This document shows, piece after piece, positions 1 through 42,781 of a DNA stretch of 42,781 bases. The stretch is from Dawidia soli. Lineage in GTDB: Bacteria > Bacteroidota > Bacteroidia > Cytophagales > Cyclobacteriaceae. The stretch is from positions 1 through 42,781 of the forward strand of contig NZ_JAHESC010000056.1 of the NCBI RefSeq assembly GCF_018598185.1, given 5' to 3'. Each line of letters begins with the position of its first letter. The first letter of the stretch is position 1. The translations under genes were made by a program, and so were the position numbers. Under the pieces are notes generated by a model, which saw only the letters and a program-made list of their open reading frames with translations, had not been told where the DNA came from and searched no databases.

Positions 1-111
1 CAATAAAACTCCCCCCCGCCCGCCCCCGCCAGACACGCTCCGCCGGGCCCCCCGCGCCCGCCCCCCCGCCCCCCGCCCCCCCCCCCCCCCCCCCCCGCCC
101 CCCGCCCCCCC
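1..111. other. C-rich low-complexity sequence, probable assembly or read-end artefact
   Basis: The first ~111 bases are almost only C with scattered G and include very long C runs, unlike anything else in the window. The obgE reading frame runs into it with an in-frame TAA at 4-6, and recognisable Obg protein sequence begins only after about base 112. The genuine 5' part of obgE should lie here, so the sequence is best read as corrupted contig-end data rather than biology (inference). Confidence 0.6.
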
Positions 112-810
112 CTCGCCCGCGACGCCGAGACCGGACAGATCCGCTGCGAAATTACCGAAGACGGTCAGGAATTCGTATTGACACCCGGTGGCCGTGGAGG
201 CAAAGGCAATGCCTTTTTTGCAACCTCCACACACCAGGCGCCGCAGCATGCGCAACCGGGCGAGCCGGGCTTAGAAGAGTGGATCATCCTCGAGCTGAAG
301 CTGCTGGCCGATGTCGGCCTGGTAGGCTTCCCCAACGCCGGTAAGTCCACTTTGCTGTCCGTCGTGTCGGCCGCCAAACCGAAGATCGGCGATTATCCCT
401 TCACAACACTTACGCCCAACCTGGGCGTTGTCTCCTACCGCGAGGGTCGTTCGTTCGTCATGGCCGACATACCTGGCATCATCGAAGGCGCCGCCGAGGG
501 GAAAGGTCTGGGCATTCGTTTCCTCCGCCACATCGAACGCAATTCGCTCCTGCTGTTTATGATCCCCGCCGATGCCAGCAACATTCAGACAGAATACGAC
601 ATCCTGTTAAACGAGCTGCGCAAATACAACCCCGAGCTACTCGACAAAAAGCGCATCCTGGCCGTCTCGAAATCAGACATGCTCGACGAAGAGCTCAAAA
701 CCGAAATGAAACGCGAGCTCCCCGCCGACCTGCCCGCCGTATTCATCTCCGCCATCACCAACCAGGGCCTCACCGAGCTCAAAGACCTGATCTGGTCACA
801 ATTACATTAA
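112..810 (+). CDS. obgE: GTPase Obg, 5'-truncated
   Basis: Obg is a ribosome-associated GTPase that acts in late 50S assembly and stress control. The readable protein starts inside the glycine-rich OBG domain ([18 protein letters not shown], then GGRGGKGN) and continues through the complete G domain: G1 GFPNAGKST, the switch threonines in [10 protein letters not shown]3 DIPG, G4 in the form SKSD instead of NKxD, and G5 SA. About 232 residues are present of the usual ~330, so roughly the first 95-100 are missing in the C-rich block. A gene caller may choose TTG at 178 as the start, but clear Obg residues lie upstream in the same frame from 112 or 121, so that start is an artefact of the damaged 5' end. 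The stop is at 808-810. No other family fits. Confidence 0.93.
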
Positions 811-827
811 GCCCCACCATAGGCACC

Positions 828-923
828 TGGCGCGAGTCTCCCGACCGTAGGGAGGGTGTCCCGATAGCCATCGGGATGTGCCCGGCAGTGTTCGTGCACC
901 GATGGAAGGAGTCTCCGACTCCT
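828..923. repeat. Intergenic palindromic element, copy A
   Basis: This lies in the 302-bp gap between obgE and grpE. It begins tggcgcgagtct (828-839), contains the palindrome tcccgatagccatcggga (859-876) followed by tgtgcccggcagtgt, and ends with hairpin aggagtc-tcc-gactcct (907-923). The same order of parts occurs at 18900-18975, and parts of it at 36866-37081. Bases 924-1042 of the gap show nothing I recognise. Confidence 0.7.
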
Positions 924-1042
924 GGACCTTCACACAAATTATTTTTGCAGCCCCATGCTCACCCGCTTCTCCAACCCCTTTTCCCACGAAAATTCCCCCA
1001 ATTCCCCTGCCCGCCACAGCTTTTAGTGACCGCGCGGTAGGA

Positions 1043-1057
1043 ATGCCAGTTTGGCAT
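1043..1057. repeat. Small hairpin upstream of grpE
   Basis: The perfect hairpin atgcca-gtt-tggcat is preceded by ggtagga. Similar parts (ggtaggcagtt-tgc-aactgcc and gccag-gtgcaaa-ctggc) lie inside the intergenic element at 36965-37040, so this is probably another fragment of the same repeat family. No T run follows, which argues against a terminator. Confidence 0.4.
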
Positions 1058-1074
1058 GCGGCAGCTTTGGCAAA

Positions 1075-1104
1075 ATTGTTGACATTTGCCCCTTCATCAA
1101 TTTG
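1075..1104 (+). promoter_or_regulatory. Probable grpE-dnaJ promoter
   Basis: ATTG at 1075-1078 and TCAATTTG at 1097-1104 are 18 nt apart, close to the Bacteroidota pattern TTTG-N19-TAnnTTTG with one mismatch in the -7 box. The grpE ATG begins only 8 nt downstream, so the transcript would have almost no leader. Confidence 0.45.
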
Positions 1105-1112
1105 TAGTTACC

Positions 1113-1697
1113 ATGCAGCAAGAAAATAAGGACCAACGCGAAGAACTCAACCAAAATAAGGAGACGATCTCCGACAATACAGTAGAAATGGCAGATGCCG
1201 TAAAAGGAGCTGACAATGCGGAGGAGGATCTGAAAGGCGGCGACGAAAACGGCGGCCTTGTAAAACTGCAGGCCGAGCTGGCCGAGCAGAAGGATAAATA
1301 CATCCGCCTGTATTCCGAATTCGAAAACTTCCGTCGCAGAACCGCCAAAGAAAAGATCGAAATGATCTCGTCCGCCAACGAAACGCTGATCAAATCACTG
1401 CTGCCCGTGGCCGACGACTTCGAGCGCGCCGAAAAATCTTTCAAAGATCGCAATGACAAAGAGCTGGAAGGCTTCTTCCTGATCTATAATAAATTCAAGA
1501 AAGTGCTCGAGCAGTATGGAGTAAAAGTAATGGAGCTTGGCCCCGGCTCGGAGTTCAATGTCGACGTGCACGAAGCCATTACACAAATTCCCGCCCCCGA
1601 CGAAAAGCTGAAAGGCAAGATCGTGGATGTTGTCGAGAAAGGATATTTACAAAACGATAAAGTTATCCGGTTTGCCAAAGTGGTGGTCGGGAGCTAA
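1113..1697 (+). CDS. grpE: Nucleotide exchange factor GrpE
   Basis: GrpE (194 residues) is the cytoplasmic exchange factor that releases ADP from DnaK. The N-terminal ~50 residues are acidic and low in complexity. A long coiled coil follows, with FENFRRRTAKEK marking the dimerisation helix, then the C-terminal beta-wing ending VIRFAKVVVG (family motif: L.r.A.V.V). The ATG at 1113 is preferred to an in-frame TTG at 1086 because it gives the usual start and sits just after the predicted promoter. dnaJ follows after 15 nt, so the two are probably one operon. Their partner dnaK is about 12 kb away in this window, unlike the common grpE-dnaK-dnaJ arrangement. Confidence 0.95.
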   Translation: MQQENKDQREELNQNKETISDNTVEMADAVKGADNAEEDLKGGDENGGLVKLQAELAEQKDKYIRLYSEFENFRRRTAKEKIEMISSANETLIKSLLPVADDFERAEKSFKDRNDKELEGFFLIYNKFKKVLEQYGVKVMELGPGSEFNVDVHEAITQIPAPDEKLKGKIVDVVEKGYLQNDKVIRFAKVVVGS

Positions 1698-1712
1698 TTC
1701 ATATTTACTTAC

Positions 1713-2828
1713 ATGTCTACCAAGAGAGATTTTTACGAAATACTGGGCGTAAGCAAAACCGCTACACCGGAAGAGATCAAGAAGGCATACCGCAAAGTAG
1801 CCATTCAATTTCACCCGGATAAGAACCCCGGTAACAAAGAGGCAGAAGAAAAATTTAAAGAAGCCGCCGAGGCCTATGAAGTCCTCAGCGATGCCGATAA
1901 ACGCGCCCGCTACGATCGCTTCGGCCACGCCGGTGCTAACGGCGGAGGCGGCTATGGCGGCCACAACATGAACATGGAAGATATCTTCAGCCAGTTTGGA
2001 GATATTTTCGGCGGTGGCAGCCCCTTTGATAGCTTCTTTGGTGGCGGAGGCGGTGGACGTCGTCAGCGCAAAGGTTCCAACCTGCGCATCAAGCTGAAGC
2101 TCTCGCTGGAAGAGATCGCCGCGGGCGTAGAAAAGAAAATAAAAGTGAACCGCCTGGTGCGGGCCGAAGGCGTAACGTTCAAGACGTGCACCACCTGCAA
2201 CGGCAGTGGCCAGATCAAAAAGGTCGTAAACACCATGCTGGGCCAGATGGTCTCGGCCACGACCTGTTCTACCTGTGACGGCAGCGGCCAGATCATAGAC
2301 AAACGCCCCGCCGGCGTAGATAGCTCCGGACTCGTGTCGAAGGAAGAGATCCTGTCGGTAAAGATCCCGGCCGGTGTTGGCGAAGGCATGCAGCTGGCCA
2401 TGTCCGGCAAAGGCAACGAGGCCCCCGGCGGCGTAGCCGGCGACCTGCTCATCCTCATCGAAGAACAGGAAGACAAACAACTGAAACGCGACGGCAATAA
2501 CCTGATCTACGAATTATACATCAGTGTCGTAGACGCAGCGCTGGGCACCTCGGTAGAAGTTCCGTCTGTCAGCGGCAAGGTGAAGATCAAGATCGATCCC
2601 GGCACCCAAAGTGGCAAAATATTGCGGTTACGCGGCAAAGGCCTAAAAGACGTCAATGGCTATGAAACCGGCGACCAGCTGATCTACGTAAACGTGTGGA
2701 TTCCCAAGAAATTGACGCCCGACGAAAAGGCAAAATTGGAAAGCCTGCGCAGTGCGCCGAATTTTCAACCGCACCCCGATGCCAACGAAAAAGGATTTTT
2801 CGAAAGAATGAAGGAATACTTCAGTTAA
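1713..2828 (+). CDS. dnaJ: Chaperone DnaJ (Hsp40) with a reduced zinc domain
   Basis: DnaJ (371 residues) delivers unfolded proteins to DnaK and triggers its ATPase. The J domain covers residues 5-70 with HPD at 34-36. A G/F-rich linker follows at about 71-120, then the substrate-binding beta domains and a C-terminal dimerisation segment. The zinc domain is unusual: only two CxxCxGxG repeats are present (159-166 CTTCNGSG and 185-192 CSTCDGSG), where type I DnaJ normally has four forming two zinc sites. The surviving pair flanks NTMLGQM, which corresponds to repeats II and III, so the second zinc site is kept and the first lost. The stop is followed by a strong terminator, which ends the grpE-dnaJ operon. 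Confidence 0.95.
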
Positions 2829-2845
2829 ATTTCGCCATCTCCTTG

Positions 2846-2893
2846 AAAACCCTCGTTTAATACGCTGAAGACGTACCTGAACGAGGGTTTTTC
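2846..2893 (+). terminator. Rho-independent terminator after dnaJ
   Basis: The stem aaaaccctcgtt (2846-2857) pairs with aacgagggtttt (2880-2891) across a 22-nt loop and is followed by a T-rich tract. The A and T runs on either side could make it work in both directions. Confidence 0.75.
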
Positions 2894-2958
2894 GTTTTAT
2901 TTATTGTTTAAACTTACAGCCGTGTAACCTGTGGAGAGCAGGACCGTAATAATTCACC

Positions 2959-3867
2959 ATGCGTAGAAAGATTTGGCTAACATGTTGCGGAGTTGCGCTT
3001 GGCGGGATCGTTTTCGGCCAGATTAAGAAACAATTCACGGTCGAAGACACCCAGTCGTGCGAAAGCGTGCGCTTGAGCCTGCAGGCCAACAGCGGCAATT
3101 GCTACATCAAACCCAGCCAAAATCCCGAAATCCTCAACGTTTTCAGCAATCAGACCGAAACCGAATACGCACACAACTTCCGGAAAGAGATCAAAGGCAA
3201 GACCTGCGAGGTACAGCTCAACCTGGAAGACAGCCAGTCCAGCTCCCTGGGAGAATCGATCTCCACCCATTTTTTTGGCAGTACGGAAGGCGGCGGCGAC
3301 AAACTGTGGAAAATGTACCTGACAGACATGAAGCCGTACCTGCTGGAACTGAAATACGGCGTGGGCAATGCCAACGTAGACCTCTCCGGTCTGGCCATAA
3401 AAAAATTGAAGATAAGCTCGGGCAGTGCCAACGTAAACGTAGGCTACAACTCGTCACTGGAAAACCAGATCGATATGGATACCTTCATCGTGAAGGTAGA
3501 CCTGGGCTCTGTTAACGTCAAAAACCTGAACCTGTCGCGCACGCACTTTGTACAGGCCGACGTGGGCTTCGGAAATGTAACACTTGATTTCAGCAACAAG
3601 CCCCTGGTGCACAATACCGTCAAGGGCAGCGTAGGCGCCGGCAACCTGCTGATCCTGATGCCCACCGATGAAACCCCCGTGTTGGTAAAGATCCACGACT
3701 CGTGGCTGTGCAGCGTCAAGATGCCCGGCAGCCTGGTCAAGATCAAAGAAAATACCTTTGCCAACGCCTCGTATAGCAAAGACCCCCAGGGTGGCCTGAC
3801 CTTCGACCTCGATGTATCCATGGGCAGCATCGTGTTTAAAGAAGCAGAAGTAAAAGATCCCAAGTAG
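2959..3867 (+). CDS. Secreted hypothetical protein, beta-solenoid-like (DUF4097-like)
   Basis: I cannot assign a function to this 302-residue protein. Residues 1-20 look like a signal peptide (positively charged MRRK, then a hydrophobic stretch ending GIVFGQ). The second half has a repeating pattern of short strands: GVGNANVDL, GSANVNVGY, GSVNVKNLNL, GFGNVTLDF, GAGNLLILM. This resembles the stacked strands of DUF4097/LiaF-like or GIN-domain proteins, which are usually envelope-associated. No catalytic motif is visible. The gene is monocistronic: the dnaJ terminator lies upstream and a small hairpin with a T run lies just downstream. The ATG at 2959 puts the signal peptide at the N terminus. 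Confidence 0.75.
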   Translation: MRRKIWLTCCGVALGGIVFGQIKKQFTVEDTQSCESVRLSLQANSGNCYIKPSQNPEILNVFSNQTETEYAHNFRKEIKGKTCEVQLNLEDSQSSSLGESISTHFFGSTEGGGDKLWKMYLTDMKPYLLELKYGVGNANVDLSGLAIKKLKISSGSANVNVGYNSSLENQIDMDTFIVKVDLGSVNVKNLNLSRTHFVQADVGFGNVTLDFSNKPLVHNTVKGSVGAGNLLILMPTDETPVLVKIHDSWLCSVKMPGSLVKIKENTFANASYSKDPQGGLTFDLDVSMGSIVFKEAEVKDPK

Positions 3868-3875
3868 GAGATGTC

Positions 3876-3900
3876 GCCCGTCAGGGCTTTTATTTTTTTT
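3876..3900 (+). terminator. Possible terminator
   Basis: A short hairpin gccc-gtca-gggc (3876-3887) is followed directly by tttta and eight more T residues. The stem is only 4 bp, but the T tract is strong and the site sits immediately after a stop codon. Confidence 0.4.
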
Positions 3901-3961
3901 CCCTCCTGGTAATTTTATCTTGTAGGCCGATACTAATCGACCAACAAACCACCATGAATCA

Positions 3962-4876
3962 TTGGAAGCGCTCATTGCCCACGAGGTAACAAAACGATAT
4001 TCGCAGCACCTGGCACTGGACCGCGTAAGCCTGGCCATTCCCGCGCAGACCATCTTCGGGTTGTTAGGCCCCAACGGAGCCGGAAAGACCACCCTCATTC
4101 GCATCATCAACCAGATCATCCAGGCAGACCAGGGCACCATTACCCTGTTTGGAGAACGGCTGCAGGAAAAACACATCGGCACGATCGGCTACCTGCCCGA
4201 AGAGCGGGGCCTGTATAAAAAAATGCGCGTGGGAGAACAACTCATCTACTTTGCGCAGCTCAAAGGCCTCAGCCGCCAGGAGGCCATCGCCCGCAGCAAA
4301 GCGTGGATCACAAAATTCGAGATCAAAGACTGGTGGAATAAAAAAGTAGAAGACCTCAGTAAAGGCATGGCGCAAAAGGTGCAATTTATCAGCACCGTCA
4401 TGCACGAGCCGCGCCTCATCATATTAGACGAGCCCTTTTCAGGCTTCGATCCCATCAATGCACAGCTGATCACCAAAGAGATCCTCGAGCTGAAAGACAA
4501 AGGCTGCACGATCATTTTCTCCACACACCGCATGGAAACGGTAGAAGACCTGTGCGACCACATCGTCCTGATCGATCGATCCAAAAAGATCCTGGAGGGA
4601 TCCAAACGGCAGGTAAAAGAAACTTATCGCACCCATACCTACACCGTTGAGCACCGCGGCCCGTTTGCGCTGGATGCCGCAAAGTACCGGTTGATCCAAC
4701 AGCGCGTCGTGGAAGATAATTTCTATAAAACAGTGATCGCCGTACATGACGACAGCGGCCCCAACCAGCTGCTCCGCGACCTGATCCAGGTAACAGAAGT
4801 GCATAGCTTTATCGAAAAGATACCGACCATGAGCGAGATCTTTATCACGTTGGTGAAAGGAGGAAACCATGAATAA
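3962..4876 (+). CDS. ABC-2 type transporter, ATP-binding protein
   Basis: This is the cytoplasmic ATPase of an ABC exporter of the NatA/DrrA type (304 residues as called). Visible motifs are Walker A GPNGAGKT (36-43), signature LSKGM (132-136, a variant of LSGGQ), Walker B RLIILDEP (151-158) and the H-loop STHRM (His189). A C-terminal accessory domain (~215-304) follows, typical of exporter ATPases. The start is uncertain. TTG at 3962 is the only start-like codon next to the family N terminus (EALIAHEVTKRY). A good ATG at 3954 is one base out of frame, so either TTG is used or a base is missing between 3954 and 3962. The permease overlaps the 3' end by 8 nt. Substrate unknown. Confidence 0.92.
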   Translation: MEALIAHEVTKRYSQHLALDRVSLAIPAQTIFGLLGPNGAGKTTLIRIINQIIQADQGTITLFGERLQEKHIGTIGYLPEERGLYKKMRVGEQLIYFAQLKGLSRQEAIARSKAWITKFEIKDWWNKKVEDLSKGMAQKVQFISTVMHEPRLIILDEPFSGFDPINAQLITKEILELKDKGCTIIFSTHRMETVEDLCDHIVLIDRSKKILEGSKRQVKETYRTHTYTVEHRGPFALDAAKYRLIQQRVVEDNFYKTVIAVHDDSGPNQLLRDLIQVTEVHSFIEKIPTMSEIFITLVKGGNHE

Positions 4877-6185
4877 GATTTGGCTCATCATGAAACGCGA
4901 GTTTCTCACCCGCGTACAAAAACGCTCGTTCCTGATCGCAACGATCCTCATTCCGCTCATCTTCCCGTTGCTGATGGGGCTTATGATGTACTTTTCCGTG
5001 GAGCAAAAACGCCACGCCGAAAAACAGGAGATCCAGTATGTGGATGAAAGCGGTTTGTTTGTGCCCGATACATCGGTGTTTCGCTTCAAACCCTTTCCCG
5101 GTACCTTCCAACAGGCCCGTATGTTACTGGATGCCGACTCCAATGTCGTGGGAACACTGCTGCACATCCCGAAGCTGGACGTGATGCGGCCGGCAGGGAT
5201 CACGTTGTATGGCAAAGTAAACCTCAGCCCCTCGGACATCGCCAGCCTGGAGCAAATGCTCGAGAACCGCATCCGCGATGTAAAGATGGAACAGATGAAG
5301 GTCAATCAGAAATTACTGGATGAGCTTAAAACAGACGTGTCGATCGAAGCCATCACGGTAACGGAAGGCGGACATGAAGAGGCTTCCGACTCCAGCATCC
5401 TGTTTGGGATGGGCATGGCCTGTGGCATCCTGATGTATATGTTCATCTTTATCTATGGCGCGCAGATCATGCAGGGCGTCATTGAAGAGAAATCCAGCAA
5501 GGTGGTCGAGATCATCGTATCGTCGGTCCGGCCTTTCCAGTTGATGATGGGAAAGATCCTCGGCCTGGCATCCGTGGGTTTGCTGCAGTTCCTGATCTGG
5601 ATCGTCTTGATCACCGTCGTCTCCACCACGTTGCTGACCTACTTTGGAGTATCCATGCCGCAGCAACAAATGATGGAAGAGGTCGGCCGGCAATACCCGG
5701 AGAGTGCCGCGGCACAAGACTACGCCGTCGCTTCGTTTATGAAGGTTTGGGACCAGATCCCGCTGACGTATGTCATTTTTAATTTCCTGTTTTACTTCCT
5801 CGGAGGCTACCTGCTCTACGGCGCACTCTTTGCCGCCGTGGGAGCCGCCGTCGACAGCCCGGCCGAAGCCCAGCAGTTTATGTTCCCGATCACCATCCCC
5901 ATGCTGATCGCCTACCTCAGCCTGTTTGCCTTTGTGTTAGAAGACCACGATAGCGCGATCAGTGTGTGGCTGTCGATCATACCCTTTACAGCACCCATCA
6001 CCATGATCGGCCGGCTCGGCTTCGGCGTGCCGTGGTGGCAGTTGCTATTATCGCAGGGATTGCTGATCATAGGCTTTATATTTACCACCTGGGCCGCGGG
6101 CAGGGTCTACCGCATCGGCATTCTCATGCACGGTGCCAAAGTGAACTACCGCGTGCTGATGAAGTGGTTTATGATGCGAAACTAG
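4869..6185 (+). CDS. ABC-2 type transporter, permease
   Basis: This 438-residue membrane partner of the preceding ATPase resembles the NatB/YhaP family. One membrane segment lies near the N terminus (about 20-42, SFLIATILIPLIFPLLMGLMM). A soluble extracytoplasmic region of about 130 residues follows, then a C-terminal group of roughly five membrane segments starting at GMGMACGILMYMFIFIYG. The stretch QGVIEEKSSKVVEIIVSSVRP is typical of ABC-2 permeases and lies on the cytoplasmic side. The ATG overlaps the ATPase gene by 8 nt, so the two are translationally coupled. Families of this type export sodium, drugs or peptides, and the sequence does not show which. Confidence 0.9.
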   Translation: MNKIWLIMKREFLTRVQKRSFLIATILIPLIFPLLMGLMMYFSVEQKRHAEKQEIQYVDESGLFVPDTSVFRFKPFPGTFQQARMLLDADSNVVGTLLHIPKLDVMRPAGITLYGKVNLSPSDIASLEQMLENRIRDVKMEQMKVNQKLLDELKTDVSIEAITVTEGGHEEASDSSILFGMGMACGILMYMFIFIYGAQIMQGVIEEKSSKVVEIIVSSVRPFQLMMGKILGLASVGLLQFLIWIVLITVVSTTLLTYFGVSMPQQQMMEEVGRQYPESAAAQDYAVASFMKVWDQIPLTYVIFNFLFYFLGGYLLYGALFAAVGAAVDSPAEAQQFMFPITIPMLIAYLSLFAFVLEDHDSAISVWLSIIPFTAPITMIGRLGFGVPWWQLLLSQGLLIIGFIFTTWAAGRVYRIGILMHGAKVNYRVLMKWFMMRN

Positions 6186-6186
6186 C

Positions 6187-7443
6187 ATGAGCAAAAAGCC
6201 TTCAATACCGGGACTGGCATTTTATCAGAACAACTCCGCTGCCAAGTGGATCGTACTGGGCGTCGCCATCCTGATCAGTGGAGGGTCCATCTATTATACC
6301 AAAATACTCGTAGACCAGCTCAAGGAGCGCGAGCGACAGCAGGTACAACTATACGCCAAGGCAATAGAATATACCGCCAACGAAGACGATACCGGCGGCG
6401 ACGTAAACTTCATCGCGCAGGAGATCCTCTTCCAGAACAACTCGATCCCCATCATCCTGGCCGACGAGAAAGGCAATGTATTGTCATACCGCAACCTCGA
6501 CCTGGAGGAGCCTTGGTCCTCCGAGCGCAAGGATGCCTTCCTGGCCGACGCCATGGAAACCATGAAGACCACCTACGAGCCCATCACCGTCACGTTGCGC
6601 GACTCCCAGACAGGCGAGGTGTTTGGTGTACAATATATTTACTATAAGAATTCATTCCTGCTCATACAGCTCATCGCCTATCCCTATATCCAGTTGTCCG
6701 TCATCGCCATCTTTGCCTTCATTTCCTACCTGGCCTTCAGCTACTCCAAAGCCGCCGAGCAAAACCGCGTGTGGGTAGGCCTGGCAAAAGAGACAGCGCA
6801 CCAGCTGGGCACACCCCTGTCGTCGTTGATGGCCTGGGTAGAGCTCCTGCGCGAAGACCCCGGGGTAAAACAGAAGGGCGTGGTGGAAGAGCTGGAGAAA
6901 GATGTATACAAACTGCGGATCGTGACCGAACGGTTTTCCAGCATCGGTTCCGTGCCCACGCTCAAACGCGAGAACATCGTCTCGTTGGTCAACAATGTCG
7001 TAAATTACCTCCGCCCACGTGTTTCTGCCAAAGTGCGCATCGAGGTATTCACGTTATCCGATCACATTGACGCCGATGTGCACGTACCGCTTTTCGAATG
7101 GGTCATTGAAAACCTCTGTAAAAATGCGGTAGACGCGATGGGCAACTCCGGTACCATTGCCATCAAGATCCTGCGCGGCAACGAAGGCAAAGTCTTTATC
7201 GACGTATCTGACACCGGCAAGGGCATCCCCCGGTCTAAGATCAATATGGTGTTCCGGCCTGGATTTACTACTAAAAAACGGGGCTGGGGCCTGGGCCTGA
7301 CGCTGGCCCGGCGCATTATCGACACCTATCACAACGGCAAGATCTTCGTAAAAAGCTCGGAAGAGAATCAGGGCACTACCTTCCGAATCGTGTTGAATGC
7401 CGCCCCCGAGAGCTTTGCGCAACGCCCGCAGCCGGGGGCTTAA
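6187..7443 (+). CDS. Membrane sensor histidine kinase
   Basis: This is a 418-residue two-component kinase. Two membrane segments (about 20-39 and 157-185) enclose a ~115-residue extracytoplasmic sensor region with no domain I recognise. The H-box is KETAHQLGTPLSSL with phosphoacceptor His205. The ATPase domain shows the N-box ENLCKNAVDAM (308-318), G1 DTGKGI (342-347), F-box GFTTKKRG and G2 GWGLGL (366-371). No HAMP domain is obvious. The start lies 1 nt after the permease stop, so it is co-transcribed with the ABC exporter and may sense exporter substrate or envelope stress (inference). No response regulator gene is adjacent, so its partner must be elsewhere. Confidence 0.92.
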   Translation: MSKKPSIPGLAFYQNNSAAKWIVLGVAILISGGSIYYTKILVDQLKERERQQVQLYAKAIEYTANEDDTGGDVNFIAQEILFQNNSIPIILADEKGNVLSYRNLDLEEPWSSERKDAFLADAMETMKTTYEPITVTLRDSQTGEVFGVQYIYYKNSFLLIQLIAYPYIQLSVIAIFAFISYLAFSYSKAAEQNRVWVGLAKETAHQLGTPLSSLMAWVELLREDPGVKQKGVVEELEKDVYKLRIVTERFSSIGSVPTLKRENIVSLVNNVVNYLRPRVSAKVRIEVFTLSDHIDADVHVPLFEWVIENLCKNAVDAMGNSGTIAIKILRGNEGKVFIDVSDTGKGIPRSKINMVFRPGFTTKKRGWGLGLTLARRIIDTYHNGKIFVKSSEENQGTTFRIVLNAAPESFAQRPQPGA

Positions 7444-7470
7444 AAAGGCGTAATAATTCGACCGGCGCTC

Positions 7471-7501
7471 TTTGTTCTTCTTGCTCAAACGGCTACTTTT
7501 G
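7471..7501 (+). promoter_or_regulatory. atpD-atpC promoter
   Basis: TTTG (7471-7474) and TACTTTTG (7494-7501) are separated by 19 nt, an exact match to the Bacteroidota sigma-ABfr promoter consensus. The -7 box ends 39 nt before the atpD ATG. It is the best promoter in the window. Confidence 0.75.
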
Positions 7502-7522
7502 CGGTCGATTTTCAGACCCTGA

Positions 7523-9049
<1,527 letters not shown>

Positions 9050-9116
9050 TATTCATTTCAGGTTTCAGGTACGGCTACCAAGCAACGCTGTACCTGTAAC
9101 CTTTAACCCGATACAG

Positions 9117-9362
9117 ATGCATCTGGAAATATTAACTCCCGAGAAAAAGATATTTGAAGGCGAAGTGAGCATCGCCACCTTTCCTGGTGCCGATGGTTCC
9201 TTCCAGGTGATGGATCACCATGCACCCCTCATCAGCTTGCTCAAAGCAGGCACGGTAGAGTATAAAGGTAAAGAAGGTGCGCACCAGATCGCCGTTACCG
9301 GCGGAGTGGTAGAAGTGTTGAAGAACAAAGTGATCCTGCTGGCAGACAGCGTCGTGGCATAA
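9117..9362 (+). CDS. atpC: F-type ATP synthase subunit epsilon, short form
   Basis: Epsilon (81 residues) links the gamma rotor shaft to the c-ring. Only the N-terminal beta-sandwich is present (LEILTPEKKIFEGEV, then GSFQVMDHHAPLISLLKAG). The C-terminal two-helix inhibitory domain of the ~135-residue E. coli type is absent. Short epsilons of about this length are known in Bacteroidota, so this is not a truncation by mutation. It follows atpD after 67 nt, which include an imperfect hairpin (caggtac/gtacctg) without a T run. The gene ends 14 nt from the convergent lipoprotein gene. Confidence 0.93.
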   Translation: MHLEILTPEKKIFEGEVSIATFPGADGSFQVMDHHAPLISLLKAGTVEYKGKEGAHQIAVTGGVVEVLKNKVILLADSVVA

Positions 9363-9376
9363 GCACACGCATAACG

Positions 9377-9934
9377 CTACTGCCGCACCAGCCATTTGAT
9401 CAGGAAGACGACACCGATCACGATCGAGATCACCCCCAGGATCCAGAAAGCCTCGTTCACCCCTCCGAACAACGTAAGGGTCAAACCGACAGCACCAAAG
9501 ATGATCGCCAGCTTCAGGTCATTGTCCATTACCTGCACGGCCTTTTCCGCAGCACCCTTATCACCGGCTTTTACAGCTTTTACATAAGCCTTCACTTGGC
9601 TTTTGATCTCCCGGCGAAACTCCCGTTTCTCGTCCTTCGACATAGCCTTGTATCGTTTGGAAAGGTTGGAAGCGGCCTGCTCGGCCGGCGTGACGGCGGG
9701 CGCCTGTGCGGTGGGCTCGGCCAGCACAACAGGCGTGGCCTCGCTGCTGGCAACCAGGGTGCTTTCGTCTAAAGACAAGGGGCTGACCGGTTGCGTTTCG
9801 GCGACGATCAGAAGCGGAGCGTGGGCCTTCCGGCCACTGTTATAATCATAATGATCAAAATGATAGACATACCGGGGCGAAGAGCATGCCGCAAAAAGCA
9901 GCGCTGCCGCTACCAGGAATAGATAATTTCTCAT
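9377..9934 (-). CDS. Hypothetical lipoprotein with C-terminal membrane segments
   Basis: This 185-residue protein has a lipoprotein signal (MRNYLFLVAAALLFAAC, lipidated Cys17). A low-complexity Ala/Pro/Val region follows at about 45-90, then a basic and acidic helical stretch (SKRYKAMSKDEKREFRREIK, residues ~93-112). The last ~50 residues hold two hydrophobic segments (LAIIFGAVGLTLTLFGG and WILGVISIVIGVVFLIKWLV). I do not recognise a named family. It is the last gene of the minus-strand run from prfC, starting 8 nt after the preceding gene, and is probably anchored in the inner membrane. Confidence 0.75.
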   Translation of the reverse strand: MRNYLFLVAAALLFAACSSPRYVYHFDHYDYNSGRKAHAPLLIVAETQPVSPLSLDESTLVASSEATPVVLAEPTAQAPAVTPAEQAASNLSKRYKAMSKDEKREFRREIKSQVKAYVKAVKAGDKGAAEKAVQVMDNDLKLAIIFGAVGLTLTLFGGVNEAFWILGVISIVIGVVFLIKWLVRQ

Positions 9935-9942
9935 AAGGCTTC

Positions 9943-10266
9943 TTACTTTTTTGTTTTCCGGAAGCCGGAAAATATCCTGCCAAGGAACCGCTTCTCGAAT
10001 TTCCAGAAGAAGTCGAATTGACCGAACAAAAAGCCATACGCCAAAAGCACGACGTTATAGAGCGGAAGGACAAAAATATAGTACAGGATCGCGGCCAGGA
10101 CAGAGCTTGCCGCCTCCTCGCCAAACAGGAATCGCAGTAAAGGCTTCTTTAAAAATGCGATCGTAAAGCCCGTGCAGGTAAACACCAGTAACACGACCAC
10201 CACCTGAAAGATACTGCCGAGTTGCCAGCGTTGTCTGAGTTTTTCAATCCACGAACTGTTATTCAT
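9943..10266 (-). CDS. Small membrane protein, DUF6787-like
   Basis: This 107-residue protein starts MNNSSWIEKLRQRWQ. Two hydrophobic segments follow (FQVVVVLLVFTCTGFTIAFL and LAAILYYIFVLPLYNVVLLAYGFLFG), then a basic aromatic tail (FWKFEKRFLGRIF). The pattern agrees with a small conserved Bacteroidota membrane family that I remember as DUF6787. The family name is from memory and should be checked. An in-frame start at 10296 would overlap the pseudouridine synthase gene by 19 nt. The ATG at 10266 leaves an 11-nt gap and puts the conserved W-I-E-K-L segment at the N terminus, so it is preferred. Confidence 0.75.
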   Translation of the reverse strand: MNNSSWIEKLRQRWQLGSIFQVVVVLLVFTCTGFTIAFLKKPLLRFLFGEEAASSVLAAILYYIFVLPLYNVVLLAYGFLFGQFDFFWKFEKRFLGRIFSGFRKTKK

Positions 10267-10277
10267 AACGGTTAAAT

Positions 10278-10955
10278 TTAGCGGAAATATCTCCACAATT
10301 CCATGTCGGGTATCGGCGCCTCACACGATACCGGCTCCTTCTTTACCGGGTGTACAAACGTCAGCTTACGCGCGTGCAGGCAAATGCTGCCGTCGGCATT
10401 CGGCTGGCCGGCGCCGTACTTCACATCGCCGGCAATGACACACCCCATACTGGCCAGTTGCACACGTATCTGGTGCGGCCGTCCCGTGATCGGGTGTACC
10501 TCCAGCAGCCAGTGTCCCGCCGCGCTTGCCAGTACCTGGTAATGAAGCTCCGAGCGCAGCGCGCCCGGTGTTTCCTTGCGATAAGCCGTGGTTTTATTTT
10601 TCTTCTCGTCCTTCTGCAGCCAATGCACCAGCGTTCCCTGCTGCTCCGGCGGCTTCTGGCCCACGATCGCCCAGTATATTTTCTCCGTCTCGCGCATCCG
10701 GAACAGCTCGTTCATGCGCTCTAACGACTTGGAAGTACGCGCTAGTACAACGACACCGCTAACAGGCCTGTCCAGCCGGTGGACCACGCCCAGGAATACC
10801 GCGCCCGGTTTGTCGTATTTGTCTTTGATATAGGCCTTGCAGAGATCGACCAGCGGCGTGTCGCCCGTCGCGTCGCCTTGCACCAATATGCCCGACCGCT
10901 TGTTGACGATCAACAAGTGGTTGTCTTCATAGAGAACGTCGAAGGGCTCTTGCAT
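10278..10955 (-). CDS. RluA-family RNA pseudouridine synthase
   Basis: This 225-residue enzyme isomerises uridine to pseudouridine in structured RNA. The catalytic motif HRLDRPVSG is clear, with Asp62 as the nucleophile. LYEDNHLLIVNKRSGILVQ at the N terminus and GRPHQIRVQLA near the C terminus are both diagnostic of RluA enzymes. There is no N-terminal S4 domain, so it belongs to the short RluA/RluC-like group. The target (23S rRNA or tRNA) cannot be read from sequence. It lies 15 nt after prfC and 11 nt before the small membrane protein gene, in one operon. Confidence 0.93.
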   Translation of the reverse strand: MQEPFDVLYEDNHLLIVNKRSGILVQGDATGDTPLVDLCKAYIKDKYDKPGAVFLGVVHRLDRPVSGVVVLARTSKSLERMNELFRMRETEKIYWAIVGQKPPEQQGTLVHWLQKDEKKNKTTAYRKETPGALRSELHYQVLASAAGHWLLEVHPITGRPHQIRVQLASMGCVIAGDVKYGAGQPNADGSICLHARKLTFVHPVKKEPVSCEAPIPDMELWRYFR

Positions 10956-10970
10956 ACCGGCGCAGGGGTA

Positions 10971-12548
10971 CTAGAACTCGGACGTGAAGTGGAACTCGAT
11001 GTCGGGGAAGTTGTCTTGCACCATCTGCAGCCAGCCACGCGACTCGGCCATAAAGACCAGCTTGTCGTCTTTGTCGCGGGCAATGTGCCGCTGCTTCGAC
11101 TCGATAAACTCGGCCAGCTTCTGCGGATTCTTGCTGCTGATCCAGCAAGCCTTATAGATATTCTGCGGCACGAATTGTACCGTGGCATTATACTCGTTCT
11201 TCAGACGGAACTGAATGACCTCGAACTGCAGCGCGCCCACAACGCCTACCACTTTGCGTTTACCCAGCTCATACGTGAACAGCTGCGCCACACCTTCTTC
11301 CATCAACTGCAGCAAACCCTTCTCCAGCTGCTTGGTCTTCATGGCGTCCATGTTTACGACTTCCTTAAAGATCTCCGGAGAGAAGCTCGGGATCCCGGTA
11401 TACATCAGCTTCTCGCCCTCGGTCAGCGTATCGCCGATCTTGAGGTTGCCCGTATCAAAGATCCCTACGATGTCGCCGGGCCACGCCTCCTCTACTGTCT
11501 CACGGTCCTGCGCCATGAATGCCGTGGCGTTCGAAAACCGCAGGCTCTTGTCCTGGCGCACGTGGAAGTAATTGTTACCGCGTTCGAACTTGCCCGAGCA
11601 GATGCGCAGGAAGGCGATACGGTTACGGTGCTTGGGATCCATGTTGGCGTGGATCTTGAAAATAAAGCCCGAGAACTTTTTCTCTTCCGGCTCGACGATC
11701 CGCACCGATGTTTCGCGGGGTACAGGCTGCGGCGCCAGTCGGATGAATGCATCCAGCAATTCTTTTACACCGAAATTGTTTACGGCGCTGCCAAAAAACA
11801 CCGGCGCCACCCGGCCGTTCAAATATTCGTTTACATCAAAGTCGGGGTACACGCCTTCGATCAGCTCGATGTCCGCGCGCAGCTGGCGGGCATTGCTTTC
11901 ACCGACGTAGTCGTCCACCAGCGAGTCCGTAATGTCTTTTACTTCGATGCCCTCTTCCACCGTTGTTTTGCTGGGTGTAAAGAGGTGGAGGCTTTTTTCG
12001 TACAGGCTGTACACGCCTTTAAAGGTTTTCCCCATGCTGATGGGCCAGCTGAGCGGGCGCACCTTGATGCTGAGCTTTTCTTCGATCTCGTCCAGCAGCT
12101 CGAACGGGTCGCGGCCCTCGCGGTCCAGCTTGTTGATAAAACAGATCACAGGCGTGCTGCGCATGCGGCACACCTCCATCAGCTTCTCCGTCTGAATCTC
12201 CACGCCCTTCACACAGTCGATCACCATGATCACACTGTCCACCGCCGTCAGCGTACGGTAGGTGTCCTCGGCAAAGTCCTGGTGACCCGGGGTGTCCAGC
12301 AGGTTGATCTTGACATCCTCGTAGTTAAAACCCATCACCGACGTGGCCACCGAGATCCCGCGTTGCTTCTCGATCTCCATCCAGTCCGACCGCGCATGGT
12401 CCTTGATCTTGCTCGATTTCACGGCACCGGCCTTTTGAATGGCGCCACCAAAGAGCAGCAGTTTTTCGGTCAACGTGGTTTTGCCGGCATCCGGGTGACT
12501 GATAATACCAAAAGTTCGGCGTTTGGCTATTTCCTGTTCTAAGCTCAT
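10971..12548 (-). CDS. prfC: Peptide chain release factor 3
   Basis: RF3 (525 residues) is a translational GTPase that removes RF1/RF2 from the ribosome after termination. G1 is SHPDAGKTT (17-25), G3 DTPGH (85-89) and G4 NKLD (139-142). [15 protein letters not shown] is the switch region, and the C-terminal RF3-specific domain contains [14 protein letters not shown]. The reading frame stays open to 12635, but [22 protein letters not shown] at 12548 is the family N terminus, and a -7 box lies just upstream. It is the first gene of a four-gene minus-strand operon. Confidence 0.97.
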
Positions 12549-12567
12549 GCAGTGATAATTCGGGAGG

Positions 12568-12575
12568 CAAAGGTA
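12568..12575 (-). promoter_or_regulatory. -7 box of the prfC operon
   Basis: TACCTTTG on the minus strand matches TAnnTTTG exactly and ends 20 nt before the prfC ATG. No clear TTTG -33 element is visible at the right distance. Confidence 0.5.
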
Positions 12576-12647
12576 GGAGAAAACTGCGTATAAGATACCG
12601 CGGGAAAGAAACGTGAAAATGCTATTTTGAAGCAAAATCTTTAACCT

Positions 12648-13619
12648 ATGAAGTATAGAACGTTTGGCCGCACCAACTGGTCGGTAAGTGAGATCGGTTA
12701 CGGCATGTGGGGCCTCGCAGGCTGGTCCGGCTCTGATATGAAAGAAGTCATGCAGTCGCTCAGCCGGGCCATCGAGTTGGGCTGCAACTTTTTCGACACC
12801 GCCTGGGCCTATGGCAACGGCAAAAGCGAGAACATCCTGGCCGATATTTTAAAACAGCATGCGGACAAGCGGCTGTACGTAGCCACCAAGATCCCCGCCA
12901 AAAATTTTACCTGGCCCTCCCGCCCGACATTCACCCTGGAAGAGTGTTTTCCGGCCTCGCACATTGTCGAATACACCGAAAAGAGCCTGAAAAATCTCGG
13001 CGTCGACAGCATCGACCTTCAGCAATTTCACGTGTGGGAAGACGGTTGGGCCGGCCATGACGACTGGAAGAACGCCGTCGAGAAGCTGAAGCGCGAAGGC
13101 AAAGTGAAACACTTTGGTGTGAGCGTAAACCGCTGGGAGCCCGACAACGTATTGAATACACTCCGCACCGGCCTGATCGATTCGGTACAGGTCATTTATA
13201 ACATTTTCGACCAGGCGCCCGAAGACAACCTCTTCCCGTTGTGCCGCCAGTTGGGCATCGGCGTCATAGCCCGCGTGCCGTTTGACGAAGGCACCCTCAC
13301 GGGCATGCTCACCAAAGAGACCGTCTTCCCGGCCGACGATTGGCGGTCCACCTACTTTGTGCCCGAAAACCTTAACGCCAGCGTCGACCACGCCGAAGCG
13401 TTGCGGCCGCTGATCCCCCCGGGCATGACCATGGCCGAGATGGCATTGCGGTTCATTCTGGGCAACGACGACGTGCACACCATCATCCCCGGAATGCGGA
13501 AAATCCGTAACGTAGAGGCCAACATCGGAACAAGCGACGGCCAGGCACTGCCAGAAAAGGTGCGTCAGGCGCTGAAAGGACACCGCTGGGACAGAACGCC
13601 CACTTCATGGTCGCAGTAG
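12648..13619 (+). CDS. Aldo/keto reductase
   Basis: This 323-residue NADPH-dependent oxidoreductase of the AKR superfamily is a TIM barrel. The catalytic set is visible: Asp in FFDTAWAYG, Tyr in the same segment, Lys in VATKIP, and His in QQFHVWED. The C-terminal cofactor-binding region holds [16 protein letters not shown], typical of the YghZ/Tas-like branch that binds the 2'-phosphate of NADPH. The physiological substrate is unknown. It is divergent from prfC (99 nt between starts) and stands alone ahead of dnaK. Confidence 0.93.
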
Positions 13620-13726
13620 CAGGAATGGACCTGTCATTGTGTCATTTTTTGCGATGAAAAATGGGTTGGCATAAGCATTGAAGAAGGGGCTTATACAACC
13701 TTAAAAACAACAAGAAAGATAATATC

Positions 13727-15646
13727 ATGGGAAAGATTATTGGAATAGACTTAGGAACCACCAACTCGTGCGTAGCTGTCATGGAAGGCAGCGAACCGGT
13801 GGTGATCGCCAACAGCGAGGGTAGAAGAACCACACCTTCTATAGTCGCTTTCCTGGATAACGGTAAGGGCGAACGCAAAGTAGGTGATCCTGCTAAACGC
13901 CAGGCTATTACCAATCCTCACAATACAGTTTCTTCGATCAAACGCTTCATGGGTAAGAAGTTTGACGAGGTGACAGGCGAAAAGAAAATGGTATCGTACC
14001 AGGTAGAAGGTGGCAACAACAACACGGTACGGGTACGTATCGGCGACCGCCTCTACACACCGCAGGAGATCTCGGCGATGATTTTGCAAAAAATGAAGAG
14101 CACCGCGGAAGATTACCTGGGCACGTCCGTATCAGAGGCCGTTATCACCGTACCTGCATACTTCAACGACGCCGAGCGTCAGGCTACTAAAGAAGCCGGT
14201 CAGATCGCAGGGCTGGATGTAAAACGCATCATCAACGAGCCTACAGCGGCCGCGCTGGCGTACGGTTTGGATAAGAAGAACCACGACATGAAGATCGCCG
14301 TCTATGACTTGGGCGGGGGTACATTCGATATCTCCATCCTCGAGCTTGGCGACGGTGTATTTGAAGTAAAATCAACCAACGGTGATGTACACCTCGGCGG
14401 TGACGACTTCGATATGCGTGTCATGAACTGGCTGGCCGACGAATTCAAAAACGAAGAGAACGTCGACCTGCGCAAAGACCCGATGGCCCTGCAGCGTTTG
14501 AAAGAAGCTGCCGAGAAAGCAAAAATCGAGCTTTCAAGCTCACAAGAGACGGAGATCAACCTGCCCTATATCACATCGGTAGACGGTGTGCCGAAACACC
14601 TGGTGAAGAAGCTCAGCCGTGCGAAGTTCGAGCAGCTGGTAGACGACCTGGTGCGCAGAACGCTGGAGCCTTGCCGCCTTGCGGTAAAAGACGCCGGTGT
14701 GAATGTATCCGAGATCGACGAAGTCATCCTGGTAGGGGGTTCTACCCGCATTCCCCGCATCGTGGAGGAAGTAGAAAAGTTCTTCGGCAAGAAGCCTTCC
14801 AAAGGCGTTAACCCCGACGAAGTAGTAGCCGTAGGCGCGGCGATCCAGGGCGGTGTATTGACCGGTGAAGTAAAAGACGTACTGTTGCTCGACGTAACCC
14901 CGCTGTCGCTGGGTATCGAAACTTTGGGTGGTGTGATGACCCGACTGATCGAGTCGAACACGACCATCCCGTCGAAGAAGTCCGAGACATTCTCCACCGC
15001 GGCGGACAACCAGCCTTCGGTAGAGATCCACGTACTGCAGGGCGAACGCCCGATGGCGAAAGACAACCGCACCATCGGCCGCTTCCACCTCTCCGATATT
15101 CCGCCGGCACCCCGCGGCATCCCGCAGATCGAAGTAACGTTCGACATCGACGCCAACGGTATCCTGCACGTATCGGCAAAAGATAAAGGCACGAACAAAG
15201 AGCAGAAGATCCGCATCGAAGCATCTTCCGGCCTGACCGATGCCGAGATCAACAAGATGAAGCAAGAGGCACAAGCCAATGCCGATGCCGATAAGAAGAC
15301 GAAAGAACGCGCCGAGAAGATCAACCAGGCCGACTCGCTGATATTCCAGACAGAGAACCAACTGAAGGAATACGGAGACAAACTCTCCGACAGCAACAAG
15401 GCCGCGATCAACAGCGCGCTCGAGAAGCTGAAAGAAGCACACAAGTCGCAAGACCTCGCAGCGATCGAAAACGGTGTGAACGCACTGAACGCTGCATGGC
15501 AAACAGCTTCTACCGAAATGTATCAGCAGTCCAGCGGCGGTCCGAACGCAGGCCCTGGCGCAGGCGCACCGGGCGGCAACGCTTCGAACAACGCAGCCGA
15601 CAATGTATCGGATGTCGAATACGAAGAAGTGAACGACAAGAAATAA
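13727..15646 (+). CDS. dnaK: Chaperone DnaK (Hsp70)
   Basis: DnaK (639 residues) is the ATP-driven central chaperone. The N terminus [18 protein letters not shown] is canonical. The ATPase domain carries [21 protein letters not shown] and [13 protein letters not shown]. The substrate-binding domain begins after [17 protein letters not shown], and a helical lid follows. The C-terminal tail is glycine/alanine/asparagine-rich and ends [10 protein letters not shown], the usual acidic end. It is a single gene with its own terminator. No CIRCE element (TTAGCACTC-N9-GAGTGCTAA) is present in the 107-bp upstream gap, so HrcA control is unlikely. Its co-chaperones grpE and dnaJ lie about 12 kb upstream. 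Confidence 0.98.
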
Positions 15647-15681
15647 TCTTGAGAAGTTAGTTTAACATAGTAAATGGTTTG

Positions 15682-15715
15682 GAAGGCCTTCCCCGCGGAA
15701 GGCCTTCTTTTTTTT
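15682..15715 (+). terminator. Rho-independent terminator after dnaK
   Basis: A perfect 11-bp stem gaaggccttcc/ggaaggccttc with loop ccgc is followed by eight T residues. Confidence 0.9.
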
Positions 15716-15785
15716 GCCCACAAAACCCGGGCTTACGAACGCCCTTTCGCTTGTAACGGGTTGAAAAAGAGCCTGCTGGATGTCG

Positions 15786-15813
15786 ATTGTCGTTTTATCA
15801 CGTGTTATATTTG
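15786..15813 (+). promoter_or_regulatory. Probable lysC promoter
   Basis: TATATTTG (15806-15813) matches the -7 consensus exactly. ATTG at 15786-15789 may be the -33 element, although the 16-nt spacer is short. The -7 box ends 25 nt before the lysC ATG. Confidence 0.55.
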
Positions 15814-15838
15814 CGCGCTTTAACAAAATGCAGTCCTT

Positions 15839-17161
15839 ATGCTTGTAATGAAATTCGGAGGCACCTCAGTAGGGAAGCCTGAACGCATGAAAAAAATTGC
15901 GGACCTCGTATTAAGCGTATCCGGTAAGAAGATCGTTGTACTATCGGCTTTATCGGGCACGACAAACTCCCTGGTAGCCATCGGCGACCATCTGTTGTTA
16001 GGTCAGAAGGCCAAGGCCGAGGAGGTGATCGTAGGGTTGGAAAATCATTACCAGGCATTCATCAAGGAACTGTACAGCAGCGAAGGCTTCCAGGCCATCG
16101 GCCAGGAGATCGTAAGCCGCTTCTTTATCTTCATCCGTCTGCTGGCCGCCGGTCAGTTCGACAACAAGAGCTACCGCGAGCTGCTGGCGCAAGGCGAGCT
16201 CATCTCCACCGAGCTGTTCTACCAGCACCTGCAGGAACGCAAGATCAGCGCACGCCTGCTGCCCGCGTTATACTTCATGTCGATAGACGAGAACGAAGAG
16301 CCCGAGCTGGAAAAGATCTCCGACCGCCTGAAGCCGCTCGTGAGCTCGCTGACCAACGTCGAGATCATCATTACACAAGGCTATATCTGCCGCAACCACC
16401 GCAATGAGATCGACAACCTGAAACGCGGCGGTAGCGACTATACCGCATCGCTGGTAGGAGCCGCCATCCGGGCCGAAGAGATCCAGATCTGGACCGACAT
16501 AGACGGCATGCACAACAACGACCCCCGCGTCGTGAAGAAGACCGTGCCCATCTCCGAGCTCACCTTCGACGAAGCTTCCGAGCTCGCATACTTCGGCGCA
16601 AAGATATTGCATCCGTCTACCATCGTACCCGCACAGAAGTACAACGTACCCGTGCGGTTGAAAAACACCATGGACGAAAAAGCCTTTGGTACCATCATTA
16701 CCAGCAAAGGCACCGAAGGATCGTTCAAAGCCATTGCCGCGAAAGATGGCATCACCGCCATCAACATCAAGTCGTCGCGCATGCTGATGGCCTATGGCTT
16801 CCTGCGTCGTGTGTTTGAAGTGTTTGAAAACCACAAGACATCGATCGATATGATCACCACGGCAGAGGTATCGGTATCACTCACGATCGACAACGATACA
16901 CACCTGTCGTCCATCGAAGCAGAGCTGAAGAAGTTCGGCACCATCGAAGTAGATAAAGATCAGACGATCATCTGTATCGTGGGCAATAAGATTACCGAGC
17001 AGAAAGGAATGCTGAATAAAGTATTCGATGCCCTGGCGGAAATACCGGTGCGCATGGTTTGCTGCGGCGGTAGCCCCAACAACGTAACCGTACTGGTCGA
17101 CAAGAGCTATAAAGAGAAAGCACTGAACGTGCTGAACGAAGAGCTCTTCGGCCTGAAGTAA
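15839..17161 (+). CDS. lysC: Aspartate kinase, monofunctional
   Basis: This 440-residue enzyme phosphorylates L-aspartate, the first step towards lysine, threonine, methionine and diaminopimelate for the cell wall. The ATP-binding start is KFGGTSVG (residues 5-12). RGGSDYTASLVGAAIRAEEIQIWTDIDG is the catalytic aspartate/nucleotide region. Two C-terminal ACT domains (about 300-440), which usually mediate feedback inhibition, follow. No homoserine dehydrogenase domain is fused. ATG at 15839 is taken as the start; ATG at 15848 is possible and would remove three residues. The gene is single, with its own promoter and terminator. Confidence 0.96.
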   Translation: MLVMKFGGTSVGKPERMKKIADLVLSVSGKKIVVLSALSGTTNSLVAIGDHLLLGQKAKAEEVIVGLENHYQAFIKELYSSEGFQAIGQEIVSRFFIFIRLLAAGQFDNKSYRELLAQGELISTELFYQHLQERKISARLLPALYFMSIDENEEPELEKISDRLKPLVSSLTNVEIIITQGYICRNHRNEIDNLKRGGSDYTASLVGAAIRAEEIQIWTDIDGMHNNDPRVVKKTVPISELTFDEASELAYFGAKILHPSTIVPAQKYNVPVRLKNTMDEKAFGTIITSKGTEGSFKAIAAKDGITAINIKSSRMLMAYGFLRRVFEVFENHKTSIDMITTAEVSVSLTIDNDTHLSSIEAELKKFGTIEVDKDQTIICIVGNKITEQKGMLNKVFDALAEIPVRMVCCGGSPNNVTVLVDKSYKEKALNVLNEELFGLK

Positions 17162-17180
17162 TTTTCGATAGCATACTATC

Positions 17181-17225
17181 ATCACCGGATGCCGCCCAGA
17201 CTGGGGTGGGTCCGGTGATTTTTTT
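17181..17225 (+). terminator. Rho-independent terminator after lysC
   Basis: The stem atcaccgga (17181-17189) pairs with tccggtgat (17211-17219), contains an inner ccca/tggg pairing, and is followed by a run of seven T residues. Confidence 0.85.
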
Positions 17226-17466
17226 GGTGTAACACCGATCTTTTCTTGACCCCTGTAAGAAATACCGGATTCACGTTTATCAATCCTGATTTTTAAGGTA
17301 AAACATCGTTTTTAGGACATCGGGGCACCTGCAGCCGGTGTTATTTTTTGCCGATTTTAGCGTCTTAAAATGCCTTATTATCCCGAATAAGGGCTTTTTG
17401 CCCGGGTGCCGACACGGTGGCTGGGCGCCAATCACCGGCATGCTCAAAAAAGCGGCACAAAACCGT
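17226..17466. other. Gene-free stretch with a second terminator-like hairpin
   Basis: This is most of the 330-bp gap between lysC and the CNNM gene. I see no credible ORF. At 17373-17399 the hairpin ccttatt-atcccg-aataagg is followed by gctttttg, which resembles a terminator. No gene precedes it after the lysC terminator, so it could end a small transcript from within 17226-17372 or act in the 5' region of the next gene. Neither is shown by the sequence. Confidence 0.35.
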
Positions 17467-17474
17467 TAACTTTG
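17467..17474 (+). promoter_or_regulatory. -7 box of the CNNM gene
   Basis: TAACTTTG matches TAnnTTTG exactly and ends 17 nt before the ATG at 17492. No clear -33 TTTG is visible. Confidence 0.5.
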
Positions 17475-17491
17475 AGGTTTTAGCGTTCATT

Positions 17492-18796
17492 ATGACGTTT
17501 GATATTCTCTTAACACTTTTCCTGGTGTTTCTGAATGGTTTTTTCGTTGCAGCCGAATTTGCCATCGTTAAAGTCCGTTCTTCCCAAATTGCCATACAAG
17601 CCGGCAACGCGCGGAAGGCCGCTGCACAGATCATCATCGACAACCTCGACGGCTTTCTGGCCGCTACGCAATTAGGGATCACACTCGCCAGTCTCGGCCT
17701 CGGCTGGGTAGGCGAAGATGTGGTATCACGCATTATCATCAATGTCATGGACGCCTTTGGCCTGCCGCTCGACGCGGCCCTGGCGCATCGCATTTCCGTA
17801 CCCGTAGCGTTCGCCACGCTCACCGTACTGCATATCGTGTTTGGCGAGCTGGCGCCCAAGTCACTGGCCATTCGCTATCCCACGTCCACAACGCTGGCGG
17901 TATCTTTACCGCTGCGCATCTTTTATTTTATTTGTAAGCCCGCCATCGCGTTGCTGAACGGCTTTGCCAACCTGGTGCTGAAGCTCTTTGGTATCAAACC
18001 CATACACGAACAAGACGAGATCCACTCCGAAGAAGAATTAAAGCTCATCATCGCCGAAAGCGAAGAGGGCGGAGCGATCGAAAGCAGCGAGCGTGAGCTG
18101 ATCCAAAACGTATTTGACTTCGACGACCGCATTGTAAAACAGGTCATGGTGCCCCGCATCAAGATCTCGGCCATCAACGTCACCGCTACGCTGGACCAGG
18201 CCCTGCAGATCGTGCTGAAGGAAGGCTACTCGCGCTATCCCATCTACGACACCAGCCTGGACGACATCAAAGGCATCGTCACCGGCAAAGACATCGTTCA
18301 GCACTACATCAACAAGACCAACAAAACCTTGTTGGAGATCTGCCACCCGCCCTACCTCGTAACGGAAAACAAACCGATCGATCATCTGCTCCGCGAATTC
18401 CAGCGCAAGAAAATCCAGATGTCCGTCGTGATCAGCGAATACGGCGGCACCATCGGCATCGTGACCATGGAAGACATCATCGAAGAGCTGGTAGGCGAGA
18501 TCCAGGACGAGCACGACCACGAAGCACAGATCGTAACGCAAACGGGCAACACCTTCCAGGTCATTGCCACATCACCGATCCACGACATCAACAAAGAGCT
18601 GGACGTCCCCTTCGAAGAATCCGAAGACTACGACACCCTGGCCGGCCTGCTCCTCCAGCACAAACCCTTCGACCTCCGCGAAGGCGAAGAGTTCGAGCTC
18701 GACGGCTACATGGTCCGCATCATCAAAATGAACAAGACGTTACCCGAGCTCGTAGAGCTCCGCATCCTCGACAGCCCCACCCATAATACAGACTAG
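17492..18796 (+). CDS. CNNM/CorC-family membrane protein (hemolysin-like)
   Basis: This 434-residue protein has an N-terminal CNNM (DUF21) membrane domain with a first segment MTFDILLTLFLVFLNGFFVAAEFAIVKVR and further segments around 55-75, 100-120 and 140-165. A pair of CBS domains follows (about 205-335; VPRIKISAI, ISEYGGTIGIVTMEDIIEELVGEI), then a C-terminal CorC_HlyC domain (about 345-430). The family is linked to magnesium or cobalt efflux; hemolysin is a historical label. The frame extends upstream to 17417, but the residues before MTFDILL are not membrane-like, and the promoter box lies inside that extension, so 17492 is the start. A second family member lies at 38589. Confidence 0.93.
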   Translation: MTFDILLTLFLVFLNGFFVAAEFAIVKVRSSQIAIQAGNARKAAAQIIIDNLDGFLAATQLGITLASLGLGWVGEDVVSRIIINVMDAFGLPLDAALAHRISVPVAFATLTVLHIVFGELAPKSLAIRYPTSTTLAVSLPLRIFYFICKPAIALLNGFANLVLKLFGIKPIHEQDEIHSEEELKLIIAESEEGGAIESSERELIQNVFDFDDRIVKQVMVPRIKISAINVTATLDQALQIVLKEGYSRYPIYDTSLDDIKGIVTGKDIVQHYINKTNKTLLEICHPPYLVTENKPIDHLLREFQRKKIQMSVVISEYGGTIGIVTMEDIIEELVGEIQDEHDHEAQIVTQTGNTFQVIATSPIHDINKELDVPFEESEDYDTLAGLLLQHKPFDLREGEEFELDGYMVRIIKMNKTLPELVELRILDSPTHNTD

Positions 18797-18868
18797 CGCG
18801 TGAGTGGCAGTCGTTACGGACATCAGTTTCAAACGCAAGGGTGCAGCACGCAAAATAAGTTTGAGGTA

Positions 18869-18975
18869 GTAGGGGCGAAGCCCCTACACATGTAGCATCT
18901 GGCGCGAGTCTGAGCGAAGCGGAGACCCGATAGCTATCGGGTTGTGCCCAGCATTGTGCCGGTCTCCTGACCGGC
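18869..18975. repeat. Intergenic palindromic element, copy B
   Basis: This sits in the 205-bp gap between the convergent CNNM and dehydrogenase genes. It contains hairpin gtaggggc-gaa-gcccctac (18869-18887), then tggcgcgagtctgagcgaag (18900-18919), the perfect palindrome cccgatagctatcggg (18926-18941), tgtgcccagcattgt, and hairpin gccggtc-tcct-gaccggc (18958-18975). The last four parts match the order in copy A. The final hairpin could also help end transcription of both genes, although no T run follows. Confidence 0.7.
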
Positions 18976-19001
18976 GTAGAGCATTCGAGTACCAGCGCAT
19001 A

Positions 19002-20234
19002 TTAAATCGCCACCAACTGCTCCAACGAAAGCTGAAACGAAGCCTGCGCAATCCCCGTCTTCTCCTTGTTCACCGCATACGTCTTCTCCAACGCCCTCCG
19101 AATAATAGAAGCAATATCCTCAAAGATCGCCGCATCATCCATCTTCACCTCATTCTCCATAAAGTAAGCAAACACCCGCGCCATACCGCAGTTCGCAATA
19201 AAGTCCGGCAGGACAGAGAATTTTTGATCGGCGTATAGCCCGGTAGGGCCAAAGAAAATTTCCGGATCGGCAAACGGCACATTCGCGCCGCAAGAGAAAA
19301 CTTCCAGGCGCGACGCCATCATGCGGTCTACCTGCTCGCGCGTGATCAAACGCGAAGCCGCCGCCGGTATAAAGATCTCGAAAGCAAGATCCCAGATCTT
19401 CGTATTGGCAACATCAAACGGCAACAAATCCGGCGACACCAGCCTGTTACCATTGCGGTTGATCACAAGCTGGCGGATCTCCTCCAGCGTAAAACCATCC
19501 TGGTTGATCAGGCCGCCCTCGTGCGTAAGGATCCCTACCACCTTCACACCCATCTGCGCCAGGTAAAAGCCCGCTGCCGCGCCCACGTTACCCCAACCCT
19601 GTACCACGGCACGCTTCTCACGCACCTGGCCGCCCCACAGCTCATAATAATGTTTGACCGCCTGCGCCACGCCATAGCCCGTGCACATATCGGCAACAGT
19701 ATATTTCTTTTTTAACGAAGGCGTGAACCGTTCGTCTTCGATAACTTTTACCACGCCCTGGCGCAACTGCCCGATGCGGTTCACCTTTTGCGCTTCAGAG
19801 GGTTTATAGTGTCCCGTAAATACACCCTCCTGCGGATGCCAGATGCCCACATCTTCTGTGATCGGAATGACCTCGTGGATCTCGTCCACGTTCAGATCGC
19901 CTCCCGTGCCGTAATAATATTTCAACAGCGGCATCACCGAAGCATACCACCGTTGCAGCACGCCTGCCTTGCGCGGATCGTTGGGATCGAAATTGATCCC
20001 CGACTTCGCACCGCCGATGGGCGGGCCCGACACCGTAAACTTTACCTCCATGGTTTTGGCCAGCGACTCTACCTCGCGTTTGTCAAGGCCTTTGCGCATG
20101 CGTGTACCGCCGCCGGCGGCGCCACCGCGCAGCGAGTTGATCACTACCCAACCTTCTGCTTCGGTCTCACTGTCTTTCCATTCAAAGACAATCTCGGGGC
20201 GCTTATTCTCAAATTTCTGTAAGAGTTCTTTCAT
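19002..20234 (-). CDS. Glu/Leu/Phe/Val-type amino acid dehydrogenase
   Basis: This 410-residue NAD(P)-dependent enzyme oxidatively deaminates an amino acid to its 2-oxo acid and ammonia. The substrate domain includes GAAGGGTRMRKG and PIGGAKSGINFDP with the catalytic lysine, and the Rossmann domain has VVQGWGNVGAAAGFYLA. Two regions differ from classical glutamate dehydrogenase: a segment around EDVGIWHPQEGVFTGHY and the C-terminal FIANCGMARVFAYFM. The exact amino acid substrate is therefore open. It is transcribed towards the repeat element, 123 nt downstream of anmK on the same strand. On the minus strand TTATTTTG at 20296-20289 is a possible weak -7 box. Confidence 0.9.
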   Translation of the reverse strand: MKELLQKFENKRPEIVFEWKDSETEAEGWVVINSLRGGAAGGGTRMRKGLDKREVESLAKTMEVKFTVSGPPIGGAKSGINFDPNDPRKAGVLQRWYASVMPLLKYYYGTGGDLNVDEIHEVIPITEDVGIWHPQEGVFTGHYKPSEAQKVNRIGQLRQGVVKVIEDERFTPSLKKKYTVADMCTGYGVAQAVKHYYELWGGQVREKRAVVQGWGNVGAAAGFYLAQMGVKVVGILTHEGGLINQDGFTLEEIRQLVINRNGNRLVSPDLLPFDVANTKIWDLAFEIFIPAAASRLITREQVDRMMASRLEVFSCGANVPFADPEIFFGPTGLYADQKFSVLPDFIANCGMARVFAYFMENEVKMDDAAIFEDIASIIRRALEKTYAVNKEKTGIAQASFQLSLEQLVAI

Positions 20235-20357
20235 GGGAAAAGGGCTTCAGTTTAGGAGCTGCGAGTTTACGCGTTTGACACCGAGCTTCAAAATAAAGCA
20301 CGCACGGAATGTGCATCTTGAAACACCCATAGATATAGTATATAATCGCCGCCGCGC

Positions 20358-21467
20358 CTATACCGCGCCGACGATCAGTCCCGAGGAGCTATCGCGCGAT
20401 GCCAGCGTAACCGACTTCAGACAGTTGACTTCGTTGCGGCTGCGCAGCACCCCCAGGAAAGCAAAGACCAGTGCTTCTTTAAACTTGACCACCGTTTCAT
20501 CCGGAATGATCAACGACGCGCGATCGCCGCAATGATCCAGCAGGCAGCTCATAAAGAAGTGATTGAAAGCACCGCCCCCCGTGCAGAGCACCGAGGGAAC
20601 GCGGTTGCCCACACTGCTCAGAATGGCATCACCCACTTCGCGCGCGGCCGCAACCGTAAAAGTATGCAGGCGGTCGTGTAGGGGGATCGTGTCTTTGTCG
20701 AGCAGCGGCTGGAATTTTTTCTCAAAGATCTCACGGCCGAGCGAAGGTTTTTTCGCCCGCAGCGGCGCATACGCTTTTGATAAAGACTTTAAAAGGCCTG
20801 CATGCAGCTCGCCCTGTGCCGCCAGGGCACCACCCGCATCATAAGCCTTCCCGGCTTTGCCCGCCAGGTAATTCAGGCCCATGTTTACAAACGCGGCATC
20901 CCACGCCAGGCGCTTGCCCTTTACATCCAGCGATAAATTGGCAATGCCGCCCAGGTTGAGGCATACATCGTATTCATGAAAAAGATGCTTATCTCCTACG
21001 GGCACGAGCGGTGCACCCTGCCCACCGTACAGCACGTCCAGGCTGCGGAAGTCGTAGATCACAGGTTTCTCCGCGGCGGCATACAGGGCCTGTCCGCTGC
21101 CGAGCTGGAACGTAAAGCCCTTGCCGGGTTGGCCGGGCTGGTGAAACACCGTGTGGCCATGCGATGCAATAAAATCTACGTTGAGCTTATGCTTGCCGAG
21201 GAACGTGCGGCAAGCCTGCCCCAGGAAATGACCGTAGGCAACATCGAGGGCCACGAGGTCTTCGCCCAGGCATGCGTGGGCCGTGGCCAGCGTCTTTTGC
21301 CAGGCCGGCGTGTATTTCAGCGTCTCCGCCTGCAAAATGGAAAAGGTCCAGCCGGCGGCGGTTCGTTTAAACGTACAGCAGGCCAGGTCCAGACCGTCGA
21401 GGGATGTGCCCGACATCAGGCCGAGGACTTTATACACATCTTTTGTAGAGTTGTTCTTTGAATCCAT
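20358..21467 (-). CDS. anmK: Anhydro-N-acetylmuramic acid kinase
   Basis: AnmK (369 residues from the chosen start) converts 1,6-anhydro-MurNAc released by peptidoglycan turnover to MurNAc-6-phosphate, using ATP to open the anhydro ring. VLGLMSGTSLDGLDLA near the N terminus is diagnostic. SHGHTVFHQP, LNLGGIANLSL and CTGGGAFNHFFM are the further conserved segments of the ASKHA fold. The frame continues to 21500 with an additional ATG at 21491, but MDSKNNSTKDVYKVLGLMSG at 21467 gives a normal length. The start codon overlaps the -7 box of the divergent coaX promoter by one base. A muramic acid etherase is not in the window. Confidence 0.94.
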   Translation of the reverse strand: MDSKNNSTKDVYKVLGLMSGTSLDGLDLACCTFKRTAAGWTFSILQAETLKYTPAWQKTLATAHACLGEDLVALDVAYGHFLGQACRTFLGKHKLNVDFIASHGHTVFHQPGQPGKGFTFQLGSGQALYAAAEKPVIYDFRSLDVLYGGQGAPLVPVGDKHLFHEYDVCLNLGGIANLSLDVKGKRLAWDAAFVNMGLNYLAGKAGKAYDAGGALAAQGELHAGLLKSLSKAYAPLRAKKPSLGREIFEKKFQPLLDKDTIPLHDRLHTFTVAAAREVGDAILSSVGNRVPSVLCTGGGAFNHFFMSCLLDHCGDRASLIIPDETVVKFKEALVFAFLGVLRSRNEVNCLKSVTLASRDSSSGLIVGAV

Positions 21468-21474
21468 ACTTTTG
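21442..21474 (+). promoter_or_regulatory. coaX promoter overlapping the anmK start
   Basis: TTTG (21442-21445) and TACTTTTG (21467-21474) are 21 nt apart, a good Bacteroidota promoter on the plus strand. The -33 box lies inside anmK and the -7 box touches its start codon. The coaX ATG is 47 nt downstream of the -7 box. Confidence 0.6.
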
Positions 21475-21521
21475 AAGTGGTCAGACGGCATCGCGGCCAA
21501 AACTGTAAATTTTCAAACGGC

Positions 21522-22238
21522 ATGAATATAGTGGTTGATTACGGGAACTCATCAGCCAAGGTGGGGATATTTGAAGGGACGGTCCTGAAAGAGAAACGCA
21601 TATTTCGCGAAGAAGAAGCCTTGCAACAGTTTCTACAAAACTTTCCGGCGGTTCACTTCATCATAAGCTCGGTAAATGCCGATGCCGCCCGCGTGGCGGG
21701 CTGGACAACAGCCCAACAGAAATTTGTGCTGCACCATTCGTTGCCCTTGCCCATCCGCAACCTGTATGCCACACCGCATACGCTCGGGGTGGACCGGCTG
21801 GCAGGTGTTTGCGGTGCGCAGCAGATGTTTCCAGACGCCCCGTGCCTGGTGATTGACGCCGGCACGTGCATCACGTACGATTTTCTGGACCGTACCGGGG
21901 CGTATCACGGCGGCGGAATTTCGCCCGGCCTGAACATGCGGTTCGAAGCCATGCATACGTTTACCGCCCGTTTGCCGTTAGTGCAGGCAACGGGCTCGGT
22001 CGAGTTGATCGGCAACAGCACCGAAACCTGCATGCAAAGCGGCGTGATTTATGGCCTTCTGGAAGAAGTTGACGGCATAATTCGTCGCTACCAGGAGAAA
22101 TTTCAGGGTTTGCAGGTGATTTTGTGCGGGGGCGACGCCCTATTTTTTGAAAACAAACTTAAAGCGTCCATATTTGCGAGCCCTGAACTGGTTCTCAGCG
22201 GATTAAACAGCATTTTGATCTATAATGTCAGTCATTAG
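21522..22238 (+). CDS. coaX: Type III pantothenate kinase
   Basis: CoaX (238 residues) phosphorylates pantothenate in the first step of coenzyme A synthesis. It belongs to the ASKHA fold: the phosphate-binding DYGNSSAKVGIFEG (6-19), GVDRLAGVCGA, and DAGTCITYDFLD with the catalytic aspartate, then GGGISPGLNMR and ILCGGDALFF. The frame stays open upstream to 21477, but the residues before MNIVVDYGNSS do not fit the family. The last 14 nt overlap the start of the next gene, which points to co-transcription. Confidence 0.95.
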   Translation: MNIVVDYGNSSAKVGIFEGTVLKEKRIFREEEALQQFLQNFPAVHFIISSVNADAARVAGWTTAQQKFVLHHSLPLPIRNLYATPHTLGVDRLAGVCGAQQMFPDAPCLVIDAGTCITYDFLDRTGAYHGGGISPGLNMRFEAMHTFTARLPLVQATGSVELIGNSTETCMQSGVIYGLLEEVDGIIRRYQEKFQGLQVILCGGDALFFENKLKASIFASPELVLSGLNSILIYNVSH

Positions 22239-23481
22239 AAAGATTCTTTTTCTGGGTATTGTTGTCGTCGCGTCCGCAGATGTTTGGGGTCAGGCAGCAA
22301 GCTCACCCTTCACCAACTTTGGCATTGGAGATACCTATGGCAGTTCGCTCATCCACAATCAGGGAGCGGGCACCGGCGTAGCCCAACCGCAATTCTGGTA
22401 CATCAACAACCAAAACCCCGCCCTGCTGGTGTTCAACAGCCTCACCTCGTTCGAGGCGGGGATGGTCTACGAGCAACGCAAGATCCGCAACAATGAGTTG
22501 AGCGAAAAGACCACCGGCGGCAACATGAGCTACCTGGTGACCGCCTTTCCCATCAAGACAAACAAATGGACAACCTCCATCGGGCTGATGCCCTATACCA
22601 ACGTCGACTACTCCTTTGGATACGACACGACATTCACACACGACAATGACCGCAAAGCGCGGATCACCGAGTCGGCAAACGGCGGGCTTACCCAGCTCTA
22701 CTGGTCCAACGGCGTGCGCATCAACAAAGAAATGAGTGTGGGCCTGCGGGCGTCTTACATTTTCGGGCCGATCGAAAACCTCACCACCGATGTGTTGGAA
22801 GGCACCTCTACCGTGGTGACGCACGAACAAAAGACAACCGTCTCGGACTTTAATTTCGGCGTGGGCTATTCGTTCAGCCGCGACTCCCTCTGGGGCAAAA
22901 ACTACCGGTTCAGCGCCGGCGTGGTCTATAACCTGGCCACCTCGCTGGGCGGCAAAATGAGAGAGCGCTTTTATGGCGTGTCACTTGCCGGCGATACGTC
23001 CGATATTTATCCGCTGTCAAGCGTTCGTGGCAGCATCAAGATCCCCTCCTCGCTTACGGTAGGCGTGGCATTGAGCCGCGGACTGAAGTGGAGCCTCGCG
23101 ACCGAGTTTACATACCAGGACTGGTCGGATTTCGAGAGCGTTAACGCAGACGATGAAGGCCTCGGCAAGTCGTGGCGTGCAGCATTGGGCGGCGAGATCA
23201 CCCCCGATCCCGTGGCGCTGGGCAGCTACCTGAAGCGCATCACCTACCGCGGTGGGGTCAGCCTGGAACAATATCCCTTCCTGCCCGGTGGCAACGCCTT
23301 AAAAGACTACGGCGTCAGCGTGGGCATGTCGTTGCCGGCCGGCCGGTCAAACCTCAACCTGGCGTGCAAAGTGGGCCGCCGTGGCGATCGTGCAAAAAAT
23401 GACCTGGAAGAAAACTACGTCAAGATCTACTTTGGCATAACTTTTAATGATACCTGGTTTATCAAGCGTAAGTTTGACTAA
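22225..23481 (+). CDS. Outer membrane beta-barrel protein, hypothetical
   Basis: This 418-residue protein has a signal peptide (MSVIRKILFLGIVVVASADVWGQ). The mature part alternates hydrophobic and polar residues with many aromatic strand ends (TSIGLMPYTNVDYSFGYD, RASYIFGPIENL, FNFGVGYSFS), as expected for an outer membrane beta barrel. The segment SSPFTNFGIGDTYGS and the conserved NNQNPA near residue 52 recall FadL/PorV-like transporters, but I cannot assign it to a named family. Its position between coaX and lptC recurs in Bacteroidota as I remember it. The ATG overlaps the coaX end by 14 nt. Confidence 0.8.
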   Translation: MSVIRKILFLGIVVVASADVWGQAASSPFTNFGIGDTYGSSLIHNQGAGTGVAQPQFWYINNQNPALLVFNSLTSFEAGMVYEQRKIRNNELSEKTTGGNMSYLVTAFPIKTNKWTTSIGLMPYTNVDYSFGYDTTFTHDNDRKARITESANGGLTQLYWSNGVRINKEMSVGLRASYIFGPIENLTTDVLEGTSTVVTHEQKTTVSDFNFGVGYSFSRDSLWGKNYRFSAGVVYNLATSLGGKMRERFYGVSLAGDTSDIYPLSSVRGSIKIPSSLTVGVALSRGLKWSLATEFTYQDWSDFESVNADDEGLGKSWRAALGGEITPDPVALGSYLKRITYRGGVSLEQYPFLPGGNALKDYGVSVGMSLPAGRSNLNLACKVGRRGDRAKNDLEENYVKIYFGITFNDTWFIKRKFD

Positions 23482-23509
23482 GCGCCTTTTTCGATAGAAC
23501 GATAACACG

Positions 23510-23537
23510 AAAGGCCGTAGCGTTATGGCCTTTTGAT
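23510..23537 (+). terminator. Weak terminator-like hairpin before lptC
   Basis: The stem aaaggcc (23510-23516) pairs with ggccttt (23527-23533) across a 10-nt loop, followed by ttgatttt. It lies 8 nt before the lptC start, so it may only reduce read-through. Confidence 0.35.
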
Positions 23538-23544
23538 TTTATAG

Positions 23545-24069
23545 ATGATGCGATACCTGTCCATAGTGTTTATAGCAACGTTACTCATCGCCTGCGACCA
23601 GCCGGAGGCGAAAGAGCCTGTGGAATACAAAGGCCCGTTGCGCGAAGTAGAGAACATGGAAATGTTCTACACCGAAAATGACCGCATCAAAGTAAAAATG
23701 CAGGCAGCCGTAGTGTACGAGTTTTTGAACGGCGACCGCGAATTCCCGAAAGGCATCTACCTGGAGTTTTATACCGAAGAAGGCACGCTGGAGTCTACCC
23801 TAAAGGCGAACAATGCCTACTTCTTCAAAGAACAGAATCAATGGCGCGGACGCGGCAAGGTAGAAGTTAAGAACATCGCCAAGAACGAGCAGCTCAACAC
23901 CGAAGAGCTATTCTGGAAACCGGCCGACCAGAAGATCTTTACCGAACAGTTCGTCACCATCAAGCAGCAGGAAGACGTGATCTACGGCACAGGGCTCGAC
24001 GCCAAACAAGATCTTTCAGACTATGTCATCACCAAGCCCTACGGCGAAGTAGGGTTCCAGGAAAACTGA
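23545..24069 (+). CDS. lptC: LPS export protein LptC, lipoprotein form
   Basis: LptC bridges the LptBFG transporter and the periplasmic LptA chain that carries lipopolysaccharide to the outer membrane. This 174-residue version has a lipobox (ATLLIAC, Cys17) instead of the single membrane helix of E. coli LptC, as is usual in Bacteroidota. The beta-jellyroll is visible as repeated strands: MEMFYTENDRIKVKMQAA, TLKANNAYFF, GRGKVEVKN, NTEELFWKP, VTIKQQEDVIYGTGLDA. The start is ATG 23545 or the next ATG at 23548. The following gene is on the opposite strand with 11 nt between the stop codons. Confidence 0.88.
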   Translation: MMRYLSIVFIATLLIACDQPEAKEPVEYKGPLREVENMEMFYTENDRIKVKMQAAVVYEFLNGDREFPKGIYLEFYTEEGTLESTLKANNAYFFKEQNQWRGRGKVEVKNIAKNEQLNTEELFWKPADQKIFTEQFVTIKQQEDVIYGTGLDAKQDLSDYVITKPYGEVGFQEN

Positions 24070-24080
24070 TACCCTCCCTG

Positions 24081-24959
24081 TCAGAGCACGTTATTTAATT
24101 GTTCCTTGATCTTCTCCAGCTCCTCCTTCATCACCACCACGTGCTTTTGAATGTCGGCATCGTTGGCTTTCGAGCCGATGGTATTGATCTCGCGGCCGAT
24201 CTCCTGCGAGATAAAGCCCAGCTTCTTACCGTTGGACTGAGCCTCCTGTAGGATTTGTATAAAATAGTTCAGGTGAGAACGGAGGCGGACTTTCTCTTCG
24301 TTGATGTCCAGCTTCTCGACGTAAAAGATGATCTCCTGCTCCAGCCGGTTGGTGTCATATCCTTCTTCGCCAAAAAAAGCGTCGACATTTCCCTTCAGCT
24401 TCTCACGGATGCGCTGCACGCGCTTGGGGTCGAGCGCCTCCACTTTCTTCAGCTCTTCGCCGATCGTGGTGCAACACTCTTTTAACATCTTGCCCAGCAC
24501 ATCGCCCTCGGCCTTGCGAAATTGATCGCACTTCTGCATGGCATCGTTCAGGAGTGTGCGAATGGTATTCCACTCTTCGTCGTTGCCCTCTTCTTTTAAA
24601 GAGCTTTGAATAACATCGGGCGAGGAGAGGGCCAGTTGAAACAGGTTGTCGTACGGCGCCACCACACGGTCGGCCAGCTTCTTGAGCTCGCCGTAGTACG
24701 CGGCAAACAGCGCTTCGTTATAGGTCTGCTTTAGGGTGGTATCGCCATAGCGTTGATACTCCACGGTAATAGAGACCTTGCCCCGCTCGAGCTTTTCGCT
24801 CACCAGGTTCCTGAGCTCGATCTCCTTTTCGGAGAACAGCTTGGGCAGCCGCAGGTTCAGGTCCAGGAACTTGGAGTTGAGGCTTTTTATTTCCACGTTG
24901 ATCTGCCGTTGGCCGTCATCGAATGCCGACTGGCCAAAGCCTGTCATGGATTTTATCAT
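24081..24959 (-). CDS. yicC: YicC family endoribonuclease
   Basis: This 292-residue protein begins with the family hallmark MIKSMTGFGQSAF and includes VEIKSLNSKFLDLNLRLP. The C-terminal DUF1732 region ends QEIGREINTIGSKANDADIQ...VVMKEELEKIKEQ. YicC proteins are endoribonucleases in E. coli and affect stationary-phase survival. The role in Bacteroidota is not established. The frame extends three codons upstream to a TTG, but the ATG at 24959 fits the family start exactly. A terminator for the preceding minus-strand gene lies just upstream, so yicC probably has its own promoter; minus-strand TAATTTTTG in the terminator T tract is a candidate -7 box. Confidence 0.93.
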   Translation of the reverse strand: MIKSMTGFGQSAFDDGQRQINVEIKSLNSKFLDLNLRLPKLFSEKEIELRNLVSEKLERGKVSITVEYQRYGDTTLKQTYNEALFAAYYGELKKLADRVVAPYDNLFQLALSSPDVIQSSLKEEGNDEEWNTIRTLLNDAMQKCDQFRKAEGDVLGKMLKECCTTIGEELKKVEALDPKRVQRIREKLKGNVDAFFGEEGYDTNRLEQEIIFYVEKLDINEEKVRLRSHLNYFIQILQEAQSNGKKLGFISQEIGREINTIGSKANDADIQKHVVVMKEELEKIKEQLNNVL

Positions 24960-24966
24960 AGGGGTC

Positions 24967-25002
24967 AAAAATTAAAAAGGGCGGCATGATGAGTCATGCC
25001 GC
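24967..25002 (-). terminator. Rho-independent terminator of the propeller/Omp85 gene
   Basis: On the minus strand the 9-bp stem gcggcatga/tcatgccgc with loop ctca is followed by cctttttaattttt. It lies between the large gene ending at 25036 and yicC. Confidence 0.8.
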
Positions 25003-25035
25003 ACCCAAATCTTGTGCAAGATAGAGAAATGTCTG

Positions 25036-28000
25036 TCAGAAGTCGAACCCGAGCGTTACGTAAAATTGCGGGTCGCGTACCTTGTAATTTTCGACTGGCC
25101 AGGCCAGGTCGCACTTCACATAATACCCCAGGAACATGGTGCGCAGCCCCGTGCCGTAGCTATACAGCCACGGGTTCAGGTAATTCTTGATTTCGGCTTC
25201 AAAGGGGCCGCCCTGTACAACAGTATAGCTTACGCTGTTGTTGGACGAGAAGGGCGGCTTGCCCGACCAACTCGTACCCATGTCGTAAAACGCCGTCAGC
25301 TGCATGTGACGCAGGAAGTTCGACGAGATCGGCCCGTTCACCAGCGCCCGGATCAGGGGCACACGCAGCTCGGCATTGAACAACAGCACACTGTTGCCAA
25401 AGAGTGTACCGTAATCAAAACCCCGCAGGCTGGTAGCATACTCGAGGAAGAGCAGATCCGGGTTCGGGTCTGCAACACCGTCGCGGTTCAGGTCGACCGA
25501 CGAGAGCGGGTTGGGCTGGCCTTTGCTGGTGCGGCCGGTATAACGGGAGTCGTTAAAGAGCCAGTTATCCATACCGCCGAGCATGTACAGCTTCGGCGAT
25601 TTGCCAAAGAACGAGCCGCCAAAAGCGCGCAGCGCCAGCACGATTTCCTTGTAGATAGGCTGGTAGTGACGCAGGTCGACCGACACCTGGCTAAAGCTCA
25701 GGGCTTTGTTGCTGAGGCCCTGGTAGTGCTGGAAGCTGACCTTGCCGCGCGAACCCTCGATGAGGTTGAGGCCCGTAGAGACAGAGTTGTCGTACACGAG
25801 CTCTGACCGCACACCACCATAGTAGTTATTGATCGGCTCGGTGACGGGCTCGGCCGAAGGATAGTCGGCAAGGCCAAGGTCGGCGGTACGCGTTACCGCG
25901 CCGAACGGTTTTACCGTTACCCGCAGGCGGTCCGTGATCGGCAGCGATGCGCCGATCTCCAGGCGGTGCATGGTATATTTATAGTCCGTGCTGTTGTTGA
26001 TGTCGTCGTTCGTGACCGTTTCCCAGCGAATAGCCTTTCTGTCAAAGCGGGCGCTGAAGTCGATCTTCGCCGGCAGGTATTGAAACTCGGCATATACATC
26101 GCCGCCGCGCAGGTCGATCGGTGCCAGGATGCCGCCATAGAACCGGTAGTTCTCCAGCATGTCGTTCATCTGCGTTTCGAGCAGCAGGCCCACACCCCGT
26201 AGCTGGTCCACCACCAGCGACGTCACCACGTTGTCTGCGCTGAACTTCGACTCGTACGGGAACGGACCCGTAACGCGTCGCCGGTCGCGCGCTTTCATGT
26301 AGCGGTTCATGAACGACTCCGCCGGCTGCGTTTGTTTGACCGCCTCGTCTTCAAATACATAGTTGTCGGTGTTGACAACCTCGGGTTTCTTCTCCGGGGC
26401 CGGTGCCGGCGTTTCTACCGTGTTGTTGATCGGCTGGCCGTCGAACGTATAATCATCTGTATTGACCTCGCCCGGTTTCAGCTCGGGCGCCGGGCGCTTG
26501 ACCGTGTCGGCCGGCACCTTTACCGTATCGGCAGGCGCGGGCACCTTCACCGTGTCGGCAGGCGGTACCGTCACCGTGTCCGTCGCCACGCTATCTTTCT
26601 CCTTGTTGGCTTCCTTCAGGCGCGCATTGAGCAGGTCTTTGATGCTCATGTTCTTGTTGCTCTCCTGTTTGCGCTTCTCGCGGATCACGCGCGCTTGCTG
26701 AAGCTCCTTGCGGCGAGTGGCCGGCGTAAATACCTGGCGGTTTACATCGAAGCTCCGGTCTACAAAAATGTGCTGCCGTTGTTTCTCCGTCATGGCCACC
26801 ATCGCCATCGTGCCCGTGCTGAGGTTCAGGTCGTAGTCTTTGATGCTGGTGTCGAAGTTGGTCACCTGCGAGTAAATGCCCGTCGCCTGGTTGTATTTAA
26901 ACAGGTTGACGATGCCGCGCTGGTCGCTGAGGTAGTATACATTGCTCTGGTCGGCCGCCAGCGGCAGGATGTCCTTGCTCAACGTATTCGTTACACGCTT
27001 CAATGTAGCCGACGTGCTGTCCAGATCGTAGATAAAAAGATTGTAGTTATTGTTGAGCTTCTCGAATTCCGGCTTGGCATTGGCCCGCAGCGAGTCGGTC
27101 GTACGGTTGGAAGAGAAAATGATCCGGTTCGTGCCCGGAATAAAGCTCGGGTCGAGATCGTCGAAGAGGTCGTTGGTCAGACGGCGTACACGCTCGCGGC
27201 GCGTGCTCAGCAGGAACAGGTCGCTCTTGCCTTCAAAGTCGGCGCTGAGAATGATCAGGCGGCCGTTGTCCGAAAAGTGCAGGCTGCGGATGTTGCTGAA
27301 CTTCTCCAGCGCGCGGGGCTGCTTGGTTTTTGTGCTCAGGTCGTAGAGCCAGAATACATACTCGCCGCGCTTCACACCGATCACCCCCAGCGTGGAGGCA
27401 TCCGACCAGGCGATGATCGGCTGGCGGTAGTCCACACGTTGGTTGATCACCTTGCTGCCGCCGGAAATGATCGTCTTTTCTTTGCCGCTCGCCAGCGACT
27501 GTACTTTTACAATGTACCGGCCCCGGTCGTTCTCCGCATACGCAATGTAGCGGCCGTCGGGGCTGAGCTTCACCGTGGTGAACTCGGTCGTGCGGTTGTG
27601 ACGGCGACTGAACTGCAGCGAGTCGGCGGGCGCGACATACACCTTGGCCGTGGCCGTCTCCATGTCGGTATAATACCGCTGCCACTCCGTCAGCATCTGC
27701 CGGAAGCTGATCCCCAGCGTGATCATGATACTCTTCTCCTCGTTGCGCGTCACACGCGTATAGTTGAGGATGTTGGCCATGCTGCTCTTGCCGTACTTCT
27801 CCGTAATGAAATTCCAGATCGACTGCCCCACCAGCGCGCCCTCCTTGCCGCCGAGCTTCGTGGCGCGCTTCGCCTTGCGCGTGCGCACCAGCGTGCGGAT
27901 ATAGTCGTCCATCTCGGCCGTCCAGCCCTTGGCGACGTACAGCGAGGCTCCGTTCGTAAACCAGTCGGGCAGGTTCATGAGAATGGAACTTTGGAAAATG

Positions 28001-28479
28001 TCTTTGAGGTTGCCGCCGAACATCATCTCGTTCACCATCAGGTCCGAGATGCGGAACAACAGCTCTTCCTTAAACTCCTGGGCCGTGCCGAGGTGTGCTA
28101 CTTCGATATAGGGTTTGATGAATTCGGTTTCGCCGCCAACCTTGTACACGTTCCGGTTCAGGCCCATGTTGCTTTGCCGCAGGTCGGCCAGCGAATTGTA
28201 GACAAATACTTTTGTTTTGAAGTATGGCGGGTAGTCGATCATGTCGGTAATGCGATCGAACTCGCCTTCGAGGTATTCCAGCGCTTGCTGGGCAACGCCC
28301 TTGCGGGCATCGTAATAGTAAATATCAAAGTTCTCGCCGCTCAGATATTGCCAGTCGAACTGGCGGTATTGAATGCGGTTCTTGCCAAAGACCTCTCTAG
28401 CCTGCTGGGCAGACCCGGTAACGGAGATCAACACAATCAAGAAAACAGCTAGTAAACCTCTGCGCAGCATCATAGTCAT
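25036..28479 (-). CDS. Pseudo-peptidase / TolB-like beta-propeller / Omp85-like barrel protein
   Basis: This 1147-residue envelope protein has four parts. Residues 1-25 are a signal peptide. Residues ~30-280 resemble the peptidase-MA gluzincin fold, but where HExxH is expected the sequence is VNEMM (149-153), and the usual P-x-W-x-x-EG reads LPDWFTNG (170-177), so zinc chemistry looks lost. Residues ~290-585 form a WD40/PD40 propeller with TolB-like blades (LSPDGRYIAYAEND, FSDNGRLIILSADFEGKSDLFLL, PSFIPGTNRIIFSSNRT). A low-complexity linker (~590-735) carries ADTVKVP repeats and a duplicated VNTDxYxF motif. From ~745 to the end is a C-terminal beta barrel like the Omp85/BamA surface-antigen domain (LRGFDYGTLFGNSVLLFNAELRVPL, ending YVTLGFDF). 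No POTRA domains are seen. It follows the FAD enzyme gene by 10 nt. Function unknown. Confidence 0.88.
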   Translation of the reverse strand: MTMMLRRGLLAVFLIVLISVTGSAQQAREVFGKNRIQYRQFDWQYLSGENFDIYYYDARKGVAQQALEYLEGEFDRITDMIDYPPYFKTKVFVYNSLADLRQSNMGLNRNVYKVGGETEFIKPYIEVAHLGTAQEFKEELLFRISDLMVNEMMFGGNLKDIFQSSILMNLPDWFTNGASLYVAKGWTAEMDDYIRTLVRTRKAKRATKLGGKEGALVGQSIWNFITEKYGKSSMANILNYTRVTRNEEKSIMITLGISFRQMLTEWQRYYTDMETATAKVYVAPADSLQFSRRHNRTTEFTTVKLSPDGRYIAYAENDRGRYIVKVQSLASGKEKTIISGGSKVINQRVDYRQPIIAWSDASTLGVIGVKRGEYVFWLYDLSTKTKQPRALEKFSNIRSLHFSDNGRLIILSADFEGKSDLFLLSTRRERVRRLTNDLFDDLDPSFIPGTNRIIFSSNRTTDSLRANAKPEFEKLNNNYNLFIYDLDSTSATLKRVTNTLSKDILPLAADQSNVYYLSDQRGIVNLFKYNQATGIYSQVTNFDTSIKDYDLNLSTGTMAMVAMTEKQRQHIFVDRSFDVNRQVFTPATRRKELQQARVIREKRKQESNKNMSIKDLLNARLKEANKEKDSVATDTVTVPPADTVKVPAPADTVKVPADTVKRPAPELKPGEVNTDDYTFDGQPINNTVETPAPAPEKKPEVVNTDNYVFEDEAVKQTQPAESFMNRYMKARDRRRVTGPFPYESKFSADNVVTSLVVDQLRGVGLLLETQMNDMLENYRFYGGILAPIDLRGGDVYAEFQYLPAKIDFSARFDRKAIRWETVTNDDINNSTDYKYTMHRLEIGASLPITDRLRVTVKPFGAVTRTADLGLADYPSAEPVTEPINNYYGGVRSELVYDNSVSTGLNLIEGSRGKVSFQHYQGLSNKALSFSQVSVDLRHYQPIYKEIVLALRAFGGSFFGKSPKLYMLGGMDNWLFNDSRYTGRTSKGQPNPLSSVDLNRDGVADPNPDLLFLEYATSLRGFDYGTLFGNSVLLFNAELRVPLIRALVNGPISSNFLRHMQLTAFYDMGTSWSGKPPFSSNNSVSYTVVQGGPFEAEIKNYLNPWLYSYGTGLRTMFLGYYVKCDLAWPVENYKVRDPQFYVTLGFDF

Positions 28480-28489
28480 TTAGGGGAAC

Positions 28490-29539
28490 TCAATATAATG
28501 ATTTATAACGTTCAATATCTATCTCTTTGTTTAAGGGAGTGTGATTTTCCAGCCGGCGGATCAAAACCTCCGAAAAATACGGCGACAGGCTTACACCCTT
28601 CGTGCCCAGCCCGGTAAAAACAGCCATGGACGGCAGTTCCGGGTGGATGCCCACCAGGGGGCGCCGGTCGGGCACCGTGGGTCGGAAGCCCCAGTCCTGG
28701 CCGGTAATGTCGTAGGGAAAAACCACGAGTTCCTTCAGTTTCTGATCGAGCGTTTCCCGGGCCGCGGGGGTGGTGGTAGGGGTGCTGTCGTGGAAATCGT
28801 AGGTAGCCCCCACACGCCGCTCGCCGGGTCCCGCGCCGGGCACCAGGTAAACGCCCCGGTTGATGATCGCATTGTGCTGGAAGCCCGTTTTGATGCGGAT
28901 CGTCTCGCCCTTCAGCGGCTTGACCGGCAGCCATTCAAAACCCCTGGCCGCTGCCACACCCTGACAAAAGATGATCCCCAGGGCCGTGTAAGCACCGTAT
29001 TGCACACCCGCCGGCGACACCTGCAGACGCGTAGGGTCAAACGTCTCCTCCAGCAATGTGCCCGCCTCCGTGATCCAGCCGCGCACCGCCTCGATATAGG
29101 CGGTCGTGTCGAGGTAGCCGCACTGACGCAGCATCAACCCGCCCCACGGATCGTGAATACCCGGTATGGCCGGACGCTGGTGAATGGTATCGATGTAGGG
29201 GCCGTATCCCGGCTCGGCGCTCCGGGCCATCCATTCGTTCTGTTCCTCGATGGAGAGGAACGGGCGATACAGCGGCATGGGGAAAAAGAACTTCCGCGCC
29301 GTGCGCGCTTCTACCGCCGGGTAATATTCGTGGAGGTACGGAAAGAGCGCGTCGGCAAGCCACGTTTTTGTCATCTTCTTGCCGGTAATGGGGTTGAACA
29401 ACCCCGCGGCAATGCGCGACGAGCTGTTGCCGGCGGGCTGGTCGATTACGACGATGCGTTTTTTACGCTGCAGCAGCTGTACTGCCACGGCCGAGCCGGC
29501 CAATCCCTGGCCCACGACGATATAATCCACTGCCTGCAC
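28490..29539 (-). CDS. FAD-dependent oxidoreductase, DAO family
   Basis: This 349-residue flavoprotein (from the chosen start) has the dinucleotide fold VDYIVVGQGLAGSAVAVQLLQ at its N terminus, IVVIDQP at the second strand and a typical DAO C terminus (GFRPTVPDRRPLVGIHPELPSMAVFTGLGTKGVSLSPYF). This places it with glycine/D-amino acid oxidase-like enzymes. The substrate is not evident. The open frame reaches ATG at 29614, but that codon overlaps the start of the divergent MBL gene, and 25 extra residues would precede the FAD fold. GTG at 29539 (or 29530) leaves room for promoters and matches the family start, so I prefer it. The large Omp85-like gene follows after 10 nt. Confidence 0.85.
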   Translation of the reverse strand: MQAVDYIVVGQGLAGSAVAVQLLQRKKRIVVIDQPAGNSSSRIAAGLFNPITGKKMTKTWLADALFPYLHEYYPAVEARTARKFFFPMPLYRPFLSIEEQNEWMARSAEPGYGPYIDTIHQRPAIPGIHDPWGGLMLRQCGYLDTTAYIEAVRGWITEAGTLLEETFDPTRLQVSPAGVQYGAYTALGIIFCQGVAAARGFEWLPVKPLKGETIRIKTGFQHNAIINRGVYLVPGAGPGERRVGATYDFHDSTPTTTPAARETLDQKLKELVVFPYDITGQDWGFRPTVPDRRPLVGIHPELPSMAVFTGLGTKGVSLSPYFSEVLIRRLENHTPLNKEIDIERYKSLY

Positions 29540-29601
29540 GGAACAAAAATCGAGTGCTAAAATTGGAAATAATTTCTCTGGCCTTCTGAGAAATTCCCGG
29601 T

Positions 29602-29609
29602 TATTTTTG
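29602..29609 (+). promoter_or_regulatory. -7 box of the MBL-pssA operon
   Basis: TATTTTTG matches TAnnTTTG exactly but ends only 3 nt before the ATG at 29613. If used, transcription would begin at or next to the start codon, giving a leaderless mRNA. No good -33 element is visible. Confidence 0.35.
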
Positions 29610-29612
29610 CCC

Positions 29613-30269
29613 ATGCTTCAGATCCATTCTTTTGTTTTTAACCCGCTTCAGGAAAACACCTACGTGCTCGCCGATGAAACAAAAGAATGCGTCATCATCG
29701 ACCCCGGCTGCTACGACGCAGAAGAGCGCTACGAGCTGGCGGATCTTATTGAGACGAACGGGCTGACGGTAAAAATGCTGCTCAATACGCATTGCCACGT
29801 AGACCACGTGTTGGGCAATGCCTTTGTGAAAGAGACCTACAGAACAAAGCTGTACATACACCCCACCGAAACCGCCGTGCTGCAGTCCGTCAAGGTCTAC
29901 GCACCCCACTACGGCATCTTCCAATACGCCGAAGCGGAGCCCGACGCCTTTTTCCAGGAGGGGGAAAACCTTGTATTTGGCAACCAGCAGCTGCAAGTGC
30001 TTTTTGTACCCGGCCACTCGCCCGGGCATGTCGCATTTTATCACGCCGCCCAAAAAGTGTTGATCGGAGGCGACGTGCTGTTCCGCAACAGCATCGGCCG
30101 CACCGACCTGCCGGGGGGAAATTTCGACACGTTGATCCACAGCATCCACGAAAAACTTTTTACCTTGGCTGACGATGTAACCGTCTATCCGGGGCATGGT
30201 CCTGAAACAACCATTGGGTATGAAAAACGCACGAACCCGTTTGTAGGCGTGTCATCCCCGCGACCTTAA
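29613..30269 (+). CDS. MBL-fold metallo-hydrolase (glyoxalase II-like)
   Basis: This 218-residue binuclear metal hydrolase shows the motif THCHVDH (residues 59-65, HxHxDH), a metal-binding His in PGHSPGH, the bridging Asp in GGDVLF and a final His in YPGHGPETT. The N terminus MLQIHSFVFNPLQENTYVL fits the YcbL/glyoxalase II-like group, whose members cleave thioesters such as hydroxyacylglutathione. The true substrate here is unknown. ATG at 29613 is chosen over TTG at 29607. pssA starts 7 nt after the stop, so both are likely one transcript. Confidence 0.93.
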   Translation: MLQIHSFVFNPLQENTYVLADETKECVIIDPGCYDAEERYELADLIETNGLTVKMLLNTHCHVDHVLGNAFVKETYRTKLYIHPTETAVLQSVKVYAPHYGIFQYAEAEPDAFFQEGENLVFGNQQLQVLFVPGHSPGHVAFYHAAQKVLIGGDVLFRNSIGRTDLPGGNFDTLIHSIHEKLFTLADDVTVYPGHGPETTIGYEKRTNPFVGVSSPRP

Positions 30270-30276
30270 TTTTTTT

Positions 30277-30957
30277 ATGATCCGACACCTGCCGAATTTT
30301 CTCACCTGCTGTAATCTTATTTCAGGTTGCCTGGGGATTGTTTTCCTGCTGGAAGGCCGACCCGTGCCCGCCGCCTATTTTGTGTGGGCCTCCTGCGTCT
30401 TCGACTTCTTCGACGGTTTCGCGGCGCGATGGCTGAACGTCTCCTCGCCCATAGGCCGTGAGCTCGACTCGCTGGCAGACGTCGTAAGCTTTGGCGTGTT
30501 ACCGGCCATGGTCATGTACAAGCTCATCGGTGCACACACCGCCAGCGAAGCCCTGCCGTATATCGGCTTTACCATCGCCGCTTTTTCAGCCATGCGCCTG
30601 GCGATCTTTAACATCGACACGACCCAGACCGATTCGTTCAAAGGACTCAACACGCCCGCCAATACCATCTTTATCACCTCGCTGCCGTTGTTGCCCCCGT
30701 CGGTAGGCGAGTGGCTCTACCAGCCCTGGCTGCTGGTGACCATCACGCTGGTTTTTTCGCTGCTGCTGGTCTCGCGCATCGAGATCTTTGCGCTGAAATT
30801 CAAAAACTTCTCCTGGCACGATAAAACCAATAAGCTGCGGTTTACTTTCCTGTTGCTCACGGGATTACTCCTGATACTTTTTCAGGTATCGGCATTGCCC
30901 CTGGTTATACTTTTATACATCGCCATGTCGTTAGGGGCTAAAGTATTGTTCAACTAG
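30277..30957 (+). CDS. pssA: CDP-diacylglycerol-serine O-phosphatidyltransferase
   Basis: This 226-residue integral membrane enzyme makes phosphatidylserine from CDP-diacylglycerol and serine, the precursor of phosphatidylethanolamine. The CDP-alcohol phosphotransferase signature is complete: D43, D46-G47, A50-R51, G60, D64, D68 (in FDFFDGFAARWLNVSSPIG and RELDSLAD). Several hydrophobic segments follow. The N terminus IRHLPNFLTCCNLISGCLGI is typical of the bacterial PssA type II family. It begins 7 nt after the MBL hydrolase gene and is followed 22 nt later by porU. Confidence 0.95.
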   Translation: MIRHLPNFLTCCNLISGCLGIVFLLEGRPVPAAYFVWASCVFDFFDGFAARWLNVSSPIGRELDSLADVVSFGVLPAMVMYKLIGAHTASEALPYIGFTIAAFSAMRLAIFNIDTTQTDSFKGLNTPANTIFITSLPLLPPSVGEWLYQPWLLVTITLVFSLLLVSRIEIFALKFKNFSWHDKTNKLRFTFLLLTGLLLILFQVSALPLVILLYIAMSLGAKVLFN

Positions 30958-30979
30958 TTCACGATCCTATAGCACAGCC

Positions 30980-33900
30980 TTGCGCGCAAACGTTTCTATA
31001 AGGTATTTGCTGGCGGGCCTTCTGGCCCTCGGACCCTTATTGCTGACGGCACAATCGTCTGTGTTGCAATCCGGCAGCTGGTATAAAATGGCCGTCCCCG
31101 CACGGGGTGTTTACCGCATTTCGTATGACCAGTTCCGGAAAATGGGCTTTGCCGGGTCGACTGATCCGCGCAACATTCGCATCCACGGTAACCCCGGCGG
31201 TATGTTGCCGCAACCCAATGCCGCCGACCGGCCCCATGACCTGGTGGAGAGCGCCATCTTTATACAGGGCGAAGCAGACGGCGTATTTAATTCCGGTGAT
31301 TACATCCTTTTTTATGCCGAGGGCCCGGCACTGGAACGCGCCGACGCGTCGCGGCGGTTCACGCGCTATGAGAGCAACCTGTACAGCGAGCGCAATTATT
31401 ATTTCATCACCGTCGGCGATACCCCCGGCAAACGCCTGGCCGAGGCGGAGAACCTGAACGGTAGCTACCCGGTTGTAAACCGGTTTGACGACTATGCCTA
31501 CCACGAGGTGGACCAGCACAACGAGCTGTCGTCGGGGCGCGAATGGTTCGGCGAGTCGTTTTATACCGCCGGCGAGCAAACCATTACCGTAGACATGCCC
31601 GGCATCATCGAGAGCGCACCCATACGGCTGGTGTCGGACGTGATGTCGCGGTCTACCAGCCAAACTTCTTTTAAAGTATACCTGAACAACACACTGCTGG
31701 GAGAGCAAACCATCGCAGGCCTGCCCGACTCGCAGTATGCCCTCAAGGGTATACATCGCCGGGATACCCTGCAGGCATCGCTGGGCAGCGTGTCCGTGAG
31801 CGGCCGCGCCACACACGAAGTGAAATTTCAATATGTCAAGACAGGCACGGGCACCGGGTATATCGATTTCTTTTTGTTGCAGGTAGAACGTGCCCTGGCC
31901 CTGTACAAAGACCAGGTGGTTTTTCGCTCGTACGCAAGTGTAGGACAAACAGCCTCGACGTTTACGATCGACGGCGCCGGAACCCAAACGACCGTCTGGG
32001 ATATTACCGATCCCAACACACCGGCATGGCAAACAACGGCCGGATCCTTTTCCACCTCCACCACCACGCTAAAAGAATTTATTGTTTTCCGGTCCACCGC
32101 GCCGGCACCGGAATTTATAGGTAGCGTAAGCAATCAAAACCTGCGCGGCATGCCTGCGCCCAACCTGATCATCGTAGCGCACCCTGATTTTTTAGGTGCC
32201 GCACAACGGCTCGCGGCACACCGCGAATCACACAGCCACTGGACGGTTCAAATCGTCACGCCACAGGAAATTTATAATGAATTCTCTTCCGGCCGCCAGG
32301 ATGTGACGGCAATCCGGGATTTTGTAAAGTATATTTATGACAAAAGTCCCGGAACCCTGCGTGCGCTTTTACTTTTTGGTAAAGGGTCGTACGACTATAA
32401 AGACCGCATCGTGAGCAACACGAACTTTGTGCCTACCTATGAATCGCGTAATTCGCTCGAGCCGCTGGCGACCTATTCGTCAGACGACTACTACGGTTTT
32501 TTAGAGCCCGACGAAGGGCAGTGGAGCGAGCAGATCGTACAGGTACACACGCTGGACATCGGCGTCGGGCGCCTGCCGGTAAAATCGGTAGCAGAGGCGA
32601 ACGTCGCGGTCGATAAGATCATCTACTACGACACCAACCGAAAGTCCTATAACCGCTGGCGCAAGCAGATCATGTTCGTGGCCGACGATGGCAACACCGT
32701 AGACGATTTTACAACCGATCACCAGTTCCAGGCCAACAACATGGCCGCCTCGATTGAAAGTCTGCAACCCGAGTTCGATACACGCAAGATCTTTATGGGA
32801 GTGTATCACAAAACCGTTCGGCCCAATGGCGAAGTGGTTCCCGAAATGACGGAAGACATCGTTCGCACGTTCGACAAGGGCGCGTTGGTGATCAATTATA
32901 CTGGCCACGGCTCCGAGCAGGTATGGGCAGACGAGCGCGTCTTTACCGAGACCGAAGTCAAAGCGCTCGAGAATAAACTATATCCATTTGTGGTGACCGC
33001 CACCTGCGAGTTTGGACGCAATGACGACCCCGTCGTGGTATCGAGCGCGGAACAGATCCTGTTGCGTCCCGAAGGCGGAGCCATCGGCCTGGTGACCACC
33101 GCCCGCCCGGTGTACTCGCTGACGAACTTCGATCTGAACCGGGCGTTCTACAAGGCGTTGTTTCAAAAGCAGGACAACTATTATCAGCCCCTCGGAGAGG
33201 TGTACCGCCTCACGAAGAACAATACCGTCGCTGCGGTCGGCAATCGTAACTTCTCGTTGCTGGCCGATCCGTCCATGACGCTGGCGATGCCCTATCAATA
33301 TGTAGCCGTTACCGCGATCCAGACCGCCACCGGCTCCGATACGCTCAAAGCCTTGTCGACTGTAGAAGTGACCGGTGAGGTGCGCGACGCCGGCGGCAAC
33401 CGGCTCGACAACTTCAATGGCACACTGGAAGCAACGCTTTTTGATAAACCGACACCCTACATCACCGTAGGAAAAAACGATCCGCCTTTTTCATTTTCAC
33501 AGTGGGACAATGCATTGTTCCGCGGCAAGGCAAAAGTAGAGCACGGCACCTTTACCTTCACGTTCATAGTGCCCAAGAACCTGGTGTACGAAATAGGCCC
33601 GGGTAAACTGAGCCTCTATGCTTCCGATCCGCAGCACCTGCGCGACGCCTCGGGCGCAACCTCGGCGTTCCGGGTGGGAGGCAGCGAGCCGAATGTTCCG
33701 CCCGACAATACACCGCCGCAGATCGCACTCTATATGGGCGATACCACCTTTGTCTCCGGTGGCATCGTCAATCCGTCCACCACGCTGGTGGCGCGGCTGC
33801 ACGACGCCAGCGGCATAAACATTTCCAACTACGGCATCGGCAACGCGCTGGTCGCCGTGCTGGACGATGGTACGATATACAAAGTCAGCGACTACTATGA

Positions 33901-34363
33901 AGCCGATGTCAACGATTTTACGCGCGGCTGGGTGAACTTCCCGCTGCACAACCTGACCCCCGGCCGTCACACCCTCACGCTGAAGGCCTGGGATACGTAT
34001 AACAACCCCGCACAGGCGCAGATTAATTTTGTGGTAACAGACGGTGAAGCGTTGGTTATCGAAACGTTTAGCAATTACCCCAATCCGTTCCGGGATGGAA
34101 CGACACTTTTCTTTACACACAACCGCGTGGGCGACGACCTGGAAGGCGAGCTGGTGGTGTATGACGTCACGGGGCTGGAACTGAAACGCGCCAGCTTTAC
34201 CGTTTCGGAGAGTTCGTACCGGGTAGAATTGCCGCGCCTGACCGTCGCCGCCGACCTGGACAAAAATGTTTCGGGGGGATTATACCTGGCGCGTGTTGCG
34301 GTTCGTTCATTAACCAATGGTTCTAAAAATGAGCGTGTTACAAAGCTTATTACCGTTAAATAA
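30980..34363 (+). CDS. porU: Type IX secretion system sortase PorU
   Basis: PorU (1127 residues) is the cell-surface C25 cysteine peptidase that cuts the C-terminal signal from type IX secretion cargo and attaches the cargo to surface lipid. The N terminus is a signal peptide (SIRYLLAGLLALGPLLLTAQ). The gingipain-like domain spans about 385-770, with catalytic His643 in NYTGHGSEQVWADERVF and Cys676 in VTATCEFGRNDDP. Ig-like domains follow. Residues ~1025-1127 form a T9SS C-terminal-type domain (NYPNPFRDGTTLFF ... GGLYLARV ... KLITVK), which PorU family members retain. The start is TTG at 30980, the only in-frame start-like codon after the upstream stop at 30956. porV follows directly. Confidence 0.95.
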   Translation: MRANVSIRYLLAGLLALGPLLLTAQSSVLQSGSWYKMAVPARGVYRISYDQFRKMGFAGSTDPRNIRIHGNPGGMLPQPNAADRPHDLVESAIFIQGEADGVFNSGDYILFYAEGPALERADASRRFTRYESNLYSERNYYFITVGDTPGKRLAEAENLNGSYPVVNRFDDYAYHEVDQHNELSSGREWFGESFYTAGEQTITVDMPGIIESAPIRLVSDVMSRSTSQTSFKVYLNNTLLGEQTIAGLPDSQYALKGIHRRDTLQASLGSVSVSGRATHEVKFQYVKTGTGTGYIDFFLLQVERALALYKDQVVFRSYASVGQTASTFTIDGAGTQTTVWDITDPNTPAWQTTAGSFSTSTTTLKEFIVFRSTAPAPEFIGSVSNQNLRGMPAPNLIIVAHPDFLGAAQRLAAHRESHSHWTVQIVTPQEIYNEFSSGRQDVTAIRDFVKYIYDKSPGTLRALLLFGKGSYDYKDRIVSNTNFVPTYESRNSLEPLATYSSDDYYGFLEPDEGQWSEQIVQVHTLDIGVGRLPVKSVAEANVAVDKIIYYDTNRKSYNRWRKQIMFVADDGNTVDDFTTDHQFQANNMAASIESLQPEFDTRKIFMGVYHKTVRPNGEVVPEMTEDIVRTFDKGALVINYTGHGSEQVWADERVFTETEVKALENKLYPFVVTATCEFGRNDDPVVVSSAEQILLRPEGGAIGLVTTARPVYSLTNFDLNRAFYKALFQKQDNYYQPLGEVYRLTKNNTVAAVGNRNFSLLADPSMTLAMPYQYVAVTAIQTATGSDTLKALSTVEVTGEVRDAGGNRLDNFNGTLEATLFDKPTPYITVGKNDPPFSFSQWDNALFRGKAKVEHGTFTFTFIVPKNLVYEIGPGKLSLYASDPQHLRDASGATSAFRVGGSEPNVPPDNTPPQIALYMGDTTFVSGGIVNPSTTLVARLHDASGINISNYGIGNALVAVLDDGTIYKVSDYYEADVNDFTRGWVNFPLHNLTPGRHTLTLKAWDTYNNPAQAQINFVVTDGEALVIETFSNYPNPFRDGTTLFFTHNRVGDDLEGELVVYDVTGLELKRASFTVSESSYRVELPRLTVAADLDKNVSGGLYLARVAVRSLTNGSKNERVTKLITVK

Positions 34364-34392
34364 TTATCTTTATACCCTTGAAACCAACTCGG

Positions 34393-35586
34393 ATGAAGCT
34401 TAGAGTACTTTTCGCCGTGGTGCTGTCGACCACGTTTGCCAGTCAAATTTTCGCCCAAGGCTCTGTGTCTAGCCCAGATGAACTGATCGGTCAGAACAAT
34501 GCCATTACCACGGCAGTTCCGTTTTTGGCCATCTCCCCCGATGCCCGGCATGCGGCGTTGGGCGATGCAGGGGTGGCAACATCACCCGATGCAAACGCAG
34601 CCTACTGGAACGCGGCCAAGCTCGCTTTTATCGATAAACAATACGGAGGCACCTTGTCGTATACGCCCTGGCTGGGCAAAATCGTAAACGACATGAAGAT
34701 CGCCTACCTGTCGGCCTTCTACAAACTGAACCGCGAGCAAGCCGTGGCATTCTCGATGAAATATTTCGATCTGGGCGACATCACGTTCACTACCGGCCCA
34801 GCGCCGACCGATGTGATCGGTGTCTACAACCCGCGCGAGTTCACGCTCGATGCAACCTACTCGCGCATGCTGTCCGAGAACTTTAGCATCGGCGGTTCCG
34901 CACGCTACATCCACTCCAACATTACGGGCGCCTTCTCCGGCAACGATGCCCAGCCCGGCAAGAGCGCCGCGGTAGACTTCGGCGTGTATTATGTAAAGCC
35001 GATGACGGGTGTAAAGAACTCAACCTGGTCCTTAGGCGCCACCGTCACCAACATCGGCGGTAAGATCTCGTATACCGGTGGAGACAACAAAGACTTCCTG
35101 CCCACCAACCTGCGCGTGGGCACAGCCTACAAAATGGAGCTCGATCCCTACAATACCATTACCTTCATCCTGGACTTCAACAAACTGCTGGTGCCGACAC
35201 CGCCCGTGTACGATTCGGTCGGTAACATCTATGCCGGTAAAGATCCCAACCGTTCACTGCTGAGCGGTATGTTCGGTTCGTTCTCCGATGCCCCCGACGG
35301 CTTCAATGAAGAGCTCAAAGAGGTCATGACCTCGGTCGGCATCGAGTACTGGTATAACGACCTGTTCGCCGCACGCGTAGGGTATTTCAACGAGGCAAAG
35401 ACCAAAGGCAATCGCAAATACATGACGCTGGGGGCAGGCTTCCGCAAAGACCGCTTTGGCTTTGACATGGCATACCTGGTGCCTACCAACAAGCGCGAGC
35501 ACCCCCTGGCCGAGACGTTGCGCTTTACGCTGCACTTCACGGTAGCACCTACCCAGGTAGAAAAAGAAGAATCGGTTACTGACTAA
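34393..35586 (+). CDS. porV: Type IX secretion outer membrane protein PorV (LptO)
   Basis: PorV (397 residues) is a FadL-like outer membrane beta barrel that receives cargo from the SprA translocon and hands it to PorU in the attachment complex. A signal peptide (MKLRVLFAVVLSTTFASQIFAQ) is followed by the family segment AVPFLAISPDARHAALGDAGVATSPDANAAYWNAAKLAF, which is diagnostic. Barrel strands follow, and the C terminus includes VGIEYWYNDLFAARVGYFNEA and MTLGAGFRKDRFGFDMAYLVP. TTG at 34378 in the same frame is a less likely start than ATG at 34393. It lies 29 nt after porU. The partners PorQ, PorZ and the motor proteins are not in the window. Confidence 0.94.
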   Translation: MKLRVLFAVVLSTTFASQIFAQGSVSSPDELIGQNNAITTAVPFLAISPDARHAALGDAGVATSPDANAAYWNAAKLAFIDKQYGGTLSYTPWLGKIVNDMKIAYLSAFYKLNREQAVAFSMKYFDLGDITFTTGPAPTDVIGVYNPREFTLDATYSRMLSENFSIGGSARYIHSNITGAFSGNDAQPGKSAAVDFGVYYVKPMTGVKNSTWSLGATVTNIGGKISYTGGDNKDFLPTNLRVGTAYKMELDPYNTITFILDFNKLLVPTPPVYDSVGNIYAGKDPNRSLLSGMFGSFSDAPDGFNEELKEVMTSVGIEYWYNDLFAARVGYFNEAKTKGNRKYMTLGAGFRKDRFGFDMAYLVPTNKREHPLAETLRFTLHFTVAPTQVEKEESVTD

Positions 35587-35593
35587 TCGTTTG

Positions 35594-36853
35594 ATGCTGA
35601 ATCGTAGTATAGCGCCTCCGTTCACCCGGAGCATTGATTTTGAATTGATCCGACCCCGCACAGAGGTATTGGCCAACGGCCTTCCGATGTTTATCGTCTC
35701 GGGCGGTTCGCAGGAAGTGGTGCGCGTGGAATTCCTCATGCGGGCCGGCCGCTGGTTCGAGACGACCTGGGGCGCCGCGTATTTTGCCGCCAACCTGCTG
35801 TCGAAAGGCACGTCAACCAAAAGCAGCTACGAAATAGCCCAGTACTTTGACCAATACGGCGCACACTTCGAAGTAAGCGCCGGCCTGGATGTAGTATCAC
35901 TGTCGCTCTACACGCTCACCAAAAACCTGGCGCCCACGCTGGCGCTGGTACGCGAGCTGCTGGAAGACTCGACCTTCCCCGAAAAAGAGTTGACCCAGCT
36001 CAAGTCCATCTATATTCAGAACCTGCGGGTGAACCAGGAGAAGACCAGCTTCCAGGCAGGCAAGCTGATCCGCCGCAGCCTCTTTGGCGAGGCGCACCCC
36101 TACGGCAAAGAGCTGGAAGAAAAAGAAGTGGAAGCGCTCACGCGCGAGCAGCTGGTGCAGCACCTGCAGGCCTATGGCAAAGATCTGGTGGTATTCGCAT
36201 CCGGCCGCGTGAACGACGCTACCGCGCAGATCCTCCGCGAAACGCTGTCGACGCTCACCGTGTTGCCCGGCGCGCCGAAGACGATCGAGCCCATGTATGC
36301 GCTTCCGTCACATCAATACCAGAAGAAGGAGGGCAGCATGCAGTCGTCCATTCGCATGGGCCGCAAAAGCATCGGCCGGGCGCATCCCGACTATGCGTCG
36401 GTATTATTGATCAACCACATCCTCGGCGGATACTTCGGCTCGCGCCTCATGAAGAACATACGCGAAGACAAGGGCCTGTCCTACGGCATATATTCCTCGT
36501 TGCAGACCCTGCAGCACGAAAATTACCTGGTGATCGGCGCCGACGTAAACAACGAAAACCTGGAAATGACCTTCGCCGAGATCCGCAAGGAACTGGGCAG
36601 ACTCTATACCGAGCCCGTGGGTGCAGAAGAGCTCGAAATGGCCCGCAATCACTTCATCGGCAGCCTGCAGTCCGAGATCACCACCCCCTTCGCACACGCC
36701 GAAAAGATCAAAAACATATTCCTCTACGGCCTCCCCGCCGACTACTACCAAAAGCTCATCCACACGCTCGACAGCCTCACCGCCGCGCAGCTCATGCAAA
36801 CCGCCCGCAATTACTTTGAGGAGGACAGCTTCTTCGAAGTAGCCGTAGGCTAG
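35594..36853 (+). CDS. M16-family peptidase-like protein without zinc motif
   Basis: This 419-residue member of the M16 (insulinase/processing peptidase) fold has two homologous halves. In the position of the HxxEH zinc motif, between RAGRWFETTWGAA and SKGT, it has YFAAN (63-67), so both histidines and the catalytic glutamate are gone. The second half keeps GGYFGSRLMKNIREDKGLSYGIYSSL, the region that supplies the substrate-contact Arg/Tyr pair in M16B dimers. It may therefore be the non-catalytic subunit of a heterodimer whose active partner is elsewhere (inference). It starts 7 nt after porV and so is probably in the porU-porV transcript. No signal peptide is seen. Confidence 0.9.
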   Translation: MLNRSIAPPFTRSIDFELIRPRTEVLANGLPMFIVSGGSQEVVRVEFLMRAGRWFETTWGAAYFAANLLSKGTSTKSSYEIAQYFDQYGAHFEVSAGLDVVSLSLYTLTKNLAPTLALVRELLEDSTFPEKELTQLKSIYIQNLRVNQEKTSFQAGKLIRRSLFGEAHPYGKELEEKEVEALTREQLVQHLQAYGKDLVVFASGRVNDATAQILRETLSTLTVLPGAPKTIEPMYALPSHQYQKKEGSMQSSIRMGRKSIGRAHPDYASVLLINHILGGYFGSRLMKNIREDKGLSYGIYSSLQTLQHENYLVIGADVNNENLEMTFAEIRKELGRLYTEPVGAEELEMARNHFIGSLQSEITTPFAHAEKIKNIFLYGLPADYYQKLIHTLDSLTAAQLMQTARNYFEEDSFFEVAVG

Positions 36854-36865
36854 GAATCAGCGTGA

Positions 36866-37081
36866 CCCGATAGCCATCGGGTGTGAAGAGTGAGAGCGTA
36901 AAAAGCCCTGAAGGGCCGTAACACGGCCCTGGCGCAAGTCTGAGCGAAGCGGTGACTTGTGCCGCGACGGTAGGCAGTTTGCAACTGCCGTCGAGCCCCG
37001 GCCCGCGGCAATGCCTGACGCCAGGTGCAAACTGGCATCCGGTATAGGCACAAGTCACCGCTTCGCTCAGACTTGCGCCAG
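36866..37081. repeat. Intergenic palindromic element, copy C, with a 35-bp inverted repeat
   Basis: This fills most of the 373-bp gap between the M16-like and ureohydrolase-like genes. It holds the palindrome cccgatagccatcggg (36866-36881) and a perfect 35-bp inverted repeat, 36929-36963 against 37047-37081, starting ctggcgcaagtctgagcgaa. The 83-nt interior contains a hairpin ggcagtt-tgc-aactgcc with outer cgacg/cgtcg pairing (36965-36993) and gccag-gtgcaaa-ctggc. The arms match the left end of copies A and B. Several short ORFs fall inside but look like artefacts of the repeat. Bases 37082-37226 show nothing definite. Confidence 0.75.
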
Positions 37082-37226
37082 CAACCAGGGAACCCCCTCA
37101 CCCTCAATCAAATACACAAAATTTACCCGGATCATACCATTCCTCCCCCGAAAATCAGAGATTTGAGCCCGTACGGTCGCACGACACGGCGTATAATCTT
37201 TATCTTCACGGGACTTATAGCATCCT

Positions 37227-38387
37227 ATGGATCTAACCATTTTCTTTTCTCCCCTCGACGAGTCCCTGTATGCGGACATCACGGCACACTCCAGCTTCTT
37301 TAAAAACATAGCGACCTTCAGTGACAAGATGCCGGACTACAAGGGAGCGCACATCGCCATCTTCGGCGTCGGCGAAGCCCGCGGCGCGGCGCGCAACGCC
37401 GGCACGACCGAAGCACCCGACGAGATCCGCCGGAAATTATACCGGTTGAAGAAAGGCACCGGCGCCTATCGCATCGTCGACCTGGGCAACCTGCGGTTGG
37501 GCCACGACCTGGAAGAGACCTATGTGCGCGTGAGCGAAGTATGCCGCATGCTGCTGGAGGATAACGTGCTGCCCCTGATCCTGGGCGGTTCGCAAGACCT
37601 GGACTACGGCCAGTATGGAGCCTATGAAACGATGGACAAGCTGGTCAGCCTGCTCAACGTCGATGCCTTTTTAGACCTCGACGACAAGAGCGAGTCGGGT
37701 GCGAGCAATCATCATATCCATCGCATCCTGCTGCACGAGCCGAACTACCTGTTCAGCTACACGCACCTGGCGTATCAAACGTATCTCATCGACCCGATGT
37801 CGGTGGCCGTGCTGGAGAAGCTCTATTTCGAAGCCTTCCGCGTGGGACAGATGCGCACCAACATGCAGGAGATGGAGCCGGCCATTCGCAATGCCGACAT
37901 GCTGTCGTTCGATGTTACGGCCATCCGCTCGGCCGATGCGCCGGGCAACGGCAATGCGCAGCCATTCGGGCTTACGGGCGAAGAGGCCTGCCAGGTATGC
38001 TGGTATGCGGGCATGAACGAAAAGCTCAGCTCCGCGGGCTTCTATGAGTATAATCCGGCGTTCGACGACGTTCATAAAAAAACGGCGTCGGTGGTGGCCA
38101 CCATGGTGTGGTATTTTATCGAAGGCTTTTACCATCGCAAGCACGAGCAGAACTTCAAGAGCAACGATTTCATGAAATACTCGGTGTCCATGCCGGTAGA
38201 GCCCGAAGTGATCACCTTCTACAAAAGCAAGTTCAGCGAGAAGTGGTGGATGGAAGTGCCCTACCCCAACGGACGGCAGAAGTACGCGCGCAACAGCATC
38301 GTGCCCTGCAGCTACAACGACTACCAGGGGGCGCTCAAGGGCGACGTGCCCGAACGGTATATCAGCATGCTGGCGAAGTTGATCTGA
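37227..38387 (+). CDS. Ureohydrolase (arginase/formimidoylglutamase)-like protein with altered metal motifs
   Basis: This 386-residue protein has the arginase-superfamily fold: GAHIAIFGVGEARGAARNAGTTEAPDEIRRKLY near the N terminus and LPLILGGSQDLDYGQYGAYE in the middle. The manganese motifs are changed. GGDH reads GGSQD (120-124), DAHxD reads DAFLDL (146-151), and SxDxDxxDP reads SFDVTAIRSADAP (227 onward). With the first His and several Asp ligands missing, hydrolysis of guanidino compounds by the classical two-manganese mechanism is unlikely. Proteins of this kind are often labelled formimidoylglutamase in Bacteroidota, a label the sequence does not support. It appears to be a single gene. 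Confidence 0.85.
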   Translation: MDLTIFFSPLDESLYADITAHSSFFKNIATFSDKMPDYKGAHIAIFGVGEARGAARNAGTTEAPDEIRRKLYRLKKGTGAYRIVDLGNLRLGHDLEETYVRVSEVCRMLLEDNVLPLILGGSQDLDYGQYGAYETMDKLVSLLNVDAFLDLDDKSESGASNHHIHRILLHEPNYLFSYTHLAYQTYLIDPMSVAVLEKLYFEAFRVGQMRTNMQEMEPAIRNADMLSFDVTAIRSADAPGNGNAQPFGLTGEEACQVCWYAGMNEKLSSAGFYEYNPAFDDVHKKTASVVATMVWYFIEGFYHRKHEQNFKSNDFMKYSVSMPVEPEVITFYKSKFSEKWWMEVPYPNGRQKYARNSIVPCSYNDYQGALKGDVPERYISMLAKLI

Positions 38388-38410
38388 TCGGCAATTGCCG
38401 GGAATAATAT

Positions 38411-38418
38411 TACTTTTG
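38411..38418 (+). promoter_or_regulatory. -7 box of the small membrane protein-CNNM operon
   Basis: TACTTTTG matches TAnnTTTG exactly. It ends 7 nt before the ATG at 38426, implying a very short leader. TTG at 38395-38397 is too close to be a standard -33 box. Confidence 0.45.
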
Positions 38419-38425
38419 GCTTTCC

Positions 38426-38584
38426 ATGAAACTATCAGATATCATTATCCTTTCTCTTGCGGTAGCTTTTCTGATCATCGGCATTCATCAAACGATGACA
38501 CTCGGCTTCGGTCAGGCATACTGGGCGCTCATGCTCACCATGGTATTGTTTTTTGTGATCGTACTGCGAAAGAAGAAGCGGTAA
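38426..38584 (+). CDS. Small membrane protein, 52 residues, hypothetical
   Basis: An ORF of 52 codons runs from ATG 38426 to TAA 38582-38584. The protein starts MKLSDIIILSLAVAFLIIGI and has a second hydrophobic stretch (YWALMLTMVLFFVIVLR), then ends KKKR: two membrane helices with a positive tail, presumably cytoplasmic. The evidence that it is real is the exact -7 box just upstream, the clean two-helix pattern with a basic end, and its position 4 nt before the CNNM gene, which suggests one operon. I do not recognise a family. Confidence 0.65.
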   Translation: MKLSDIIILSLAVAFLIIGIHQTMTLGFGQAYWALMLTMVLFFVIVLRKKKR

Positions 38585-38588
38585 CCCT

Positions 38589-39878
38589 ATGGACCTAGCG
38601 CAGTTGCTTTGCATCGTGCTCACCATTCTTTTCGGTTCTTTCTTTGCAGGCACAGAGCGTGCCTTCCTGTCGGCCAATACCCTGGAGGTTGAGCTCGAAG
38701 GCCGGCTGGGCTCCCCGTCCGCCCGCATCATGACATTCTTTCTGCGCCACCCGTTGTGGCTGCTGGCCACCACGCGGCTGGGCTATATTTTGTCCGTGCT
38801 CACGTTCGGGGTGCTGATGGGCCGGTTCCTGCTGCCCATCCCGGAAACCTTCGAGCCCACATTTTATCCCGTCGCCATGGCCGTGGCGGCCATCGTCATC
38901 ACGGCGTTGCTCGTCATGCTGGCGTGGGAAACGCTGCCCGTCATCCTGTCGTCGGTCAGTCCCAACCGGTTGCTGCTGATAGTCGCGATGCCGTTTGTGC
39001 TGGCCTTTGTGGCGTTGCTGCCCATCGTGAGCGTGGCCATCGCGCTGTCGCGGCTGTGGGTGGTGCACGTACAGAAAACCGAGTTCCCCGGCGACGGCCG
39101 CCTGTTCGGCTCCTACGACGTGAGCCGGTACCTCAAGGCCCTGGCCGCCGGCCGGCGCGACGCCGAGTCGAACAGCCAGACACGCGTTTTGCAGGATGCG
39201 ATGACATTCCGGCATTTGAAGGTGCGCGATTGCATGATCCCCCGCACGGAGATCATCGCCATGGAGATCAACAGCCCCGTGGCCGAGCTGCAGCAGGCCT
39301 TTGTGGAGAGCGGTCACTCGCGCGTGATCATTTACCGCGGCACCATCGACGACGTGGTGGGTTATTGCCCTTCCAATAAATTGTTCACACACGTAGAGCA
39401 CATCCGGGACATCGTGCTGCCGGTGCTGACCGTGCCCGAGACGACCCTGGCCAACGACCTGATGATCCGGTTTGTACGCGAGCACAAAAGCCTGGCCTGC
39501 GTGATCGATGAATTTGGCGGTACGTCCGGCATTGTCAGCATGGAAGACATCATGGACGAGGTGTTTGGCGGGCGGGAAGAAGGCCACCCGGCCGACGACG
39601 AGCAGCGTGTGGACGACCACACTTTTTTGTTCAACGGCCGGCTGGAGATCCGCTACCTGAACGAAACATACAAATTGCAGTTTCCCACCGGCAATTACGA
39701 CACGCTGGGCGGGCTGATCCTGGCCCATGCCGCCGAATTTCCGCGCCCGGGCGACGTTATTACGGCCGGGGAATTCACCTTTACGGTCCAATCCGTGCGC
39801 GAGAACCGCGTGGGCATGGTCAAAGTAGTGAAAGCGATTGCGGGCACCGCACCCGAGAGTTCCGGCAAGGCCGTTTAG
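38589..39878 (+). CDS. CNNM/CorC-family membrane protein, second copy (GldE-like)
   Basis: This 429-residue protein has the same architecture as the protein at 17492 but is only distantly related. The N-terminal CNNM-type membrane domain begins LLCIVLTILFGSFFAGTERAFLSA, followed by segments around 60-80, 90-115 and 130-155. Two CBS domains follow (MIPRTEIIAMEINSP; CVIDEFGGTSGIVSMEDIMDEVFGG), then a CorC_HlyC domain (LEIRYLNETYKLQFPTGNYDTLGGLIL). Family members are ion transporters or regulators. Gliding-associated GldE has this layout, and the neighbouring secretion genes make that comparison reasonable, but the sequence alone does not prove it. It lies 4 nt after the small membrane protein gene and upstream of the PpiD-like gene. 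Confidence 0.9.
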   Translation: MDLAQLLCIVLTILFGSFFAGTERAFLSANTLEVELEGRLGSPSARIMTFFLRHPLWLLATTRLGYILSVLTFGVLMGRFLLPIPETFEPTFYPVAMAVAAIVITALLVMLAWETLPVILSSVSPNRLLLIVAMPFVLAFVALLPIVSVAIALSRLWVVHVQKTEFPGDGRLFGSYDVSRYLKALAAGRRDAESNSQTRVLQDAMTFRHLKVRDCMIPRTEIIAMEINSPVAELQQAFVESGHSRVIIYRGTIDDVVGYCPSNKLFTHVEHIRDIVLPVLTVPETTLANDLMIRFVREHKSLACVIDEFGGTSGIVSMEDIMDEVFGGREEGHPADDEQRVDDHTFLFNGRLEIRYLNETYKLQFPTGNYDTLGGLILAHAAEFPRPGDVITAGEFTFTVQSVRENRVGMVKVVKAIAGTAPESSGKAV

Positions 39879-39947
39879 TCGCTATCTTTTTTAGGCGTAA
39901 AATTCTGCGTTTCAGAGCAGTTAGGCGTTAAATTTTAAGGCGAAATT

Positions 39948-39976
39948 TTTCTAATACAGAGAACGGATTAAATTTG
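39948..39976 (+). promoter_or_regulatory. Promoter of the PpiD-like gene
   Basis: TAAATTTG (39969-39976) matches the -7 consensus exactly. A T-rich TTTC at 39948-39951, 17 nt upstream, could be the -33 element. The ATG is 20 nt downstream of the -7 box. Confidence 0.55.
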
Positions 39977-39996
39977 CGGCTCTTTAAAAAATACTT

Positions 39997-42105
39997 ATGG
40001 CATTTATTGGAACATTGCGCAGCAAAATGGGCACCTGGGTGGTGATCTTCGTGTTTGTTGCGATTGCGGCGTTTATCCTTGGAGACATCTTTAGCGGCAA
40101 ATCGAACATCATGAACTGGGGCCGCAACAACGTTGGGGAGATTGCCGGTACGGAGATTTCGTACGAGACTTACCAAAACGTAGTGCGCGAACGCGAGGCC
40201 AACTGGTACCTCAACACCGGCCGTGAGCCCGGCGAGCGCGACATGCCCGGCATCCGCCAGCAAGCGTGGGACCTGCTCATCGCCCGCAATGCCATCGAGC
40301 CGCAATATGCCAAAGTAGGGATTGAGGTGACCGAAGACGAAGAGTGGGACATGCTGCAAGGCAAGAACGTAGACCCGGGCATCCGCCAGGCGTTCACCGA
40401 CCCGCAAACCGGCCAGTTCAATGCCAACAAAGTGGTGGAATACATGCAGCAGATCAAAACGATGGCGCCTACCTCGGAACCCCGCATCCGCTGGGAGATC
40501 TTCCAGCGCGACCTGCGCCCGGGCCGTCAGCGGATCAAGTATGAGAACCTGCTCATCAAGAGTGCCTATATCACCAAAGCCGAAGCCGAGCGCGAATACC
40601 ACCTGCAAACCGACGTGGCCGAAGTGAAATATGTATACGTGCCCTTCTACGCCGTAAGCGACTCGGCTGTAAAAGTGACCGACTCCGACCTGGAAGCATA
40701 CTACAACAAGAACAAAGAGAAATATAAGACCGAAGAAGTACGCAGCATGAAATATGTGAGCGTAGAGGTGATCCCTTCCGCGGCCGACTCCGCCGCCGTG
40801 ACGGAAGACCTGGCCCGTGCCGTAGAAGAGTTCAAAAATGCCGAGACCGACTCGATCTACGCTTCGAACAACACCGAAGGCACCACCCCGTACTCGAAAT
40901 ACAACCTGGGTTCGCTGCCGACGTTCATCCAGAAAGACCAACTGCAACAAGGCAATGTGATCGGTCCCTTCCTGGACAACCAGACCTACAAAGTGATCAA
41001 AGTATCGCGCATCTTTAAAGACACTGTTTACAGCGCGCGTGCACGGCACATCCTCATCAAGTGGGACGACACCAGCGACGCTGCCAAAGCCGCTGCGAAA
41101 GAGAAAGCCCGCAACATCCTGAAAGACATCAAAGGCGGCGCGGACTTCGGTCAGAAAGCGCGCGAGTTTGGTACCGATGGTACCGCGCAACGGGGCGGTG
41201 ACCTGGGCTGGTTCAGCACCGGTCAAATGGTGAAGCCTTTCCAGGATGCCGTATTTGCCGCAACGAAACCTGGCGTACTGAACGACGTCGTGGAAACCGA
41301 CTTCGGTTACCACATCATCGACGTGACCAACCCCAAGACCAACGACGCCTATGTACTGGCGACCGTAGAGCGCGAGATCGTGCCGAGCGACGCCACCATG
41401 AACGAAGCCTTCCGCAAGGCAGAGTCCTTTGCATCGGAAGTGAACGGCTTGGACGACTTCGACAAGAAAGCGCAAGCCGCCGGCCTGACCGTGCTGGAAG
41501 CAAAGAACATTACAGCCGGCGAGCGCCGCGTCAGCACACTGGGTGAAGCCCGCCAGATCGTACAGTGGTTGTTCCGCGACGCCTCTGTGGGTACCGTATC
41601 ACAGGTATTTGAAGTAGAAGATCAAAACGTCGTGGCGATCATGACCAGCGAGACCAGCAAAGGCTACCGCCCGCTGTCTGTCGTGAAAGAAGAAATTCGC
41701 CCGGCCGTAACGAACGAAGTAAAAGGCCGTACCATCATCGAGAAGCTGAACGCGCAGAAAGGCACACTGGAAGAAGTGGCCGCGGCGTTTGGCAACGACG
41801 CCGGTGTGTACAGCAGCAGCGACCTGAAGCTGAGCAGCAACTCCATGCCGACCGTGGGCTTTGACCCGGTAGCCGTAGGCACCGCGTTTTCGCTGGAGCC
41901 GGGCAAGCGTTCGAAGCCGATCGCCGGCGAGAACGGCGTCGTGGTGATCGAGCTGCAAAACAAGACCGTGGCACCGGCCGCCGGTGACTATGCCGTCTAC
42001 AAGACGCAGCTGGAGCAAGGCAGCCAGAACCGCGCGGGCTATAGCATCGCGGAAGCGATCAAAGAGAAGTCTGATATTACAGACAAACGCTATAAGTTCT
42101 TTTAG
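39997..42105 (+). CDS. PpiD/SurA-like periplasmic peptidyl-prolyl isomerase
   Basis: This 702-residue foldase is anchored by one membrane helix near the N terminus (GTWVVIFVFVAIAAFILGDIF, about 11-31), with the rest in the periplasm. It helps secreted and outer membrane proteins fold. The N-terminal SurA_N-like helical region (about 35-240) leads into a parvulin (PpiC) domain at about 349-455: ARHILIKWDD, FGQKAREFGTDGTAQRGGDLGWFSTGQMVKPFQDAVF, and FGYHIIDVTNPK. A second, degenerate isomerase-like region and the C-terminal helices follow. The layout agrees with PpiD rather than soluble SurA. It has its own promoter and a good terminator. Confidence 0.94.
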   Translation: MAFIGTLRSKMGTWVVIFVFVAIAAFILGDIFSGKSNIMNWGRNNVGEIAGTEISYETYQNVVREREANWYLNTGREPGERDMPGIRQQAWDLLIARNAIEPQYAKVGIEVTEDEEWDMLQGKNVDPGIRQAFTDPQTGQFNANKVVEYMQQIKTMAPTSEPRIRWEIFQRDLRPGRQRIKYENLLIKSAYITKAEAEREYHLQTDVAEVKYVYVPFYAVSDSAVKVTDSDLEAYYNKNKEKYKTEEVRSMKYVSVEVIPSAADSAAVTEDLARAVEEFKNAETDSIYASNNTEGTTPYSKYNLGSLPTFIQKDQLQQGNVIGPFLDNQTYKVIKVSRIFKDTVYSARARHILIKWDDTSDAAKAAAKEKARNILKDIKGGADFGQKAREFGTDGTAQRGGDLGWFSTGQMVKPFQDAVFAATKPGVLNDVVETDFGYHIIDVTNPKTNDAYVLATVEREIVPSDATMNEAFRKAESFASEVNGLDDFDKKAQAAGLTVLEAKNITAGERRVSTLGEARQIVQWLFRDASVGTVSQVFEVEDQNVVAIMTSETSKGYRPLSVVKEEIRPAVTNEVKGRTIIEKLNAQKGTLEEVAAAFGNDAGVYSSSDLKLSSNSMPTVGFDPVAVGTAFSLEPGKRSKPIAGENGVVVIELQNKTVAPAAGDYAVYKTQLEQGSQNRAGYSIAEAIKEKSDITDKRYKFF

Positions 42106-42127
42106 TTGAATCAATAACATTATGGCG

Positions 42128-42161
42128 GCGCCCTGGCATCCCTGCCGGGGCGCTGTTTTTT
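42128..42161 (+). terminator. Rho-independent terminator after the PpiD-like gene
   Basis: The GC stem gcgccc (42128-42133) pairs with gggcgc (42148-42153), has additional inner ctggc/gccgg pairing, and is followed by tgtttttt. It ends 4 nt before the next start codon. Confidence 0.8.
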
Positions 42162-42165
42162 ACTC

Positions 42166-42429
42166 ATGGATGAACAGTGGATCAATGGCTTCCGGGAAAA
42201 ACTTGACCAGCATTATACCTGGCCATCGCTGTATATTTTTAAATTCATAGTGCCCAAAGGTAAGGAAGGAGACCTGAAGCAGCTCTTTCCGTTGCATACG
42301 CCCACCGAGAAGGCCTCTAAGCAAGGGAATTATACCAGCATCACCATGCAGATGATGATGCCCTCCAGCGATGCGGTGATCGAGGTGTATGTCAAAGCTT
42401 CTCAGGTAGAAGGCATCGTGGCGTTATAG
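42166..42429 (+). CDS. DUF493 (YbeD-like) family protein
   Basis: This 87-residue cytoplasmic protein has the ferredoxin-like DUF493 pattern: [14 protein letters not shown] as strand one, then a helix, [37 protein letters not shown] as the remaining strands and last helix. In E. coli the relative YbeD lies in the lipoate operon, but that link is not seen here. The ATG directly follows the terminator of the preceding gene. The next gene begins 53 nt downstream and may be co-transcribed. Confidence 0.88.
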
Positions 42430-42482
42430 GCACGGTCTTTTTACCGGCGGTATCTCAAATCGTAAGCGTAAATCCTGATCGT

Positions 42483-42734
42483 ATGGAATGGAAAAACGAA
42501 AAGAACCGGCTTAAGAAGACATTTACCTTCAAAGACTTTGGCGAAGCATTCGGGTTTATGACGCGGGTGGCGCTGCTGGCAGAAAAAATGAATCACCACC
42601 CCACGTGGACGAACTCCTGGAACACTGTAAGCTTTGAGCTGTCGACGCACGACGCCGGCGACGTGGTGACCGAAAAAGACAGGATGCTGGCCGAAGCGAT
42701 CGACCGGCTCGCCGCCCCCCTGGCAACGAACTAA
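42483..42734 (+). CDS. Pterin-4a-carbinolamine dehydratase family protein
   Basis: This 83-residue enzyme of the PCD/DCoH family dehydrates 4a-hydroxytetrahydrobiopterin to regenerate the pterin cofactor after aromatic amino acid hydroxylation. The motif is complete: [34 protein letters not shown], where the paired histidines and the later His are the active-site residues. It is shorter than the usual ~95-110 residues at the N terminus, but the catalytic core is intact. It starts at ATG 42483. No phenylalanine hydroxylase lies nearby in the window. Confidence 0.92.
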
Positions 42735-42736
42735 CC

Positions 42737-42781
42737 ATGCAGCCCGAAGCCCCTAACCCCACCGTACTATACCTTGTACCC
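42737..42781 (+). CDS. Start of a gene cut by the window end
   Basis: An ATG at 42737, 2 nt after the preceding stop, opens a frame to the window edge reading MQPEAPNPTVLYLVP. The segment LYLVP recalls the N terminus of SAM-dependent methyltransferases of the RsmI type (LYLIPTPIG), but 15 residues are too few to assign it. Confidence 0.4.
   Translation, partial: MQPEAPNPTVLYLVP

Follow-up and report, generated by a model that had tools for sequence, protein, structure and literature searches.

A zinc-less M16B protein encoded behind porU-porV in Dawidia soli is probably the non-catalytic half of a split heteromeric peptidase

M16B peptidases are widespread in bacteria, and their function is called unclear in the part of PMC8960859 used here. 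That part describes Bacillales pairs, namely PttP1/PttP2, Bcn-gP1/gP2 and YmfF/YmfH, in which a zinc subunit with the motif HxxEH is accompanied by a partner with an Arg/Tyr (R/Y) pair; for PttP1/PttP2 a pull-down showed the heteromer, and alanine at R298 or Y305 lowered activity (PMC8960859). Sections of a 2025 review present TTHA1264/TTHA1265 of Thermus thermophilus as an M16B pair forming a heterodimer, and assign to the R/Y pair a role in substrate binding and in completing the active site (PMC12731061). A further pair with an active and an inactive chain is SPH2681/SPH2682 of Sphingomonas sp. A1 (structure 3AMJ), and homodimeric M16B peptidases of the BHP/YmxG type carry HxxEH and R/Y in one chain. 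The same sections of the review state that the R/Y pair is absent from MPP, which works without it, and from the bc1 core proteins (PMC12731061), so that a missing R/Y pair is by itself no proof that a partner is needed. Among the matches listed from the open PMC literature, no paper was recognised as dealing with the Bacteroidota pair considered here.

The locus compared here lies in a window of 42,781 nt from Dawidia soli (assembly GCF_018598185.1, contig NZ_JAHESC010000056.1, positions 1 to 42,781). On the plus strand of this window an M16B gene occupies 35594..36853, as delimited by its open reading frame, Pfam matches, alignment and an AF2 model; it begins with ATG at 35594 (or, alternatively, with the TTG at 35591), its stop codon ends at 36853, and the intact frame encodes 419 aa. 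Both M16 domains score above their Pfam cut-offs (PF00675, the N-terminal domain, E=4e-8; PF05193, M16_C, E=5.5e-22). The protein was aligned with its own orthologues (the inactive family, 51 sequences) and with those of two single active M16B proteins of the same genome, designated C45 (51 sequences) and C62 (52 sequences), the orthologue cut points being set by us at >180 bits for the inactive family, >40.5% identity for C45 and >44% for C62. YFAAN (residues 63-67, 35780..35794, plus strand) stands at the HxxEH position, and the third zinc ligand column, placed in the joint alignment via the 76-residue spacing that the review sections report for BHP (PMC12731061), holds Asn143 (36020..36022, plus strand); this column is Glu in both active families and Glu in just 2/51 inactive orthologues. 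The R/Y pair is retained in REDKGLSY (36461..36484, plus strand), with R290 encoded at 36461-36463 and Y297 at 36482-36484. The preliminary description had reported the replacement of HxxEH by YFAAN beside a kept Arg/Tyr region, and the alignment bears this out and adds the loss of the third ligand.

This combination is not a chance feature of one sequence, since HxxEH occurs at the zinc columns in none of the 51 inactive orthologues and both R and Y occur in all 51. A pattern search extended the R/Y pair to 80/80 loci of a wider set, which comprises the 80 best among no fewer than 590 loci from named genomes. HxxEH patterns do appear in four inactive frames (L193, L226, G016, G008), off the zinc columns. 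The protein also has an N-terminal stretch, MLNRSIAPP (35594..35620, plus strand), in which R4 and P8 do not vary across the 32 rows of alignment A1 or the 45 rows of A3, and which may dock on a partner. Residues 1-10 are poorly ordered in the AF2 model (mean pLDDT 54) despite this invariance, and inspection by eye of the N-terminus, MLNRSIAPPFTRSIDFELIRPR, revealed no hydrophobic stretch.

The AF2 model as a whole, built from 45 sequences, has a mean pLDDT of 93.1, and its four best PDB matches in a fold search are 3amj_B/D and 3gwb_A/B, 3amj_B ranking first with a TM score of 0.88 and 24% identity in the fold alignment. TTHA1265 follows at ranks 6 and 8 (5hxk_A, 7v4y_B), and the Thermus pair scores below 3AMJ in sequence. 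Compared with PDB sequences, the window protein reaches 101.6 bits with 3gwb_A and 95.0 bits with 3amj_B, the inactive chain, and C45 finds its best match in the active chain, 3amj_C (191.0 bits against 72.3 for the inactive 3amj_B). The two proteins thus correspond to 3AMJ chain by chain, and in the alignment the R.......Y pattern is present in the inactive chain of 3AMJ as in the window protein; the difference is that in Dawidia soli the two genes are unlinked. With NCBIfam the window protein is closer to YfmF_fam (64.5 bits) than to YfmH_fam (20.3 bits), and it falls outside the YfmF equivalog family (NF047422) because the cut-off of that family is 285 bits.

The genome (G000), which comprises 7.48 Mb on 122 contigs at 98% completeness, encodes, besides the window gene, the two single active proteins C62 and C45, a tandem pair on C57 and four double-length M16 genes on contigs C27, C39, C53 and C32. 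The suggestion that the window protein may need a catalytic subunit encoded elsewhere has found a fitting candidate in this set, as the search for paralogues with HxxEH gave C45 and C62. C45 (C45:233402-234637, minus strand) is an M16B protein of 412 aa with HLFEH, and its family has HxxEH in 51/51 sequences, with R and Y each in 0/51 (V, L, I and T, N, S, A stand there instead). It is this division of HxxEH and R/Y between the C45 and inactive families that names C45 as the candidate catalytic mate. No signal-like N-terminus was seen by eye in C45 or C62. The tandem pair at C57:16432-19022 consists of an active and an inactive gene; the inactive one has NIREDKGYTY and is 28% identical to the window protein, and the active one seems by eye to be without R/Y, giving the same split of motifs. 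Unlike the window protein and C45, both members of the C57 pair have N-termini that look signal-like by eye. Two frames at 4869-7443 of the window, considered as M16 partners, were rejected, as one encodes an ABC-2 permease and the other a histidine kinase.

The halves mostly come and go together. Across 59 genomes, 51 have both the inactive gene and C45, 7 have neither (G025, G038, G042, G043, G045, G047, G049), one has C45 only and no genome has the inactive gene without C45 (Fisher p=2e-8, with kinship left uncorrected). The exception, G053, is a draft of 720 contigs in which the inactive orthologue was not found, and G025, with neither gene, shares its family with the window genome. A G014 fragment of C45 and split G008 fragments of C62 were counted as present in the co-occurrence and omitted from the alignment. 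Among 198 genomes of the phylum, scored on at most 9 candidates per genome, an inactive match of at least 386 bits occurs in 26, and C45 of at least 436 bits in 26/26 of these; in four further genomes with C45 the inactive match reaches 308-348 bits, and four others (G063, G143, G112, G135) have an inactive-type match of 348-363 bits, which may be a distant orthologue or a paralogue, without a C45 match of at least 436 bits, these cut points being set by us on scores that are continuous here, though the gaps were clean in the loci fetched earlier. Mean divergence per genome of the inactive protein tracks that of C45 (r=0.78) more closely than that of C62 (r=0.44; 45 genomes). Mirror-tree distance correlations with the inactive protein hardly discriminate, at 0.75 for C45 and 0.72 for C62; the distance correlations exclude G020, G012 and G008. 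The 1.1-Mb genome G057 (L123, L139; 99% complete) has kept both peptidase halves, and neither PorV nor C62 was found in it.

In the wider set, again the 80 best of no fewer than 590 loci, the gene directly upstream of the inactive one is C45 in 39 loci and porV in 21; neither stands there in 18, and 2 loci are too short to tell. An order is named for 57/80 of them. Within these best 80 loci C45 is the upstream neighbour in all 15 loci of Sphingobacteriales, in 6 of Chitinophagales (neither in 4), in 2 of Bacteroidales (neither in 1, short in 1), in 1 of Flavobacteriales (neither in 1) and in the one locus filed under Burkholderiales; Saprospirales have neither in 4, Cytophagales have porV in 19, neither in 2 and C45 in 0, and the 23 loci without a named order divide into 14 with C45, 2 with porV, 6 with neither and 1 too short. 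The Comamonas sp. MAG locus L248 has a C45-inactive pair at Bacteroidota-like identity and is probably a mis-binned contig. In the 39 adjacent pairs of the best 80 loci the active protein always has HxxEH (39/39) and never R or Y at the respective columns (0/39), and the gap from C45 to the inactive gene runs from -11 to 149 nt, with overlap in 13 of the 32 measurable pairs. Outside the order of the window genome, 16/198 phylum genomes have both genes, which are adjacent in 9, about 1.1 kb apart in one (G090) and further apart or on different contigs in the remaining 6.

Since the adjacent, active-first order is spread over several orders, it is presumably older than the split one. More than one event may lie behind the rearrangement, because a rough FastTree of 131 inactive proteins requires 9 changes of C45 adjacency and 10 of porV adjacency (6 and 5 of them forced by starred branches); this tree has long branches, includes some genomes twice and was not relied on. 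The conserved neighbours of the two genes gave no lead to function or substrate: a divergent gene stands upstream in 21 of the 39 C45-adjacent loci (from the best 80 of at least 590), and it may encode a radical-SAM enzyme of the menaquinone pathway, and one gene follows C45 in 20/51 order relatives and may be ispF.

The window M16B protein thus very probably serves as non-catalytic subunit in a cytosolic M16B metallopeptidase of the heteromeric type, with C45 as its catalytic mate. The evidence for this consists of the motif split, the co-occurrence, the adjacency in relatives, the chain-by-chain homology to 3AMJ and the confident fold, and from it we infer a physical heterodimer, its peptidase activity, its cytosolic location and the order of events. 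By analogy with the known pairs, the two proteins would pair in the cytosol as a clam-shell heterodimer, taking up peptides and closing on them; the C45 half would bring the zinc and the general base, and the window half would contribute R290/Y297, by which substrate would be bound and the active site completed. The two genes lie side by side in many other Bacteroidota, sometimes overlapping and with the active gene first, and apart in the Cytophagales seen, the inactive one mostly behind porU-porV. Several findings count against this heteromer: G053 has C45 alone, 18/80 loci have neither neighbour (best 80 of at least 590), the tree-distance correlation of C45 is close to that of C62, the phylum scores have no clean gap, and the porV order is kept so well within the family of the window genome that chance relocation alone need not explain it.

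It is this porV order that invites a different reading, in which the protein would assist the type IX attachment complex by binding peptides or CTDs in concert with PorU-PorV. In the window, porU (30980..34363, plus strand; NCBIfam NF033707, 1286 bits, cut-off 420) precedes porV (34378..35586, plus strand; NF033710, 484 bits, cut-off 250), and the porV stop codon at 35584-35586 is followed by the ATG at 35594, in agreement with the 7-nt distance given in the preliminary description. PorV lies directly upstream in 36/50 order relatives and not in 14 (51 relatives have the gene, and G014, at a contig end, was omitted), and within the family of the window genome this holds for 32/35. The gap is at most 30 nt, or the genes overlap (9 cases), in 32/36 linked relatives, which makes co-expression with porU-porV plausible as judged from gene spacing. 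For Cytophaga hutchinsonii, the part of PMC8564354 used here places chu_3239, annotated as a zinc protease, behind porV; its orthology to the window gene is putative. PorV, scored above the NCBIfam cut-off, and the inactive gene also occur together in 49/59 genomes, and the 21 porV-linked loci of the wider best 80 (of at least 590) point the same way. Against an accessory role, no signal peptide was seen by eye, whereas PorU and PorV act at the outer membrane, and the invariant R/Y pair fits a part of an active site. The inactive gene moreover is present without a detected PorV in two genomes, G057 and G014 (99% and 83% complete, respectively), PorV is present without it in seven genomes (G025, G042, G043, G045, G047, G049, G053), and G038 has neither, so that the gene does not follow a pattern of occurring only with, and generally with, PorV. 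As each occurs alone, the porV link is separable from type IX secretion. Conservation of the linkage, raised earlier as a check, turned out to be two-sided: within Cytophagales it is mostly kept, and outside them it is not, C45 being adjacent instead. Among the 80 wider loci, the best of no fewer than 590, porV adjoins the gene in Cytophagales and in 2 loci of unnamed order, as against 0/35 loci from other named orders whose neighbour could be told, and C45 stands beside the inactive gene in none of the 51 order-relative loci. The binding role in secretion proposed earlier is therefore left unsupported, in view of the N-terminus as judged by eye and the 35 loci without a link as well as of G057 and the seven PorV genomes, and an accessory of the attachment complex is a very unlikely identity for this protein. 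The link to porU-porV is probably one of gene order, at most of shared transcription, if the protein is half of a split peptidase whose mate adjoins it in many relatives.

A non-catalytic half could also have C62 as its mate, or several mates. C62 (410 aa, HFWEH) is of the active type, its N-terminus is not signal-like, and its tree-distance correlation nearly equals that of C45. Its family, however, has HxxEH plus its own R/Y pair in 52/52 sequences, as in the homodimeric BHP/YmxG type, to which the window protein, with YFAAN in place of HxxEH, does not conform. Co-occurrence is also looser: of the 59 genomes, 48 have both, 3 the inactive gene only, 5 C62 only and 3 neither (Fisher p=0.03, kinship not corrected), G041 and G057 keeping an inactive gene but yielding no C62, and 5 of the 8 genomes that lack the inactive gene having C62. 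In the wider set, the 80 best of no fewer than 590 loci, no C62 match was seen beside the inactive gene. C62 was rejected as the mate on its own R/Y pair and this looser co-occurrence, and a C62 or multiple-mate arrangement appears highly improbable. The least probable identity is that of a decaying or repurposed pseudo-peptidase, serving without an enzyme partner as a regulator or scaffold. The zinc-motif columns do vary freely across the inactive family (Y, F, S, G, Q and others), as such drift would predict; but both inactive-family alignments show R/Y and parts of the GGYFGSRL block without variation, none of the orthologue rows listed contains an internal stop codon, and the active gene adjoins in 39/80 loci (best 80 of at least 590).

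The most likely answer is therefore a mostly ordinary one, a known type of heteromeric M16B peptidase with its two genes separated in this genome, and a secretion-side reading is unlikely. A likely catalytic partner can now be named for a widespread Bacteroidota protein that stands behind porV in many Cytophagales, and for this reason the window protein should not be mistaken for a secretion component. The gene order of the enzyme pair differs between orders, while its halves are mostly kept or missing together, and a defined M16B pair would be a useful entry point given that the function of these peptidases is called unclear in the part of PMC8960859 cited above. Because the porV order is tight in Cytophagales, there is a small chance that the porU-porV-M16 arrangement is functional, in that expression of the inactive half would be tied to secretion, the zinc-less subunit would be limiting and the amount of peptidase would follow the secretion load; a peptidase regulated in this way could, for example, clear peptides or fragments of unexported cargo.

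Two other features lie downstream of the M16B gene. Two genes further on, at 38589-39878, the window encodes a CNNM/CorC protein; among NCBIfam names GldE fits it best, though its 155 bits lie below the cut-off of 376. Just behind the M16B gene, at 36929-37081, lies a palindromic element with perfect inverted ends of 35 nt, which has at least 71 matches (both strands) at no fewer than about 42 places in the genome (40/100 candidates scored). It looks like a recent insertion, as the next frame begins 371 nt after the M16B frame in the window and 54 nt after it in Parachryseolinea silvisoli (L187), the nearest named locus, whose M16B protein is 90% identical to that of the window. A Y1_Tnp gene at C32:11242 stands 182 nt from a copy of the element at C32:10998-11060, and this proximity suggests a REP/RAYT-like system.
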